From the NCBI GenBank assembly GCA_027214385.1, contig JAPVXR010000004.1, forward strand, positions 62,001-126,000: 64,000 bases of DNA, read 5' to 3'. The stretch is from Cryomorphaceae bacterium 1068 (lineage in GTDB: Bacteria; Bacteroidota; Bacteroidia; Flavobacteriales_D; Cryomorphaceae). The stretch's first letter is position 1; every line of letters starts with the position of its first letter. Of the stretch, positions 1-64,000 are shown piece after piece. The notes below the pieces were generated by a model. The model worked only from the letters and a program-made list of their open reading frames with translations, was not told where the DNA came from and made no database searches. Made by a program: the position numbers and the translations under genes.

Positions 1-379
1 TTTTATTCTCAATAACGTCTCCCACAATAGCCAAAACAAGGGCTCCGATTATTCCTCCGAAAAGGCCGGTCAAGGCCCGAGCGGCCAATAGCATTTCAAT
101 GCTATTAGCGAAACCCACCAAAAAAGTACTGATGATGAATCCCGAATAAAGAAAGATGAGTGCTTTGCGACGGTCAAAGAAATCGAGTAAAAATATGGCA
201 GCAACCCCTGATATCGCAGCGGCAAAGGTGTACGACGAAATGACCGCACTCCACATTTCGGGGCCGATATTGAAAATTCGCTTAAACTGAGGTCCCAGCG
301 GCATCATGATCATAAAATCCATGATGTGAGTGAAATTGATCCCCGCCAAGACGATCATTAAACCTAGTTGCTTTTTCAC
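1..379 (-). CDS. MFS transporter, N-terminal part (runs off the left edge)
   Basis: The first about 126 residues of a major facilitator superfamily permease are visible, reading leftward out of the window. Hydrophobic helices occur at about residues 6-28, 40-65 and 75-95. Between helices 2 and 3 is the sequence DFFDRRKA, a degenerate form of the MFS A-motif (usually GxxxDRxGRR), followed by an ARALTGLFGG segment typical of helix 4. The best start is GTG at 379-377 (VKKQLGLMIV); an ATG seven codons later (358) is possible but would cut into helix 1. The substrate cannot be told from this fragment. The C-terminal half lies outside the window, so completeness is unknown. The neighbour upstream on the same strand is a YhhN protein with a 45-bp gap, so co-transcription is possible. 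Confidence 0.85.
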   Translation of the reverse strand, partial: MKKQLGLMIVLAGINFTHIMDFMIMMPLGPQFKRIFNIGPEMWSAVISSYTFAAAISGVAAIFLLDFFDRRKALIFLYSGFIISTFLVGFANSIEMLLAARALTGLFGGIIGALVLAIVGDVIENK

Positions 380-424
380 CGCGCAAAGGTAATTCCATCC
401 AGCGCCCTGCCCTATCAGTTTCGA

Positions 425-1138
425 CTACAGGGATATAGATTTGGACGATACGTCGCGCAATTGACGCACGGCCCCTCTGGTTATGCCGTATTGGGCCAAC
501 CCATAGGTAAGCATGATCAGCAGATGAGAGTGATCCAGCTCGCGAACGAATTTATTCCAAGCCAAAAGGCTATCTGACGCCACAAAGAAGAAAGCTCCTG
601 CAGCTATCCAAAGAAAAGAAGCTGTACTCACTTTCCTGAATCTGTTAAGGGCGATAAGAAGCATAAGCGAAATAATCATGGTATATACCATCACAGGGGC
701 GATCATAGAACCGAGAAAATCCTTGATGGCATTGAAGAAAAACCACCCATAGGCTACGACTAAAAGCATTGCCCATCCGTATTTCTGCAAAAATTTGATC
801 TCATGATTGACCAAATATGTTTTCGTAAAGGCAGCAATAAATAGAATATGAGCTACCAGAAAGCTTCCTAGCCCGAGCACGAAGTACATAGATGATTCCT
901 CCTGAAAGATCAATAGCACATCTCCCATAAGTGAAAAGAATAGTCCTGATAAAATCAAATAACCAAACAAATTCCTCTTCTCGCTTTTTAGCAGGTCAAC
1001 CAAGAAATAAACGATCAATACACCCAAGATGGCAGGCTTCGAAACACTCGCAATCATTATTTGATCTATCTCTCCTGCGAAAATATGTAGGGCTAAAACC
1101 AAGAAATAAAGAATGGAAAAGATGGTATCTCGATTCAC
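425..1138 (-). CDS. YhhN family (lysoplasmalogenase-like) membrane protein
   Basis: A 237-residue protein made almost entirely of transmembrane helices (seven or eight). It carries YhhN/TMEM86 features: a LSGLFFSLMGDVLLIF segment with the acidic residue after a glycine in helix 3, and a following FVLGLGSFLVAHILFI helix. Characterised members of this family hydrolyse the vinyl-ether bond of lysoplasmalogens, and related proteins are annotated only as YhhN, so substrate here is inferred from family membership. The start is GTG at 1138-1136, whose G overlaps the TAG stop of the sterol-desaturase-like gene (TAGTG), which suggests translational coupling. Pairing with a lipid hydroxylase suggests a membrane-lipid role. 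Confidence 0.85.
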   Translation of the reverse strand: MNRDTIFSILYFLVLALHIFAGEIDQIMIASVSKPAILGVLIVYFLVDLLKSEKRNLFGYLILSGLFFSLMGDVLLIFQEESSMYFVLGLGSFLVAHILFIAAFTKTYLVNHEIKFLQKYGWAMLLVVAYGWFFFNAIKDFLGSMIAPVMVYTMIISLMLLIALNRFRKVSTASFLWIAAGAFFFVASDSLLAWNKFVRELDHSHLLIMLTYGLAQYGITRGAVRQLRDVSSKSISL

Positions 1139-2364
1139 TATGAGCGCGCAATTTTATGGAAACTCAATCGGAAGACAACAAGCGCTGATATGATTGAGAA
1201 AGCCACGACTAAGATGGGAATCCACAATGGAAAAAGATCCCGGAAGAACAGGAAGAGTGCCACTCCTATTGAGACGAAAAAACGAAACGATTCCATTCTC
1301 AAACCATAAGGTCGATCGTCAAACAATGTCCCCAATGAAGCCACTGAATAGATAATTACGGCGGCAATTAAAAATTGGAATGGCAATTCGAACTTGGTAA
1401 GATTAAAAAGAAAAAGAGCCGTAAAAGCCAATAAAATCAAGTATTGAGAAAAAAGGTAATAATTCAGGTTTGGAGAAATCTCAATCTCGTACTTACGATA
1501 AGTCCTCTCGTCCACTTCCTTCGGTTTTTGAAAGCCACCCATTTCTTCGGGGTACCATCCGGGAGGTGCAAAGGTGAATCTCACCTTATTGACAAAACCC
1601 GGAATCGTTTTCAGTTCACGCCATAGTCGAACAAATGGCTGGACGTTGGCAGTGACAGGGTTCCACGAATTAGTGGGAGTCGTAATGCCATAAGTCGGCG
1701 TTTCTTCTTCGCGCTGAAAAGTCCCGAACATTCTATCCCAAATCATCAGAGTCCCTGCGTGATTTCGGTCTATATATTTCGGATTCCTGCCGTGGTGAAC
1801 TCGGTGGTGGGAGGGCGTGTTAAAAAGGTACTCGTACCATTTAGGTAATTTCTTGATGACCTCTGTGTGAATCCAAAATTGGTAAAGCAAATTGAATGCT
1901 CCCATCAAGAGGAACCACTCCGTCTTAAAGCCAAGAAAAGCCAACGGAAAGTAGAAGTAGAAAGTGAACATTTTTTGGAAAGTACTTTGGCGCAAAGCCA
2001 CCGAAAGGTTGTAATCCTCGCTCTGGTGATGCACCACATGGCCGAGCCAAAACAGATTGACCTCATGACTCATGCGGTGAGCCCAGTAATAGAAAAAGTC
2101 TACTCCGATAAATGCGATGACGATCCAATACCATGTATCCTCCAATGTGAAAATCCTGAAATTGTCATAGATGAAGGCGTAGGCCGCCACGGTAAAAACC
2201 TTGGCGAAGACTCCCGTTAGCTGTTCTACAATTCCACAGCTTATATTTGTCACCGCGTCATTGAGTCGATAAATTTTTCGATCCTTAAAATAACCATAGG
2301 CTACCTCCATTCCGATCAGAATGAAGAAAACAGGGATCGCGAGAATAACCGGATTAACGTCCAT
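1138..2364 (-). CDS. Sterol desaturase / fatty acid hydroxylase superfamily protein
   Basis: A 408-residue integral membrane di-iron oxygenase. The histidine boxes of the superfamily are all present: HRMSH at about 96-100, HVVHH at 109-113, FWIHTE with H at about 166, HHRVHH at 186-191 and NHAG at about 201. The C-terminal about 130 residues add several more helices, which makes the protein longer than a minimal hydroxylase. Such proteins hydroxylate or desaturate lipid chains at the inner membrane; the substrate is not evident. The chosen start is ATG 2364 (MDVNPVILAI). An in-frame TTG at 2394 lies upstream of a good -7 promoter box (2371-2378) and so is unlikely. Its stop overlaps the start of the YhhN gene. 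Confidence 0.9.
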   Translation of the reverse strand: MDVNPVILAIPVFFILIGMEVAYGYFKDRKIYRLNDAVTNISCGIVEQLTGVFAKVFTVAAYAFIYDNFRIFTLEDTWYWIVIAFIGVDFFYYWAHRMSHEVNLFWLGHVVHHQSEDYNLSVALRQSTFQKMFTFYFYFPLAFLGFKTEWFLLMGAFNLLYQFWIHTEVIKKLPKWYEYLFNTPSHHRVHHGRNPKYIDRNHAGTLMIWDRMFGTFQREEETPTYGITTPTNSWNPVTANVQPFVRLWRELKTIPGFVNKVRFTFAPPGWYPEEMGGFQKPKEVDERTYRKYEIEISPNLNYYLFSQYLILLAFTALFLFNLTKFELPFQFLIAAVIIYSVASLGTLFDDRPYGLRMESFRFFVSIGVALFLFFRDLFPLWIPILVVAFSIISALVVFRLSFHKIARS

Positions 2365-2370
2365 GACAAA

Positions 2371-2398
2371 CAAAATTACAAAACCTTCGCCCAATCAA
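2371..2398 (-). promoter_or_regulatory. Bacteroidota-type promoter for the sterol-desaturase/YhhN unit
   Basis: On the minus strand TAATTTTG (2378-2371) matches the Bacteroidota -7 consensus TAnnTTTG exactly, and a TTG at 2398-2396 lies 17 bp upstream as the -33 element. The ATG begins only 6 bp after the box, so the transcript would be almost leaderless. This placement is also the reason for choosing the 2364 start. Confidence 0.55.
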
Positions 2399-2420
2399 TC
2401 AAGATTAAAGACATTGCAAC

Positions 2421-2735
2421 ATGATTTTGTACAACGTTACGGTAAACATTGATCACCTATCTCACGAGGAGTGGCTCAAGTGGATGAAAGAAGTTCACAT
2501 CCCCGATGTATTGGCTACGGGGCTATTCTTTGATGGTAAACTTTCACGAATACTTGCAGAAGAACAAGGAGGAAAATCATACAGCATCCAATACTTGGCC
2601 AAGAGTATGGACGATTACGAGCGCTACCTGAAAGAACACGCTCCAAGACTCCAAGCCGAGCACGAAAAACAATTTGGCGGAAAGTACGTAGCCTTCCGAA
2701 CCTTACTGAATGTGGTGCACCATGAAAAGAGTTAG
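2421..2735 (+). CDS. DUF4286 family protein
   Basis: A 104-residue soluble protein of the DUF4286 family found widely in Bacteroidota. It begins MILYNVTVNID and has the family's HxxWLxWMKxxHIPDVLATG segment at about residues 15-35, resembling a small ferredoxin-like (EthD/antibiotic monooxygenase-like) fold. No catalytic residues can be assigned. Its 3' end overlaps rsmA by 14 bp, and in my recollection this gene pair is common in Flavobacteriia, which hints at a shared housekeeping context without defining a function. The family assignment is by recognition of the sequence pattern; the function is unknown. Confidence 0.85.
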   Translation: MILYNVTVNIDHLSHEEWLKWMKEVHIPDVLATGLFFDGKLSRILAEEQGGKSYSIQYLAKSMDDYERYLKEHAPRLQAEHEKQFGGKYVAFRTLLNVVHHEKS

Positions 2736-3507
2736 AGCCAAAAAGCATCTCGGTCAGCATTTCTTAACCGAGCCTGACATTGCGCAGCGAATTGCCGACT
2801 CGATCAAAGACGAGGTGGGTGTCAGGCGAATTTTAGAGATCGGCCCCGGAACAGGAATCTTCACCCGAGCTTTGATGACTCGAAGGGAATTGGAGCTAAA
2901 GCTGATCGAAATCGATACCGAGTCGGTTGAGCATCTCCACGAGCGCCACCCCGAATTGGGTAACCGAATAATCGAGGGCGACTTTTTAAAAATGGATCTC
3001 AATACCCTTTTCGACGGGAAGCCATTCATCCTTGCGGGAAATTTCCCGTACAACATCTCCTCGCAAATTCTATTTCGAGTGGTGGAGAATCCAGAACTAA
3101 TGCCCGAAATGGTCGGTATGTTTCAAAAGGAAGTAGCCGAAAGAGTGGTATCGGGTCCAGGAAGCAAGGTGTATGGCATTTTGAGTGTGCTGATCAAGGC
3201 ATTCTACGATTCGGAATACCTGTTTACGGTAGAACCAGAGTCATTCGACCCTCCTCCGAAAGTAAAAAGCGGCGTAATCAGATTGGTACGAAACGACAGA
3301 AAAGAACTGCCTGTCCCCTACTCCTTTTTCAAAAGCGTAGTGAAAGCAGGATTCAACCAAAGACGCAAAACGATGAGGAATAGCTTGTCTGCATTTTTGA
3401 ACGACGACCTAAAGGCGGAACTGAGTGAAACACTGAGCTTGCGCCCAGAGCAATTGGGATGTGAGGAGTTTCTGGAATTAGCTGTAAAACTGAGTCCGAA
3501 TCGATAA
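2722..3507 (+). CDS. rsmA: 16S rRNA (adenine1518-N6/adenine1519-N6)-dimethyltransferase
   Basis: RsmA/KsgA, 261 residues, dimethylates two adjacent adenines in the 3' terminal hairpin of 16S rRNA during small-subunit maturation, using S-adenosylmethionine. The KKHLGQHFL opening, SAM-binding motif I (EIGPGTG at about 39-45) and catalytic motif IV (NFPYNIS at 107-113, the usual NLPYNIS with Phe) are present, followed by the C-terminal helical region with FNQRRKTMRNSL. ATG 2722 fits the family N-terminus better than the in-frame ATG at 2710, which would add four residues. The start lies inside the end of the DUF4286 gene, consistent with translational coupling. Confidence 0.97.
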   Translation: MKRVRAKKHLGQHFLTEPDIAQRIADSIKDEVGVRRILEIGPGTGIFTRALMTRRELELKLIEIDTESVEHLHERHPELGNRIIEGDFLKMDLNTLFDGKPFILAGNFPYNISSQILFRVVENPELMPEMVGMFQKEVAERVVSGPGSKVYGILSVLIKAFYDSEYLFTVEPESFDPPPKVKSGVIRLVRNDRKELPVPYSFFKSVVKAGFNQRRKTMRNSLSAFLNDDLKAELSETLSLRPEQLGCEEFLELAVKLSPNR

Positions 3508-3561
3508 AACTCTCTGTAGAACTATTTCCGGGCAATAGCTCTCCCTCCTTTTCCCTTTTCT

Positions 3562-3569
3562 TACTTTTG
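3562..3569 (+). promoter_or_regulatory. Candidate -7 box upstream of mgtE
   Basis: TACTTTTG matches TAnnTTTG exactly and ends 8 bp before the mgtE ATG. No clear TTG lies at the -33 position. The intergenic region here is T- and C-rich. A promoter is plausible but not proven. Confidence 0.4.
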
Positions 3570-3577
3570 GGCTCGTC

Positions 3578-4942
3578 ATGCAGTTCGAACTCACAAAAGA
3601 ATACCTCGACGACCTTAGCGATGCCATCGCCGAGGGCCGCGACTCCTTTTTGGAAAGTGAGCTGGAGGAATTGCACCCTGCTGATATCGCTGAGATATTC
3701 GATAAGCTAAAAGCTCCCGAGCTCAACTACCTCTTCAAACTTCTCGAAAGCGAGAAGGCAGCCGATGTGATGATCGAACTCGATGAGGACGATCGGGAGA
3801 AACTCCTGTCGACACTTACATCAAAAGAAATTGCTCACCGCGTAATCGACAACATCGACTCGGATGATGCCGCCGACGTACTCGCCGAACTTACAGACGA
3901 AAAGCAAGCGGAAGTAATTTCGCACATTACCGACGACGAGCAAAGAAGCGACATCAGCGACTTGCTGCGCTACGACGAAGATTCAGCAGGGGGAATCATG
4001 GCCAAGGAATTGGTCAAAGTGCGTCAATCATGGACGATAGCGCGTAGCATTAGAGAAATGCGCAAACAAGCCGAGGACATCGATGATGTCTACACTATTT
4101 ATGTCACCGATGATGAAGACAAGTTGGTTGGCACACTTTCGCTAAAGGATCTTCTTTTTTCCTCATCTTCCATAAAAGCTACCATCGCGGATATCTACTC
4201 GGAGCAGCCTCTGAACTATGTTTACCCTGATACATCCGGTGAGGATTGCTCAAATACGATGGAGAAATACGATTTGGTTGTTTTGCCGGTGGTTGATCAT
4301 GACATGACCTTACTCGGTCGAATCACGATCGATGATGTGGTAGACCTCATCAAGGAAGAAGCGGAACGCGACTACCAACTAGCGTCGGGTATCTCCGAAT
4401 CGGTTGAGTCAGACGATACCGTTTGGCTCTTAACACGTGCTCGTCTCCCGTGGCTGCTCATAGGGCTTTTGGGCGGAGTACTGGTGGCTCAAGTAATAGG
4501 AGTATTCGAAAAGACCTTGGCTGAAGTAGTTGAGCTCATGGTATTTGTACCTCTCATCGCCGCCATGGGAGGAAATGTCGGGGTGCAATCATCAGCAATT
4601 GTGGTACAGGGCTTAGCCAACAAAACCATTGGTACTGGAAGTATACTTCAAAAACTCACCAAAGAGCTTATGGTAGCTCTGGTAAACGGGCTGATCTGTG
4701 GGTTAGTGATTTTGGCTTACAGCATACTGTTTATGGATTCTCTGGCATTGAGTTACACTGTAGGAATTGCGCTGTTTTCTGTAGTTATCATTGCAGCACT
4801 TTTCGGCACCTTGGTTCCCTTGGTTCTCGACAAAGTCAAAATTGATCCAGCATTGGCCACTGGTCCGTTTATCACCACAATGAACGACATCATCGGTTTG
4901 AGCGTCTATTTTATTTACGCCAAATTCTTTTTCGGACTTTGA
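3578..4942 (+). CDS. mgtE: Magnesium transporter MgtE
   Basis: A 454-residue Mg2+ channel/transporter with the full MgtE plan: an acidic helical N domain (about 25-130, rich in D and E that sense cytoplasmic Mg2+), a YDEDSAGGIM linker signature at about 132-141, two CBS domains (about 140-260), and a C-terminal domain of five helices starting near residue 288. The pore signature PLIAAMGGNVGVQ is in the second membrane helix region. In characterised MgtE, Mg2+ binding to the N and CBS domains closes the pore; this is expected here because all domains are intact. The stop overlaps the TTG start of the next gene by 4 bp (TTGA). Confidence 0.96.
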   Translation: MQFELTKEYLDDLSDAIAEGRDSFLESELEELHPADIAEIFDKLKAPELNYLFKLLESEKAADVMIELDEDDREKLLSTLTSKEIAHRVIDNIDSDDAADVLAELTDEKQAEVISHITDDEQRSDISDLLRYDEDSAGGIMAKELVKVRQSWTIARSIREMRKQAEDIDDVYTIYVTDDEDKLVGTLSLKDLLFSSSSIKATIADIYSEQPLNYVYPDTSGEDCSNTMEKYDLVVLPVVDHDMTLLGRITIDDVVDLIKEEAERDYQLASGISESVESDDTVWLLTRARLPWLLIGLLGGVLVAQVIGVFEKTLAEVVELMVFVPLIAAMGGNVGVQSSAIVVQGLANKTIGTGSILQKLTKELMVALVNGLICGLVILAYSILFMDSLALSYTVGIALFSVVIIAALFGTLVPLVLDKVKIDPALATGPFITTMNDIIGLSVYFIYAKFFFGL

Positions 4943-5889
4943 AAAAAGTGCTTTTCATCGATCGGGTTCACCCCATACTGGAGGAGGAATTGACCAAAAA
5001 CGGCTTCATCTGCGAAGCGGATTATAGCGGTAATTACGAGGTAATAAAAAATAAACTTTCAGATTATCATGGTCTGGTCATTCGCAGCCGAATACCAGTG
5101 GATCAAGCGTTTCTGAAAGCGGGATCAAACTTAGAATTTATCGCCCGCTCTGGGGCTGGCTTAGAAAACATCGATTTGGCTGCGGCCAAAGAATGCGGCA
5201 TCGCAGTTTACAATTCGCCGGAAGGCAATATGGATGCCGTGGGAGAACATGCCATCGGAATGCTGTTGAGCCTGTTCAATTATCTCAATAAAGCCGACCG
5301 TGAAGTCCGGGCAGGTATATGGGATCGCGAAGGAAACCGTGGCCTGGAGCTAGCTGGAAGAACCGTTGGTATCATCGGATTTGGCCATATGGGCTCGGCA
5401 TTGGCGAAAAAGCTTTCAGGTTTCGACTGCCGAATTCTCGCTTACGACAAGTACAAAAAGGGATACGCGCCAACATACGTTGAAGAGGTTTCCCTCGACA
5501 TTGTGAAAGCCGAAAGCGATGTGATTTCAATTCATCTTCCGCTCAGCGAAGAAACAGATCGGTACGTGGACACCGAATTTATCCGCTCTTGCAAAAAGCC
5601 TTTCTTTTTAATCAACACCGCCCGAGGCCGGCATGTAGTAATCAGCGACTTACTGAAGGGGCTGGATGGAGGCAGCGTTCAAGGAGCTTGTCTCGATGTT
5701 TTGGAATATGAAAAGAAATCTTTTGACCTCACTTATCACGAAATGCCTGAATCATTCAGGCTGCTTGCCGAAAACGAACGAGTGATTTTAAGTCCGCATG
5801 TAGCGGGATGGACGAGAGAGAGTTATCTGAAGCTGTCGAGTTTCTTGGCGGAGAAGATTCTAAAAACTTCAAAAGGAAAAGGCAATTGA
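4939..5889 (+). CDS. D-2-hydroxyacid dehydrogenase (phosphoglycerate dehydrogenase-like)
   Basis: A 316-residue NAD-dependent D-2-hydroxyacid dehydrogenase. It has the GFGHMG dinucleotide motif (147-152), an Asp at the end of the second Rossmann strand (AYD, about 170) favouring NAD over NADP, the substrate Arg in INTARG (about 229) and the catalytic His in SPHVAGW (about 287). It lacks the C-terminal ACT or regulatory domain of long SerA enzymes, so 3-phosphoglycerate is only one possible substrate; glyoxylate or hydroxypyruvate reduction is also possible. The start is TTG 4939, overlapping the mgtE TGA stop, and translates as MKKVLFIDRV. The 3' end overlaps the convergent secreted-protein gene by 21 bp. 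Confidence 0.88.
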   Translation: MKKVLFIDRVHPILEEELTKNGFICEADYSGNYEVIKNKLSDYHGLVIRSRIPVDQAFLKAGSNLEFIARSGAGLENIDLAAAKECGIAVYNSPEGNMDAVGEHAIGMLLSLFNYLNKADREVRAGIWDREGNRGLELAGRTVGIIGFGHMGSALAKKLSGFDCRILAYDKYKKGYAPTYVEEVSLDIVKAESDVISIHLPLSEETDRYVDTEFIRSCKKPFFLINTARGRHVVISDLLKGLDGGSVQGACLDVLEYEKKSFDLTYHEMPESFRLLAENERVILSPHVAGWTRESYLKLSSFLAEKILKTSKGKGN

Positions 5890-6618
5890 CAGGCAGATAC
5901 CAGTGACGTTCTGCGGTGCTAGAAAAGTTGAGGGTCCGAAAAAACCAAAACCAGGCTTAGTAACCAATTGAGGGCCTGAATCAGCACCTATAAAAATACA
6001 AACCGCACCCCCGTAATCACTTCGAACTTTTAAGCCAACCTTTGCATAACCCAGTATTCCTCCTTCTTCAAAATCAGTTTCGGTAAGATACCCGTAGCCA
6101 ATACCTAAGGCCAATATAGGCCCAACTCTCTTACTCCCCGAAAATCTAAAATCGAGATTCAAAGGCAGAACCAACGACTCTGAATTAATAGGGACACGCA
6201 ATCCTGATCCTAAACCTATACTGACAGTCCCCCCGAATTCCACAGCAGGTATTAAACCGAAATTCAGAGATGCAACACTTTCTGCATTCTTTCGACCAAA
6301 TGCAATACCCGTATCGACGATCAGACCGAATTTCACCTTTTCAGATTTTTGATTAAACTCATCTCGAATGAGTTTGCCTTTTGCATTGCGCTTGGCCTCT
6401 TGGGTTATTAGTTCAATAACCTTCCAGTCTATCTTTCTTATGAGACTATCCATCGTCTGTATTGTCACATAATCGTTTGGAATATTCTCCAAAATATCGC
6501 CTCTCACAACTTCAGCTGATTTGAGCAAGACCACATCCTGCAAAACGTATTGGGCGCGAGCACTATCGAAAATCAATAGAGCACTCAAGAGAAAAATGAT
6601 AACTGCGAAACGTCTCAT
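5869..6618 (-). CDS. Secreted/outer-membrane hypothetical protein (paralogue of the next gene)
   Basis: A 249-residue protein with a clear signal peptide (MRRFAVIIFLLSALLIF then DSARAQ). After cleavage, about 60 residues resemble the small N-terminal strand-turn-strand region common in Bacteroidota envelope proteins (VVLLKSAEVVRGDILENI). The rest, about 100-249, is Gly-rich with alternating hydrophobic residues, suggesting a small beta-barrel ending in IAFSF. It is clearly related in layout to the gene at 6761-7495: same signal peptide, same domain, same glycine-rich second half. I recognise no specific family. It probably belongs to the same transcription unit as aspartate kinase and GNAT upstream, although a 142-bp gap separates it from its paralogue. 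Confidence 0.75.
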   Translation of the reverse strand: MRRFAVIIFLLSALLIFDSARAQYVLQDVVLLKSAEVVRGDILENIPNDYVTIQTMDSLIRKIDWKVIELITQEAKRNAKGKLIRDEFNQKSEKVKFGLIVDTGIAFGRKNAESVASLNFGLIPAVEFGGTVSIGLGSGLRVPINSESLVLPLNLDFRFSGSKRVGPILALGIGYGYLTETDFEEGGILGYAKVGLKVRSDYGGAVCIFIGADSGPQLVTKPGFGFFGPSTFLAPQNVTGICLSIAFSF

Positions 6619-6760
6619 AGAATTGGTAGATCTTAGTTTCCTGTTCTATATTTCTTCAAAATGCTTTTAAAGCAAAGAGAGCCGTTCAGGCCATATGCTC
6701 GACTAGCGATACACCATTCATATCTTTTCAAAATTCAGTTTTACCGTGAGATCAAACAAA

Positions 6761-7495
6761 CTAAATTCTCATGGCCACAGAAAAGGTGTAAGAATATGTT
6801 TGCAGAATCAACTCAGGAGCAAACATAAATGCGGTTCCCCTTGATTGGAGCGAGTTGTATCTGGGCATTTCATCAAGACCAAAAAGAATTGCTACTGATC
6901 CTCCTCTAAGGTTTTTAATCTGAATACCTAAAGAACCATATCGGATGTCACCCATTTGCCCGACTCCGGGGTCGTCACTAAAGGCTTTGCCTGCACCTAA
7001 AACCAAGATCGGTGCTATTCTCTTTATACCTGAAATTCGGAGATCAATACCGAGCGGGTAGATCCGTTTAGGGTTGCTGAACCTGATACCTGTACCAACT
7101 CCTATGGTGATCCAGTTGGAGATCTGCAGTGCAGGAACCGCAGTGAAACCGGCAAAGTTGAACCCGTTGCTCCCGGGACTATACCTCCAGCCCATCACAG
7201 GGGCAACAATAACTCTAAACGACATCCCTTTGGTAGGTCGATAATTTACCCTCACCAACTGCCTGTCAGTCAGGGTACCTACATCTTGAACGATTGCATA
7301 AATCTGCTCTTTGGAAATGCGAACAAAAGTGGTGTCGGCCATGAGTATCAAAACCGCATCACCTGAGTCATTAATTACCTCGCACCGGATAACCTCGGTA
7401 TCTTCAAGAATAAGAGCATTGTTTTGGGCATTCCCGAAGAGGAAAAAAATTGCAAAGAAGAAAAAAAGTGTGAGTCTCAACTCTATTTGTATCAT
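6761..7495 (-). CDS. Secreted/outer-membrane hypothetical protein (tandem paralogue)
   Basis: A 244-residue protein with a signal peptide ending FGNAQ at about residue 24. The next segment (LILEDTEVIRCEVINDSG, about 28-45) matches the corresponding segment of the 5869-6618 protein in pattern, as does the later part (GVGTGIRF, PLGIDLRISGIKRIAPILVLG versus LPLNLDFRFSGSKRVGPILALG). The second half looks like antiparallel strands of an outer-membrane barrel. No enzymatic motif is visible. It starts 18 bp after the aspartate kinase stop, so it is probably co-transcribed with it. Function unknown. Confidence 0.75.
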   Translation of the reverse strand: MIQIELRLTLFFFFAIFFLFGNAQNNALILEDTEVIRCEVINDSGDAVLILMADTTFVRISKEQIYAIVQDVGTLTDRQLVRVNYRPTKGMSFRVIVAPVMGWRYSPGSNGFNFAGFTAVPALQISNWITIGVGTGIRFSNPKRIYPLGIDLRISGIKRIAPILVLGAGKAFSDDPGVGQMGDIRYGSLGIQIKNLRGGSVAILFGLDEMPRYNSLQSRGTAFMFAPELILQTYSYTFSVAMRI

Positions 7496-7513
7496 TCCTA
7501 AATCCAGTACAAG

Positions 7514-8788
7514 TTAATCAGATTCCATCAAAACCATCCTTGCCGTATTCCGACTTTTCTGTTCCACTAGCACTTTTTTACCAATCAGCAATCGGCTGAT
7601 CGTCTCTTGATCATAATGCCTGATGGTCACTAGTTCGCAAGGGCGATTGTAGAGCACCTCGTAGCGATCGATAAATTTCTCCTTCAGCCTTTCCAATTTC
7701 TTTTCGTTGTAGTCTACACAAATAGAAAAGTTAAGCGCCGAGTTTTGCATCAAATTCGTCTTGATACCGTGTTCGACAAAATACCCGAAAAGCTCGCTGA
7801 GGTTATCTTCATTTACAAAGGAAAAATCTCGTGGCGTAAAGGAAATCAAGATTTGATTGACCTTAAAAATATAGGATGGAACCAGCGAATCGCTAAAGGT
7901 ACTTGAGTCTATTCGCGTTCCTTCTTCGCTATGGTTCAAAAATGATCTCACAAAGAGCACGATCCCTTTGTTCTGAAGCGGCTTGATCGTCTTGGGGTGA
8001 ATAACCGAAGCGCCGTAATAGGCCAGCTCAATCGCCTCTCGGTAGCTGATTCGCTTCAACATCACCGCATCGGAGAAATACTTCGGGTCGGCATTTAGTA
8101 CACCGGGTACATCTTTCCAGATGGTGACATTCTCGGCCTGCAAAACATAAGATAGAATGGCCGCGCTAAAGTCGGAGCCTTCCCGGCCAAGTGTCGTCAC
8201 GTTCAATTCAGCAGTGTGACCAATGAAGCCTTGGGTCAGCATGAGCTTCTTGCCTTTGGTATTGGGCGTAACCTTTTCCCATTCAGCTTTCACTAAATCA
8301 GTGGTTTTCTCCCAGTTCACTCTCGCCTCCCGATAGGTCGAGTCGGTTCTAATCAATCTTCGGGCATCGGCCCAATGGCAATTCAACCCTTTAGAATTGA
8401 GATGGTGCGCAATGACAGTGGTGGAAAGGACTTCTCCGAAACTCACAATTTGATCGTAGTCAAAATCGTAGTTATCTGAAGGCGACCTTTGAAGTCTGGA
8501 CTCCAGCTGACCAAAAACGGGATCGATGGCATTCTTGATCTCATTGGCACCATCCAGCCCTGAAGCGATTGCCTCATGGTAGCCGCGTATCTCGGCCAGT
8601 CGAGTAATCATTTCATCGCTGCCACTCGTGTATGCATCCACCAATGATTCGAAAGCATTGGTCATTTTTCCCATTGCCGAAACCACCACTACCAAGTGAT
8701 TGGCAGGATGGCTTTCGATAATTTTCGCAACATTTTGTACTCCCGCCACATCTTTAACAGATGCACCCCCGAATTTGAAAACTTTCAT
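7514..8788 (-). CDS. lysC: Aspartate kinase (monofunctional)
   Basis: A 424-residue aspartokinase that phosphorylates aspartate, the first step toward lysine, threonine, methionine and diaminopimelate. The N-terminal kinase signature is KFGGASV (5-11), with Ala where many enzymes have Thr. TTLGREGSDFSAA and the ASVIHPKTI segment of the amino-acid kinase fold follow. The C-terminal about 130 residues contain two short ACT-like regulatory units (ISFTPRDFSFVNEDNL and the SALNFSICVDYNEKKL region), so feedback control by a pathway amino acid is likely. No homoserine dehydrogenase domain is fused. The gene starts 3 bp after the GNAT stop, so the two are probably one operon. Confidence 0.95.
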   Translation of the reverse strand: MKVFKFGGASVKDVAGVQNVAKIIESHPANHLVVVVSAMGKMTNAFESLVDAYTSGSDEMITRLAEIRGYHEAIASGLDGANEIKNAIDPVFGQLESRLQRSPSDNYDFDYDQIVSFGEVLSTTVIAHHLNSKGLNCHWADARRLIRTDSTYREARVNWEKTTDLVKAEWEKVTPNTKGKKLMLTQGFIGHTAELNVTTLGREGSDFSAAILSYVLQAENVTIWKDVPGVLNADPKYFSDAVMLKRISYREAIELAYYGASVIHPKTIKPLQNKGIVLFVRSFLNHSEEGTRIDSSTFSDSLVPSYIFKVNQILISFTPRDFSFVNEDNLSELFGYFVEHGIKTNLMQNSALNFSICVDYNEKKLERLKEKFIDRYEVLYNRPCELVTIRHYDQETISRLLIGKKVLVEQKSRNTARMVLMESD

Positions 8789-8791
8789 CTC

Positions 8792-9265
8792 TTATTTGCT
8801 TTGCAGTTCTTCCCTTGTAAATCTGCCATCCACCCACTCGGTGCTCAAGTTGGCTCCGTATTTTTTGTAAAAGGCTATGGCCGTTTCGTTCCAATCGAGC
8901 ACTTGCCAATCCATACGAGCATAATTGCGCTCTTTGGCGATGCGCATCACTTCTTCAAAAAGCATGGCTCCGATTCCCTTTCTCCGCTCAGATGCCTTCA
9001 CCACGAAGTCCTCCAAATGAACGGCTCTGCCTTTCCAAGTGCTGTATTTCTCGTAAAACATTGCCGCTCCCAGGATTTCATTATTGCCTTCAGCTACGAT
9101 GATTTCCAGAATCGGATTTTCTCCGAAACTATCTTCCAATAGCTGTTCATCCGTCAGTACCATTTCATCAAGGGCCTTTTCAAAATCAGCCAACTCCGTA
9201 ATCAGAGCATGGACTTGAGGGATATCGTCAGGGCGGGCGTCTCGGATTGTCACTTCACTTTTCAT
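8792..9265 (-). CDS. GNAT family N-acetyltransferase
   Basis: A 157-residue GCN5-related acetyltransferase. The acetyl-CoA binding motif A is the VKASERRKGIGAMLFEEV stretch (about 109-126), preceded by the HLEDFVV strand and followed by DWQVLDWNETAIAFYKKYGA, which is the motif-B helix. The EDFVV and DWNETAIAFYKKYGA wording is that of the spermidine/thialysine acetyltransferase (SAT-like) branch, so small amines are plausible substrates; this is inferred from pattern only. It is the first gene of the minus-strand unit ahead of aspartate kinase. Confidence 0.88.
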   Translation of the reverse strand: MKSEVTIRDARPDDIPQVHALITELADFEKALDEMVLTDEQLLEDSFGENPILEIIVAEGNNEILGAAMFYEKYSTWKGRAVHLEDFVVKASERRKGIGAMLFEEVMRIAKERNYARMDWQVLDWNETAIAFYKKYGANLSTEWVDGRFTREELQSK

Positions 9266-9370
9266 AGAAACAAAGGAAAGCTTTTTTCAAATCTGAGCAT
9301 GCTTAGATATGCCTAAACGTGGCTTTTCCATTGAAAAATCCTCATATTTGTAGATCTACTGAAAACCACT

Positions 9371-10399
9371 ATGAGTAAACTAACCACGCTCGGAGAATTT
9401 GTCATTGAGCGCCAATCCGACTTCCCGTTTGCAAAGGGAGAATTATCCCGTTTATTGAGTGCCATTCGTCTAGCGGCCAAAGTAGTTAATCGCGAAGTCA
9501 ACAAAGCGGGTCTCATGGATGACATTCTCGGCGCCGCAGGGGAAGAGAATATACAGGGTGAGCAACAGCAAAAACTGGACGTCTATGCAAACGACAAAAT
9601 GATTGCCGCGCTGAAAGCACAGCAAGAAGTTTGCGGAATAGGTTCGGAAGAAAACGAAGATTTTATTGCCTTTGACAAAGGAGAGGCCGTTTGGGGTAAA
9701 TATGTGGTATTGATGGATCCTCTTGATGGTTCTTCCAACATTGACGTAAACGTGAGTATCGGGACGATTTTCTCCATTTACAGAAGAAAGAGCAAACCGG
9801 GAACCGTAGCCACATTAGATGATTTTCTGCAGCCGGGAGTTGATTTGGTGGCAGGTGGCTATGTGATTTACGGATCTTCTACCATGCTCGTTTTCAGCAC
9901 GGGGAATGGCGTGAATGGATTTACTCTTGACACTTCGATCGGTGTATTTTGTCTTTCTCATCCAAATATGAAAATACCCGAAGACGGAAGCATATATTCC
10001 ATCAATGAAGGAAACTACAAGCAATTTCCTGAAGGAGTAAAACGATATATCAAGCACTGCCAAGAAGAAGATGAGGCAACAAACAGACCTTACACCAGCA
10101 GATATATCGGCTCATTGGTGGCTGATTTTCACAGAAACTTGATCAAAGGAGGAATTTACATTTATCCCCAAACGGGTGCCAATCCTGAGGGTAAGCTTCG
10201 GCTGATGTACGAAAACATTCCATTAGCCTTTCTTGTTGAGCAGGCTGGCGGAAAAGCATCTGATGGAGAACGGCGCATCATGGAAATAAAACCCGAACAC
10301 CTTCATCAACGCACACCGCTATTTATTGGATCTAAGAAAATGGTGGAAAATGCTGAATCATTTATGAGAGAGCATAGCCCTGCGAAGGTGAGTACCTAA
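9371..10399 (+). CDS. fbp: Fructose-1,6-bisphosphatase, class I
   Basis: A 342-residue class I fructose-bisphosphatase, the gluconeogenic enzyme converting fructose-1,6-bisphosphate to fructose-6-phosphate in the cytosol. The metal-binding GSEEN (91-95) and the diagnostic DPLDGSSN (116-123) are present, and the C-terminal part has the [11 protein letters not shown] substrate-site segment. Length is normal for the bacterial family. A near-consensus -7 box (CATATTTG, one mismatch, at 9343-9350) lies 20 bp ahead of the ATG. The stop is followed after 2 bp by the mfd start, so the two genes are probably co-transcribed. Confidence 0.97.
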
Positions 10400-10401
10400 G
10401 G

Positions 10402-13400
10402 ATGAACATAAGCGAACTCGCGAGAAATTACACTGAGAGCACCAAAACTCTCGCTATTTCAACAGCACTAAAAACAGAAAGTGCTCGACTTGCCGTACGC
10501 GGAATAGTGGGTTCAGGAATGGCATTTTTGGCGCAAGCCATTATTAAAGAAAGCGGAAGAGATCACCTTTTCATCTTTAACGATAAAGAGGAAGCCGCCT
10601 ACTTCCTGAACGATCTACAAAAGTTTGAAGGCAAAGAATTCATAACTGCATTCTATCCTGAAAGCTACCGAGTTCCCTATGAAATTGAAAATACCGACAA
10701 CTCGAATATTGTACTCAGAGCAGAAGTGCTGAAGGTGATTTCGGGTAAAGGGAAAAAACCATGCGCCATCGTGACCTATCCCGATGCATTGGCCGAGAAT
10801 GTGGTGACGCGAAAGCAGTTGGGAAATCATACTTTCAGGGTGGAGGTAGGCAAGTCCTACAGCATCGAGTTCCTGAATGAGCTGCTCACCGAGTACGAAT
10901 TTCATCGAGTGGACTTTGTGTATGAACCAGGTCAGTTTTCCATTAGAGGTGGAATCGTTGATGTCTATTCTTTCGGCGAGGACTTCCCTTACAGAATCGA
11001 ATTTTTCGGTGATGAAGTTGAGTCGTTGCGTCAATTTGACCCAGTCACTCAACTTTCGACAAAAACCACTAAAAGATTTACCATAATCCCGAATATTCAG
11101 CATACATCGATGCTTGAATCTCGCGAGAGCTTCTTGGATTTTATCGGCAACGAAACGGCCATTTGGTCAAAAGATGATTCCCTGATTTCCGACCGACTCG
11201 ACCATATTTTTGGCGTAGCCGAAAAACAATTTGAAAAGCTCAAGTCAGAACTCAAACGGCTTCCTCCCAAGGAACTTTATATAAGTGGAGAAATCTTTGA
11301 AAGAAAGAGTGAATCTTATCGAAAAATTGGATTCGGCTCGGGCTACTCTGACACTGATTTGAAGTTTGATTACAATCAAGCTCCTCAGCCAAGTTTCAAC
11401 AAGAATTTCGATCTACTCATCAAGAATCTTCATGAGAATGAAGATAAGGGGTACGCCAATTTCCTCTTCAGCTCGAATGAAAAACAGGTGGAGCGACTGG
11501 AGCGAATCTTTGAGGACCTCGATGCGAAAGTCAAATTCACCCCGATTCTCACGGAAATTGCCGAAGGCTTTATCGATAAAGACCTGCAAATCTGCTGCTA
11601 TTCAGATCACCAGGTTTTTGAGCGATACCATCGATTCTACCTCAAAGAAGGGTTTAAAAAAAATAAAGAAGCTCTGACTCTAAAGGAGCTCAGCAGTCTT
11701 CAACCGGGAGATTTCGTGACACACATCGACCACGGAGTTGGAAAATTTTCGGGCCTTGAAAAAATCGATGTAAACGGAAAAGAGCAAGAGGCAATTAGGC
11801 TCGTTTACCGCGACAACGACATTCTTTACGTGAGTATACACTCCTTGCACCGCATCAGTAAATACTCGGGCAAGGATGGGAATCAGCCTTCGATCAATAA
11901 ACTGGGTAGTGCTGCTTGGCAAAAGACAAAAGCTAAGACCAAGAAGCGGGTTAAAGAAATTGCATATGACCTGATCAAGCTTTATGCGAAGCGAAAAGCC
12001 AAAGAAGGTTTTGCATTTTCTCCCGACAATTATCTCCAAACTGAGCTGGAGGCCTCTTTCATTTACGAGGACACACCCGATCAGATGAAGGCTACACAAG
12101 CTGTGAAAGAAGATATGGAATCTGCTTCACCGATGGATCGATTGGTATGTGGAGATGTGGGATTCGGAAAAACGGAAATTGCCATTCGCGCCGCGTTTAA
12201 GGCCGTTTGCGACAGCAAGCAAGTGGCAATCTTGGTTCCTACTACGGTATTGTCTTTACAGCATTACAAAAACTTCAAAAAGCGATTGGAAGATTTCCCG
12301 GCTCGTGTCGGACTATTGAATCGGTTCGTGAGCGGCAAGAAACAAACCGAAACATTGAAGGCCTTAGCTTCGGGTGAGATTGATATCATGATCGGCACCC
12401 ACAAGCTGGTTGGTCAGAAGGTGAAATTCAAAGACCTCGGATTATTGATTGTCGATGAAGAGCAGAAATTTGGTGTAGGGGTAAAAGACAAGTTAAAAAA
12501 CATGAAGGCCAACGTGGATACGCTGACGATGACGGCTACGCCAATTCCGCGAACGCTACAATTCTCGATGATGGGAGCGCGGGATTTAAGTATCATCAAT
12601 ACAGCACCACCAAATCGCTACCCCGTTCAAACAGAACTATTTACGCTTAATGAAGAAGTCATTCGTGATGCCGTGAGTTACGAGATCAGTCGCGGCGGGC
12701 AGGTTTTCTTTGTTCACAATAAGATTCAAAATATCCAAGAAGTGGCTGGTATGATCCAACGCTTGGTTCCGGGTGCACGGATCGTCATTGGTCACGGTCA
12801 AATGGATGGCCCAAAGTTGGAAAAAGTAATGACCGATTTCATAGAAGGAGTGTTTGACGTGCTCATCGCTACCACCATTATCGAGTCAGGAATCGACATT
12901 GCCAATGCCAATACGATGATCATCAACAATGCCCACGAATTTGGCTTGAGCGATCTACATCAGCTGCGCGGTCGTGTCGGCCGAAGCAATAAAAAGGCTT
13001 TTTGCTATTTGATTTCTCCACCGCAGTCCATGCTTTCTTCTGAAGCCCGAAAGAGGTTGCAGGCGGTCACCCAATTCAGTGACTTAGGAAGCGGAATGAA
13101 CATTGCCATGCGCGATCTCGACATTCGTGGTGCAGGAAATCTATTGGGAGGTGAGCAAAGCGGTTTCATCAACGACCTCGGCTTTGAGACATATCAGAAA
13201 ATCCTCGACGAAACGGTTCGCGAACTCAAGGAAAACGAATTCAAAGAACTGTATCACAAAGAGACCGAAAGAACAGGTGATTTTGTAAGTGACTGCGTAC
13301 TCGAGACTGATCTGGAGATTCTTATTCCAGACGATTACATCATCGATATTGCCGAAAGGCTGAGTATATACAGAGATTTGGACAACCTCTCTACTGAAAT

Positions 13401-13761
13401 AGAACTTGAAGACTACAAATCGAAGTTGGAAGATCGCTTTGGAGAAATACCACATCAAACACAAGATCTTTTAAATGCGATTCGGCTGAGGCGCATGGCG
13501 AAGGAAATCGGTTTTGAAAAACTGAATCTCAAGAGTGAAAAGCTGATCGGCACTTTTGTCTCGAATGCAGAATCGGCCTATTTCCAAAGTATGGCTTTTA
13601 CGAAAGTCCTCGATTTCATTAAGAATAACCCTCCGGGATACAAGATGTACGAGAAAGGAAACGGATTAAGACTGTCGAAATTTGGCGTAAGGACTATCGA
13701 CGAAGCGATTCTTGCTTTATCTCCTTTGCACCTCGAAGTCGAATCAGTTACCTCACTCTAA
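10402..13761 (+). CDS. mfd: Transcription-repair coupling factor
   Basis: Mfd, 1119 residues, is a DNA translocase that removes RNA polymerase stalled at lesions and recruits UvrA. The N-terminal third is the degenerate UvrB-like module (for example FSIRGGIVDVYSFG). The RNA polymerase interaction domain begins near residue 434 (PGDFVTHIDHGVGKF). The SF2 translocase follows, with Walker A GDVGFGKT at 584-591, DEEQ at 685-688 and the TATPIPRTL motif soon after. The TRG-like region (HQLRGRVGRS) and the C-terminal autoinhibitory TRCF domain are intact. Length is usual for the family. It lies 2 bp downstream of fbp. Confidence 0.98.
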   Translation: MNISELARNYTESTKTLAISTALKTESARLAVRGIVGSGMAFLAQAIIKESGRDHLFIFNDKEEAAYFLNDLQKFEGKEFITAFYPESYRVPYEIENTDNSNIVLRAEVLKVISGKGKKPCAIVTYPDALAENVVTRKQLGNHTFRVEVGKSYSIEFLNELLTEYEFHRVDFVYEPGQFSIRGGIVDVYSFGEDFPYRIEFFGDEVESLRQFDPVTQLSTKTTKRFTIIPNIQHTSMLESRESFLDFIGNETAIWSKDDSLISDRLDHIFGVAEKQFEKLKSELKRLPPKELYISGEIFERKSESYRKIGFGSGYSDTDLKFDYNQAPQPSFNKNFDLLIKNLHENEDKGYANFLFSSNEKQVERLERIFEDLDAKVKFTPILTEIAEGFIDKDLQICCYSDHQVFERYHRFYLKEGFKKNKEALTLKELSSLQPGDFVTHIDHGVGKFSGLEKIDVNGKEQEAIRLVYRDNDILYVSIHSLHRISKYSGKDGNQPSINKLGSAAWQKTKAKTKKRVKEIAYDLIKLYAKRKAKEGFAFSPDNYLQTELEASFIYEDTPDQMKATQAVKEDMESASPMDRLVCGDVGFGKTEIAIRAAFKAVCDSKQVAILVPTTVLSLQHYKNFKKRLEDFPARVGLLNRFVSGKKQTETLKALASGEIDIMIGTHKLVGQKVKFKDLGLLIVDEEQKFGVGVKDKLKNMKANVDTLTMTATPIPRTLQFSMMGARDLSIINTAPPNRYPVQTELFTLNEEVIRDAVSYEISRGGQVFFVHNKIQNIQEVAGMIQRLVPGARIVIGHGQMDGPKLEKVMTDFIEGVFDVLIATTIIESGIDIANANTMIINNAHEFGLSDLHQLRGRVGRSNKKAFCYLISPPQSMLSSEARKRLQAVTQFSDLGSGMNIAMRDLDIRGAGNLLGGEQSGFINDLGFETYQKILDETVRELKENEFKELYHKETERTGDFVSDCVLETDLEILIPDDYIIDIAERLSIYRDLDNLSTEIELEDYKSKLEDRFGEIPHQTQDLLNAIRLRRMAKEIGFEKLNLKSEKLIGTFVSNAESAYFQSMAFTKVLDFIKNNPPGYKMYEKGNGLRLSKFGVRTIDEAILALSPLHLEVESVTSL

Positions 13762-13805
13762 AACCTATGGCATAGGGTTTGTCGTATAGGTACAAAACCG
13801 TGTAT

Positions 13806-14510
13806 ATGAGAAGTCTCATCGTTTTGTTTTTCATTGCTATGCCTTGGAGTCTTTTGGCTCAACAAGGAAGCCAAGTGGTACTTGAACCGGTAAACCGTCG
13901 CTCCTTCACGCTTTCAGGAGGGTTTCAAGTGGTTAACCCGCAAGGTGAATTCTCAGAAAACTACGAAGGAAATCCATTTGGAATCTTCGCGGCTCTATCG
14001 CTACCCATTCTCGATTTGCCCATCGAAGTGGGCGGTGGATTCGTTTGGAATTCCCTTTCGAGTCAAAGTCAATCTGTTAGTATTGAAAATAATCTGGTGC
14101 CGGAACGAGACAGAGGAGATTTATTTGTGAGAGGAAACGCTTACACCTACCAACTCCATGGAAGGCTGAGACCATTGGATGGAAGATTCAGACCGTACGG
14201 CGAACTCTTTACAGGAATAAGAACTTTCAGCGTTACCTCAGAGTTGCAGCTCGATAATGTAAATCAAGCCTCGGGAGACTTAGCCGAAAGAGACTTCACA
14301 TTTATAGCCGGATGGGCTGTGGGTTTAAAATACAGGCTTATTCCGGGAATTTTCCTAGAGGCCAGGTATGATAATCAAGCGGGCGGAGAAGTGACTTATA
14401 TTGATCCGACTTCTGTTGTCATTGAGAATGATGGGAGCTTCTCCTATGACACAAAAAACTCGAAGACCAAGCAATGGGCGGTGTCGCTAGGAGTAGCCTT
14501 TAGCTTTTAG
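13806..14510 (+). CDS. Outer-membrane beta-barrel protein
   Basis: A 234-residue exported protein. The signal peptide MRSLIVLFFIAMPWSLLAQ is followed by an OmpA/OmpX-type eight-strand barrel pattern: GGFQV near the N-terminus, many alternating aromatic/small residues (FGIFAALSLP, YTYQLHGRLRP, GLKYRLIPGIFLEARYD), and a terminal strand WAVSLGVAFSF ending in Phe, as outer-membrane proteins do. ATG 13806 is preferred over an in-frame TTG 27 bp upstream because it places the signal peptide at the N-terminus. No ligand or enzymatic feature is visible. It follows mfd by 44 bp and may be co-transcribed. Confidence 0.82.
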   Translation: MRSLIVLFFIAMPWSLLAQQGSQVVLEPVNRRSFTLSGGFQVVNPQGEFSENYEGNPFGIFAALSLPILDLPIEVGGGFVWNSLSSQSQSVSIENNLVPERDRGDLFVRGNAYTYQLHGRLRPLDGRFRPYGELFTGIRTFSVTSELQLDNVNQASGDLAERDFTFIAGWAVGLKYRLIPGIFLEARYDNQAGGEVTYIDPTSVVIENDGSFSYDTKNSKTKQWAVSLGVAFSF

Positions 14511-14531
14511 GATTTGACCATTTGGCATCTC

Positions 14532-15467
14532 CTACATCAAAGCTCCACCTTTAGGCTTTAACTTTTCAGGAATATCAGAATCGCCGATTACTTCTTTTAA
14601 ATCTATTTCGATGGTCGTGCAGATATCAGTCATTGCGACATCGGTTTTCCACCCCGCGAAAGGTTTGGACATTACGCTACCTATCACATAAATCTGATAA
14701 AAAATCCAGCTAATGATGACCGTAATAGGAATAATCAACCAAGAAGCAGAAAACTCTATAAACCTTTCTATAAAGGCAAAAGGGAAAAAGAAAACAAAGA
14801 CCACCAAGAAGCTCATGGTATAGTAATCGTATGGCATTGGCAGAGGTGTGCTTTTAATGCGCTCCGCTCGACCTTGCAGGTCTGTGATTCGGGTAAGTGT
14901 ATCATCCATTTGGATGTAGCTGAAGGTATCCATGGTCTCATGAGCATTCAATTCCTTAATCGCGTATCCCATCAGCATACCTAAGTGCGTAGCTTTGTTT
15001 GTTTTGGACATTACGTTTGCATAATCATCTTCTCGTAAGTGTTTACCTACCGTGGTCTTCCACTCTTCCGAATCGTCCTGACTACGCAACTGAAGTCTCA
15101 AAGCATTGATAAAAGCGAGTTGTGTCCTTACAATTCTTGAGCAGTTTTCCCAGAGTTCGGGTGTTACTTCCGTTCGATCTACAATGGTAAGTGCTTGGCG
15201 CGTGAAGGTTCTACTCTCATTGACTATACCACCCCAAATCTTTCGAGCCTCCCACCAGCGCTCATAAGCCGAGGTATTTCTAAAACCCAGAATAATGGCT
15301 AAAGCAGTTCCCAAAATACCCACGACACCCGTTGGTATGGTTAATTGATGCTGCTTAAAAACTACGTGAATAACCCAAACTAAACTGCTACATATCAGGC
15401 TGTACAAGATATTTTTCCAAGAATAGCGAATAGAGGTATCTAACCGGAAATGTTTTCGGACAATCAT
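14532..15467 (-). CDS. Bestrophin-like family protein (anion channel)
   Basis: A 311-residue membrane protein of the bacterial bestrophin (RFP-TM, UPF0187) family. Recognisable signs are the early GILGTALAIILGFRNTSAYERWWEARKIWG region (about 50-80), where the RxxxAYxRWWEaR pattern is diagnostic, and the PLPMPYDYY segment near residue 208, ahead of a second pair of helices. Bacterial bestrophins form pentameric channels, sodium-selective in one characterised Klebsiella protein, and chloride-selective in animals, so ion selectivity cannot be assigned. The gene stands alone and converges with the upstream barrel-protein gene. Confidence 0.9.
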   Translation of the reverse strand: MIVRKHFRLDTSIRYSWKNILYSLICSSLVWVIHVVFKQHQLTIPTGVVGILGTALAIILGFRNTSAYERWWEARKIWGGIVNESRTFTRQALTIVDRTEVTPELWENCSRIVRTQLAFINALRLQLRSQDDSEEWKTTVGKHLREDDYANVMSKTNKATHLGMLMGYAIKELNAHETMDTFSYIQMDDTLTRITDLQGRAERIKSTPLPMPYDYYTMSFLVVFVFFFPFAFIERFIEFSASWLIIPITVIISWIFYQIYVIGSVMSKPFAGWKTDVAMTDICTTIEIDLKEVIGDSDIPEKLKPKGGALM

Positions 15468-15621
15468 AGACTTTACTGAAAGTTAAAGGAGAGTATACCT
15501 TTAAAACAGCCGAAATATAGGGAATTACGTACTTAAGTCTTGATGAAAGTATCTGGGCAAGGCACCTCGGCGCACATCAAGTCAGTCATGTCAAGAAAAT
15601 ATATGTTGCAATAAATCGCGG

Positions 15622-16881
15622 TTAGTTGCTGCGTATCGCATCGACGGGCACCATTCTAGCCGCCATCGACGCGGGCACTAATCCTGAAATCAAGCCTATT
15701 CCAACGGAGAACCCTAAGCCAATCAAAACATTCTTAAGGGTGAGGGCAAGGTCGAATCCCGTAGCGGAAGACGCCACTAGACTTCCCAAGTAGATCACAA
15801 GCAGGCCAATCCCTCCTCCGATTAAGCAAAGCAATACCGATTCGAATAAAAATTGAAAAAGAATAAAACTCCTTCTGGCTCCGAGAGCCATTTGTATACC
15901 GATGATACTTGTTCTTTCCTTGACAGAAACGAACATAATATTGGCAATACTAAAGCCACCAACCAGAATGGAGAATCCACCAATGATCAATCCAACAAGA
16001 GTTAGAATCCCAAAAACCTGATCGAGTCCATTATTCAACATACTAGACTTATTCATAGCGAAGTTCTTGTCTTCAGAGGGGCGTAGTTTTCGAATGGCTC
16101 GCATATTCATCAATGCTTCGTCCTCCATTGCTTTGAGGCTCACATATTCTTTTGGTCTTAAGGTGATTTGCGTATTGGACTCATTGAGATTCATGATGAT
16201 CTGCCCAAATAGGACGGGTACGATTACCCATTCATCGGCACCACCGCCAAAGAGACTTTGACCTTCTTTCTCAAGGACGCCGATCACGGTGGTTCGAAAA
16301 CCACCGACTTTAATATCTTTTCCGACGGGATCTTCCAGTCCGAACAAGGTTTGTGCAACATCGTACCCAAGCAGGCAAAGGCGCCTTCCGTTGTTCAACT
16401 CAGATGAAGAAAAATTCCTTCCTCTTCCGATATCAACCGTCACAAAATTCTCAAACCCCTCAGCAGCAGCGATAACATTGATATTTTCAGCAGTACTGTT
16501 CCCATACTCAACGGTTCGAGCAGCTCCAGCAAAAAAACTGACAACTCCAGCAGTACTCATTCTCTGTTTCATCAACTTGGCCTCCTCATAGGTTACTTGT
16601 GGACGCTTCATGTATTTCCACCAAGCATACTCTCCGTCTCCTTCCTCAGGGCCCCAAGGCATTCTCTCAATGAACATGGAGTCATCACCCAAGGTTTCGA
16701 ACGAGCTTCTCACACTGCGCTCCATACTGTCTACCAAAGTGAAAACAGAAATGATGGCAAAAATACCGATGGTTATTCCCAACAACGAAAGCGTAGTTCT
16801 GAGCCGATTGACTACCAGTGAAGAAACCGCAAAGGCTCCTCCTTCTTTTACCAATCTCAAATAGACTTTAAACTTTGTCAT
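15622..16881 (-). CDS. ABC transporter permease, MacB/FtsX type
   Basis: A 419-residue permease with the MacB topology: one N-terminal helix (about 22-50, RLRTTLSLLGITIGIFAIISVF), a large periplasmic MacB_PCD domain (about 55-280), and a C-terminal FtsX domain of three helices (about 290-410) with GARRSFILFQFLFESVLLC. Such permeases pair with a LolD/MacB-type ATPase and act in mechanotransmission, lipoprotein transport or export. No ATPase gene is adjacent, so the partner must be elsewhere. ATG 16881 is chosen; a TTG one codon earlier adds a single residue. It diverges from purH across about 200 bp. Confidence 0.9.
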   Translation of the reverse strand: MTKFKVYLRLVKEGGAFAVSSLVVNRLRTTLSLLGITIGIFAIISVFTLVDSMERSVRSSFETLGDDSMFIERMPWGPEEGDGEYAWWKYMKRPQVTYEEAKLMKQRMSTAGVVSFFAGAARTVEYGNSTAENINVIAAAEGFENFVTVDIGRGRNFSSSELNNGRRLCLLGYDVAQTLFGLEDPVGKDIKVGGFRTTVIGVLEKEGQSLFGGGADEWVIVPVLFGQIIMNLNESNTQITLRPKEYVSLKAMEDEALMNMRAIRKLRPSEDKNFAMNKSSMLNNGLDQVFGILTLVGLIIGGFSILVGGFSIANIMFVSVKERTSIIGIQMALGARRSFILFQFLFESVLLCLIGGGIGLLVIYLGSLVASSATGFDLALTLKNVLIGLGFSVGIGLISGLVPASMAARMVPVDAIRSN

Positions 16882-16901
16882 CAATTTCAGGATTTACTCC
16901 T

Positions 16902-16999
16902 ATCGGATCAAAATTAAGCTGCTCAATCGGATAGTTTCGAACCGTTCATGTAAAAAGGAGAAAAATCAGGTTATCAACAGGGTTTCCATTTTATCAACA
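16902..16999 (+). repeat. Two pairs of short direct repeats between the permease gene and purH
   Basis: ATCGGAT occurs at 16902-16908 and 16926-16932, 24 bp apart. TTATCAACA occurs at 16971-16979 and 16991-16999, 20 bp apart in the same orientation. The second motif differs by one base from the DnaA box TTATCCACA. The 205-bp gap is the largest in the window and holds no gene. The repeats may be protein-binding sites controlling either divergent gene; this is an inference from spacing only. Confidence 0.4.
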
Positions 17000-17023
17000 C
17001 ACCCCACAAAAGCCGCGTCAGCA

Positions 17024-17056
17024 TTGACTTCGGTATGATATTTCTTGTTAACATTG
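17024..17056 (+). promoter_or_regulatory. Probable purH promoter
   Basis: TTG at 17024-17026 and TAACATTG at 17049-17056 (seven of eight matches to TAnnTTTG) are separated by 22 bp. They sit 32 bp ahead of the TTG start proposed for purH. This supports the shorter start, because the promoter would lie inside the reading frame extended to ATG 17035. Confidence 0.4.
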
Positions 17057-17088
17057 CATATCGTACTAAGTTCAAAAGAAATCCCGTC

Positions 17089-18612
17089 TTGAAGCCGATT
17101 AAATCTGCCCTTATTTCCGTATTCCATAAAGATCGGTTGGAACCCGTCATAGCCAAGCTTAAAGAACTGAATGTCACCATATACTCTACTGGAGGAACGG
17201 AGAAATTCATTCGAGAACAGGGCTCTGAAGTTGAAGCCGTAGAAGATTTAACTGCCTATCCGAGTATTTTAGGCGGAAGAGTTAAGACTCTTCACCCGAA
17301 AGTTTTTGGCGGAATTTTGGGAAGAAGAGAAGAGGCGAGTGACATTGCCCAACTGGAGGAATATGCCATTCCTGAAATAGATTTGGTCATTGTAGACCTC
17401 TACCCTTTCGAAGATACTGTAGCTTCAGCAGCCTCTGAACAGGATATTATTGAGAAAATCGATATCGGAGGTATTTCGTTGATTCGAGCTGCAGCTAAAA
17501 ATTTCAAAGATGTATTGATCGTTCCGAGCCGAGACTCGTACGGTGATCTTCTGGAAATTTTAAAAAGAAATAACGGGGCATCAGAAATGGCCGATCGAAA
17601 GAAGATGGCAGCTCGAGCTTTTGAAATCTCTTCTCATTACGACTCTGCCATCTACAATTACTTCAGTCAAGAAGATGAACTACCCGCGCTCAAAGTGAGT
17701 CAAGGAAAAGGTAAATCATTGCGATATGGAGAAAACCCTCACCAGAGAGGACGTTTTTACGGCGACTTGGACGAAGTCTTCGATCAGCTTCACGGCAAAG
17801 AGCTTTCGTACAATAATCTCTTAGACATTGATGCTGCGGTAATGCTCATGAATGAATTTCATGAAGGTGATCCGGCATTTGCGATACTCAAGCACAACAA
17901 CGCCTGTGGAATGGCAGTGCGATCAGACTTAAAAACGGCATTTGAAGATGCCCTTGACGGCGATCCTGTTTCTGCTTTTGGCGGCGTGCTGATTGCCAAT
18001 AAAACCATCAATGCTGATACAGCAGAAGAAGTCAATAAAATATTTTGTGAGGTGGTCATCGCTCCTGACTATACAGAGTCAGCACTTGAGATTTTAACAT
18101 CCAAGAAGAACAGAATTTTACTGAAGCAAAAGCCTGTAGAGTGGCCTAAAACCATTTTGAGAACAACTTTGAACGGCTACTTATGGCAAGACAAAGATGC
18201 GATTACTGATAGCAAAGACGATTTTGAATTTGTAACAAATACACGTCCTTCTGAGGAAGATATGGACGACTTGGTATTTGCCTCCAAGCTTTGTAAGCAT
18301 ACAAAGTCGAACACAATTGTTCTGGCAAAAAATCGTCAACTACTGGCTAGCGGAACCGGTCAAACATCGCGAATTGATGCATTGAGGCAAGCCATCGAAA
18401 AAGCAGGTAATTTTGATCTGAGCTTGGATGGAGCCGTAATGGCATCCGATGCTTTTTTCCCATTTCCCGATAGCGTGGAAATAGCTCACAAGGCAGGAAT
18501 CAGGTCGGTGGTACAACCGGGTGGTTCAATAAAAGATCAACTTTCTGTGGATTACTGTAACGAAAACAAGATTTCGATGGTATTTACAGGTAAAAGACAC
18601 TTTAAGCATTAA
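17089..18612 (+). CDS. purH: Bifunctional AICAR formyltransferase / IMP cyclohydrolase
   Basis: PurH catalyses the last two steps of IMP synthesis: formylation of AICAR with 10-formyl-THF, then ring closure. The MGS-like IMP cyclohydrolase domain covers the first about 190 residues (KSALISVFHK, STGGTEKFIREQG, HPKVFGGILGRR). The AICAR transformylase domain follows with the catalytic Lys-His pair in KHNNACG (268-274) and the SDAFFPFPDSVE segment near the end. I prefer TTG 17089 (MKPIKSALISV, 507 residues), because homologues begin at this point; ATG 17035 would add 18 residues with no family counterpart. The stop codon overlaps a -7 box for mreB. Confidence 0.96.
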   Translation: MKPIKSALISVFHKDRLEPVIAKLKELNVTIYSTGGTEKFIREQGSEVEAVEDLTAYPSILGGRVKTLHPKVFGGILGRREEASDIAQLEEYAIPEIDLVIVDLYPFEDTVASAASEQDIIEKIDIGGISLIRAAAKNFKDVLIVPSRDSYGDLLEILKRNNGASEMADRKKMAARAFEISSHYDSAIYNYFSQEDELPALKVSQGKGKSLRYGENPHQRGRFYGDLDEVFDQLHGKELSYNNLLDIDAAVMLMNEFHEGDPAFAILKHNNACGMAVRSDLKTAFEDALDGDPVSAFGGVLIANKTINADTAEEVNKIFCEVVIAPDYTESALEILTSKKNRILLKQKPVEWPKTILRTTLNGYLWQDKDAITDSKDDFEFVTNTRPSEEDMDDLVFASKLCKHTKSNTIVLAKNRQLLASGTGQTSRIDALRQAIEKAGNFDLSLDGAVMASDAFFPFPDSVEIAHKAGIRSVVQPGGSIKDQLSVDYCNENKISMVFTGKRHFKH

Positions 18613-18617
18613 CTTTG
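18610..18617 (+). promoter_or_regulatory. Candidate -7 box for the mre/rod operon
   Basis: TAACTTTG matches TAnnTTTG exactly, overlaps the purH stop codon and ends 13 bp before the mreB ATG. No clear -33 TTG is seen. It would let the cell-shape operon be transcribed independently of purH. Confidence 0.4.
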
Positions 18618-18630
18618 AAAGAAACCTTCT

Positions 18631-19656
18631 ATGGGTCTGTTTAGCTTTTTTACGCAAGAGATAGCCATTGACTTGGGTACGGCAAATACTTTGATCATTT
18701 ACAATGACAAGGTAGTTGTGGACGAACCCTCTATCGTTGCCAAAGACCGCACCTCGGGTAAAGTCATTGCCATTGGACGGCAAGCCCAACAAATGCACGG
18801 AAAGACCCACGAAAACATAAAAACCGTAAGACCGCTGAAAGATGGTGTAATCGCCGACTTTCAAGCAGCCGAAGCGATGATCCGTGGAATGATCAAAATG
18901 ATCAAACCGGGAAAATCATGGTTTACACCTTCTTTGCGAATGGTGATTTGTATTCCATCGGGAATTACTGAGGTGGAGAAACGCGCTGTACGCGACTCTG
19001 CCGAGCACGCCGGAGCAAAAGAAGTCTACCTCATCCATGAACCAATGGCCGCCGCCATCGGTATCGGCATCGATGTGGAAGAGCCGATGGGAAACATGAT
19101 TATTGACATCGGAGGAGGTACGAGTGAAATCGCCGTGATCGCACTAGGTGGAATTGTTTGTGACAAAAACATCCGAATTGCGGGAGACGAATTCACCAAA
19201 GACATTGAAGAATACATGCGCCGCCAGCACAACATCCTTGTTGGAGAGCGCACTGCCGAGCAGATTAAAATCGAAGTCGGCTCTTCTCTACCCGAGTTAG
19301 ATGATCCACCTGAAGACTTTGCCGTTCGCGGAAGAGACTTAATGACAGGTATTCCAAAGGAGATTCAAGTGAGCTATTCAGAAATTGCTCATGCACTGGA
19401 TAAGTCTATCTCCAAGATTGAAGAAGCTATTCTCAGCGCTTTGGAGCAAACCCCTCCTGAACTTTCAGCAGATATTTACAGAACGGGTATCTACCTTGCA
19501 GGTGGTGGTTCTATGTTACGCGGATTGGATAAGCGTATTTCGTTGAAAACGAAGTTACCTGTTCACATCGCGGAAGACCCATTGAGAGCTGTAGCCAGAG
19601 GAACGGGTATCGCTTTGAAAAACATTGACCGTTTCCAATTCTTAATGAGAGATTAA
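18631..19656 (+). CDS. mreB: Rod shape-determining actin homologue MreB
   Basis: A 341-residue bacterial actin that forms membrane-associated filaments and positions the elongation machinery. It begins with an amphipathic MGLFSFFTQEI segment, then the phosphate-1 loop DLGTANT (14-20), the phosphate-2 loop IDIGGGTSEIAVI, and the adenosine motif LAGGGSMLRG. Length is typical. It is the first of five genes in the standard order mreB-mreC-mreD-PBP2-rodA, all in the same direction with short gaps or overlaps, so the whole elongasome core is encoded here. Confidence 0.98.
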   Translation: MGLFSFFTQEIAIDLGTANTLIIYNDKVVVDEPSIVAKDRTSGKVIAIGRQAQQMHGKTHENIKTVRPLKDGVIADFQAAEAMIRGMIKMIKPGKSWFTPSLRMVICIPSGITEVEKRAVRDSAEHAGAKEVYLIHEPMAAAIGIGIDVEEPMGNMIIDIGGGTSEIAVIALGGIVCDKNIRIAGDEFTKDIEEYMRRQHNILVGERTAEQIKIEVGSSLPELDDPPEDFAVRGRDLMTGIPKEIQVSYSEIAHALDKSISKIEEAILSALEQTPPELSADIYRTGIYLAGGGSMLRGLDKRISLKTKLPVHIAEDPLRAVARGTGIALKNIDRFQFLMRD

Positions 19657-19674
19657 AGAAAGGAGTAAATATCG

Positions 19675-20511
19675 ATGAGGAATTTTGTTCGCTTTCTGGT
19701 CAAATACCACATCTTCCTTTTCTTTTTGGTGCTCCAAGTACTGTGTTTTTACCTGATCTATTCCAACAATCGTTTTCATCAGGCAAATTTTGTCAACTCT
19801 TCAAACCGACTGGTAGGAACCCTTTTTGCTTGGAAAAGCAACCTCACGGAGTACATCGAATTACAAAGAGTAAACGATGAGCTTTCACTGGAAAACGAGG
19901 CACTGCGAAATCAAATTCCCGAGTCATTCGTAAGTGTTAATGAGCACTTCGTGATGATCAACGACACCCTGCGCGAAAGAAAATTTCGCTACAAGTCGGC
20001 TCAAATCGTCAACAGCTCTATTAACAAACAGCTGAATTACCTTACCATAAACAAAGGTTCGGGAGAGGGTATCGTGCCGGAAATGGGCGTGATCGGTACA
20101 GATGGACTAGTGGGAGTTGTGAAGAATGTTTCTGAGCATTTTAGCACGGTAATTCCCGTTATCAATCAGCGATTTATAGCCAGCGCCGAGCTAGAGCGCA
20201 CCGGAAACTTCGGTCTGTTAAAATGGGAAGGTGAAGATTACCGATTTGCCAGCCTGATAGACGTACCGCGACACATCGATGTAATGACTGGCGATACTGT
20301 CGTAACCAGAGGTGCTTCTGCTATCTACCCTAAAGGAATTCCGATCGGAATAGTGGAAGAAGTAGCTCTAAATGAGGGAAGCAATTTCCATGAAATTAAA
20401 GTAAAACTTGCTGTCGACTTCAATAAATTGAGGTATGTGGATGTAATAGAAAACATACTCAAAGAGGAGCAACGAGAATTGGAAACGATAACAGAGGAAG
20501 ATGGTCAGTGA
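19675..20511 (+). CDS. mreC: Rod shape-determining protein MreC
   Basis: A 278-residue periplasmic scaffold anchored by one N-terminal helix (about 11-29). A coiled-coil region (about 60-85, ELQRVNDELSLENEALRNQ) is followed by the two-barrel MreC domain, including GSGEGIVPEMGVIGTDGLVG and VTRGASAIYPKGIPIGIVEEV. MreC contacts PBP2 and RodA and activates the elongasome. The start is preceded by AAAGGAG at 19659-19665, an unusually good Shine-Dalgarno sequence for this phylum. Its end overlaps mreD by 11 bp. Confidence 0.96.
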   Translation: MRNFVRFLVKYHIFLFFLVLQVLCFYLIYSNNRFHQANFVNSSNRLVGTLFAWKSNLTEYIELQRVNDELSLENEALRNQIPESFVSVNEHFVMINDTLRERKFRYKSAQIVNSSINKQLNYLTINKGSGEGIVPEMGVIGTDGLVGVVKNVSEHFSTVIPVINQRFIASAELERTGNFGLLKWEGEDYRFASLIDVPRHIDVMTGDTVVTRGASAIYPKGIPIGIVEEVALNEGSNFHEIKVKLAVDFNKLRYVDVIENILKEEQRELETITEEDGQ

Positions 20512-21028
20512 GATAATTAGAAATGTAGGTCGTTTTGTTTTGCTTGTCTTCTTGCAGGGACTAATACTCAATGATATAAACCTACTCCAGGGAATGGCCA
20601 TTCCCTATCTATACATTTTGTTTTTATTGATGCTCCCGATGGAAACCCCACGTTGGTTGGAATTAATCTTGGGATTAATCTTGGGCCTATCTATCGACAT
20701 GTTTACCAATACGCTTGGTATTCATGCTTCTGCATGTGTGTTTTTAGCCTTTATCCGCCCGGTTTACTTAAACGCAATCGCCCCTAGAGACGGCTATGAA
20801 TTTGGGCAGCAACCCACTATTTCAGATCAAGGACTTTCTTGGTTTTTGAAATATGCTTCTGTCTTGGTTCTGGCACACCATTTCTGGCTTTTTTACGTTG
20901 AAGTGTACTCATTCAAAGGATTTTTCACCACATTTTTGCGCGTAATTTTGAGTTCGGCTTTTACCCTAATCTTAATTGTGTTGTCACAATATTTGGTGTT
21001 TAACACAAAGCGTACATCAGTAGTATGA
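20501..21028 (+). CDS. mreD: Rod shape-determining membrane protein MreD
   Basis: A 175-residue polytopic inner-membrane protein with about five or six helices. It has the MreD pattern of an early ILxDINLLQGMAIPYLYILFLL segment and a GLILGLSIDMFTNTLGIHA helix. MreD is weakly conserved, so position between mreC and PBP2 is an important part of the evidence. It overlaps mreC by 11 bp, and its TGA overlaps the PBP2 start (ATGA), indicating coupled translation. Confidence 0.93.
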   Translation: MVSEIIRNVGRFVLLVFLQGLILNDINLLQGMAIPYLYILFLLMLPMETPRWLELILGLILGLSIDMFTNTLGIHASACVFLAFIRPVYLNAIAPRDGYEFGQQPTISDQGLSWFLKYASVLVLAHHFWLFYVEVYSFKGFFTTFLRVILSSAFTLILIVLSQYLVFNTKRTSVV

Positions 21029-22830
21029 ATTTGGGAGGTCGTAAGTTTGTCATCCTACTCATTTTTCTTGTCGTCGGTATCATCTTTATCGTCAGGCTAT
21101 TCTACATACAAGTAGTTGATGATCGATGGAAAGTAATGGCGACGAAATCATCCGAGCGCGTCATTATTGAATACCCTTCGCGAGGCTTGATTTACGACCG
21201 AAAGGGAAAAATCATTGTCAGCAACACTCCGGTTTACGATCTTATGGTTTTACCCAGAGATGTTGAGCCTTTTGATACCATAGCTTTTTGCCGATTGGCA
21301 AAAATTGATCCCGAATCATTCAACGAGCAGCTTCAAAAAGCCAAAACCTATAGCCGCTATAAGCCTTCCGTACTTATCAAGCAGATTCCCGCTTCCGAGT
21401 ACACTGATTTGGCAGAGAATCTACACCGTTTTAAAGGGTTTTACGGACAGCCTAGAACTCTGAGAAACTATCCAAGTGCTGTTGCAGCTCATGCAATGGG
21501 ATATGTAAGTGAAGTAACTCCAAAGATTATTGAAAAGGACCCGTACTACGAACGTGGTGACTACATAGGGGCCAACGGAGTTGAAAGCATTTATGAAGAA
21601 GTCCTTCGCGGCAATCGTGGAAAACGCGTAGTTCTGGTAGATGTTCACAATAATGAGCGTAGCTCTTATATGGACGGGCAGTATGACTCATATGCAAAGG
21701 CGGGAGAAAACGTCACTTCAAGTATTGACTTAGAATTGCAAGAGTACGCGGAGCTTCTTATGAATAATAAGCGGGGAAGTGTGGTAGCAATTGAACCAGC
21801 TACAGGAGAAATCCTATGTATAGTGACAAATCCTAATTACGACCCGAATCTTTTAGTGGGTCGAGTAAGGGGTAAGAACTACGGCGAATTAAGCTCTGAC
21901 ACATTGAAGCCATTGTTTAACCGAGCCTTGATGGCTAGCTATCCTCCAGGATCGACATTTAAACTTATACAAGGTTTAATCGGTTTACAAGAAGGCGTAA
22001 TTGATCCTAATACCCGTTTTTCTTGCAATGCGGGTTACTATTACTCGGGGAGAAGGCTTGGCTGCCATCCGCACTCATCGCCTGTTGATTTGAAGTTTTC
22101 GATCCAAACGAGTTGTAATGCATACTACTGCAACGTTTTCAAAAGGATCATAGATAAATACCCTACCAGCGAAGAAGGGTATCAGGTATGGAGAGAACAC
22201 TTATCCAAGTTTGGTCTTGGCAGTAAACTCCAAGTCGACATGACGAGCGAGATCAATGGATTTGTTCCAAAGCCCACCTATTACGACAAGTTTTATGGTC
22301 AGCACCGATGGAATGCGCACACCATAATTTCATTGGCTATTGGTCAGGGAGAACTGGGAGTAACGCCAATCCAAATGGCCAATTTCTCGGCAATTTTGGC
22401 CAATCGCGGCTGGTTTTACACACCACATGTCATCAAAGAGATTGACGGTGACCCCATCACGGACAGTACGTACACCGAGAAACATTTCACAGAAATCGAT
22501 GCCCAGCACTATGAGCAAGTTGTCGATGGAATGTTTCGAGTGGTTGAATCCGGAACAGGTCGTGGAGTGCGTTTCAGTGAAGATATTGAGGTATGTGGTA
22601 AAACAGGTACCGCTCAAAACCCCCATGGAAAGGATCACTCCATATTCATAGCCTTTGCACCTAAGGATAACCCGAAAATTGCGGTAGCCGTTTATGTAGA
22701 GAATGTTGGATATGGATCGACTTGGGCTGCTCCAATCAATAGTCTCATCATGGAGAAATACCTTACCGATACGATTACCCGACCTTGGGTAGAGCAACGA
22801 ATGCTGGAAGGAAACTTACTGAATCAGTAA
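21025..22830 (+). CDS. mrdA: Penicillin-binding protein 2 (elongation transpeptidase)
   Basis: A 601-residue class B PBP that crosslinks peptidoglycan during elongation. One N-terminal helix (about 8-28) is followed by the pedestal domain (YPSRGLIYDRKGKIIVSN) and the transpeptidase domain with all three catalytic motifs: STFK at 310-313, SCN at 363-365 and KTGTAQ from 526. Length matches the family. It lies in the mre operon directly before rodA, the polymerase partner. It is the expected target of mecillinam-type beta-lactams, based on knowledge of the family. Confidence 0.97.
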   Translation: MNLGGRKFVILLIFLVVGIIFIVRLFYIQVVDDRWKVMATKSSERVIIEYPSRGLIYDRKGKIIVSNTPVYDLMVLPRDVEPFDTIAFCRLAKIDPESFNEQLQKAKTYSRYKPSVLIKQIPASEYTDLAENLHRFKGFYGQPRTLRNYPSAVAAHAMGYVSEVTPKIIEKDPYYERGDYIGANGVESIYEEVLRGNRGKRVVLVDVHNNERSSYMDGQYDSYAKAGENVTSSIDLELQEYAELLMNNKRGSVVAIEPATGEILCIVTNPNYDPNLLVGRVRGKNYGELSSDTLKPLFNRALMASYPPGSTFKLIQGLIGLQEGVIDPNTRFSCNAGYYYSGRRLGCHPHSSPVDLKFSIQTSCNAYYCNVFKRIIDKYPTSEEGYQVWREHLSKFGLGSKLQVDMTSEINGFVPKPTYYDKFYGQHRWNAHTIISLAIGQGELGVTPIQMANFSAILANRGWFYTPHVIKEIDGDPITDSTYTEKHFTEIDAQHYEQVVDGMFRVVESGTGRGVRFSEDIEVCGKTGTAQNPHGKDHSIFIAFAPKDNPKIAVAVYVENVGYGSTWAAPINSLIMEKYLTDTITRPWVEQRMLEGNLLNQ

Positions 22831-22836
22831 TTAAGA

Positions 22837-24156
22837 ATGGCTAGAGGTCAACATATCGTTAAAAATCTGGACTGGATAAGCGTTGGCATATTCCTCGTGT
22901 TGGCTATAATGGGGTGGTTCAATATTTACTCTGCCAGTTACAACTTGGACCATCCATCCATGTTTGACTCGACTCAAGAATACGGTAAACAGTTTATCTG
23001 GATCTGCACATCGGGGGTTTTGGCTCTGGTGATTTTACTTTTTGATGGCGACTTTATTAAGCGATCCGCACCCATCGTTTTTGGTGTGACAACGCTCTTA
23101 CTGGTGTTGGTCTTAATCTTCGGGAAGGAGGTAAATGGAGCCAAAGCCTGGTTCGGATTCGGTAGCTTCGGAATCCAGCCCAGTGAATTCGCCAAGCTAG
23201 GAACAGCGATGATGCTGGCTTACTATCTAAGCCAGATAAACATAAAAATTGAGCAAACAAGCACTAAGGTAAAGGCATCAGCTATTATTGCCGTTCCCGC
23301 TTTGCTCATACTCTTGCAGCCTGATACGGGAACTGTCCTGGTTTTCTCCGCATTCATCCTAGTTCTATACCGTGAGGGCCTTTCTGGAAACATTCTGCTT
23401 CTCGGCCTTTTAGCAATGATTTTAGCGGTTTTTTCGCTTTTGCTGAAGGCAACAACCGTTGATTTCTTTGGTACCCCAGTCGGAGGTCAATATATCCTGA
23501 TGATTTTCATTGTGATCCTCTCCGTTTTGGCCTTCTTTTTTATACAAAGGTTCATACTTCCACGATACCGAAAAAGGAATTACATGCTTTTGGTCGGCAC
23601 GGCAGTGGGAAGTCTTCTCTTTATCGGGACACTTGATCAGGTATTTGAGAATGTACTGGAACCACATCAGAAGATCAGAATCAATATTCTCCTGGGCTTG
23701 GCGGAAGATCCTCAAGGTGCAGGATACAACGTAAAGCAGTCAAAAACGGCGATCGGTTCAGGAGGGTTTTCGGGTAAAGGTTACCTCGACGGAACTTTGA
23801 CGAAGTACAAATACGTTCCGATGCAAAGTACAGACTTCATCTTCTGTACCATCGGCGAAGAATGGGGATTTGTTGGCACCTCCACAGTCATCTTAGTCTT
23901 TCTGGCTTTGATGCTACGCATTGTGTTCATTGCCGAAAGACAGCGATCAACCTTCACTAGAATATATGGCTATTCGGTAGCCTGTATTCTGTTTCTGCAC
24001 GTACTCATTAATGTAGGTATGACAATAGGGCTTGCACCTGTAATCGGTATTCCGTTGCCTTTCTTTAGCTACGGAGGGTCGTCATTGTGGGGATTCACCC
24101 TGCTCCTATTTATTCTCCTCAAGTTAGATACGGAGAGGTTGGTAGTATTGAGATAA
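22837..24156 (+). CDS. rodA: Rod shape-determining protein RodA (SEDS glycosyltransferase)
   Basis: A 439-residue SEDS-family peptidoglycan polymerase. Features include GAKAWFGFGSFGIQPSEFAK (about 99-118), LLQPDTGT with the functionally important Asp, and the C-terminal GIPLPFFSYGGSSLWG. It is longer than the about 370-residue E. coli RodA; the excess lies in the middle (about 195-265), where extra helices and the DQVFENVLEPHQKIRI loop occur, as in other Bacteroidota RodA. It works with PBP2 encoded immediately upstream (6-bp gap). Its stop codon lies in the A-tract that forms the U-tract of the convergent ppiD terminator. Confidence 0.97.
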   Translation: MARGQHIVKNLDWISVGIFLVLAIMGWFNIYSASYNLDHPSMFDSTQEYGKQFIWICTSGVLALVILLFDGDFIKRSAPIVFGVTTLLLVLVLIFGKEVNGAKAWFGFGSFGIQPSEFAKLGTAMMLAYYLSQINIKIEQTSTKVKASAIIAVPALLILLQPDTGTVLVFSAFILVLYREGLSGNILLLGLLAMILAVFSLLLKATTVDFFGTPVGGQYILMIFIVILSVLAFFFIQRFILPRYRKRNYMLLVGTAVGSLLFIGTLDQVFENVLEPHQKIRINILLGLAEDPQGAGYNVKQSKTAIGSGGFSGKGYLDGTLTKYKYVPMQSTDFIFCTIGEEWGFVGTSTVILVFLALMLRIVFIAERQRSTFTRIYGYSVACILFLHVLINVGMTIGLAPVIGIPLPFFSYGGSSLWGFTLLLFILLKLDTERLVVLR

Positions 24157-24185
24157 AAAAAGCCCGAAACAAAACGCTTCGGGCT
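24155..24185 (-). terminator. Rho-independent terminator of the minus-strand ppiD unit
   Basis: The arms AGCCCGAA (24161-24168) and TTCGGGCT (24178-24185) form a perfect 8-bp GC-rich stem with a 9-nt loop. On the minus strand the stem is followed by a run of seven T (24161-24155), so it ends transcription from the 24207-31978 cluster. On the plus strand the downstream sequence is not T-rich. The T-run overlaps the rodA stop codon. Confidence 0.85.
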
Positions 24186-24206
24186 CAATTCTAATATTCT
24201 TAAACC

Positions 24207-26300
24207 TTATCTAATAGACTTCGCTCGGTCATCCTTCACGTCAGCCATATCCTTCAAGGCTCTGTAAACTCCTGTCGTATATGTCTTCATCTGAGTAGCC
24301 CGATTTTCTTGAAGCTCGTCCTGATAAGTAAGGTATTCTTCTCTAGGCTCTACTGAGTCCTTTCCTTCCAATTGGATTACATAAACTCCTTTATTTCCCT
24401 CAATAGGCTCGCTTACATCACCTTCATTGGACATACTGATTGCGTATCCCACAACATAAGGCTCATTCGCTCCACCTGGGATAGAAGGTCGTTTCTCGGT
24501 TACATTGGCCGCAGTCTTAATTGTCATTTCATCACCAGAAGCCAACTCCTCGAGAGTCTTGTCTTTCATTTCTGTCTTAAACATCTCAACCTTCTTCTCG
24601 CGAATAACGTCTGGCTTGATTTCTTCTTTTACATCCTCAAAAGACGCTATTCCTGCTTCTCTTCGATCAGCCAAACCTACCACAACAATCTTACGATTGA
24701 ATTCGAAAGGCTCACTCAGCATTCCCACTTTGGTTCCTTCTTGATTGTGTGCCCATCTTACAGCATCTTCAGATCCTGCCACTCCGGGAATATTTCTCGA
24801 AAGAGCTCCAACTTCATTGGCTTCCTTCACTTCGTAACCTCTCTCATTTGCCAATTCGTCCAAAGAAGAAATGTCTTTTGCAGAGATTGAAAATTCGTTG
24901 GCTTCGTCATAAACCTGATTGAACGTGTCATTAGAAGGCTCAATATTCGCATCCACAACCATTCCTTTCACCACCTTAGCTTCTGAATGCTCCAAAGGCT
25001 CTACGATATGCACACCATAAGTCGTTTCTACAATATTCAAAGAGCCTATAGGTTTGTCAAAAGAAGCTTCAGTAAACTCAGGAACCATACGCTCACGGTT
25101 GAAGTCCTCATACTTTCCACCATTTGGAATAGAACCGGGATCTTCGCTGAATTCCGTCACCATCTCTTCGAAATTGTTCTGACTTCGAATAACGCGTTTA
25201 AGACTATCAGCTCTCTCATTCAACTCGTCCATAGACTTCCCACCTTGATTAGACAAAAGAATGTGTCTGGCGGTAGCTCTGTCCTCCGTTCCAATTTTGG
25301 TGATCTTAGCAATAGCATAGCGATTTCCCATTTTGTAAGGACCAATCACTTTGCCCTCTTCAGCGCTTTCAATCATCGCTGCTAGCTCTTCATTTCCAGT
25401 TGCATCAATATCTTGCTCCATCGCCTGACGTGAATCGGAATATTTCAATACGAATAAAGAGTCTTTGTCCGTATTTTCAAATTCATTCATGAGTGAGGCC
25501 AAGTCGGTCTTTATATTCTCCTCGTCTCCTGCTGTAGGTGCAACGTCAAAAACTACATACTTTAAATCAACTGCTGCATCCCGTTTGAAAGTCTCTTCAT
25601 CTTTGTGCTCGTTGTAATAAGCTTGTAGATCTGCGTCAGAAACATCAACCAAACTATCTGCAACTGAAGCATATTCCTTCACTACGTAGTTGAAACGAAC
25701 ATTCTGCTTCTGACGGTAATACTCGTCTTTGGCATCAAGGGTATTCACGTAAATACCGCCCTTCACGAGGTTGTTGTACTTCTCGTACAATCTTTCGTTA
25801 ACGATACGATTTGTCTGGTTTTCGTAGAAAATAGGGTACTGCTGTTGCAAGAATGCAAAGTAGTTCTGAACCAACTGAGGATCGAATTGCCCCGTCTCAG
25901 GATCTTTGAAGTTTTCACCGTTGGCAAATTCATCGCTTACGTTTTCACCAAAACGGATATCATTGTATTCGTCCTGTCCTATTCGCATGCCCAATTTATT
26001 GAGCTCGCGGTACATGACCTTCTCTTGAATCATGTCGTTCCAAACCTGATTTCTGATTTGTTGTCTCTGAGCTGTCGAAACAGGCTGACCAACACTGGCC
26101 ATACTTTGCTCCTGAGCTTCAACTCTTTGCTCATATTCCAACATGTCGATCTCTTCTCCGAACACCTCGCCAACGTACTGTTCAGCGGGAGAAAAGCCAC
26201 GGTTTGAAAATAAATCACCGAGAACGAAGGCTACCATAGCTCCGCCTATTACGATCAATAAGAGCGTAGATTGTTCTCTGATTTTACCAATTGCTGCCAT
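24207..26300 (-). CDS. ppiD: PpiD-like SurA N-terminal domain / peptidylprolyl isomerase
   Basis: A 697-residue membrane-anchored periplasmic folding factor. One N-terminal helix (about 12-33, STLLLIVIGGAMVAFVLGDLF) anchors it. A SurA/PpiD N-terminal chaperone domain follows (QIRNQVWNDMIQEKVMYREL), then a parvulin-type PPIC domain at about 340-445 (ATARHILLSN, FSEDPGSIPNGGKYEDF, YGVHIVEPL). Family members assist outer-membrane protein maturation at the Sec exit. It is the last gene of the minus-strand envelope cluster and is followed by a strong terminator. A near-consensus -7 box (TATATTCG, 26330-26323 on the minus strand) lies 22 bp ahead of the ATG. Confidence 0.93.
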   Translation of the reverse strand: MAAIGKIREQSTLLLIVIGGAMVAFVLGDLFSNRGFSPAEQYVGEVFGEEIDMLEYEQRVEAQEQSMASVGQPVSTAQRQQIRNQVWNDMIQEKVMYRELNKLGMRIGQDEYNDIRFGENVSDEFANGENFKDPETGQFDPQLVQNYFAFLQQQYPIFYENQTNRIVNERLYEKYNNLVKGGIYVNTLDAKDEYYRQKQNVRFNYVVKEYASVADSLVDVSDADLQAYYNEHKDEETFKRDAAVDLKYVVFDVAPTAGDEENIKTDLASLMNEFENTDKDSLFVLKYSDSRQAMEQDIDATGNEELAAMIESAEEGKVIGPYKMGNRYAIAKITKIGTEDRATARHILLSNQGGKSMDELNERADSLKRVIRSQNNFEEMVTEFSEDPGSIPNGGKYEDFNRERMVPEFTEASFDKPIGSLNIVETTYGVHIVEPLEHSEAKVVKGMVVDANIEPSNDTFNQVYDEANEFSISAKDISSLDELANERGYEVKEANEVGALSRNIPGVAGSEDAVRWAHNQEGTKVGMLSEPFEFNRKIVVVGLADRREAGIASFEDVKEEIKPDVIREKKVEMFKTEMKDKTLEELASGDEMTIKTAANVTEKRPSIPGGANEPYVVGYAISMSNEGDVSEPIEGNKGVYVIQLEGKDSVEPREEYLTYQDELQENRATQMKTYTTGVYRALKDMADVKDDRAKSIR

Positions 26301-26434
26301 TTAACTGCATTTTTGAAGGGTGCGAATATACAAATTCTAAGATCGAATTTCCTATAGCCTTCTCCATTTAGTTTACTGTTAACAAATGAGCTAGGCTAAA
26401 GAGAATAATTAAACTGAGATCGAGGGGAATAAAC

Positions 26435-27703
26435 TTATTCCTGACTCAACACTTGCAACTTAACAGTCTCAATACGGACGTTTGACACAGCAGTTACTCT
26501 AAATCGAAAACCTTCTATCTCTGTTAAGCTATTTACTTTGGGAATTTCTTCTTGACTGTGAATGATCAAACCCGCAAGAGTCTCGTACTCTTCATTCTCA
26601 GGCAAATTAAACTTATAGGTGTCGTTCAAATAATCTATTTCAAGTCGAGCTGAAAAAAGATAGGTGTTTTCATCTATTTTCTCTTCGATAAATTGATCAC
26701 GGTCGTGTTCGTCCTCAATATCTCCGAATATTTCTTCTATCACATCCTCGATGGTCAACATACCGCTGGTACCACCGAATTCATCTACAACTACAGCGAT
26801 ATTCTTATTCTGAGAAATGAATAATTCAAGCACCTCCTTAGCAGAAATTGTTTCAGGGATAATGATAACCGGAACGATTAGACTCTTTATGTTTTCCGGT
26901 TTATTAAATAATTCAACCGCATTTACATAACCAATAATATTATCAATGCTATCTCGGTAAACGGGTACTTTTGAATAACCCAGTTCGATGAACATCTCCT
27001 TTAATTTATCTAGATCATCCTCCACATCAACAGCGCTGATTTCGGTTCGGGGAACCATACAATCCCTTGCCTTAATCTTGGAAAAATCAAGGGCATTTTG
27101 AAAGATTTGAATCTCATGATCAATTTCCTCGTCAGTTTTATCGGCCGCATCGGTGATCTCTTTCACGTAATTGTCCAAATCAATTCTTCCAAAAGCAACT
27201 TCCTGAGAGGTAATGTCTACCCGAAAAATGTATTTGAGCACCAGCTCTGCCAGACCAACGGTGATCATCATTGGTATCCAAAGTAAAAAGTAGAGCACGG
27301 CTAAAGGGAAAGCCAATAGGTTGAGCAAGAAGTTGGAGTTAATGCGAAACAAAGTTTTTGGAATAAACTCTCCCGCAAAAAGAATGATCAGAGTGGAAAC
27401 GATGGTTTGAAGTAGCAAGACACCAACTTCACTCATCTCCCACCCCCGGAAGACGGGCTCTAGCCAATTGGCCATGAAAATACCGAAGAGAACCAGCGCA
27501 ATGTTGTTTCCAACCAGCATGGTGCCGATAAACTTTGATGGTTTCTGCAGAAATCCTGACAGCAGCTTTGCTGAAAAATGTCCTTGCTTGTTGTCTAGCT
27601 CGATTTTGAGCTTATTAGCAGTAATAAAGGCAATCTCCATCCCCGAAAAGAAGGCAGAAAAAACAACAGAAACCAGAATTATTATTGCGTCGGAAATCTC
27701 CAT
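26435..27703 (-). CDS. CNNM / CBS / CorC-HlyC domain protein (hemolysin family)
   Basis: A 422-residue inner-membrane protein with three modules. The CNNM (DUF21) membrane domain covers about 1-190 (FSAFFSGMEIAFITANKLK, AGEFIPKTLFRINSN), a CBS pair about 200-330 (MVPRTEISAVD, VVVDEFGGTSGMLTIEDV), and the CorC_HlyC domain the last about 80 residues. Relatives export Mg2+ or Co2+; the historical name hemolysin is misleading. GldE of gliding bacteria has the same architecture, but no gldD or ssb neighbour is present, so I do not call it GldE. It sits between a small membrane protein and ppiD in the envelope cluster. Confidence 0.93.
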   Translation of the reverse strand: MEISDAIIILVSVVFSAFFSGMEIAFITANKLKIELDNKQGHFSAKLLSGFLQKPSKFIGTMLVGNNIALVLFGIFMANWLEPVFRGWEMSEVGVLLLQTIVSTLIILFAGEFIPKTLFRINSNFLLNLLAFPLAVLYFLLWIPMMITVGLAELVLKYIFRVDITSQEVAFGRIDLDNYVKEITDAADKTDEEIDHEIQIFQNALDFSKIKARDCMVPRTEISAVDVEDDLDKLKEMFIELGYSKVPVYRDSIDNIIGYVNAVELFNKPENIKSLIVPVIIIPETISAKEVLELFISQNKNIAVVVDEFGGTSGMLTIEDVIEEIFGDIEDEHDRDQFIEEKIDENTYLFSARLEIDYLNDTYKFNLPENEEYETLAGLIIHSQEEIPKVNSLTEIEGFRFRVTAVSNVRIETVKLQVLSQE

Positions 27704-27744
27704 CTTAAGAGTGGAAATTAGTAAAAAAGGATTGGAAGTTGAGT

Positions 27745-27972
27745 TTAGTCATTGTTCCTTTCAAATCTTTTGCGAAAGGTAACGCGAAAAGCATACATCG
27801 CTCCGGCAAGCGCAGGGAAGATCAGGTAGGCCAATGTTTGCCGATTAACACCATCGACTATAAAAAAGTAGAATACTCCAAGTAGTGAAGCAATTGCGAT
27901 TACCAGCCAAAATTTTTCCATCACCAAGCTGACTTTGGAAAATTTTGATTGATCTTTTGGTTTGTTATTCAT
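27745..27972 (-). CDS. Small two-helix membrane protein, unknown function
   Basis: A 75-residue protein with a charged N-terminus (MNNKPKDQSKF), two predicted helices (about 19-40 and 46-66) and a basic tail (FRKRFERNND). It is not a shadow frame: it overlaps the lptC stop by 8 bp and lies between lptC and the CNNM gene, all on the same strand with short gaps. I do not recognise a family. Its position suggests a small accessory of LPS export or of the CNNM protein, which is inference from context alone. Confidence 0.75.
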   Translation of the reverse strand: MNNKPKDQSKFSKVSLVMEKFWLVIAIASLLGVFYFFIVDGVNRQTLAYLIFPALAGAMYAFRVTFRKRFERNND

Positions 27973-28525
27973 CTTCTAAAAAAAAATTACCTGATGGTTC
28001 AAGTATTTCATAGTTAGTAAAGTTTTCATCGGATTCCAAGCCTTTTCCCAGTAACACCATGCCGTCTCGGTATATGGTTACTAATTTATTGGTATATACT
28101 TTACCACTGTCTTGTTGCCAAATTAGTTCTTCAGTCAGCAGTTCTTCGTCCAGTCGGTTGACAAATACCACACTATCTCTGGCTATCATGAGCGCATTGT
28201 CACCTCTTATATACCCATTCATAGCTGTGAGTCTGCCATCAAACTCTCCTTTATCATCATAGAAAATCAACTCAAAACCATCCTCAATCAGGCTATAAGT
28301 TGAATCGCTGGTTTCAAATCGGAGTACCTTGCCTGCATTCAAAACATTGGAAACTTTTCCGGAGTCTGTGTAAGTATAAGTAACGATTGAAGTTGTTCTT
28401 ACAGGAGGGTTTTCCAAATCGGAAAAACTGAGGACTTCATCAATTTCGTTCCGAGTACAAGAAACAAAGAGACCGGCCAAGAGAATGACCGGTCCCAAAA
28501 TAAATATGACTCTTTTAAAATTCAC
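27965..28525 (-). CDS. lptC: LPS export ABC transporter periplasmic protein LptC
   Basis: A 186-residue LptC-like protein. It starts at GTG 28525 with an N-terminal hydrophobic stretch ending in LLAGLFVSC; Cys23 fits a lipobox, so this LptC may be lipidated rather than anchored by a helix as in E. coli. The remainder follows the beta-jellyroll pattern of LptC (DSTYSLIEDGFELIFYDDKGE and the LTAMNGYIRGDNALMIARDSV strands). LptC links LptB2FG to LptA to carry LPS across the periplasm. No other lpt gene is in the window. It lies 4 bp after the TPR gene stop. Confidence 0.88.
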   Translation of the reverse strand: MNFKRVIFILGPVILLAGLFVSCTRNEIDEVLSFSDLENPPVRTTSIVTYTYTDSGKVSNVLNAGKVLRFETSDSTYSLIEDGFELIFYDDKGEFDGRLTAMNGYIRGDNALMIARDSVVFVNRLDEELLTEELIWQQDSGKVYTNKLVTIYRDGMVLLGKGLESDENFTNYEILEPSGNFFLEDE

Positions 28526-28529
28526 CTGA

Positions 28530-29858
28530 TCAATCGCTCGATCTAGCGGTAGTCTTTTCTCCGAAACACTCCACCGTATATGAGGCGCCCTCTTCCAAAC
28601 CGTGAAAGAAAAGGTCCGTTTTCAGAGGGAAGTACTTTTTGTACCCCGCAATTTTCTGATTTGCTTTATCGGCGATGCTGCTGTCAGCATTTCTGGCTTT
28701 CTGGTAATAATCTACAGCTAACCAATAGGCGCCTGCTTTTCCCAATTTTCCATCGTCGCAAGATTTGGCCGAAGCTGCAACGGCGTCACCTATCAACATC
28801 AAAGCATCTCCGTTTCGTGGTTGATTAGCGAGGATTTTATTGGCAAAAGATCTGGCTTTCGAAGTATTGCCAATAATCACAGCTGATTGACCTGCTCTCA
28901 GGTAGTATTGATTTAAGTCAATACAATCTCCGCAAAGGTCAGCGGCCTCTTCGAAATAGTTTAGAGCGTCGCTGTATTCTTTAGCCTTCAACTTTTGAAT
29001 ACCTATTGAGTAAGCAGCTGAAGCTGTTGGCTTATCTGCATAAACTCTTTCCGCTATTTCAAGGTAGAGCGGGTCATCCGTGCAGTCCCTCTTATTCATT
29101 ACGGCCAAAGCCTTTTTATTCAACTCGATGTCATTTGGAGATTGAGCTATTCGCTCACCAAGTATTCTAATGATATCTTCACACTCAGCGATCTTAATGA
29201 AGAAGGCGTCCAAGTTTCCTTTCGCTTTTTCATAACGCCCTCGCTTCTTTTCATCATCGAGTTTAGCAATGTTGTATTCCAAGATATCAAGCACAGGCAT
29301 GTACTCAACAAGAAGGTCAGATTTCTCTACCTTTCCTTCTCTATACAACCCATATAAAGTCTGGTAATATTTAGAGGCAGCAATGGCATCTGTATTCATC
29401 CCCATCAACTCCATTGACTTCTTAAACATAGCGTTGGCCTCCTCAGCTCGTGACTCGTCGTATTTGTAAAGGTCGTTCGCTTTGTATGTAAGAACTTTTC
29501 CCTCTTCGTTAAAATTCTCGATACGCTTATCATATACCAGCATCAGCGTGTCGATGTATGCATTTCGTATATCTAATTTCGAAGAATCCTCATAAATTTC
29601 ATCCAATATATCTCCATAGAATTTTGCTCCATCGATGTAAAGGGTCTTGGCACTTTGAGGGCAAATCTCGAAAGCTGCTCTCCAAAAAGGCATTGCTTGA
29701 TCAGGCAGATTTTGATCTCGGTACTCTCGGTACAAAGACAAGTTCTTTTTACATTCTTCAACTTCTTCGGGCGTAGAACCATATTTACTATCGTCTTGTG
29801 CCCATCCACCTATTACGAGGAACCCTGAGAATAAGAGACTAAATAATTTCGCTTTCAT
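28530..29858 (-). CDS. Secreted tetratricopeptide-repeat protein
   Basis: A 442-residue exported protein (signal peptide ending GGWAQ at about residue 20). It is mostly helical and contains TPR-like units, for example SAAYSIGIQKLKAKEYSDAL then NYFEEAADLC (about 285-315), followed by YYLRAGQSAVIIGNTSKARS and a unit at about 350-400. TPR proteins scaffold complexes; here the partner may be an envelope-assembly component, given the neighbouring outer-membrane protein and LptC. In my recollection, coaX-OMP-TPR-lptC order recurs in Flavobacteriia. Molecular role unknown. Confidence 0.85.
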   Translation of the reverse strand: MKAKLFSLLFSGFLVIGGWAQDDSKYGSTPEEVEECKKNLSLYREYRDQNLPDQAMPFWRAAFEICPQSAKTLYIDGAKFYGDILDEIYEDSSKLDIRNAYIDTLMLVYDKRIENFNEEGKVLTYKANDLYKYDESRAEEANAMFKKSMELMGMNTDAIAASKYYQTLYGLYREGKVEKSDLLVEYMPVLDILEYNIAKLDDEKKRGRYEKAKGNLDAFFIKIAECEDIIRILGERIAQSPNDIELNKKALAVMNKRDCTDDPLYLEIAERVYADKPTASAAYSIGIQKLKAKEYSDALNYFEEAADLCGDCIDLNQYYLRAGQSAVIIGNTSKARSFANKILANQPRNGDALMLIGDAVAASAKSCDDGKLGKAGAYWLAVDYYQKARNADSSIADKANQKIAGYKKYFPLKTDLFFHGLEEGASYTVECFGEKTTARSSD

Positions 29859-29868
29859 ATTTTAATTG

Positions 29869-31251
29869 TTAATCATACTTAGGTTGAACAAACCATCGGT
29901 TTCGGAAGTGCGGTGTAAATGAAAAACCGCCCATAATCCTAATGTAGGTTTCTTGTATTAATCCATCTTGCGTCGTTCCGTACTCTCCGTACTCAGCTCC
30001 CACATGGAATGAAGACTTAGTTAAGCCTCGACGAAAATGCAACGGCAATGTCATCCCAAAACTCATGCCAATATCTTCTATTTCCGTATCTCTAAGGGTT
30101 AGATTGGTTTGGGCGTATTTGAAACCGAGTCGGTATTCAATTGTTTCCATATAGTTACTACTCGCCAATTTTGGCGTCCATTCTATACCAGTACTTACTT
30201 GCTGACTATTATTGAAGTCTGCTTGAAGATTGTTTCCTTCAAAGTCCACATCATATTCCTCCCAATTCGTTAAAGAATAGTCAGTCGCCCACCGAAATCT
30301 CATTCTCTTTCTATTGACGAAATCCAATACACCTCCTACCGTGAAGGATGAGGGCAAGCGAATTGTACCTTTTTGTCTCACTGCTGAAACAATGGTATCC
30401 TGCGATACAGTAGCTCCATTTGAAAAAAGCCTGAAGTTATTCGCATATCGGTTTTGCTCAGCGTTAACGTCATTTCCAAAGGTATAGACAGCCCCAAATA
30501 GAAATTTGATGTAAGACGGATTGCTAATTGTTTTCTTTTTTATGTTGGTCTGCCCATGAACTCCTATTTCAAAGGTTACATCTCGAATCAAAATACTCTC
30601 AGAATCCTCGAAACCGAGCGCATCTAAATCCTCTAGATAACTCAGTCTTCGGCTGTTTGTGATGGTACCGAAATTATAATTCAACTGACCTCCAAGAGCG
30701 AGTGCCGTAACGTTATTGGCAGTGTCCACTTTGTGGTAAACACTGACTCCAGTTCCAAAGTATCCTTGACTGATACCTCCATCGCCAAAATAATTAGCCA
30801 AATACAGTCCTACCTCTTCTGACTCTTCGAAGACAAAAACATCATAACCAACACTGGTTAATGGAACCAAACCGATATTAAGTGCCCACTTTCCTCTTTT
30901 AATAGGAAAGCTCAAACTGAGGTTATTTATCTCAAAATTTCGATTATCAAACTGATCTACATTTGTTTCGAAGGTCGAGATATTACCCTTACCAGCAGTC
31001 TCAAAAATCGGCTCCATGTAATAAGCCGATGCTGCGGGGTTAATCAAATTCATCTTGTAAGGATCAATTAAGGCAACACCACTTCCCCCCATACCAAATT
31101 GTGATACTGATTGTCTTGGATTCACCAAGCCAGGTCCAAAAATGGAGTATGGTGATACTAGATCGGATTGGGAAAAGGCTACATTAATTAAAAGGATCAT
31201 TCCGATTAACGGAATACACTTTTTAGCCCATGTTATAGATAAGAATTTCAT
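29869..31251 (-). CDS. Outer-membrane protein, OmpP1/FadL-like barrel
   Basis: A 460-residue exported beta-barrel protein. After a signal peptide (to about residue 28), it has SPYSIFGPGLV and FGMGGSGVALIDPYKMNLINPAASAYY, the NPA-type opening seen in FadL/PorV-like barrels of Bacteroidota. Many alternating amphipathic strands follow (INNLSLSFPIKRGKWALNIG, TVGGVLDFVNRKRMRFRWATDY, HFRRGLTKSSFHVGAEYGEYG). Hydrophobic-compound uptake or a structural role are both possible. Its start overlaps the end of coaX by 29 bp, so the two genes are translationally linked. Confidence 0.82.
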   Translation of the reverse strand: MKFLSITWAKKCIPLIGMILLINVAFSQSDLVSPYSIFGPGLVNPRQSVSQFGMGGSGVALIDPYKMNLINPAASAYYMEPIFETAGKGNISTFETNVDQFDNRNFEINNLSLSFPIKRGKWALNIGLVPLTSVGYDVFVFEESEEVGLYLANYFGDGGISQGYFGTGVSVYHKVDTANNVTALALGGQLNYNFGTITNSRRLSYLEDLDALGFEDSESILIRDVTFEIGVHGQTNIKKKTISNPSYIKFLFGAVYTFGNDVNAEQNRYANNFRLFSNGATVSQDTIVSAVRQKGTIRLPSSFTVGGVLDFVNRKRMRFRWATDYSLTNWEEYDVDFEGNNLQADFNNSQQVSTGIEWTPKLASSNYMETIEYRLGFKYAQTNLTLRDTEIEDIGMSFGMTLPLHFRRGLTKSSFHVGAEYGEYGTTQDGLIQETYIRIMGGFSFTPHFRNRWFVQPKYD

Positions 31252-31978
31252 GTAATCCCCGTAGGGTTAAATAAGGGTCTGCAAAGATGATATTTTTAAA
31301 TGCTTTCTCAAAGTATGTGAAATCTCCTCCGGTAGCCACTACAACGAGGTTATCATATCTATTATTTCCTTCTTCAATATAATGGAGAATTTCAGCTTCA
31401 ACTCCTTGCAAAACACCTGCCACCATACTTCCTCTGGTTGTGTTCCCCGGCCATACCTTCTCCGTATTTCGCCAGCTTTCAATAAGAGGAAGCCTTTTGG
31501 TCATTTTACTCATGCTCTTAAAACGCATTTGTAGGCCAGGAGCTATGGCTCCTCCGAGATATGTCCCGTCTTCGCGAACCAAATCATACTTTATGCAAGT
31601 ACCGAAATCGATGACCAACACATTTCTTTGGTGATGAAATTTAGATGCAAATACCGCATTCGCTAATCGATCAGTACCCAGAGTACTAATAGATTTGTAG
31701 TCTACAATTAAAGGAACATTAATGTTTGGCGTCATTAAAATAAACTCGAGTCTTTGATCCAAGCCATTCAAAAGTCCTTCTCGAAGCTTACTGACATTGC
31801 TCATAATGGCCCTGCTTGCTGAGGACTCATCAATTACATCGAGCACCTTTTTCTTTGATTTATTGGAGATACTGAGTACTCCATCTAGCTTTGAATCAGT
31901 GAAAAGCGCCACCTTCATCCGCGTGTTGCCGACATCAATTACAACATCTGATTTTTGTTTATTTGACTCTTTGTTCAC
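31223..31978 (-). CDS. coaX: Type III pantothenate kinase
   Basis: A 251-residue CoaX that phosphorylates pantothenate, the first step of coenzyme A synthesis. The ASKHA-fold motifs are clear: VIDVGNTRMK (phosphate loop, Asp15), LGTDRLANAVFA (GTDR at 101-104), LVIDFGTCIKYDLV (Asp124) and GGAIAPGLQMRF. The start is GTG 31978. It heads the minus-strand envelope cluster, an arrangement with no obvious metabolic reason. A near-consensus -7 box (ATATTTTG, 31991-31984) lies 5 bp ahead, divergent from the tRNA-Phe promoter. Confidence 0.95.
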   Translation of the reverse strand: MNKESNKQKSDVVIDVGNTRMKVALFTDSKLDGVLSISNKSKKKVLDVIDESSASRAIMSNVSKLREGLLNGLDQRLEFILMTPNINVPLIVDYKSISTLGTDRLANAVFASKFHHQRNVLVIDFGTCIKYDLVREDGTYLGGAIAPGLQMRFKSMSKMTKRLPLIESWRNTEKVWPGNTTRGSMVAGVLQGVEAEILHYIEEGNNRYDNLVVVATGGDFTYFEKAFKNIIFADPYLTLRGLHEILIYNMG

Positions 31979-32003
31979 TTTTTCAAAATATCCTTTATAT
32001 TTG
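31971..32003 (+). promoter_or_regulatory. tRNA-Phe promoter
   Basis: TTTG ending at 31973 supplies the -33 element, and TATATTTG at 31996-32003 matches TAnnTTTG exactly, with a 22-bp spacer. The box ends 14 bp before the mature tRNA 5' end, leaving a short leader for RNase P. The region also contains the coaX start on the other strand. Confidence 0.7.
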
Positions 32004-32017
32004 CGCCCTGCTTAAAG

Positions 32018-32090
32018 GGTGATGTAGCTCAGTCGGTAGAGCAAAGGACTGAAAATCCTTGTGTCGGCGGTTCGATTCCGTCCATCACCA
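32018..32090 (+). tRNA. tRNA-Phe (GAA)
   Basis: A 73-nt cloverleaf. The acceptor arms GGTGATG (32018-32024) and CATCACC (32083-32089) pair fully, with discriminator A at 32090. The anticodon stem is AAGGA/TCCTT around the loop CTGAAAA, giving anticodon GAA at 32051-32053. The T arm GGCGG/CCGTC closes the TTCGATT loop and has one G-T pair. CCA is not encoded, so it must be added by CCA-adding enzyme. Confidence 0.98.
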
Positions 32091-32097
32091 CAGCAAC

Positions 32098-32130
32098 AAA
32101 GGGACTCAATTATTGAGTCCCTTTTTCTTT
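32098..32130 (+). terminator. Rho-independent terminator after tRNA-Phe
   Basis: AAAGGGACTCAA (32098-32109) and TTGAGTCCCTTT (32113-32124) form a perfect 12-bp stem with a 3-nt loop, followed by further T residues. It ends the tRNA transcript. The convergent methyltransferase gene terminates inside it: its TAA stop is read from the loop positions (32112-32110). Confidence 0.9.
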
Positions 32131-32883
32131 GCCCAAATAGTATATCACCTCTTCTTTTTGCAGCCTGAACTTCTCGCGAAGTTCTTCATTAATCTCCTGT
32201 ACATAGTGGTCACGCTTTACGCTAAAGTCAGCCTTTTCAAGCCTCTCTGGATAATCCGTCCCATATAGTCGCACGTGATCTTTCTGCCAATAGTGCTTCT
32301 CGCGATCTTCAGGTGTCACTATTGAGGCATCTTGATAAGTCTCTGTTCGAGAGTAATCAATAGGAACTTGCATAATCGCCCATCCTCCCGGTTTCAAGAC
32401 TCGATTCAACTCACGCATGCATTGCAGATCATCCTCAACGTGTTCCATTACATGATTACAAATGATTACATCAAACTTGTTGTCCTCAAATGGAATATCA
32501 TGAAGATCAAAATGATACTCAGCTAAAGGTGATTCTAAATCTCCTGTGAAGTAGTTGATGTTTTTAAGTTTTTTGAACCGCCCGTAAAAACACTGTTCAG
32601 GTGCAATGTGTAAGACATCCAAGTTGTCTCTGAAAAAATTGGTTTTCTGATTAAGATAAAGCCAGAGCAATCGATGTCGCTCAAGTGAAAGGCAATGCGG
32701 ACAGAGTACATTTTGACGCAGAGCAGTCTTTGATCCATAAGATAAAAACTTACTGAAGGAGTGTTTGCAAACAGGGCATTCCACGGCATTACCGCGATAC
32801 AGAAGAGGAGCAATCAACCGAAAAACGTAACTGAGCCTGATCAGCAAGGGCCGCGGAAGAGTATTGAGTAGAAATCGAAACAT
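32110..32883 (-). CDS. Class I SAM-dependent methyltransferase with N-terminal zinc ribbon
   Basis: A 257-residue protein. Residues about 36-64 carry two CxxC pairs (CPVC at 36-39, CPHC at 61-64), a likely zinc ribbon. The following methyltransferase core is of the Methyltransf_11 type: FDLHDIPFEDNKFDVIICNH, then VMEHVEDDLQCMRELNRVLKPGGW and IMQVPIDY. The usual Gly-rich SAM loop is replaced by VLHIAPEQCFYGRF. The substrate is unknown; related proteins occur in polysaccharide and glycolipid loci. The first 30 residues are hydrophobic and basic (LLIRLSYVFRLIAPLLY), so membrane association is possible. Its 3' codons form part of the tRNA-Phe terminator. Confidence 0.87.
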   Translation of the reverse strand: MFRFLLNTLPRPLLIRLSYVFRLIAPLLYRGNAVECPVCKHSFSKFLSYGSKTALRQNVLCPHCLSLERHRLLWLYLNQKTNFFRDNLDVLHIAPEQCFYGRFKKLKNINYFTGDLESPLAEYHFDLHDIPFEDNKFDVIICNHVMEHVEDDLQCMRELNRVLKPGGWAIMQVPIDYSRTETYQDASIVTPEDREKHYWQKDHVRLYGTDYPERLEKADFSVKRDHYVQEINEELREKFRLQKEEVIYYLGKEKGTQ

Positions 32884-32902
32884 TTTTTTTTCAGACGAAT
32901 GC

Positions 32903-32910
32903 CAAATGTA
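32903..32910 (-). promoter_or_regulatory. Candidate -7 box for the methyltransferase gene
   Basis: On the minus strand TACATTTG matches TAnnTTTG exactly and ends 19 bp before the ATG at 32883. No TTG is seen at the expected -33 distance. It is divergent from the box at 32954-32961. Confidence 0.4.
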
Positions 32911-32953
32911 TTTAAAAATGAAATAGGACTGGACTGACGGTGTACTGTATTCG

Positions 32954-32961
32954 TATATTTG
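32954..32961 (+). promoter_or_regulatory. Candidate -7 box for the secreted protein/histidine kinase pair
   Basis: TATATTTG matches TAnnTTTG exactly and ends 14 bp before the ATG at 32976. CTG at 32934-32936, 17 bp upstream, is a weak -33 candidate. Confidence 0.45.
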
Positions 32962-32975
32962 AAAAAAAGTAAAAG

Positions 32976-33395
32976 ATGAAGCGATCTATTCTACTCACAC
33001 TATTTATGGCTACGACGGTTTTTGCCTTTTCTCAAAAAGTGAAAATGTCTAAGGATGCCAAAGAAAAATATGTGAGTCAAGAAGTTATAGCAAAAGAGCG
33101 TGCTGATGAAAATAAAATGGCCGTATATGCCATTCTGAGAACAGAATCAGAAACAGGAAGTAATTTTGTGCAGATTAGGCTGGATGAAAGCAGCAAAGAA
33201 CTTCCAACCAAAGCATCGACCATGAGCTTTCCGGAATTAGAGAAGTTAACAAGAGGGAAGTTTTCTGACAAAGCAGAAATCGATCTCCTTAACTATTTAG
33301 CTGAAGAGGGTTGGGAAGTAGTCGCAGTCGAAAATGAAAGCGAGAAAAAGCTAGTCAAGCGTAAATACTATCTGAGAAAGATGGTATCATTATAG
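32976..33395 (+). CDS. Small secreted protein with a DUF4177-like C-terminal segment
   Basis: A 139-residue protein with a signal peptide (MKRSILLTLFMATTVFAFSQ). The C-terminal part contains LLNYLAEEGWEVVAVENE followed by a basic YYLRK strand. The xxLNxxGxEGWEvV pattern is that of the small DUF4177 family. No catalytic residues are visible. It is followed after 10 bp by a membrane histidine kinase, so the two genes are probably co-transcribed; the secreted protein could be a ligand, a modulator or simply a target of the same pathway (inference). Confidence 0.75.
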   Translation: MKRSILLTLFMATTVFAFSQKVKMSKDAKEKYVSQEVIAKERADENKMAVYAILRTESETGSNFVQIRLDESSKELPTKASTMSFPELEKLTRGKFSDKAEIDLLNYLAEEGWEVVAVENESEKKLVKRKYYLRKMVSL

Positions 33396-33405
33396 ACCAC
33401 TACTC

Positions 33406-34329
33406 ATGGCAAAGACGCCAAATGACCGCAGGGTATCCCTGCTTTTCTATCTTCTCACGCTGTATATTCTTGTTCAGTTTTCTTGGTGGGCATATCTGCT
33501 TATTGATCTGAACAAGCTTTACTATGCTTCCGAAGGTACTGAAACGGTCAACTTAAAAATTTGGATGGTCCTAGGAGAGGGAGCAGTTTTCCTTGTCTTT
33601 TTACTTGGTGGATTATTCATCATGCAACGGACGATCAGAAAGGAAATAAATCTTGTCAGGCAACAAAGAAATTTTCTACTCTCCATCACTCATGAGTTAA
33701 AAACTCCTCTTGCCGCCATTAAATTAGGGATCCAAACCTTACAGAAAAGAAAGGATTTGAGACCTGAACAGCGTGAGCCTCTGGAAAAAACAGCGCTGGC
33801 AAATACCGAAAGGCTTCATAGCTTAATTGACAATGTTTTGTTGGCCACACGAATAGAAAGTGATCAACACCCTTTGTACTTGAACCCGACCAACCTCTCT
33901 GAAAAAACTGAGCAAATCTGCCAAGAGACAGAAATAGCATTGGGAAAAACAGGAATGATAGATCGTGATATTGAAACGGGTGTAACTACTAACATTGATG
34001 GAAATGCCTACGAGTCTATTCTAGTCAACCTCATTGAGAATGCTTTTAAATATGGAGAAAATCGAAGTATTGGGGTCTCTTTGAAAAACGATGGCGACCA
34101 AGTATATCTGTCAGTAGATGATGGAGGCATTGGCATACCGGTGAAAGAGCGAAAGAAAGTTTTTGATAAATTTTACCGCATGGGAAACGAAGAAACCCGC
34201 TCCAAAAAAGGAACGGGTCTCGGTTTATTTATCGTTAAAGAGTTGGTATCGCTGCATCAGGGAAAGATCAGTATCAGTGACAGCCCTTCAAAAGGGGCGC
34301 GATTCACTGTGTCGCTGCCGCTCTCTTAA
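33406..34329 (+). CDS. Membrane sensor histidine kinase (orphan)
   Basis: A 307-residue sensor kinase. Two helices (about 11-33 and 53-73) flank a short periplasmic loop of about 20 residues, too small for a folded ligand domain. HisKA follows with the phospho-acceptor His96 in SITHELKTP, then HATPase_c with N-box NLIENAFKYG (about 208-217), G1 DDGGIG (238-243) and G2 KGTGLGL (268-274). No response regulator is adjacent, and the gene converges with a large secreted protein. The small sensor loop suggests sensing through the membrane or via an accessory protein, possibly the secreted protein encoded just upstream. Confidence 0.93.
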   Translation: MAKTPNDRRVSLLFYLLTLYILVQFSWWAYLLIDLNKLYYASEGTETVNLKIWMVLGEGAVFLVFLLGGLFIMQRTIRKEINLVRQQRNFLLSITHELKTPLAAIKLGIQTLQKRKDLRPEQREPLEKTALANTERLHSLIDNVLLATRIESDQHPLYLNPTNLSEKTEQICQETEIALGKTGMIDRDIETGVTTNIDGNAYESILVNLIENAFKYGENRSIGVSLKNDGDQVYLSVDDGGIGIPVKERKKVFDKFYRMGNEETRSKKGTGLGLFIVKELVSLHQGKISISDSPSKGARFTVSLPLS

Positions 34330-34340
34330 CTAAATACTTT

Positions 34341-36674
34341 TTATTCGCTCCCACCTACTACTTCCAGATTTCCTTGAGTTGTGCACTCTCCGCCGTCAAT
34401 ATTGACAATGTAGAAGTACGTTCCATCAGAAAATCCGTCCGCTGAAAAGCCTTGAGAAACCGTAGCTTCTCCCGTACCGGCATCGTAGCTGCTGTTTTCG
34501 TAAATCAACTTACCCCAGCGGTCGTAGATCAATACGCTTGCGTTTTCAAAGGCATTAATACCAGGCACTACAAATACTTCATTTTGACCATCACCATTCG
34601 GTGTAATAATATTAGGCAAAGGGTTAAGTTTAATGAATGGCACTCTCACCGAAGCAGTATCTTCTCCTATTGACAAGTCGAGATTTGTTCCATCAGAGGA
34701 AACCATGCTATAACCCAATCTATGGCATCTATCCTGAACCGTCAGCGTGAATGTATTAAATCCTGAACCTGCCGTAATAAAGGTGGTCTGAGTATTTGGA
34801 CCAAATCCATCGGTGAAACTGGATTCGCCTTCAGAAATCTCCCATTGATATGTGAAGTCATCACCACCTCCAACTGTCTCAGCAGTGAGTTCTACGGGTT
34901 CTATTGGACAATTGTCAATGATTGGCCCAAAAGAAACTGCCAACGAATCGTAAGTGGGGTAATTGATCACAATGGAATCTCTCACTTGTACTCCACAGGA
35001 ATCGATCAAGGTTAAAAATACGTCAAGATTGGGTGTAAATGCTTGGACAATTTGATTGATGTCTGCCACCTCAATCTCTGGCAAAATAGGATAGTTGTTC
35101 CCATTAGCATCTGTCCAGAGATAAACGTATGGAGGGTTACCATCCGATGCAGAAGCAGAAAGATCCACCGGCTCATTAGGACATGTAGGCCCTACAAAGG
35201 GCAATATTCCCCCGGCCAAAGGAGGTTGTAATGAATTCGTGACGGTAATGGTATCATAAACAAATAAGAACTGACACCTATCTGAAATCTCAACTACATA
35301 CTGTTCTTCATCTGCAGGAAGAGGCACCAATATAGACGATCCATCAATATCACCGGCTAGATCAATCCAGTCATACCGTATATCCTCAACACCACCTGTT
35401 ACTTCTACACTGATAAGCACAGAGTCCTGAGGACAAAAGATATTCGGATTCTCAAATTCTGAAAAAATAGGAACCGGTGGGGCAATAGGTATTGAAAGCA
35501 TTACAGTATCTATTCCTCCGCAGGTTTCATAAATTGCATTTATCACCAAGAACAAGGTGTCCGTGATATTTGGGTTGATCGTTTGAATGTAAAATGCCAA
35601 ACTATCTACACCTGATGGGAAGTTATCAGGAAGATCACCATCTACAATGAAGTCGATACCTTCTGTTGCAGTTCCGGTATATTGAAACTCGATGTCACCG
35701 ATAGTCGCACCTTCCGGTCGGGTCAATGAAACCAATGGTCCTGAGCACCCTGCTACCGCAATTGAGTCCAACCCTTCTTGATCTACTACGTCACCATCCA
35801 GAAATTCGGGCTGAAAGGAGAGATCAAGCTGACCAAAAGCCTGAAAAGATCCTGCCTCGAGAAACACTCCTGAATCCAAGGCTCCATCAAATGCATCACC
35901 GATGGCCAATTTGATATGATACTCTTCACCACACAATACGGCTGCTTCGGCAGTAAGGGTGACTGTCATACCTGGAAATTGCACATCACCTGTAGGAAGA
36001 CCTCCGTTGTCTACAAAATACTGACTATCCTCAATCCAATTTGGGTTTGCCGCCTCACATGTGGCAGGGTCCCCTCCTCCTGTTGCAGCTCCGCCGTTCA
36101 CTGTATTGATTGCTACAGGAATATCCGTATCAGGAATTAATGCAATGTTAATCGCATCACTCGTAAAAGGTCCTGATATTCCAGGCCCACTCAAGAAGAA
36201 ACCGAAGGCATCATTGAAATTTGTACAGGTATAACCAGGATATTCGTTCGAAGCAAATACGTAGTTGAACTTGAGTGAATCTGAGCTTACGACGAAGTCA
36301 AACTCCAATACTGCAGCATCGTTTATATTTTGACCCGATATTGCAACTAGATCAGGGTCATTGGTTATTGGATTCGTAGGGCCAGGACCCGCAAATGTAC
36401 CTGTAACCTGATCAACCGCATTTCCTGAGACCATTACAACCCCTTCATCGAAATCTATGACGGTACTTGTTCCTTCAAACAAACCTATTTGAACATTTAC
36501 CTCATCGGCAGGCTCACCATTAAACGTAATATTAGTAGCCTGAACACCTTCTCCCAAGAGGAAGTTGTTAACCAAATCCTCAACTGTAATAGTATTATCA
36601 ACGGAAACCTGAGCTGATACTGACCCTGTCAGAATAGCAAAAACAAAAATAATAAGATGCTTAGCGAATTTCAT
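34341..36674 (-). CDS. Choice-of-anchor L / T9SS type-B sorted surface protein
   Basis: A 777-residue exported protein with a signal peptide (to about residue 21). Residues about 25-285 form a choice-of-anchor L domain (EDLVNNFLLGEGVQATNITF, NDAFGFFLSGPG, INIALIPDTDIPVAINTVNG). Calx-beta-like and Ig-like modules make up the middle. The last about 90 residues (IITPNGDGQNEVFVV, VLIYDRWGKLIYE, DGTYFYIVN) are the gliding-motility-associated C-terminal domain that directs secretion through the type IX system (type-B sorting). Such proteins are exported and attached to, or released from, the cell surface and often act as adhesins. It is a paralogue of the larger neighbour at 36706-39426 and starts 31 bp after that gene's stop. 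Confidence 0.93.
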   Translation of the reverse strand: MKFAKHLIIFVFAILTGSVSAQVSVDNTITVEDLVNNFLLGEGVQATNITFNGEPADEVNVQIGLFEGTSTVIDFDEGVVMVSGNAVDQVTGTFAGPGPTNPITNDPDLVAISGQNINDAAVLEFDFVVSSDSLKFNYVFASNEYPGYTCTNFNDAFGFFLSGPGISGPFTSDAINIALIPDTDIPVAINTVNGGAATGGGDPATCEAANPNWIEDSQYFVDNGGLPTGDVQFPGMTVTLTAEAAVLCGEEYHIKLAIGDAFDGALDSGVFLEAGSFQAFGQLDLSFQPEFLDGDVVDQEGLDSIAVAGCSGPLVSLTRPEGATIGDIEFQYTGTATEGIDFIVDGDLPDNFPSGVDSLAFYIQTINPNITDTLFLVINAIYETCGGIDTVMLSIPIAPPVPIFSEFENPNIFCPQDSVLISVEVTGGVEDIRYDWIDLAGDIDGSSILVPLPADEEQYVVEISDRCQFLFVYDTITVTNSLQPPLAGGILPFVGPTCPNEPVDLSASASDGNPPYVYLWTDANGNNYPILPEIEVADINQIVQAFTPNLDVFLTLIDSCGVQVRDSIVINYPTYDSLAVSFGPIIDNCPIEPVELTAETVGGGDDFTYQWEISEGESSFTDGFGPNTQTTFITAGSGFNTFTLTVQDRCHRLGYSMVSSDGTNLDLSIGEDTASVRVPFIKLNPLPNIITPNGDGQNEVFVVPGINAFENASVLIYDRWGKLIYENSSYDAGTGEATVSQGFSADGFSDGTYFYIVNIDGGECTTQGNLEVVGGSE

Positions 36675-36705
36675 GTAGTAGTAATTAAGGCCTGTAAATC
36701 TAAAC

Positions 36706-39426
36706 TTATCGGACTAAATGGACAAGCCCTGTTATTTTGGTAGCGTCGTCTTCCGACTCGCCTTTGTATTCGATAAGGTAATTAAAGGTGGTTGAACCAG
36801 GATAGAACTCTCCGTTTCTATTGGAGCCATTCCACTTAACATCAGGGTCATTGCTATAAAAAACCTCTTCTCCCCAGCGGTCAAAAATCCACATATCAAA
36901 CTCAGTGATATTCTCTCCATAAACTCCAAATAAATCATTAATACCGTCTCCGTTTGGAGAAAATGCGGTAGGGATAAAGATTTCTGTAGGAGGGTCGGTG
37001 ACTAGATAAGCCGTATCCTGACACCCTTGGATATCCGTAGCGGTGAGAATCACAGTGTAGCTATCCAGTCCACTGAAAAAATGACGTGGATCTATTTCAT
37101 CACTCCTGTTTCCATCCCCAAAATCCCAGAGATAAGTCAGCCCTTCACCAATCGAGTAATTTTCGAACTGCATTCCGTAGTACTCTATTTCCGTGTGGTC
37201 AAAATCAGCTCTTACGTTTCGGATATCTACTGAAATGATCGAATCTGCTCGCATACCGCAAGTGTCGCTTACGCTCATGAAATAATTTCGGTCGCTATCA
37301 GGCTCCACGGTTAAACTCATTCCCGTTGAGTCGGGATAACCCTCCCAGACGTATTTAAAATTACCTGACCCTCCTACAGCTACTGCTCGAAGCACCGCAT
37401 CTGTCTCAGGACAGATCGACGTGTCGGGACTGAGTTCAAAACTCACTTTGGGATAGTCAAATTCGACTATGGTCGTGTCCTTCGCGAAATTCTGACATTG
37501 ATCCTCGGCGTGAACCGCCACGGTTTGACCCATTGATGGGTGATAGTCAAAGTACGAGAGTGGCGATGAATCAACAAGAGTATCACCGTCTACAGTCCAA
37601 GTAAACCTCAATCCACCAATTCCACCATCGGCAATAACTGGGAGAAGGAATCCTTCCAAACAAGTCTCCGCTACATATCCTTGCGGCACAAAAGCAGTGA
37701 CGTCTGAAGGAGGTAGCTCGACAAAAATGGTATCAGAATCTGTATCACCACATACATCACTGGCGATCACAGCGACTGTCGATGTGGCTTCTACCAGATA
37801 ATTAAACGGATTCGCGTCAGTAACGAATTCCCCATCTACAAACCATTGGTAATTGTATGCGCCAAAACCACCTGATGTCGTTTCAGGTGTTAGTGGTAAA
37901 ACGACATCACATGTTTCAATAAAGACATCATCACCCAAATCAACAAAAACGGGTGGATAAACCGGCACATCCACGTTAAACTCTGTAGAAAGCGGATCTA
38001 CCCCGCAGGTATCGGTAACCGTAAGAAAATAAGTAGTGGTAAAACCAGGAGATACAGTAATTGTATCGGCTGACATTCCATTGCTCCATATGTATCCATA
38101 CTCCCCATAACCACCTGTAACAGTAGGGAATAGCTCTATCTCATCCGAGCAATCCTGTAAAGCACCATCGAAACCCGATATTTCCATGGGATCGGGCTCT
38201 CTTATATAGAATTGGAAATTAGAAGTGAGGACCGCTCCTGAACATTCAGAGGCCACGTTAGTAATGGTAACTATTACCGTTTCTTCACCTTCGCTCAAAC
38301 CATCAAATGGGGCGCTCATTGTTATAAATACAGTGTCGACACCAAGCGGAAATACAATGCTATCAGGCAATTCAGGTAAGAAGTCCACTCCGTTAGTTGC
38401 AGTTCCCGAAATTTCCAAATAAGCAACCTCTTGAATACCCGAACTTGCTACAGGTCGGATAAACTGCAAGTAAGCTTCACCGCACCCTTCGTATAGAGTG
38501 GAGTCATTCACACCTACTGGAATATCAAGACTAACGTCTACAGCACTATTTGAAGTAAATGAACCTGCTTCTAGAAAGACTCCTGAATCAAGGGCCCCAT
38601 CTGATGCATCTCCAATAGCCAATTTAATGTGGTATTCTTCACCACACTGAACTTCTGCATAAGCCGTTAGCGTCACGGTCATCCCGTTGATTTGAATATC
38701 GTCGGGGATCATGTCATAATTCTCTACAAAATACTGACTGTCTTCAACCCAATTCGGGTTCAAACTTTCACAGTTTTCTGCTTGCCCTCCGCCTGTAGGG
38801 ACACCTCCATTTACCGTATTAACCCCAACAGGAATATCACTGTTAGGAATCAAGGCGATATTTATGGCATCATCAGTGAAAGGCCCATTTAGGCCTGGTC
38901 CACTTAAGAAAAAACCGAAGGCATCATTAAAACTTGAGCATGTAAAACTCTGGTATTCTGTCGAAGCGAAAACGTATCGAAACTCAAGCGAGTCCCCATT
39001 TGGAACGAAATCAAACTCCAGAACAGCGGCATCATTGATATTAAATCCCGAAATCTGGACGAGGTCTGGATCATTTTCTAATTCAACTGCTATCGGGTCA
39101 CCCGTAAAATCACCTGTCACTAAATTAGAGGCATTTGTAGTGGCAAGAACCAATGCCTCAGGAAATTCAACCAATGCGCTGTTTCCCGAAAACCGGGCTG
39201 CCTGAACATTGATTTGATCAGCAGGCTGGCCATTGAAGGTAATATTGGTGACTGATACTCCATTTCCGAGAAGAACGTTTTGAACCAGTTCTTCAACGGT
39301 CATAGTGTTGTCCATTTCTATCTGAGCACCAGCAGGTAACACGGCAAATGAGAGTATAAAGGCGAAAAGTAAGCCAATTGGCTTTATTGATGATCGAGTA
39401 GTTTCCATGGAATCGGTTGTAAACAT
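36706..39426 (-). CDS. Choice-of-anchor L / PKD / T9SS type-B sorted surface protein
   Basis: A 906-residue exported protein. A signal peptide ends AGAQ at about 35; ATG 39408 (six codons later) is an alternative start giving a shorter n-region. The choice-of-anchor L domain (about 38-300) is close to that of the neighbouring paralogue. A Calx-beta-like unit (about 310-400), several Ig/SprB-like repeats each with TDTCGV- or DVCGDTDSD-type strands, and a PKD unit (FENYSIGEGLTYLWDFGDGN, about 765) follow. The C-terminal CHU_C domain (PTAFSPNGDGINDLFGVYG, WIFDRWGEEVFYS) is the type IX type-B sorting signal. Cell-surface adhesion is the most likely role, inferred from domain content. Confidence 0.93.
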   Translation of the reverse strand: MFTTDSMETTRSSIKPIGLLFAFILSFAVLPAGAQIEMDNTMTVEELVQNVLLGNGVSVTNITFNGQPADQINVQAARFSGNSALVEFPEALVLATTNASNLVTGDFTGDPIAVELENDPDLVQISGFNINDAAVLEFDFVPNGDSLEFRYVFASTEYQSFTCSSFNDAFGFFLSGPGLNGPFTDDAINIALIPNSDIPVGVNTVNGGVPTGGGQAENCESLNPNWVEDSQYFVENYDMIPDDIQINGMTVTLTAYAEVQCGEEYHIKLAIGDASDGALDSGVFLEAGSFTSNSAVDVSLDIPVGVNDSTLYEGCGEAYLQFIRPVASSGIQEVAYLEISGTATNGVDFLPELPDSIVFPLGVDTVFITMSAPFDGLSEGEETVIVTITNVASECSGAVLTSNFQFYIREPDPMEISGFDGALQDCSDEIELFPTVTGGYGEYGYIWSNGMSADTITVSPGFTTTYFLTVTDTCGVDPLSTEFNVDVPVYPPVFVDLGDDVFIETCDVVLPLTPETTSGGFGAYNYQWFVDGEFVTDANPFNYLVEATSTVAVIASDVCGDTDSDTIFVELPPSDVTAFVPQGYVAETCLEGFLLPVIADGGIGGLRFTWTVDGDTLVDSSPLSYFDYHPSMGQTVAVHAEDQCQNFAKDTTIVEFDYPKVSFELSPDTSICPETDAVLRAVAVGGSGNFKYVWEGYPDSTGMSLTVEPDSDRNYFMSVSDTCGMRADSIISVDIRNVRADFDHTEIEYYGMQFENYSIGEGLTYLWDFGDGNRSDEIDPRHFFSGLDSYTVILTATDIQGCQDTAYLVTDPPTEIFIPTAFSPNGDGINDLFGVYGENITEFDMWIFDRWGEEVFYSNDPDVKWNGSNRNGEFYPGSTTFNYLIEYKGESEDDATKITGLVHLVR

Positions 39427-39533
39427 CTAATAACCCTGACGGTAAATACTTAGCAAAGTTGCCCGATTCGAATCTAAACAAATTTCATCAATTGAACGCT
39501 TAATGATCTCATCGAGCAGCCGCCCCGAATTCT

Positions 39534-39541
39534 TATATTTG
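39534..39541 (+). promoter_or_regulatory. Candidate -7 box for the M20 dipeptidase unit
   Basis: TATATTTG matches TAnnTTTG exactly and ends 20 bp before the ATG at 39562. No -33 TTG is seen at a suitable distance. Confidence 0.45.
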
Positions 39542-39561
39542 CGGCTCTGACAATACACCTA

Positions 39562-40935
39562 ATGGAAAAGACAAAAAATTACATCGATTCGAATAAAGAT
39601 AAATTCCTCAATGAGCTGGTAGACCTACTCAAAATACCATCGGTAAGCACAGACGCTTCCTACAAAGGTGATGTTTTGAAAGCGGCAGATTTTATCCGTG
39701 AAAAGCTAGAGTCGGCGGGTGCTGACAAAACTGAAGTTTGCGAAACGGGTGGATACCCCATTGTTTATGGAGAAAAAATCATTGATCCTACACTACCCAC
39801 CGTATTGGTTTACGGCCATTACGACGTGCAACCTGCAGATCCTTTGGAGCTTTGGGATTCACCTCCATTCGAGCCGGTCATAAAAGATGGCTTGGTAATC
39901 GCTCGCGGCGCGGCCGACGATAAGGGCCAGATGTACATGCACATCAAGGCTTTCGAATCCATGATGGAAACCAATTCATTGCCCTGCAATGTCAAGTTCA
40001 TGATCGAAGGTGAAGAGGAAATAGGATCAGATAGCCTTGAGCCATTTATGATTGCCAATAAAGAGAAACTTGCTGCTGATGTAGTATTGGTTTCTGATAC
40101 GGCCATGATTTCAAACGATGCTCCAAGCATCACCGTAGGTTTAAGAGGACTAAGCTACGTGGAAGTTGAAGTAACGGGTCCTAACCGCGACCTTCACTCC
40201 GGCATTTATGGAGGTGGAGTGGCCAATCCCATAAATGCATTGGCAGCAATGATCGCTTCCCTTCAAGATGAAAAAGGAAGAATCACCATCCCGGGATTCT
40301 ACGACGACGTAGAAGATCTGAGCACTGCCGACAGAGAGAAGCTCAACTTGGCTCCCTTTGATCTTGCAGAATACAAGGCAGATTTGGAAATCAATGATGT
40401 AAAGGGTGAAGAAGGCTACACTACCTTGGAGAGAACCAGCATAAGACCGACACTTGATGTAAACGGAATTTGGGGGGGCTACACAGCTCCAGGGGCAAAA
40501 ACGGTTTTACCTTCAAAGGCTCATGCCAAAATATCCATGCGATTGGTTCCTAATCAATCGTCTGATAAAATCACCGAGCTTTTCCAGAAGCATTTTGAGA
40601 GCATTGCTCCTGACTATGTAAAAGTGAAGGTAACACCTCATCACGGGGGTGAGCCTGCCGTAACTCCAACGGATTCTGTAGCCTACAAAGCAGCTGAGAT
40701 GGCGGTAGAAGAGGCATTTGGTAAAAAGCCAATTCCAATGAGAGGCGGTGGATCTATTCCAATCGTAACTTACTTTGAACGAATTCTCGGTTTGAAAACC
40801 ATTCTAATGGGATTCGGATTGGATTCCAATAAAATTCACTCCCCCAACGAAAATTATGGCCTCTTCAATTTTTACAAAGGCATTGAAACGATTCCATTGT
40901 TCTTCAAAAACTTTGCAGACCTTTCTAAGAAGTAA
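39562..40935 (+). CDS. M20 family dipeptidase
   Basis: A 457-residue di-zinc peptidase of the M20 (CNDP2/PepV-like) group. Metal and catalytic residues are visible: GHYDVQPADP with His86 and Asp88, RGAADDKG with Asp119, and the general-base region GEEEIGS (about 150-156). The insert dimerisation domain spans about 205-360 (GPNRDLHSGIYGG), and H433 lies in KIHSPNENYG near the C-terminus. It has no signal peptide, so it is probably cytosolic and hydrolyses dipeptides taken up from outside. It starts a plus-strand run ending in a secreted dipeptidyl-peptidase, suggesting peptide use. Confidence 0.93.
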   Translation: MEKTKNYIDSNKDKFLNELVDLLKIPSVSTDASYKGDVLKAADFIREKLESAGADKTEVCETGGYPIVYGEKIIDPTLPTVLVYGHYDVQPADPLELWDSPPFEPVIKDGLVIARGAADDKGQMYMHIKAFESMMETNSLPCNVKFMIEGEEEIGSDSLEPFMIANKEKLAADVVLVSDTAMISNDAPSITVGLRGLSYVEVEVTGPNRDLHSGIYGGGVANPINALAAMIASLQDEKGRITIPGFYDDVEDLSTADREKLNLAPFDLAEYKADLEINDVKGEEGYTTLERTSIRPTLDVNGIWGGYTAPGAKTVLPSKAHAKISMRLVPNQSSDKITELFQKHFESIAPDYVKVKVTPHHGGEPAVTPTDSVAYKAAEMAVEEAFGKKPIPMRGGGSIPIVTYFERILGLKTILMGFGLDSNKIHSPNENYGLFNFYKGIETIPLFFKNFADLSKK

Positions 40936-41377
40936 AGCGCTTTTCCCGCTATTGTCCCTTGTTCTCCTTTTGACTTCATGCACCTACGAAAATGTAGATG
41001 TAGAAGACGTTACAGGAGTTAAAATTCAAAAGCTGGACAAGAATGGTATCAGTTTTACTGCAAAATTGAAAATCAACAATCCGAACAATTACAAGATTCA
41101 CATCACATCTACAGATGCTGATTTGTTCTTGGATGGAAGGAAAGCAGGCAAGGCAGAGTTGGAGAACAAGATGGTCATTCCTGCAAACTTCAATGATGAG
41201 ATTGAAGCAAAAGTGAGAACGGACTTTGAAGGTGGGAGTCTCCAGCTTATTCCCATCATACTGGGGGCGGCGGTCAGTAAACGAGTCAGTCTGCAAGCCA
41301 AAGGCACTCTGAAGGCCCGCTCATTTATAATTGGCCAAAAATTTGATTTCGATTATTCACACGAAGCCAAGTTTTAA
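40913..41377 (+). CDS. LEA type-2 family lipoprotein
   Basis: A protein of about 154 residues with a hydrophobic stretch ending LVLLLTSC, a lipobox, so probably a lipoprotein. The mature part has the LEA14/WHy pattern: an amphipathic strand, then KLKINNPNNYKIHITSTDADLFLDG, in which the NPN turn is diagnostic. TTG 40913 is the most plausible start. ATG 40856 lies 80 bp inside the dipeptidase gene and would add a polar extension ahead of the signal peptide. These beta-sandwich domains are linked to stress or desiccation tolerance in other organisms; the role here is unknown. Its stop precedes the next ATG by 3 bp. Confidence 0.8.
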   Translation: MQTFLRSKALFPLLSLVLLLTSCTYENVDVEDVTGVKIQKLDKNGISFTAKLKINNPNNYKIHITSTDADLFLDGRKAGKAELENKMVIPANFNDEIEAKVRTDFEGGSLQLIPIILGAAVSKRVSLQAKGTLKARSFIIGQKFDFDYSHEAKF

Positions 41378-41380
41378 AAT

Positions 41381-43405
41381 ATGAGTTCTCCAAAGCATAC
41401 CAATGCGCTGGCAGAAGAAGACAGTCTTTACCTTCTTCAACATGCCCACAATCCGGTAAACTGGATGCCGTGGGGTGAGGAGGCGCGCCAAAAAGCAACC
41501 GAGGAAAACAAGCTTGTACTCGTTTCTATTGGCTATTCGAGTTGCCATTGGTGCCACGTGATGGAGCATGAAAGCTTCGAAGATGAGGCGGTGGCCGAAG
41601 TTATGAACAGGCATTTCGTCTGCGTAAAGGTCGATAGAGAGGAACGTCCAGATATTGACCAAATCTACATGGAAGCCGTTCAAATGATGACGGGACAAGG
41701 GGGCTGGCCGCTCAACTGTTTCACCAATCCCGAGGGGAAACCGGTTTACGGTGGAACCTACTTTCCCAAGGAACAATGGGTACAAGTGCTCAAACAGCTG
41801 GCCACACTGTGGAATGACAATCCCGAGAAGGTAAACGAATACGGAGAAAAGCTCACTCAAGGTATGAAGGTTTCGGGCATACTGCCGCCAACTGATCCTA
41901 ATGCGGATTGGCCGCTCGCGGCGCTAAGCGAAACGATTGAGAATTGGAAAACCCGATTTGACACTGAGCGAGGCGGCCCGAATAAAGCACCGAAATTTCC
42001 ACTCCCTTCGAATTACTCTTTCCTGCTGAAATACGGCTACATACAAGCAGACGATGAAATTCTCGAACATGTAAAGCTCACGCTTGACGAGATGGGTCGT
42101 GGAGGTATTTACGATCAGATTGGCGGAGGCTTCACCCGCTACTCCACCGACTCGGAATGGAAGGTGCCTCATTTTGAAAAAATGCTTTACGACAATGCAC
42201 AACTGCTCACACTCTATAGCGAGGCATATGCAGCATTTGGCGACTTGGAGTATCTCTACACGGTCAATGGTATCAAGGCTTGGCTGCGCCGTGAGATGCA
42301 AAACGGAAAAGGCGGCTATTTCTCAGCTATCGATGCCGATAGCGAAGGCATAGAAGGGAAATTCTACGTTTGGGACAAGCCCATTTTAGAACAGAAATAT
42401 CCCGATTTCGGCAAGTACTACTACTTGGACCAGAATGCCCTTTGGGAAGGGATGATCATTCCCGTTAGAAAAGGAACGATTTCAGACCTTTCAAAAAATA
42501 TGGGCATTCCCGAGGAAGAAGTCATTTCAGAACTGGCCGCCATTAATGAAAAATTACTCGCCGAAAGAAGCAAGCGCATGAGACCGGGAACAGATGATAA
42601 GAGCCTATGCTCCTGGAATGCGATGCTGATCACGGGATTTGCCAACTCCTACATTCACACCGGAGAAGAATCCGATTTGGCTGAAGCCAAAAGCATATTA
42701 GGCTTTATAGAAAGTGAGCTAGTGGATCAAGCCACGCTTGACTTAAAGCACACTTGGAAAAACGGAAAGGCGAAAATCAATGGATTCCTCGAAGACTATG
42801 CTTTCTTAATTGAAGCCTATCTCTCTCTCTACGAAGCTACTTTTGCGGAAGCATATTTAGAGCGGGCTAAAGAACTTTCGTTCAAAACCCTCGACCTTTT
42901 TTACGACGAGAGGACAGGCGTTTTCTTCTTCACACCTCATCACCAAACCGATTTGGTTTCTCGACCAATGGAGCTCAATGATAACGTAATTCCGTCTTCC
43001 AATTCGGTCATGGCAGTGAACTTCATCAAGCTTTCCTCCTACTTCCGCCTGCCACATTTTGAGGCTGTAGCCAAAAGACTGCTTAATGCTGTAGAAAAAG
43101 GGATGAAAGAATACGGGTCGGGATATTCCAATTGGGCAGAACTCTGGCTGAGGCTGAGCATCGGCTCCCCGGAATTGGTGGCTGCCGGAAACAAGGCAAC
43201 CACGGAAATCAGGAAGCTGAAAGTATATGCCCCGCTGGTGGTAAAGGCTGCCGCCGAAGAAAAAAGCCAATTGGAACTGCTCAAAGGCAGACTGGATTCA
43301 ACCGATCTGCAGTTTTATCTTTGTCAAAATCGAGCCTGCAAAAGACCTGTGAACTCTTTGGCAGAAGCCGAAGGAGAAATCAAGAAAATTTTCGAAAAAA
43401 ATTGA
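41381..43405 (+). CDS. Thioredoxin-domain protein of the YyaL/SPATA20 family (DUF255)
   Basis: A 674-residue protein. The N-terminal thioredoxin-like domain carries the family signature [23 protein letters not shown] (55-58) and [13 protein letters not shown], followed by an (alpha/alpha)6-type helical domain (about 180-620) resembling N-acylglucosamine epimerase/six-hairpin enzymes. The [17 protein letters not shown] and [12 protein letters not shown] segments are conserved. The biochemical role is not established for the family. There is no signal peptide, so it is cytosolic. Its TGA stop overlaps the TTG start of the next gene (TTGA). Confidence 0.93.
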
Positions 43406-44259
43406 GAAAGGCAGCCTTCCTATTCTTTCTTATTATTTCGTTTTCCGATTGCTTCGGACAACTCATCTCTCTACCCGAAGGAAAGAACTTCGAGCCTGAA
43501 AGCAAGTTCAATCCAACCTTTATCGCTGCAAATAATATCACCGAAATAGTAATCACCGACGAGCTCAAACCCGATGGGGAGAAGATAAAACCAACAGGGA
43601 GAAAGATCGTGTACAAATTCAATTCAAAAGGAAGAACCGTTTCCATTCAGGAGATCACCAAGTCAAGAGATACACTCCTTACGATATTCGAATACTCAGA
43701 AGGCCGGCTGAGTTGTGAAGTAAAGAATGACGCTTCAGGCCTCTTTAGTTATTGCTACACATATGACAATACGGATCGCCCCAATTCCTTAAAGTACTCC
43801 CGACTGGGAAAGAAAAAACAAGGAGATCAAATCACGGAGATCTCAACCGAAACGATCCAACATAAAAGATACGACACCCAATTACAGAGTACTCAATTCA
43901 ATACATCGGGAAGGCCTTACCGGAAGGAAATCAGGTATTACGACCGGGACGGCTACTACTTAAAATTCGTCTCGGATTTTGTAATGACCAGCCGCCGTGA
44001 AGAAGAAAATTACAGTTACGACGAACATGGCCTTCTCTCAATAAAAGAAGTAAAACGCCCGAATGAAGAATATTCGAGACATTACGAGTACGACGAAGTA
44101 GGCAACTTACTGGCAGAAGAACTGCGCAGGGGCGGCACAAAAGTTGAAAGACGAGAGTACGTTTATCGCGGTGAAGACATGTTGATCCAAGCAGAATTGA
44201 CCCGAGACGAAGTTAAGCAAGCCATTCGCATTCAGAGCTATACCTACAGCTTTAGATAG
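43402..44259 (+). CDS. Secreted protein with YD-repeat-like C-terminal half
   Basis: A 285-residue protein. The signal peptide is [20 protein letters not shown], with translation beginning at TTG 43402 inside the TTGA overlap with the preceding stop. The second half contains repeated Tyr-Asp units: [27 protein letters not shown], and less perfect ones earlier ([26 protein letters not shown]), spaced by about 20-30 residues. This resembles the RHS/YD-repeat strand unit but is far too short to form an RHS shell and shows no toxin domain. A reading frame open upstream to 43132 overlaps the previous gene and is not credible. Function unknown. Confidence 0.8.
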
Positions 44260-44275
44260 GTCCGTTATGAAGTAT

Positions 44276-44283
44276 TATTTTTG
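44276..44283 (+). promoter_or_regulatory. Candidate -7 box for the S46 peptidase
   Basis: TATTTTTG matches TAnnTTTG exactly and ends 21 bp before the ATG at 44305. TTTAG (44251-44255), 20 bp upstream, is a weak -33 candidate. Confidence 0.45.
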
Positions 44284-44304
44284 CACTAAATCAGATTTAA
44301 AATC

Positions 44305-46530
44305 ATGAGAAAATCCATCATCATTTCGGCGCTTCTCGCGCTTATCACCATCACATCTGTAAGAGCAGATGAAGGCATGTGGTTGCCACTGCTCATAGAG
44401 CGTTTGAACCAAAGAGATTTACAGAAAATGGGGCTGCAACTAACCCCCGAAGAAATTTACAGTGTCAACAAGTCCAGCCTAAAGGATGCCATCGTTTCGA
44501 TGGGTGGTTTTTGCACGGGCGAAATCATCTCGCCGAATGGCTTGATGCTGACCAACCACCACTGTGGGTACGACGCTATTCGCGAAAACAGTACGGTAGA
44601 GGCTGACTACCTGACCAATGGTTTTTGGGCCAAATCATACGCCGAAGAGCTCACGAATGAAGGACTTTATGTTTCTTTCTTGGTGCGTATGGAAGACGTA
44701 ACGGAAGAAATGCTTGCCGCAGTTGAGGGAGCAGAATCAGAAGATGAACGCAATCAAATCATTTCTGCTAAAGGAAAGGAATTGGCAGCGGCAGCTACCC
44801 AAGATTCGCATTACAATGCTCGAGTGAGCAGTTTCTACGCAGGCAATGAGTTCTACCTTTTTGTGTACGAGACTTTCACTGACGTTCGCCTCGTAGGAGC
44901 GCCACCATCAAGCGTGGGTAAGTACGGAGGAGATACAGATAATTGGATGTGGCCGAGACAAACGGGAGACTTTTCAATGTTTCGTGTTTACAGCGGCCCT
45001 GACGGAAAGCCTGCTGATTATAGCCAAGACAATATTCCCCTTTCGCCAAAGCATTTCCTACCTGTATCTATTGCCGGTCTGGAAGAGGGTGACTTTACGA
45101 TGACCGCCGGTTACCCGGGAAGTACGGATCGATACCTGACTTCATTCGGTATACAGCAAGCACTGGATCTGAAAAACCCAACCATTGTTGAAATCAGAGA
45201 TGCAAAGCTCGCCGCACTTCGCGAAGACATGAAACAAGATGATGCCGTAAGATTGATGTACGCATCGAAATACGCGCAAATCGCCAACTATTGGAAGTAC
45301 TTCATTGGACAAACAGAGCAACTGAAAGCCAATAACGTGAAGGAAGCCAAAGAAGAATTGGAAGCAAACTTTCAAAACTGGGCAGATTCTGACCCCGCTC
45401 GAAAAGCCAAGTACGGAATGGCCTTGGACATGATCGAAAAAGCCTATGCCATGACCGACAAAAACGTGATCGGTGGTACCTACGTTTTGGAAGGAGGGCT
45501 CCTCGGAGCAGATGTCAATCTATTTGCTTACCGAATGGGTAGTCAAATTGATGGATACCTGCAAATGGAAGAAGGAGAAGAGAAAGAGGAAATGAAAAAG
45601 GGGCTTATGGCTTACGCCGAAGAATTCTTCGAAGGGGCAAATATGTCTACGGATAAGAAGCTCTTTGCCGTCACTCACGAGTTGTATTCTAAAAATGTAC
45701 CGGCTGATCAGCAACCTGAGTACATGAAAGACTTGAATGGCAAAATGGACGGCAAGTGGATGAAGTACGCTGATAAGGTTTATTCCAAAAGCATTTTCAC
45801 CGATAAGGAGCGCATGATGAAATTCTTAACTGATCCATCTCAGAAGACCTATGATAAAGATCCGATGAAGGCTATCAGTGCAGACCTCTTCGCTATTTAC
45901 CGAGGCAGAGCAGAACAAAATGCCGAAGCCAATGAGATGCTGGTAAAAGGAAACAGACTATTCATTGCGGGACTGAGAGAAATGAATCCCGACAAAGAAT
46001 TCTATCCCGATGCCAACTCTACCATGCGTCTTTCTTTTGGAAACGTTGCCGACTATGAACCCAAAGACGGAGTGACCTACAACTACTTTACGACCTTGGA
46101 AGGGGTGATGGAAAAGATGGATCCCGACGATGACGAGTTTCAAGTTCCTGCAAAGCTGGTCGAACTTTACAAAGCGAAAGACTACGGACAGTATGCCGAT
46201 AAAAACGGCGACTTGGTGGTAAACTTTATCAGCACGAACGACATTACCGGTGGTAACTCAGGTAGCCCTGTGATCAACGGAAACGGAGAACTGGTAGGAT
46301 TGGCCTTTGACGGAAACTGGGAGGCGATGAGTGGCGACATCAATTTTGAGAAGTCCATTCAGCGAACCATCTCGGTTGATATTCGGTATGTCCTGTTCAT
46401 GGTTGACAAGTTTGCCGGTGCGACCAACCTGATTGACGAAATGACATTGGTAAAAACAAAGGCCAAGCCGGCAATGGAAGCGGCAAAAGCACCAATGAAT
46501 TCAGAAGTGGAAAAAGTGGAGATGAACTAA
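44305..46530 (+). CDS. S46 family dipeptidyl-peptidase (DPP7-like)
   Basis: A 741-residue exported serine peptidase (signal peptide to about Ala21). Family S46 removes dipeptides from peptide N-termini. The catalytic triad is His85 (LTNHHCG), Asp222 (TGDF) and Ser652 (GGNSGSP). Position 670, 18 residues after the Ser (FDGN), is Gly. In the Porphyromonas gingivalis enzymes this site is Arg in DPP11 (acidic P1) and Gly in DPP7 (hydrophobic P1), so DPP7-type specificity is expected. The protein probably acts in the periplasm and feeds dipeptides to cytosolic peptidases such as the M20 enzyme upstream. A strong terminator follows. Confidence 0.94.
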   Translation: MRKSIIISALLALITITSVRADEGMWLPLLIERLNQRDLQKMGLQLTPEEIYSVNKSSLKDAIVSMGGFCTGEIISPNGLMLTNHHCGYDAIRENSTVEADYLTNGFWAKSYAEELTNEGLYVSFLVRMEDVTEEMLAAVEGAESEDERNQIISAKGKELAAAATQDSHYNARVSSFYAGNEFYLFVYETFTDVRLVGAPPSSVGKYGGDTDNWMWPRQTGDFSMFRVYSGPDGKPADYSQDNIPLSPKHFLPVSIAGLEEGDFTMTAGYPGSTDRYLTSFGIQQALDLKNPTIVEIRDAKLAALREDMKQDDAVRLMYASKYAQIANYWKYFIGQTEQLKANNVKEAKEELEANFQNWADSDPARKAKYGMALDMIEKAYAMTDKNVIGGTYVLEGGLLGADVNLFAYRMGSQIDGYLQMEEGEEKEEMKKGLMAYAEEFFEGANMSTDKKLFAVTHELYSKNVPADQQPEYMKDLNGKMDGKWMKYADKVYSKSIFTDKERMMKFLTDPSQKTYDKDPMKAISADLFAIYRGRAEQNAEANEMLVKGNRLFIAGLREMNPDKEFYPDANSTMRLSFGNVADYEPKDGVTYNYFTTLEGVMEKMDPDDDEFQVPAKLVELYKAKDYGQYADKNGDLVVNFISTNDITGGNSGSPVINGNGELVGLAFDGNWEAMSGDINFEKSIQRTISVDIRYVLFMVDKFAGATNLIDEMTLVKTKAKPAMEAAKAPMNSEVEKVEMN

Positions 46531-46551
46531 GTTCATTTCGATAGAAATAGG

Positions 46552-46585
46552 AAAGCCCGTCGACTCAGTTGGCGGGCTTTTTCTT
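46552..46585 (+). terminator. Rho-independent terminator after the S46 peptidase
   Basis: AAAGCCCGTC (46552-46561) pairs with GGCGGGCTTT (46571-46580) over 10 bp with one T-G pair, around a 9-nt loop, followed by T-rich sequence. It ends the plus-strand unit. The tsaB stop codon (TGA, complement of 46565-46567) lies in the loop, and the final tsaB codons form the 3' arm. Confidence 0.88.
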
Positions 46586-47251
46586 TTTACCAGCCACAAA
46601 ATCCTTAAGGTAAAAAGGCTCGAAGTAAGCGGTATCTACAAAGTCGGAAGATTGGTACTTTTGCGCTGCGAGCTTTACCATTCCTTTGGCGGAAGCCTCA
46701 ACACCTTGGACAAATTCAAAGCCCTTTGGCTCTAGTACGTCAATGCACTTTTCGGCGCCATCGCCAAAGTATAGTACCTTGTCGAAAGCAGAGGCTTCGG
46801 GAAAAGATTCAGCTTCCAAAATCTCAGGGCGCGTTAGAAAAACGGCATTTCCTTTTCCGTCAAAACCCGCGCAAAAGACTTCCATCCTTCTGGCATCGAT
46901 CATGGGTATGAGGAGGGTCTTTTCGTCTCCTGAAAGCAATGAGTTTGCCATGGCTTGAAGGGTGTTTACGGCAATGAGGGGAATACCCAATGCGTAGGCC
47001 ATTCCCTTGGCTGAGGAAACTCCGATGCGAAGCCCCGTGTATGAACCCGGCCCTTCGCTTACGGCTACTGCATCAATGTCAGAGAATTTAATTCCGCCTT
47101 GGCTCATCACGGTTTCTATAAAAACGTGAAGCTTCTCGGCATGGGTATATTTATCTGATCCGTCTTCTTTTACCGCGATAAGCTCCTTTCCGTCGCACAA
47201 TGCCACGGAGCAATTCTTAGTGGAAGTTTCGAGACAAAGTATCCGTGCCAA
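46565..47251 (-). CDS. tsaB: tRNA threonylcarbamoyladenosine biosynthesis protein TsaB
   Basis: A 228-residue ASKHA-fold protein needed with TsaD, TsaE and TsaC for the t6A37 modification of ANN-decoding tRNAs. It opens with ARILCLETSTKNCSVALCDG and has the AVSEGPGSYTGLRIGVS segment and KGMAYALGIPLIAVNTLQA, both typical of TsaB. The metal-binding HxxxH of TsaD is absent, as expected. The start is TTG 47251, 5 bp after the stop of the adaptor gene, so it may share that transcript. The gene is needed in all bacteria, while its position after an efflux pair is incidental. Confidence 0.95.
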   Translation of the reverse strand: MARILCLETSTKNCSVALCDGKELIAVKEDGSDKYTHAEKLHVFIETVMSQGGIKFSDIDAVAVSEGPGSYTGLRIGVSSAKGMAYALGIPLIAVNTLQAMANSLLSGDEKTLLIPMIDARRMEVFCAGFDGKGNAVFLTRPEILEAESFPEASAFDKVLYFGDGAEKCIDVLEPKGFEFVQGVEASAKGMVKLAAQKYQSSDFVDTAYFEPFYLKDFVAGKKKKPAN

Positions 47252-47256
47252 AAGTC

Positions 47257-48591
47257 CTAGTCCTTGCTGTATAAATCTTCTTTGGAAACTGCCTCGACCT
47301 TATCGCCTGGCATTAGCTTTTGCGAAACCAAATCGTAAGGTCCACTGATCACTTCCGTGTCCAAATCTATGCCCTTCGTTATCTCAATGTACTTATCGTC
47401 TTGGATGCCCGTCTCCACCACTTGGATTTGAGCTCTACCCTCATCGGTAAGCACAAATACGACAGTAAAAGGCTCTCCATCATCTTCGGCTTTTTGCCCC
47501 ACCAAACGGTCAACTGCCGAAACTTTTTCGGCCTTAGCCGTATCGGTACGGGTCGTTACGCTTTCTATCGGAACGACTACTACATTCTCTTTCCGCGCAG
47601 TGATGATATCGACTGTGGCATTCATTCCCGGTCTGAAAGGAGACAATTCAGGATGCTCAGGATCGACTAAGTCGGCGTAAGAATCTTGCAAGATTCGAAT
47701 CTTCACTTCAAAGTTTGTGACCTGATCGGCAGTCATACCTGAAGATTTGGCCGAGTTGGCAATTTCGGTAACAATTCCTTTAAATTTTCGGTTGATGTAA
47801 GCATCTACTTCCACAGCGGCAGTATCATTAAACGCGACTCTTACAATATCGCTTTCGTTTACATCTACCAATACTTCCATGACATCGAGATTGGCTACGC
47901 GCATTATCTCCGTACCCGTCATTTGCATGGCTCCTACTACTTGTTCGCCCTCTTCGACTTCTAGCCGAGAAATGGTGCCGTCCATTGGCGCCACGATGGT
48001 GGTGCGAGAGTAGGAATCTCCCGCTTCTTTCACCGAAGCTTGTGCGGATTGAACAGTAAATCTTGCCGCTTTTACGCTTTCTTCAGCTGCGGTCACTTCG
48101 GCCTCAGCCGTTTCGAAAGTAGCTTGGGCATTGTCAAATTCAGATTGGCTAATTGCCCCGTCTTCGAAAAGTTTTTCGCTTCGTCGAAACGACAATTCAG
48201 AATTTCTCAACTGTGCCTTTGATTGAACCAATCGCGCGGCTGCGTTGGCTTTATTGGCCAAAGCATTGTTATATGCAGCCTCGGCTCTGTCCAAAGCGGC
48301 TTGCGCCAAATCGGGATTAATCTTAGCGAGAAGCTCACCTTTCAGTACTTTGGCTCCTTCATTAAAGGGCAACTCTAAGATCTTTCCGGAAACTTCAGAA
48401 GAGATGATCACCTCCGTTTCGGGCTGAATCTTACCGTTGGCAACTACGGTCTCTACAATCGTTCTTTCTGACGAAACGGCGCTGGTCACTTTAGCGTCAC
48501 CTTGCGATCGCTTCTTAACGACAGCCACAACAACTAGGGCAAGAATCAGAATTCCTGCAATCCAGAGTAACCGTTTGGTATTTTTATTCAT
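47257..48591 (-). CDS. Periplasmic adaptor subunit (HlyD/MacA type)
   Basis: A 444-residue membrane-fusion protein. One N-terminal helix (about 8-27) is followed by the split lipoyl half (EVSGKILELPFNEGAKVLKG), a long alpha-hairpin coiled coil (about 90-200, alternating Ala/Glu/Ser), the second lipoyl half (IVAPMDGTISRLEVEEGEQV) and beta-barrel and membrane-proximal domains. Adaptors of this type bridge an inner-membrane ABC or RND pump and a TolC channel. A TolC gene lies directly upstream (18 bp), but no pump gene is adjacent. Substrate unknown. Confidence 0.93.
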   Translation of the reverse strand: MNKNTKRLLWIAGILILALVVVAVVKKRSQGDAKVTSAVSSERTIVETVVANGKIQPETEVIISSEVSGKILELPFNEGAKVLKGELLAKINPDLAQAALDRAEAAYNNALANKANAAARLVQSKAQLRNSELSFRRSEKLFEDGAISQSEFDNAQATFETAEAEVTAAEESVKAARFTVQSAQASVKEAGDSYSRTTIVAPMDGTISRLEVEEGEQVVGAMQMTGTEIMRVANLDVMEVLVDVNESDIVRVAFNDTAAVEVDAYINRKFKGIVTEIANSAKSSGMTADQVTNFEVKIRILQDSYADLVDPEHPELSPFRPGMNATVDIITARKENVVVVPIESVTTRTDTAKAEKVSAVDRLVGQKAEDDGEPFTVVFVLTDEGRAQIQVVETGIQDDKYIEITKGIDLDTEVISGPYDLVSQKLMPGDKVEAVSKEDLYSKD

Positions 48592-48609
48592 GATGAGTCT
48601 TATTAAGCT

Positions 48610-50049
48610 TTAAAGTGTGATCGGGTTGCCCAGGTAAAAGTCAAGAATCTTCGTTCGAAATACAAAGTCGTACTTCGATCTCAGCATGTCTACTTGGGCG
48701 TTGGTGTATTGTGTTTTGGTGAGGTTAAAATCTACCGCATTGATCACCTCTTGCTCATAACGCACTTCGGCATATTTGAAAGATTCTTCCAATGCCCGAA
48801 CTGCTTGTTCAGATGCCAAATAGGTGTTCATGGCCGCTTTGGCGTCAGCATATGCCTGTTCGATATCAAAACGAAGCTGGTTGGTGATTTGTCGGTAAGA
48901 AAGGTTGGCGTCGAGTTGATTGATTTTAGCTCTTTCTACATTTGCTTTGGCTGACCATCCATTGAATATGGGCACACTTAGGGTCAGTTGAAGGTTTTGA
49001 TTGAAGTTGTCCTGAAGCTGATCGCCAAAATTTTTGGTTTCGAAAGACTGCGTAGTTGGATCTGGCTGAGGAAAAGAGTTTACCGGCAGCACATCACCAC
49101 CAACTACCACAGTACCTATTGGAAAAGTTGTGAGTTCACCTTCATCCGTAACGACTTGATTCAGTTCAGAAAAACCCGATCCAAGCGAACCACTTAATTG
49201 AAGCGATGGATAGAGCTGTCCTTGAGTCGAGCTCAGCGCATACTCCGCTGCGCTTTGTCGTGCTTCCGCGGCCTGAACTTGAGGCATCAGACCTTTAGCT
49301 CTCAGGTAGATATCTTGGGCACTATTGCTTAATAGCTCAACACCCTCATCTGTTAGGTCAGGTTTTACAATATCAAACCCTTGCGCTTCGTCATACTCTA
49401 GCTGAAGAAGCTGAGTCAAAGAGAGTAGCGATAGGGTTACCGCATTCTCAGCGGTGACCATATTCAGCTGCTCTTGAGCGAGCTGAGATTCCAGATCGAA
49501 AAGCATGCCTCTGGGAGACTGCCCTGCATCTACAAGCTTCTCCATTCGATCCACTTGAAGCTGTGTAATTTCTATTTGATTTTGACTTACCAAAAGGCTC
49601 TCCTTATTTTGAAGCACGCGCAAGTAAGCCAAGCAAACTTGCAGAGAAATGTCATTCTTAATTGATTCCAGATCATACCTTGAAGCTTCCAAATCTTGCT
49701 GATTGCTCTTCATCGAATTCCGCTTTGAAAACCCGTTGAAGACATCCAAGCTCGAGCTCAAAAACAAGTTACTCGTAGAAACCCTGTCTGTGGCAAATTG
49801 GTTGGTAAATGGGTCAATTCTCTGTCCGAAATTGAACCCATAAGTCGCCCCTGTATTCAGACTCGGCAATAAGCCAAGCTTGCTTTGCTTGAGGCCAATC
49901 TCTGATCTTTGCACGTTGAGGGCACTCTGTTGAACCGTCACATTATTTTGGAAAGCGTAGTCTATACATTTTTGTAAATCCCACTTATCCTGAGAAAAAG
50001 AACTATTTGACGCTAAAAAGAAGAAGGCAAAAATAATGGCAATTCTCAT
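48610..50049 (-). CDS. TolC family outer-membrane efflux protein
   Basis: A 479-residue outer-membrane factor. The signal peptide ends around NSSFSQ (residue 20). Two homologous halves with long helices are visible, including ARLAR-like coiled-coil heptads (NQLRFDIEQAYADAKAAMNT and RAKINQLDANLSYR) and the ALNVQRSEIGLKQSKLGLLPSLN opening. The barrel strand FNFGQRIDPFTNQFA and the C-terminal half FNGWSAKANVERAKINQ match TolC. It starts the minus-strand unit TolC-adaptor-tsaB. An imperfect -7 box (TACATTTA, 50077-50070) lies 20 bp ahead. Confidence 0.93.
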   Translation of the reverse strand: MRIAIIFAFFFLASNSSFSQDKWDLQKCIDYAFQNNVTVQQSALNVQRSEIGLKQSKLGLLPSLNTGATYGFNFGQRIDPFTNQFATDRVSTSNLFLSSSLDVFNGFSKRNSMKSNQQDLEASRYDLESIKNDISLQVCLAYLRVLQNKESLLVSQNQIEITQLQVDRMEKLVDAGQSPRGMLFDLESQLAQEQLNMVTAENAVTLSLLSLTQLLQLEYDEAQGFDIVKPDLTDEGVELLSNSAQDIYLRAKGLMPQVQAAEARQSAAEYALSSTQGQLYPSLQLSGSLGSGFSELNQVVTDEGELTTFPIGTVVVGGDVLPVNSFPQPDPTTQSFETKNFGDQLQDNFNQNLQLTLSVPIFNGWSAKANVERAKINQLDANLSYRQITNQLRFDIEQAYADAKAAMNTYLASEQAVRALEESFKYAEVRYEQEVINAVDFNLTKTQYTNAQVDMLRSKYDFVFRTKILDFYLGNPITL

Positions 50050-50133
50050 GCGGAGTGATTTAATAGGGATAAATGTAAGTATGACCTAGGAGACCAAAAC
50101 CCGATAAAGTATAAGCGGTAATAGTATTCGGTA

Positions 50134-50150
50134 AAAGGCTGAAAGCCTTT
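50134..50150 (-). terminator. Weak hairpin terminator after the OmpA-family gene
   Basis: AAAGGCT (50134-50140) and AGCCTTT (50144-50150) form a 7-bp stem with a 3-nt loop. On the minus strand the stem runs into only four T, so termination may be partial. It lies between the OmpA-family gene stop (50165) and the TolC gene. Confidence 0.45.
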
Positions 50151-50164
50151 GTAAGAGATAATGC

Positions 50165-51421
50165 TTAAAGTTCCACAATCTCGGCCTCTACCCTTCGGTT
50201 AGCCTCTTGCTGCCGAGTGTTCACAGGATTGGGGTAGATCATTTTGGCATTGCCAAACCCCTTGTACGTCATCCTGGATTTGTCCACACCTGCCTCGCTC
50301 AACTTTTGATAGATAGCCTCAGCCCTGTCCTCACTCAGATTGATGTATGAGCGTTTGTTTTTCTTGGCTTCCCCATTCACATGTCCCTGAATCTCAATCT
50401 TCACATTATCATTTTCAATCAAGAACTCGGCTAGTTTCTCAAGTGCGGGCTTGCTTTTCTCTAGAATAACCGCTTGATCACTTTCAAACTTGATATTTCC
50501 CAAGTTGATGCGGTCTCCCTTATTCATACGTTTGAGCTGTACGTCGATTTCATAAAGAGAGTCATTCTTTGGAATGAACTGCTCTGTATGTAGTAGGTAG
50601 CCTTTCTTGATTACGTTGATATCGTATGTTCGGTAGCTCAACACGTCAATAGAAACTTGAGAGATGAAAGGATATCTGGAAGGAACGGAATCAGGCAGAT
50701 TGTCGATAAAAACATTGGATTGAATCCGCTCTCCCGTTTCTTTATCCGTCACTGTCACTCTCATCGTACGCAATGGAATTTGATACTCTTCCTGCTCTTC
50801 CGTCGATTCCTCTTCTCCTTCAACTATTGGATTCAGCCTACGGTAGTGCAGATGAATACTGTGGCCCTCGTTTTCTCTGAATGGATTGTCAATCAAGAGG
50901 TAATAGGTTTGTCCTCGGCGGGCTTTCAAGGCGCGACTATAAGAGCTCCCCGGCCCGGATGGTACGTACTCGTCTACGGACGATTCACTCATACCTGTCT
51001 GTCCTTGAACTTCAATGTTCTTTCGGGAAATATTCGTTCGAATCGGAATTTTCTTTCCATCTGTGATATCACGGCAAAAATTGGGACCATCATATAAAAA
51101 CAGGAGAAAATCAAAGTCATCATCCTTTTGGATGGGAATCAAATCGAAAGTGAAGATGCAATCATATGGTATGGTAAACTTGTACCACACCGAGTTGTGC
51201 TCTCTTTGAATAAAGTAGGGGTCACCCAATTCGTAACCCACCAACTCTAGGTTGTTTCCGAAACCTTTAGGCGAATAGACAGGGCCTATCACTGTATCGG
51301 GAATAGTCAATGCTCCGATACAATCTGACCCCGTGACGCCCAATTGCACGGGCTTATCTTGGCTAAAGCCTTCAGATTGAATTAACGAGAATATCAGAAA
51401 AAGGGCAGTGTAAAAACGCAT
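50165..51421 (-). CDS. OmpA family outer-membrane/peptidoglycan-binding protein
   Basis: A 418-residue exported protein (signal peptide ending GFSQ, about 21). The N-terminal about 190 residues are a jelly-roll-like domain seen in other Bacteroidota OmpA proteins (HNSVWYKFTIPYDCIFTFDL). A carboxypeptidase-regulatory-like strand domain (about 215-280) follows. The last about 120 residues form the OmpA C-terminal domain with NIKFESDQAVI and the peptidoglycan-binding helix region LSEDRAEAIYQKLSEAGVD and RRVEAEIVEL. No membrane barrel is present, so it is more like a peptidoglycan-associated periplasmic protein. Role in envelope stability is inferred. Confidence 0.9.
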   Translation of the reverse strand: MRFYTALFLIFSLIQSEGFSQDKPVQLGVTGSDCIGALTIPDTVIGPVYSPKGFGNNLELVGYELGDPYFIQREHNSVWYKFTIPYDCIFTFDLIPIQKDDDFDFLLFLYDGPNFCRDITDGKKIPIRTNISRKNIEVQGQTGMSESSVDEYVPSGPGSSYSRALKARRGQTYYLLIDNPFRENEGHSIHLHYRRLNPIVEGEEESTEEQEEYQIPLRTMRVTVTDKETGERIQSNVFIDNLPDSVPSRYPFISQVSIDVLSYRTYDINVIKKGYLLHTEQFIPKNDSLYEIDVQLKRMNKGDRINLGNIKFESDQAVILEKSKPALEKLAEFLIENDNVKIEIQGHVNGEAKKNKRSYINLSEDRAEAIYQKLSEAGVDKSRMTYKGFGNAKMIYPNPVNTRQQEANRRVEAEIVEL

Positions 51422-51464
51422 ATATGTCTTGCTCCTAGCTGGCCACTAAATTAGAAGATTCAAT

Positions 51465-54137
51465 TCAATAATTGAGGTTGGGTGCCAGCCACTTTTCCAT
51501 ACTGTCAAAGTCCATGCCTTTTCTGTCAGCCATACTCTTGACTTGATCTTTTGCTATCCTTCCGACACCGAAATACTTGGAATACGGAGATGCAAAGTAG
51601 AGACCAGAAACAGAGGATGCGGGATACATGGCAAAGTTCTCTGTCAGCGTGATTCCCGTATGCTCCGTTGCATTCAAAATTTCAAATAATCCGGGCTTCT
51701 CGGTATGATCAGGACAAGCAGGATAGCCTGGTGCCGGACGAATTCCTTGGTACTTTTCTTTGATCAACTCTTCATTTGAGAGTTTTTCTCGACGGGCATA
51801 GCCCCAAAAGTCCTTTCGAACCTTCGCATGCATGAGTTCGGCAAATGCTTCTGCCAATCTGTCGGCAAGTGCCTTGAGCATGATAATAGAATAGTCATCA
51901 TGGTTTTTCTCAAATCGTTCGAGGTACCGTTCAATACCTATTCCAGCTGTTACCGCAAAACCACCGATGTAGTCTTTTCTTCCCGATTCCTTTGGAGCGA
52001 TAAAATCGGCAAGACTTAAATTTGGTTGTCCAGCCGCCTTCTTCACTTGCTGACGCAAACATTCAAATCGATGAATGACTTTTTCAGAGTCGCTGGGATC
52101 GTAGACCTCAATCGTATCATAATTCACCGTATTGGCAGGCCATATTCCAATTACGGCTTTTGCTTTGAGCCATTGGTTGGTGACGATTTCCTGAAGCATT
52201 TGGGTTGCATCGTCATAGAGTTTATTTGCTTCTGTTCCAACTACTTCATCTTCCAAGATATTTGGAAAACGACCATGAAGATCCCAAGTCTGGAAAAACG
52301 GCGTCCAATCAATGTAGCCCATGATCTCACGCAAGCTCGCATCGTAAAAAGTCTTCACGCCAAGGTGTGCCGGCTTTTCCACTTCGGGCTCATTTGCCCA
52401 ATCAATTTTTAATCGCGACGAGCGGGCTTCTGATAACGAGAGGTATTTCTTCACCTTCTCTTTTCCCGCATGATTGAGCCGGATTTTCTCGTAGTCCTTT
52501 TTGACCTCGCCAATGAATTCACCACTCTCTTTCCCAAGCAATCGCTCAACTACAGTAACAGATCGGGACGCGTCTTGGACGTGAACCGTCTGACTATTTA
52601 GGTAATGCTGCTCTATTTTCACGGCAGTGTGAACTCGACTCGTCGTCGCACCTCCGATCAAAAGAGGAATATTTAACCCTCTGCGCTCCATTTCCTTTGC
52701 TACGCTCACCATCTCTTCGAGACTCGGAGTGATAAGTCCACTCAGACCAATAACATCTACCTTCTCTTCAATGGCTCTGTCCAAAATCTTTTCGGCAGGG
52801 ACCATTACTCCCATGTCAATCACTTCGTAATTGTTGCAGGCCAATACCACTCCAACAATGTTCTTTCCAATATCGTGCACATCACCCTTCACGGTGGCAA
52901 GCAAAATCTTTCCTTGAGCAGAGGTATCTTTGAATTTTTTCTTGTCTTCCTCGATATAAGGCAGTAAGTGAGCAACGGCTTTTTTCATCACCCGAGCGCT
53001 CTTAACCACCTGTGGTAAAAACATCTTGCCCGAGCCAAAAAGGTCTCCGACTACATTCATTCCTGTCATCAGCGGGCCTTCGATTACTTGAATCGGTCGC
53101 TCAAATAATTGTCGTGCCTCCTCAGTATCCTCGACGATGTATTTATCAATCCCTTTTACCAAAGCATGGCTTAGACGTTCTTTTACTTCGAGGTTTCTCC
53201 ACTCTTCGATTTGACCCTCTTTCGGTCCTGAGTCTTGAACATTTTCAGCAAATTCCAGTAATCGTTCAGTGGAGTCTTCACGTCGATTGAGCAATACATC
53301 TTCTACTCGAGTTAGCAATTCCTCGTCGATATCATCGTAGACTGTAAGCATCGAAGGATTGACGATTCCCATATCCATACCCGCTTTAATCCCGTGGTAA
53401 AGAAAAGAGCTGTGCATAGCTTCGCGTACCACATTATTTCCGCGAAAGCTGAACGAAACATTGCTCACTCCACCACTCACCAAAGCTCCGGGAAGGTTTG
53501 CTTTAATCCATTTTGTCGATTCAAAAAAGTCGACCGCATTGTTGTTGTGCTCGTCTATTCCTGTTCCAACGGGGAAAATGTTGGGATCGAAAATAATATC
53601 GGTCTTGGGAAAACCTACCTCCTCCGTGAGAATTTTGTACGATCGTCCGCAAATTTCTTTTCTGCGCTCGAGGCTGTCGGCTTGCCCCCTCTCGTCAAAA
53701 GCCATCACGATAACTGCGGCTCCATAGCGACGCAACTGTTTAGCTTGGTAGATGAACTCCTCTTCTCCCCCTTTGAGGCTGATGCTGTTTACGACCGCTT
53801 TTCCTTGCACGCACTTCAGTCCTGCCTCGATTATTGACCATTTGGAAGAATCGATCATGATAGGGATTCTGGAAATCTCGGGTTCAGAAGCTATGAGATT
53901 AAGGAACTTCACCATGGCCTTTTCGCCATCGAGCATTCCTTCATCCATGTTGACATCGAGAATTTGGGCACCACCTCTCACTTGTTCCAAGGCTACTTCA
54001 ATCGCCTCATCGTATCGATCTTCCTTTATTAGGCGCAAAAACTTGCGGCTGCCCGTTACGTTAGTGCGCTCACCAACGTTAACAAAATTCGTTTCAGGAG
54101 TGACTACTAATGGCTCAAGACCACTTAATCTTAGCAT
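51465..54137 (-). CDS. metH: Methionine synthase, B12-dependent: folate, cobalamin and activation domains
   Basis: The C-terminal portion of MetH as a separate 890-residue protein. The pterin-binding domain (about 1-270) contains [14 protein letters not shown] and LDVNMDEG. The cobalamin-binding cap and Rossmann domain follow, with the B12 axial ligand His421 in DVHDIGKN and the [14 protein letters not shown] segment. The SAM-binding reactivation domain (about 560-890) includes [15 protein letters not shown]. With the homocysteine-binding subunit encoded just upstream (12-bp gap), the complete enzyme that methylates homocysteine from 5-methyl-THF is present. B12 is therefore needed, from outside or made elsewhere. 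Confidence 0.95.
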
Positions 54138-54149
54138 AGGTTAGTGGAT

Positions 54150-55190
54150 TTAAACGTTAGTCACTTCAGTATGAGCTACGAAACCCATTCTCGGTTTTCT
54201 ATTCTTCGCAGCTTCTGCCAAAGCATGAATATGATCAGGAGTTGTTCCACAACAGCCGCCGACTATATTCAGAAATCCGGCTTCCAAAAACTCGCCAACC
54301 TCTGACGCCATTTCTTCCGGAGTTTGGTCGTATTCACCAAATTCATTCGGCAATCCGGCATTGGGATGTGCACTCACGGCAAATGGAGATTTTTCGGCAA
54401 GCACCTTCAAATAAGGTCGGAGCTGAGCTGCTCCCAAGGCACAATTCAAACCAATCGATAGTAGGGGCATGTGCTCGAGCGAAATTAGAAAGGCTTCCGT
54501 CGTTTGTCCGGAAAGGGTTCTGCCACTCGCATCCGTTATAGTACCTGATACCATAATCGGAAGTTCGAGATTGAGTTCGTCAAATACCTCATCTATAGCA
54601 AAAAGGGCTGCCTTAGCGTTGAGGGTATCAAATACCGTCTCCACCAAAAGCATGTCTACTCCGCCTTCGATTAGAGCTTTTGCCTGCTGGGCGTAATTTT
54701 CTTTAAGTTGGTCAAAAGTAACGGCGCGGTATCCGGGATCATTCACATCGGGTGAAAGGCTGGCCGTTCTATTAGTGGGGCCCATTGAGCCAGCTACAAA
54801 TCGAGGTTTATCCGGTTCTTTCGCCGTAAAACTATCGGCAGCTTCTCTTGCCAGTCGCGCACTTGCCACGTTCAAATCATAGACGGCAGACTCCAAGTGA
54901 TAATCAGCTTGGGCGATTTGAGTTGAGCTGAATGTATTTGTTTCTGCTATGTCTGCACCCGCCTCGAAATAGAGAGAGTGAATCTCTTTGATAATATCAG
55001 GTCGGGTGAGGCTGAGTAGATCATTATTTCCCTTTAGGGAATGTGGGTGATCTTTGAATCGATCACCGCGAAAATCTTCTTCTTCCAACGTGTGACGTTG
55101 AATCATGGTACCCATAGCACCATCCAAAACCATCACTCGATTCCTCAGTATATTCTTTATCTCGTTACCCGAAGGTTTCGGTTGCCTCAT
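54150..55190 (-). CDS. metH: Methionine synthase, homocysteine-binding subunit
   Basis: The N-terminal MetH domain as a separate 346-residue protein. It is a TIM-barrel homocysteine S-methyltransferase with the three zinc-binding cysteines Cys250 (GLNCALGA), Cys313 and Cys314 ([11 protein letters not shown]). The [18 protein letters not shown] segment is typical of MetH rather than of MmuM. The separation from the folate/B12 half is by a proper stop, a 12-bp spacer and an ATG start, so it is a real two-gene arrangement and not a frameshift. In my recollection, this split occurs widely in Flavobacteriia. Confidence 0.95.
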
Positions 55191-55209
55191 TATCTATGGA
55201 AAAAATGGA

Positions 55210-55476
55210 TTAATGGATCTGATTGAATGAACGCCAAAATCCTCCGATCTCTTTTCGAAAGAAGACAAAAAGCAGCGTTCCAAGGAGGATGTAAGGGATT
55301 CCCATTAGGTAGATTATCCCATTGTTCAAGCCATTGGCCAATCCATAACCGGACTCCCCTTGAGCATTTTCTGCTACTGCCTTGCACATGGCGCATTGAG
55401 CAACAGAGTCGGTAGAAACCGAAAGCACCAGCATCAGTACCAAGAGAAACAACACGATTTTTTTCTTCCTATTCAT
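55210..55476 (-). CDS. Small membrane protein with CxxC next to the signal-peptide cleavage site
   Basis: An 88-residue protein. A basic n-region and hydrophobic stretch (about 7-22) look like a signal peptide ending SVAQ. CAMC follows at once (Cys28, Cys31). A second helix spans about 53-73 and a short cytosolic tail RKEIGGFWRSFNQ ends the protein. It is the last gene of the respiratory block, after DUF420 and SCO, so metal or redox handling in cytochrome oxidase assembly is a reasonable guess. I recognise no named family. A -7-like box (TAACTTTG, 55489-55482) stands 5 bp ahead of the start and may allow separate transcription. Confidence 0.75.
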   Translation of the reverse strand: MNRKKKIVLFLLVLMLVLSVSTDSVAQCAMCKAVAENAQGESGYGLANGLNNGIIYLMGIPYILLGTLLFVFFRKEIGGFWRSFNQIH

Positions 55477-55489
55477 CTACACAAAGTTA

Positions 55490-56014
55490 CTAAACGTAGT
55501 AAGGTGAAATCATCAAATAAACCACAACTCCTGAGATGGCAACGTAGAGCCAAATCGGGAAAGTGATGCGTGCAATTTTACGGTGCTTGTCAAATTTTTC
55601 AGCAAGCGCTCGCACATATGTCAATAAAACTAATGGTATGATAATAATGGAGAGCAGAATATGCGAGATCAATAATGTGAAGTACACTGGGCGAATCCAC
55701 CCTTCACCACCGAAAGAAGTAGAATCGCTGGTGCTATGATAAATCACGTATAGTACCAGAAACAAGGCAGAAAAGGCGATCGCCGAAGTCATTAACTTCT
55801 TGTGGGTTTCGATTTTCTTGTTTTTGATTGAGACAACACCTCCAATCAAGAACAAGGCGGTCAATCCATTTAATGTCGCATAAATGGGTGGTAAGAATGA
55901 AGTGTCGTAACCTTCAATTTTTACAGTAAACAAAATTGCTACAACGATAGGAACTGCTATCGAAAGAACAATAATCCACGGCTTACTCTTTTTCTCAACT
56001 CCTGCTCCTGTCAT
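55490..56014 (-). CDS. DUF420 family membrane protein
   Basis: A 174-residue protein with five helices, typical of DUF420 (YozB/CtaM-like). Conserved features are the NGLTALFLIGGVVSIKNKKIE segment around helix 2, the HKKLMTSAIAFSALFLVLYVIYH helix with two histidines, and the LLISHILLSIIIIPLVLLTY helix. Bacillus homologues are required for cytochrome a-type oxidase assembly. Its ATG overlaps the SCO gene stop (ATGA), so the two are translationally coupled. Confidence 0.9.
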   Translation of the reverse strand: MTGAGVEKKSKPWIIVLSIAVPIVVAILFTVKIEGYDTSFLPPIYATLNGLTALFLIGGVVSIKNKKIETHKKLMTSAIAFSALFLVLYVIYHSTSDSTSFGGEGWIRPVYFTLLISHILLSIIIIPLVLLTYVRALAEKFDKHRKIARITFPIWLYVAISGVVVYLMISPYYV

Positions 56015-56715
56015 GAACTTACTTTTTCTGATTCCTTCAAGGTCTCTTCTTTCTTCAGCATTTTAATATCTGTTACCAGATCATCCACCTCCTTCGAACT
56101 GGTTCCGTCATAAAATCCACGGATGTGTCGAGCTCGATCTACTAATACAAACATGCTGGAATGCAAAAATCCTCCCGGTGCACCTGAATCTTCTTGTGTG
56201 CTCAGAAGGTATCCTTCGAAACCTTGCTGAAAAATCTCTTCCTGATCTCCGGTGACAAACGTCCATTTCTCGAAATCAGCGCCCTGCTCTTTTCCGTATT
56301 CCAAAAGAACTTCAGGTGTATCATTCGTAGGATTGACTGTATGCGACAAAAAAGAAACATCGTCATAGGCAGTATCCTCGAGCATCCACTGCAATCGAGC
56401 CATTTGTTTGGTCATAATCGGACAAATGGTGGGGCAAGTCGTAAAGAAGAAATCGACTACCATAATATCTCCCTCGAAATCTTGCATGGTGATAGTCTCA
56501 CCAAATTGACTCGTAAAAGAAAAATCCGGAACGGTATGATAAATTGTGTCAGGAACATCAGTACCTGCAACGGTAAATATGGGTTCTTTCGGACCGTAAT
56601 GCGGGAGGATTTCGAAACTATGATCTGCTTTGCTCAGGAAGATTAATATCAACCCAGGGCCAAGCAATAGAGCGAAAAGCAGTAAATATTTCCGTCTCTC
56701 AGAAGATTTGTTCAT
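56011..56715 (-). CDS. SCO family copper chaperone (SCO1/SenC)
   Basis: A 234-residue membrane-anchored thioredoxin-fold protein. An N-terminal helix (about 9-27) is followed by the copper-binding Cys94 and Cys98 (TTCPTICP) and the distal His185 in GGFLHSSMFVLVD. SCO proteins load or prepare the CuA site of cytochrome c oxidase subunit II. The subunit II and I genes themselves are outside the window. It overlaps DUF420 by 4 bp and follows subunit IV by 6 bp. Confidence 0.94.
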   Translation of the reverse strand: MNKSSERRKYLLLFALLLGPGLILIFLSKADHSFEILPHYGPKEPIFTVAGTDVPDTIYHTVPDFSFTSQFGETITMQDFEGDIMVVDFFFTTCPTICPIMTKQMARLQWMLEDTAYDDVSFLSHTVNPTNDTPEVLLEYGKEQGADFEKWTFVTGDQEEIFQQGFEGYLLSTQEDSGAPGGFLHSSMFVLVDRARHIRGFYDGTSSKEVDDLVTDIKMLKKEETLKESEKVSS

Positions 56716-56721
56716 TGTTTG

Positions 56722-57099
56722 TTATGGCTGAAATTCAAGCCATACGTCATTCAAGTGGCTAGACTCTGTAACGCCAATAAAAAGCAGATAAAGAATAAAA
56801 ATGGCGTATGGTATGAGTATAACATATCTCAGCGACTTTCGTTCATCACCGAGGTGCATAAATACAAGAACGATGTACCCGGCTTTAACAAGGGTCATTA
56901 CAATGAATGACCACTTAACAACCGGCCAGAAATCTGTACCCTGCTTGATAAAGATTCCTAAAGCCACCTCTACCGTTGTAATCACCGATAGGAGAATAGT
57001 TACAAAATAAATTTTCTTTCGAATCTGCTTTCCATGAGCCTCGTCATGACGGGCATCAACTGAATAACTATCGTTTACAATAAGGTCGTCGCGCTCCAT
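56722..57099 (-). CDS. Cytochrome c oxidase subunit IV family protein
   Basis: A 125-residue protein with three helices (about 28-50, 58-80, 88-110), matching the CtaF/CyoD-like subunit IV family, including WSFIVMTLVKAGYIVLVFMHLGDE, in which the aromatic/His turn before the second loop is typical. It is probably a small structural subunit of the heme-copper oxidase. Location between subunit III and SCO supports the call. Confidence 0.88.
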   Translation of the reverse strand: MERDDLIVNDSYSVDARHDEAHGKQIRKKIYFVTILLSVITTVEVALGIFIKQGTDFWPVVKWSFIVMTLVKAGYIVLVFMHLGDERKSLRYVILIPYAIFILYLLFIGVTESSHLNDVWLEFQP

Positions 57100-57109
57100 A
57101 GTAGTAGAT

Positions 57110-57958
57110 TTATATCAGGTAAAAGAAAGTAAAGACAAATACCCATACCAAGTCAACAAAGTGCCAGTACAAACCTGTCTTTTCAACCATCTCGTAATGG
57201 CCGCGTTTCTCGTAAACTCCATTAATGACACCAAAGAATACAATGATGTTAATCAAGACTCCACTGAATACGTGGAAACCATGAAATCCCGTTATAAAGA
57301 AGAAAAAGTTAGCGTACTGTGGTGGACCATATTCATTGATGGTCATATTAGCACCTTGCACATAATCGATTCTATCATTGAAAAGTGAAACCGCCTTATC
57401 TCCTATAATCGTCGATTCGTTATCTTCTCCCTTATTGGCAATGAGGGCGAAACCTTCAAATTCTGCGGCAGTCATTCCATGTGGAATCTCTTCAGCCAAG
57501 AAATATTGAGCATTGTCTTCAGTCGTGATATATCCACCCGAGCCGTGTATAAAGTGGCTCCATTCCCAAGCTTGGGATCCTAAGAAGATAAATCCTCCAA
57601 CGATCGTCAAGGCCAACCACTTGGTAACACCCTTTCGGTCCATTCTATGTCCAGCCTCAACGGCCAGAACCATTGTAACGGAACTAATGATGAGAATGAA
57701 GGTCATTAAGGCTACATAAATAAGCGGGAAATTTCCATGTAGTCCTGGAAGTGCGTGAAATACTTCTTCACCGATCGGCCATGCACCTGTGTAGGCTTGG
57801 CGAGCGTAGCCGTACGCTACAAGGAGTCCGGAAAAGGTTAAGGCATCTGAGACGAGGAAAAACCACATCATCATTTTACCATAGCTCACACTGAAAGGCG
57901 AACGTCCGCCGCCCCAAAGAACTGTTTTATCAATAGCTTTAGTAGCTTCTCCTGCCAT
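57110..57958 (-). CDS. Cytochrome c oxidase subunit III, copy 1
   Basis: A 282-residue heme-copper oxidase subunit III. Five helices are visible (about 28-50, 76-102, 113-133, 216-243, 260-282), with the conserved FFFFITGFHGFHVFSG and LYWHFVDLVWVF segments. Between helices 3 and 4 is a long polar stretch of about 75 residues (138-213) that common subunit III proteins lack. Subunit III stabilises the catalytic core and may guide oxygen. It lies 21 bp after copy 2. Confidence 0.92.
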   Translation of the reverse strand: MAGEATKAIDKTVLWGGGRSPFSVSYGKMMMWFFLVSDALTFSGLLVAYGYARQAYTGAWPIGEEVFHALPGLHGNFPLIYVALMTFILIISSVTMVLAVEAGHRMDRKGVTKWLALTIVGGFIFLGSQAWEWSHFIHGSGGYITTEDNAQYFLAEEIPHGMTAAEFEGFALIANKGEDNESTIIGDKAVSLFNDRIDYVQGANMTINEYGPPQYANFFFFITGFHGFHVFSGVLINIIVFFGVINGVYEKRGHYEMVEKTGLYWHFVDLVWVFVFTFFYLI

Positions 57959-57979
57959 TGCTCAAAATTTTGTGCAAGT

Positions 57980-58708
57980 TTAGTGAATTAAAAGCAAAAA
58001 GAGCAACAAATAGAGCCATAGTCCGTCGACAAAATGCCAGTAAATAGCACCCAATCTTAATCGCAAATTGCTTAATCCCTTTTTCTTTCCAAGTTGAGAG
58101 ACGATAAGAATACCGGCTAAAAACAGAATTCCGCCTAGCACGTGGAGTAGGTGGACAAAACTCAAAATGTAGATGTAACTCGCTGTGGAGTTGCTATACA
58201 CGGCAATTTCATCGAGCAAGGGCTTCTCTCTCAAGTCGTCATTTGGTAAATAATATTCTCCTTCTTCAAACACCAATTCTTGGCCCTGAAAGGATATAGT
58301 GTAGTCTTCTCCGTAGACTCCGTCTAAATTATCAATGTGACCCGAGAGGTAACTGCCTTGACCGATCAATTCATTCCAACCCATATATTGGCTGACGCCA
58401 AACCCAAGACCCAGAAGTAAGGTAACTCCTAATAATGCAGTGGCTTTACTCTCTTTTCCTTCATTGGAAGCATTGACCGCCAATTTAATCGTCAAGCTAC
58501 TTAACAAAATGAGAATAGTACTGATGTAAAAAGCGTTGGGCATGGATATATTCACCCAAATCTCGTTGTACGAACTAATGACATATGCACTCGAAAAACC
58601 CGCAAAGAGCATCACGATGCTAAATATGCCAATGTAGAGCACCATTTTTTTCGTGCGCTCATTGCTTGGTGATTGTTCCACCGCCTGAATATTTATTGAA
58701 GTTGCCAT
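57980..58708 (-). CDS. Cytochrome c oxidase subunit III, copy 2
   Basis: A 242-residue subunit III-type protein with five helices and the conserved YILSFVHLLHVLGGILFLAG and IYWHFVDGLWLYLLLFLL segments. It also has an extra polar loop of about 60 residues between helices 3 and 4 (115-176). The sequence differs substantially from copy 1, so they are ancient paralogues with different partners rather than a recent duplication. Two subunit III genes in tandem are usual in Bacteroidota oxidase clusters; they may both be present in the alternative-complex-III supercomplex. Confidence 0.92.
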   Translation of the reverse strand: MATSINIQAVEQSPSNERTKKMVLYIGIFSIVMLFAGFSSAYVISSYNEIWVNISMPNAFYISTILILLSSLTIKLAVNASNEGKESKATALLGVTLLLGLGFGVSQYMGWNELIGQGSYLSGHIDNLDGVYGEDYTISFQGQELVFEEGEYYLPNDDLREKPLLDEIAVYSNSTASYIYILSFVHLLHVLGGILFLAGILIVSQLGKKKGLSNLRLRLGAIYWHFVDGLWLYLLLFLLLIH

Positions 58709-58711
58709 AAG

Positions 58712-59602
58712 TTAAAATTTGTCGATTAATAAGATCAACTGAGCGATAGGCAAGTAGAAGAACGAAGCAAACATAACCGCTCGAGCAGATTTGTCGGATT
58801 TCGTTCTGAGTAGTTTAAAAGCAGGTATTGCGAATGCTATTCCCACCAAAGCAAGTGCAATGGCAGCAATTGGTCCGATAAGATCAAAAGCCCAAGGCAA
58901 AAGAGAAACAGGAATTAAAAACAGCGCGTAGAGTAATATCAAAAAAGCGCTTTGTCCATCCTTTCCTTTGGAAGGCAAAAGATGGTATCCTGCCTTCTGG
59001 TAATCTTCGTGAGAAACCCATGCAATGGCCCAAAAATGCGGAAACTGCCACATAAATTGCATAGCAAAAAGAAGTCCTGCGTAGAGGTCGAAATCGGCAG
59101 TAGCTGCCACATAACCCAACATGGGTGGTATGGCACCGGGAAAAGCTCCTACAAATACGGCGATGGATGAATATCGCTTGAGAGGAGTATAAAGCAATAC
59201 GTAACTGAACAAGGCCAGCGCTCCTAAAACTGCAGCGAGCTGATTAAACATGAAAAAAAGCATTACCAAACCAGCCACACCCATGGCAGTGGCCAAAAGA
59301 AGTGATTCAATCACGCTCATCGTTCCTTGGGGAAGAGGACGATTTTTAGTGCGATTCATGAGGGCATCCACATCTCGCTCTATGACTTGATTAAACCCGT
59401 TTGAAGCTCCTGTCACCAAGACACCGCTCAGTGAAAGCCAAAAAACCTCAATCCATGAAAACGTAACAGCCCCTATTCCATAGCCAATTATAGAAGAGAT
59501 GACTACTAAAGAAGTGAGTCGCAGTTTGGCAAAAGCCGCATATGCTCCGAGCTTAGCTCTCACGATAACAGGAAAAGATTTAGATGCAGAATTGGCAAGC
59601 AT
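58712..59602 (-). CDS. ctaB: Protoheme IX farnesyltransferase (heme O synthase)
   Basis: A 296-residue UbiA-family prenyltransferase converting heme B to heme O. The first Asp-rich motif is NGFNQVIERDVDALMNRTKN (about 66-85), with the NRPLP segment that identifies CtaB/CyoE. The second motif is in the PHFWAIAWVSHEDYQKAGYHLL region (about 180-200). Nine helices are expected. It is the first gene of the respiratory operon, 3 bp before subunit III copy 2, and is preceded by a good -7 box. Confidence 0.95.
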   Translation of the reverse strand: MLANSASKSFPVIVRAKLGAYAAFAKLRLTSLVVISSIIGYGIGAVTFSWIEVFWLSLSGVLVTGASNGFNQVIERDVDALMNRTKNRPLPQGTMSVIESLLLATAMGVAGLVMLFFMFNQLAAVLGALALFSYVLLYTPLKRYSSIAVFVGAFPGAIPPMLGYVAATADFDLYAGLLFAMQFMWQFPHFWAIAWVSHEDYQKAGYHLLPSKGKDGQSAFLILLYALFLIPVSLLPWAFDLIGPIAAIALALVGIAFAIPAFKLLRTKSDKSARAVMFASFFYLPIAQLILLIDKF

Positions 59603-59623
59603 TTAATCAAAAAAATTCGAGTG

Positions 59624-59631
59624 CAAAGATA
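59624..59631 (-). promoter_or_regulatory. Candidate -7 box for the respiratory operon
   Basis: On the minus strand TATCTTTG matches TAnnTTTG exactly and ends 21 bp before the ctaB ATG. No TTG is seen at -33. It would drive ctaB through the small CxxC protein and possibly the metH genes. Confidence 0.5.
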
Positions 59632-59653
59632 CTTATTTTTTGAGGACGCTTCC

Positions 59654-61234
59654 TTAAAAGTCCGTGTAGGTTCGGAAGAGTTCTGTTGCCAAACGAACAC
59701 CAAAGATGTGCTCGTTGTTTACACTTGAACCTTCTTGATCCAATCGGCGATAGATATAATATGCCGAAGCCCTCAAATTTATTTTTCGATTGAGAATAAT
59801 TCCTGCCGCTACCCTCTGATAGAATAACTTCGATTGGATCCCTTGCCCTATTTCGTTCCCATAGATCTCAGCCGGATTGGCATAACTGCGGTAGATATCT
59901 CCACCTAAGTTCAGCGTATCAGGATCTCTACCGTATAGCGCGAAATTCCACTGTCCTTCAAAAAAGTAATCCTCTTTTTCATAGTAAGCCTGTATGAGTC
60001 CCTCATAAAAATTAGTACCAAGAGGATGCGCCAAAGGCTGATTGTAATGTCCAAAGTTTTGCAGAACACTCCCGTGAGTGTACGTAAATGGTCTCGCCAA
60101 ATTGAACTCTCCGCGCAGAAAAGATTTTTCCAAACCAAAAACATCAAAAGACTTAAAGCCAATTTGAGCTCCCCATTTATTTCCCCACCAGCCGTCCCTG
60201 GCTCTGAATTCGCTCAATAGAAACTCATCAAAAACCAGCTGGCCATAAAACATCATTTTCGAAGTAGCCTTGAAAGAAAGGTCCAAACCGATAATAGCAT
60301 TGTCAGGAGAACCAATGGAGAACTCTACGGGTCGAAAGAAAATAATAGGATTAAGGTAATTCGGGTCAAATCCTCTTTCAGAGAGCGTGTCACTGCCCTG
60401 CCAAATGATGGTTTCGAATAGGCCCACATTGAACCGTGGTGAAATAGCCCAATTGAAATAATGGGTAGAAGAAAACTTATCTCGGTAAGCCGAAGGTCTT
60501 GAAGGGTCGGCCGAGATATCCTGAAGTGCGCTAAAAAGATTAATATACTTGATATTCCAGACGTTCGTCTCGATTTTCAAGTAGGGATAATTATAAGCTG
60601 CATCGCTTAAAAAAAGGGATCGATGTCCATTCCCGAAAAAGTTTTTTCCGTATCCGAGCTCAAAAGTGAAAAAGTCATTTGCTCTAAAATTCAAGGCTGC
60701 CGTTGGCATTATAAAAGCACTTCCGCCCGACGACAAATTTCTGCCGCGCGAAGGAAGGACACCCAAACTATCCGTAAATACATTTAGATATTGAGGCTGG
60801 GCCAATACACCGCCGACCAAGTCAGCATTGAATTTGAATTTCCCTTTTGATGCAGAAATAGCAAAGCCTCCACTCGCTTCATAGATTGCATCAGCTTGTG
60901 TAGAGTAACCTCCTTCTAACTGAACGATCGGAAGGATCCCAAATCCTGCTTGTCCTGAATCAGGTTTCGACCAAAAGCTAAAATCAGCTGAATTAAGGAG
61001 AGGCGAGCTGCCCGAATCAAGCACGGCTTCATACCAATGACCTCGCACTGAGGTAAATGATCTTTTAGAAATGGAGTATACTTCTTGACTTTCAAGAAAT
61101 AAGCCTTGAGAACTTGCTTGCCCTGAAAGACCAAGAATCGCAGTGATAATAGAGAGTCTAAGCCTCAGTTGCTTCAGAAACTTTTTGTTTGGACTTCCAG
61201 AACCTGAACAAGAAAACAGTGTGAACAAGGGCAA
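59654..61234 (-). CDS. RemB/Wzi-like outer-membrane protein, copy 2
   Basis: A protein of up to 526 residues in the RemB/capsule-assembly Wzi-like family. Characteristic signs are GYGKNFFGNGHRSLFLSDAAYNYPYLKIE (about 206-232) and the LFETIIWQG, NPIIFFRPVEFSIGS and FNLARPFTYTHG segments. Outer-membrane strands run through the protein and it ends in a Phe. No ATG, GTG or TTG occurs between TTG 61228 and the mature sequence; the signal peptide (QLRLRLSIITAILGLSGQASSQ) thus follows an unusual 24-residue n-region, or translation begins at CTG 61177, only 20 bp inside wecA. Surface polysaccharide binding or motility are the possible roles. Confidence 0.8.
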   Translation of the reverse strand: MPLFTLFSCSGSGSPNKKFLKQLRLRLSIITAILGLSGQASSQGLFLESQEVYSISKRSFTSVRGHWYEAVLDSGSSPLLNSADFSFWSKPDSGQAGFGILPIVQLEGGYSTQADAIYEASGGFAISASKGKFKFNADLVGGVLAQPQYLNVFTDSLGVLPSRGRNLSSGGSAFIMPTAALNFRANDFFTFELGYGKNFFGNGHRSLFLSDAAYNYPYLKIETNVWNIKYINLFSALQDISADPSRPSAYRDKFSSTHYFNWAISPRFNVGLFETIIWQGSDTLSERGFDPNYLNPIIFFRPVEFSIGSPDNAIIGLDLSFKATSKMMFYGQLVFDEFLLSEFRARDGWWGNKWGAQIGFKSFDVFGLEKSFLRGEFNLARPFTYTHGSVLQNFGHYNQPLAHPLGTNFYEGLIQAYYEKEDYFFEGQWNFALYGRDPDTLNLGGDIYRSYANPAEIYGNEIGQGIQSKLFYQRVAAGIILNRKINLRASAYYIYRRLDQEGSSVNNEHIFGVRLATELFRTYTDF

Positions 61235-62270
61235 AACTTATCAGCATCATTGAGAAAAAGGCAACCGTAGGACTGTAACCCTTAAATCCTAGTGAAACCA
61301 AAGGCACAGCGATAACGACCAAATATAGGTACAATGCAGTGAACACATGGCCATATCCGCTATCTATAAGTTGGTGGTGAATGTGATTTCTATCGGGCGA
61401 AAAGGGTGAGCGACCTTTCAATATTCTCAAGGTAAAAACTCGCAGCGTATCTACGAGCGGGTAGGCCAGGACACTTAATGCAAAAACTGCAGATGATACA
61501 TTCTCAGTCCACCCATCGAGGAGCCGAGTATCAGTCTCAATGCATTTCATCGCCATTACAAATACAAAGGCGCCGATAAACAGAGAGCCCGAGTCTCCCA
61601 TAAAAATCTTAGCAGGCGAAAAATTAAACAGTAAAAACCCTCCTAACGATCCTGCCAAGACGAAAGCCATCATACTAAAGTCGTATTGATACGTGCCGTA
61701 AAACCAAAGACCGAAGTAAACGGAACAGATAAACCCTGTTCCCGCGGCCAATCCGTCGCTACCATCTATCAAATTAATGGCATTCACAATAACGATATAT
61801 GTGAAAACTGAAAGACCAACACTGGCCCATTCGGGAATCTCGTAAATACCGAAAACACCGTGCATACCCATTATTCTGATATCCGCCATGACTACCAGAA
61901 TGAAACCCACGATAACATGACCAATGAGTTTTTTCATAGGCGCAACGCCAATGATATCATCCTTCACACCAATAAAGAAGAGCAAAATAGTCGCAGCAAT
62001 CAAAAACTTGAAGTCACTAACAGACTCTGAAAAATGGTGGAGACTCCCAAAATAATTCAGGTTATCCGACGGAAACCAAAGCGAGTATGCGAAGATGCTG
62101 GCGGCGAAAATGATAATACCCCCAATAGTAGGAGTGCTTTTTCGGTGCTTCTTTCTCTCCTCATTAGGATCGTCTACGAGCTTCTTCATCTTAGCCACTT
62201 TGATGAGGGAAGGAGTAGTGAGGAGAACGACAAAAAAAGACGTCACAAAACCTAGGACAATCTCTTTCAT
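61158..62270 (-). CDS. wecA: Undecaprenyl-phosphate GlcNAc-1-phosphate transferase (WecA/TagO family)
   Basis: A 370-residue polyprenyl-phosphate sugar-1-phosphate transferase. Motifs shared with MraY/WecA are DDPNEERKKHRKSTPTIGG (about 37-55), AINLIDGSDGLAAG with the catalytic Asp residues (about 161-174), NFSPAKIFMGDSGS (about 210-223) and RNHIHHQLIDSGYGH (the HIHH motif). The absence of MurNAc-pentapeptide features and the surface-polysaccharide neighbours favour WecA/TagO over MraY. The enzyme starts assembly of a lipid-linked repeat unit. Lying between two RemB/Wzi-like genes ties it to surface glycan export. Confidence 0.92.
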   Translation of the reverse strand: MKEIVLGFVTSFFVVLLTTPSLIKVAKMKKLVDDPNEERKKHRKSTPTIGGIIIFAASIFAYSLWFPSDNLNYFGSLHHFSESVSDFKFLIAATILLFFIGVKDDIIGVAPMKKLIGHVIVGFILVVMADIRIMGMHGVFGIYEIPEWASVGLSVFTYIVIVNAINLIDGSDGLAAGTGFICSVYFGLWFYGTYQYDFSMMAFVLAGSLGGFLLFNFSPAKIFMGDSGSLFIGAFVFVMAMKCIETDTRLLDGWTENVSSAVFALSVLAYPLVDTLRVFTLRILKGRSPFSPDRNHIHHQLIDSGYGHVFTALYLYLVVIAVPLVSLGFKGYSPTVAFFSMMLISFALVHTVFLFRFWKSKQKVSEATEA

Positions 62271-62298
62271 AAAGTAATAGTGTTATTTAAAAATATTT

Positions 62299-63819
62299 TC
62301 AAAAGTCGCGATAAATATTGGACAATGCCGTTCTGATACCCATATACCAAAATCCATTCGCACTTTCATCATTTTCTATACTCTCACTCCTATATGTATA
62401 CCCCGTATATACCTGAAAGTTACAGCTTGGATTAAAGATATAACCAATTTGCAAATCAGTATTTAAAACTTCTTGCAGAGTCTCATTAGGCGAGAATTCA
62501 TCGGAAACTTCCGAATTTGTATAGACTGACTTTAAACGGCCAAAAATTCGGTTGTGGTAATAAGTGATTACCCCAACCACTTCAGAGAAGTCTCGTCCAA
62601 GAACGTGCCCAAGGGGCTGATTGAAGTGATAGGCGGATTGAAGATTGTTAGGATTTCTAGTCGCACTATTGCTTGATTGATTGAACTCGGCTTGAAAATC
62701 GAAACGATCGAAAATTCCTGACCAGCGGCCTCCAATTTGAAAACCATCTAGATTGACACGCCCACTGCTCGAAAGAACCTGTCCATAAATTTTGACCGTT
62801 GGAATGATGAACCAAGCGGCATTGAGACCGAGCCTGGCATTATTTTCTTCATCGTCCAACCCGAGTATTGCCGAGTTCATCCCTGGAATGGGTATCAATG
62901 CTCTGTAGTCGAAGGGTTGGCTTCCTAAGCTGTCGTCGAAGACTTTCCAAATCACCTCTTCAAAAAATCCGAGCTCCAGATTGGGAAGCGGCTTAAAGGA
63001 CAGGTAATTCCAAGAGGCTACTTTCCGTTTGAAAATTGCTTCAGGAGTTTCTCCTTGAGGTAGTCTTTCCAAATTTTGCAACAGGGCCAGCGTGTACCGA
63101 TGTTGAAGTCGCCCTTCAATCGCATCTATCTCATAAGAAGCAAAGGGATAATTATGTGCATTGTCTGAAAGAAGCAGCGACCTATATCCGTGACCTATAA
63201 ACTGCTTATAATGACCAAAAGACAGATTTAGCCAGTCAGCAGCCTCAATTCCTACGAATCCGCTTGCCATGCTATAATCGTAACCTCCTTCGCCGAAAGG
63301 TTTTATTCTTCCCGAACCCGGAAAGACTTGGGTCGAATCCACAAACCTATTGATGTACGCAGCATACCTACCTTGATTTTCTCTAAAATCAGTATAGAAA
63401 TAAACATTCTTACCGATCTGTCCTTGAACGGCGAAACCACGAGTGTTTTGAAACAAAGAGGTTTCCTCACGATCGGCACTTATTTGATCTAACGTTTCAC
63501 GCCCAAACCCAAAATCGAACAAGAAATCAGCGTAAATTTTGAAATCGGGTTTGTCGAGCTCAATCAGGTGAGCACTGAAAATTTTCTCGGTAATCTTGTA
63601 ATAGTATTCAGCAGTATCTTTCGCAAATCCAGAGACTCGAGAAACGTCGGCGTCACTCATCAAAATAGGTTTGGCACCACTGTGAACGGTAGCCTGAGAA
63701 CCAAGACCAACCCTCTCCTGCCTTAGTTGTGAAAGCCTGTCGAAAGGAAGCGTGTAAACTTGGGAGAAAGAATTTATCCCAAGGGTGCATAATATAAGAA
63801 TGAGGATGAACCTCAGCAT
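62299..63819 (-). CDS. RemB/Wzi-like outer-membrane protein, copy 1
   Basis: A 506-residue exported protein (signal peptide MLRFILILILCTLGINSFSQ). It has the same framework as copy 2: SFGHYKQFIGHGYRSLLLSDNAHNYPFA, LGFFEEVIWKVFDD, FNQPLGHVLGRDFSEVVG and a C-terminal strand ending YRDF. It is a clear paralogue of the 59654-61234 protein. RemB is a motility-associated outer-membrane protein in Flavobacterium; Wzi anchors capsule in enteric bacteria. Which applies here cannot be told from sequence. It starts 2 bp after the fcl stop. Confidence 0.85.
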   Translation of the reverse strand: MLRFILILILCTLGINSFSQVYTLPFDRLSQLRQERVGLGSQATVHSGAKPILMSDADVSRVSGFAKDTAEYYYKITEKIFSAHLIELDKPDFKIYADFLFDFGFGRETLDQISADREETSLFQNTRGFAVQGQIGKNVYFYTDFRENQGRYAAYINRFVDSTQVFPGSGRIKPFGEGGYDYSMASGFVGIEAADWLNLSFGHYKQFIGHGYRSLLLSDNAHNYPFASYEIDAIEGRLQHRYTLALLQNLERLPQGETPEAIFKRKVASWNYLSFKPLPNLELGFFEEVIWKVFDDSLGSQPFDYRALIPIPGMNSAILGLDDEENNARLGLNAAWFIIPTVKIYGQVLSSSGRVNLDGFQIGGRWSGIFDRFDFQAEFNQSSNSATRNPNNLQSAYHFNQPLGHVLGRDFSEVVGVITYYHNRIFGRLKSVYTNSEVSDEFSPNETLQEVLNTDLQIGYIFNPSCNFQVYTGYTYRSESIENDESANGFWYMGIRTALSNIYRDF

Positions 63820-63821
63820 AA

Positions 63822-64000
63822 TCAGGCTTTAACTAAAGAGGCTTTAAAATCTTGATAAACACTCCTTATACCTTCCTCCAATGATACTTGAGCAGTCCAA
63901 CCGAGTTGGTTGATTTTAGAAACATCCATGAGTTTGCGTGGTGTGCCATCCGGTTTTGACCGGTCGAATTCCAGACGACCGTCAAATCCCACAATATCGG
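63822..64000 (-). CDS. fcl: GDP-L-fucose synthase, C-terminal end (runs off the right edge)
   Basis: The last 58 residues of a GDP-fucose synthase (GDP-4-keto-6-deoxymannose 3,5-epimerase/4-reductase). The terminal pattern [18 protein letters not shown], then [22 protein letters not shown], matches Fcl/WcaG very closely, with the KPDGTPRK substrate-loop residues conserved. It makes GDP-L-fucose for surface glycans. The N-terminal part lies beyond the window. The stop is 2 bp before the RemB-like gene, so they form one operon. Confidence 0.93.

Follow-up and report, generated by a model that had tools for sequence, protein, structure and literature searches.

A long-kept tandem of choice-of-anchor L surface proteins in a Cryomorphaceae bacterium and probable ancient head/tail exchange in its gene family

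Two adjacent genes in the 64,000-nucleotide stretch of Cryomorphaceae bacterium 1068 analysed here (the window) probably represent an old, vertically kept tandem of adhesin-like surface proteins, in whose gene family heads and tails were exchanged rarely and long ago, the present pair not having taken part recently. The original prediction had read the pair as a near-repeat in which recombination could exchange adhesion modules behind a constant domain. The observation behind it is real but was overstated: exchange disagrees with the present state of the pair and agrees with the history of the family. Throughout, T1 (P1, gene B) is the upstream and T2 (P2, gene A) the downstream gene of the pair, G000 is the window's own genome, f1 its family and G001 a genome of the same genus as G000; the family comparison set comprises eight genomes of the window's own family.

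The pair, its domains and its neighbours

T1 (906 residues; 36706..39426, minus strand) has a start that by eye resembles a signal peptide, followed by an anchor-L N-domain, a middle part and a T9SS type B C-terminus, and T2 (777 residues; 34341..36674, minus strand) has the same head, a different middle part and a T9SS C-terminus. The intergenic gap of 31 bp (36675..36705) is consistent with one transcript, and the two genes may be co-transcribed. The choice-of-anchor L N-domains, each of 253 residues, match NF038133 at 38557..39315 in T1 (E 1.1e-58) and at 35844..36602 in T2 (E 4.6e-64), both on the minus strand, with scores of 198.3 (T1) and 215.9 bits (T2) against a cut-off of 27 and matches that span profile positions 2-219 and 3-219 of 219, respectively. 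A PKD-like domain (PF18911; residues 754-805; 37012..37167, minus strand) closes the T1 middle part. CHU_C/T9SS type B sorting domains are found at 36748..36978 in T1 (PF13585 E 1.1e-14; TIGR04131 E 7.2e-10) and at 34368..34619 in T2 (PF13585 E 1.6e-19; TIGR04131 E 2.9e-10), again on the minus strand, with 54.7 (T1) and 70.3 bits (T2) for PF13585 (cut-off 27) and 38.9 (T1) and 40.1 bits (T2) for TIGR04131 (cut-off 35), scores that by sequence class both proteins as T9SS type B cargo. The predicted arrangement of two adjacent T9SS-sorted proteins is thus borne out by same-strand reading frames that both combine NF038133 with a T9SS type B/CHU_C C-terminus, and the domain make-up of the two departs in nothing from that of other proteins with NF038133 and TIGR04131/PF13585.

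The anchor-L N-domain is very common in the order, with matches at E <= 1e-20 in 383 of 399 sampled genomes. When T2 was searched against its own genome, 31 places matched at E <= 0.001; six of them span the N-domain, being T1, T2 and four copies dispersed elsewhere, and the other 25 cover middle or C-terminal parts, some belonging to those same N-domain genes. A plasmid search returned nine records, all distant. The head domain had no significant match among solved structures (best E 0.62, or 0.66 with a profile), the T2 head matched nothing in Pfam at E <= 1, and a comparison of 39 aligned head-domain members with Pfam gave seven families, each matching one member only (best E 0.028). A few literature searches by domain name found no description of such a tandem conserved with an M20 peptidase on one side and a histidine kinase on the other, and listings and abstract openings for 'choice-of-anchor' held nothing on the choice-of-anchor L domain; we likewise found no literature on gene conversion of gliding motility-associated C-terminal proteins or on concerted evolution of Flavobacteriales adhesins.

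The pair is flanked, in conserved synteny, by genes for an M20 peptidase upstream (match to the dipeptidase model PRK08201; 39562..40935, plus strand) and a sensor histidine kinase downstream (HisKA and HATPase_c; 33406..34329, plus strand). As far as the contigs extend, the family genomes have these neighbours too: the peptidase is found beside the pair in G002, G005, G006 and G007, and the kinase in G001, G002, G003 and G006. G005 is an exception, as its contig continues past T2 but the kinase is located on a different one. Pair and kinase are on separate contigs in G004 and G007 as well, but there the contig of the pair ends in or beside T2. The same neighbours recur beside or near anchor-L genes more widely, the peptidase in f1, f2, f4, f7, f10 (a few kb away) and the metagenome-assembled genome of locus L093, the kinase in f1, f2, f9, f10 and again at L093. 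Among 60 sampled genomes, the own genome included, the kinase gives one match each at E <= 1e-35 in 47 and anchor-L matches at E <= 1e-40 occur in 44. Both are present in 38 genomes, 20 of which have the kinase no more than 10 kb away from a listed anchor-L match; some of the other 18 involve short contigs (G004, G007, G010, G021), and in some the kinase is truly apart, on the same contig but far from anchor-L (G009, G057).

No close second copy of the kinase exists in its own genome (107 bits for the next best match), in the PDB it matches histidine kinases of a general kind, and all of the NCBIfam models listed for it (25 of 83) score below cut-off. By analogy, it could be the T9SS orphan kinase PorY. 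In the parts available to us of two reports on the PorA-PorXY-SigP system, a CTD-bearing surface protein is linked to an orphan sensor kinase by genetic evidence (PMC7712824; PMC4800418). As far as those parts go, the window resembles that system in that a pair of T9SS cargo genes adjoins a sensor kinase gene, in many genomes, and differs from it in that a link would be suggested by gene neighbourhood rather than by genetics. Also beside the kinase, at 32976-33395 on the plus strand, is a small protein with a start that looks by eye like a signal peptide and a weak likeness to DUF4177, below cut-off; it is 41% identical in G001 versus 69-87% for the other flanking genes.

Likeness of the two copies and their conservation within the family

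The N-domain shared by T1 and T2 is real, but it is not almost identical as had been proposed: over 253 aligned residues, the proteins are 67% identical and the DNA 65%, with 40% identity for third codon positions. Matching DNA does lie where it had been placed, with a best repeat of 74% over 144 nt (35844-35987 versus 38557-38700) and a second of 88% over 41 nt (36007-36047 versus 38720-38760). The middle and C-terminal parts differ as predicted, in proteins of 777 versus 906 residues, and beyond the N-domain identity falls to 30% in protein and 43% in DNA, the level of alignment noise.

As a DNA null, codons for the same two proteins were drawn at random from local usage in 1000 simulations. 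N-domain DNA identity is 0.652, slightly above the 0.625 of this protein-and-codon-usage null, and 5 of 1000 simulations attain the observed value; the same codon is used at 74 of 168 identical residues, where codon usage predicts 61.8. Both the best 144-nt window (0.74 versus 0.72 under the null; 232/1000) and the longest identical run (17 versus 13.8 nt; 214/1000) are unexceptional. A control comparison of T2 with its G002 ortholog shows a similar small DNA excess (17/1000). Among other T1-T2 pairs, those of G002, G005 and G007 have no excess in overall DNA identity (452, 320 and 306/1000), with a long identical run of 22 nt in G005 (19/1000) and a somewhat high best window in G002 and G007 (50 and 8/1000); more excess is seen in G004 (39 and 21/1000), and a larger one in G006 (0/1000, with 4/1000 for the best 144-nt window). 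As the DNA likeness of the window N-domains is close to the null and no tract rises above it, the repeat is neither near-identical nor recent. It is what two conserved protein domains give, plus a small diffuse excess, and the synonymous sites of the pair are near saturation. Alignment at the DNA level, which had been suggested as a check for gene conversion, hence yields no identity tract beyond protein conservation in the window pair; the small excess there, like the larger excess of G006, would be compatible with partial conversion at an earlier time.

Within the family, both middle parts are clearly matched in all eight genomes: a best match stands out for that of T1 and, on the same contig, for that of T2, with weaker matches to other copies too. 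The T1 middle parts are colinear and 48-65% identical over 515-522 positions in the full-length comparisons made (57-63% over 327-329 positions for the G004 copy, which is truncated), so that they do not constitute a hypervariable module. The T2 middle parts are looser, at 32-42% for most pairs compared and 60% for G003 versus G006, and that of G001 is 31-33% identical to those of other genera and 42% to that of G000. Contig ends cut several copies, G001 and G003 being without the T1 head and G007 without part of T2. The T2 reading frame of the draft genome G004 is split at L052 (G004:C259) into overlapping frames of 216 and 432 residues, which may reflect sequencing error or decay.

We made 23 clade tests in all (8 + 5 + 4 + 3 + 3, a fourth grouping in the last set needing no test), for which raw p-AU values are given and in which several groups were named after seeing a tree. 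The N-domains of T1 and T2 from the same genome as sisters were rejected in all four genomes tested (p-AU 0.007 in G000, 9e-5 in G002, 8e-4 in G005 and 1e-8 in G006). With no DNA tract and with sisterhood rejected, recent gene conversion in the window pair was discarded as an explanation, and recombination does not appear as a current process there. One-to-one conservation of each copy, which the original prediction itself had set against exchange, is indeed what the eight genomes display for both middle parts, as far as recent exchange in the window pair is concerned.

The G001 counterpart of window positions 34341-36674 lies at 13604-16006 of L152 (G001:C29). Between G001 and G000, T2 identity amounts to 59% for the N-domain, 42% for the middle and 79% for the C-terminus, as against 76% for the T1 middle part. 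A replaced downstream gene in G001 was considered; divergence is graded, no breakpoint is seen and the clade test is weak (p 0.042).

Heads and tails across families

Simple one-to-one descent of whole proteins across families was also rejected, as both the bit scores and the head versus tail trees disagree. The G000 T1 middle part matches the upstream genes of f4 and f7 and the dispersed f2 copy L083 with 207-317 bits, whereas T1 and T2 middle parts match one another with 0-68 bits over the comparisons made, G000 T1 giving no match to its own neighbour. The T1 N-domains, by contrast, score 233-365 bits to T2 N-domains versus 172-223 bits to those f4, f7 and f2 genes; the exception on the N-domain side is the first-position f2 gene L059, at 281-284 bits to T1.

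The N-domains of 13 upstream genes from four families were rejected as one clade (p-AU 1.3e-7), as were those of f1 and f7 alone (8e-76) and of f1, f2 and f4 (0.0005), whereas the tails of the upstream genes fall inside one 17-row group (support 100/99) that is without the tree's three T2 tails. That group has further members of the same tail type, namely dispersed copies (C3 type, L083) and an f7 gene in second position, and the 13 upstream tails alone are borderline as one clade (p 0.047); the family T1 and T2 tails as one clade were rejected (nine rows, p 9.9e-7). In G035 (f7) the N-domains of the two neighbours are sisters (97/93), but their tails as sisters were rejected (p 1.8e-10), as was a grouping of the second gene's N-domain with its tail's partners (p 0.0038); the four f7 upstream N-domains, G035 included, are compatible with one clade (p 0.096).

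All T1 N-domains are compatible with one clade (p 0.445), and all T2 N-domains are not (p 0.0012, or 0.00097 without G001). T2 together with three dispersed copies is compatible as an N-domain clade (p 0.128), so that copies made from T2 can account for some of the conflict; three versions of T2 with related dispersed copies were compatible in all (p 0.128, 0.191 and 0.373). An N-domain clade that joins T1 to the T2 copies of G000, G002 and G004 is compatible (p 0.387), and one of T1 and T2 lacking G001 was rejected (p 0.015). As the family T2 N-domains with the f2 copies L082 and L083 are compatible (p 0.128; T2 with L082 alone rejected, p 0.0008), a specific conversion in the window's own lineage is not proven, nor is one that affected the T2 N-domain in the stem of the family. 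Taken across families, the conflict between N-domain and tail trees suggests ancient head/tail exchange in the gene family, and by this conflict the pair would fall among tandem surface-protein genes with ancient module exchange.

Neighbouring anchor-L genes were surveyed in 48 stretches (47 loci and the window), picked for holding N-domain matches and thus non-random, taking same-strand neighbours within 1.5 kb. Of the 32 rows found, four are without a comparable tail (both G004 rows, one of which pairs two pieces of one split gene, one from G023 and one from Saprospiraceae). Of the 28 comparable rows, 24 have the greater likeness in the N-domain (G149 by a single point) and four in the tail (G025, G037, G045 and one G091 pair). 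At 67%, N-domain identity is higher in the window pair than in any other of the 32 rows. Third-position identity in the N-domain ranges from 30 to 50% across the survey, which indicates that no surveyed N-domain pair is recent, and a recent tail was found in G045 only. Arrays of four adjoining anchor-L genes with mixed tail likeness occur at L170 (G091:C105) and L172 (G183:C237).

G045 belongs to genus g20 of family f9, in which a locus of this kind carries a tandem pair on the side of the kinase. The two tails of G045 share 99% identity at both the DNA and the protein level, against 53% protein identity for its N-domains. Over about 1,225 bp the two copies differ by five mismatches and one indel (L162, G045:C2:2596000-2608000, about 3504-4728 versus 5697-6922); this near-identical stretch begins ~45 bp downstream of the N-domain and reaches ~175 bp beyond the stop codon, into the 3' flank; three of the mismatches are coding, and the other two and the indel lie beyond the stop codon. 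Misassembly is unlikely, given that the G045 assembly is in two contigs. G025 and G037, also of g20, are close to one another (91-92% DNA identity), and within either genome the two tails share 75% identity. When G045 is compared with G025/G037, the N-domains correspond one-to-one (62-63% for T1-T1 and 69% for T2-T2, versus 50-53% crossed), and the tails are only 50-53% identical. Tails alike within genomes and heads matching one-to-one argue that in g20 the tail was overwritten within genomes and the heads were kept apart. The proposed exchange of modules behind a constant domain is therefore upheld by the tree conflict and by the fresh G045 case but not as a current process in the window pair, and its polarity is reversed in g20, where the tail was made constant and the N-domain kept distinct.

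Competing histories and their meaning

In the history we favour, T1 and T2 share a conserved choice-of-anchor L head, followed by different stalks and by T9SS type B sorting. Long ago, heads and tails at the locus would have been exchanged or overwritten by segmental gene conversion between neighbouring or dispersed copies, or alternatively by unequal recombination; such events would be rare, with the present pair not a recent participant. Judged from their sequences, both proteins would be secreted through the inner membrane, exported by the T9SS and attached to the cell surface, where the head may be presented outward as a binding or surface-assembly module and the tails may give each protein its own reach or partner, in the manner of adhesins.

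The chief competitor, plain old whole-gene duplication with a constrained N-domain, Ig-like tails diverged past recognition and never any exchange, seems to us unlikely, if still worth serious attention. It accommodates the compatibility of all T1 N-domains as one clade and of T2 with its related dispersed copies, and unequal constraint alone would give the greater N-domain likeness in 24 of 28 rows. It does not sit well with the T1 middle part matching genes of f4 and f7 and L083 but T2 weakly at most while the T1 N-domains prefer T2 over those genes, with the significant conflict between head and tail trees, or with G045, G025 and G037, where tails follow the genome and not the gene. We hold it very improbable that modules are being actively exchanged at the window pair, diversifying the adhesins by recombination behind a constant domain: the layout and shared head are real, a relative (G045) offers a fresh case, and in G001 the T2 middle has diverged far more than its C-terminus or the T1 middle part (42% versus 79% and 76%), but the window pair holds no recent tract, both middle parts are clearly matched in all eight family genomes, the G000 N-domains were rejected as sisters, and divergence along T2 between G000 and G001 is graded with no sharp breakpoint seen. 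That one gene was duplicated or split by misassembly or annotation is scarcely credible; nothing in the window speaks for it, though contig ends fall inside these genes in the draft relatives G001, G003, G004 and G007, both frames are open and differ throughout, and the recurrence of the arrangement in other assemblies already refutes an artefact.

A bolder reading, to which we give little credence, takes the locus of M20 peptidase, anchor-L genes and histidine kinase as an ancient surface cassette of the order, whose head and stalk-plus-sorting modules recombine in either direction with breakpoints just after the head, accompanied by a kinase that reads the surface proteins to control the T9SS. 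There the kinase would act as PorA and PorY do in P. gingivalis, by analogy with what the consulted parts of the reports on that system describe, and, if true, heads would have been homogenised in some lineages and tails in others.

Returning to the old, vertically kept tandem with rare ancient exchange, a parallel exists in Porphyromonas gingivalis, where surface proteins, T9SS cargo among them, have undergone domain rearrangement and allelic exchange, according to the portion of the report available to us (PMC5266723). To the extent described there, both cases concern T9SS cargo built of modules whose order varies among copies and strains; P. gingivalis displays strain-level mosaics in one species, whereas the window belongs to an ancient between-family conflict together with one relative's fresh tail copy. 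The comparison made here separates a silent old pair from a relative, G045, in which one gene half has just been copied over the other, and it illustrates how a repeat that the eye picks out between two adjoining surface-protein genes can owe almost everything to conservation of the protein. On the history favoured here, the pair is a long-lived cassette with occasional module exchange, and such exchange is an ordinary mode of surface-protein evolution. If true, head/stalk exchange at a fixed junction in T9SS cargo would be one route by which Bacteroidota diversify their surfaces while leaving the secretion signals untouched.
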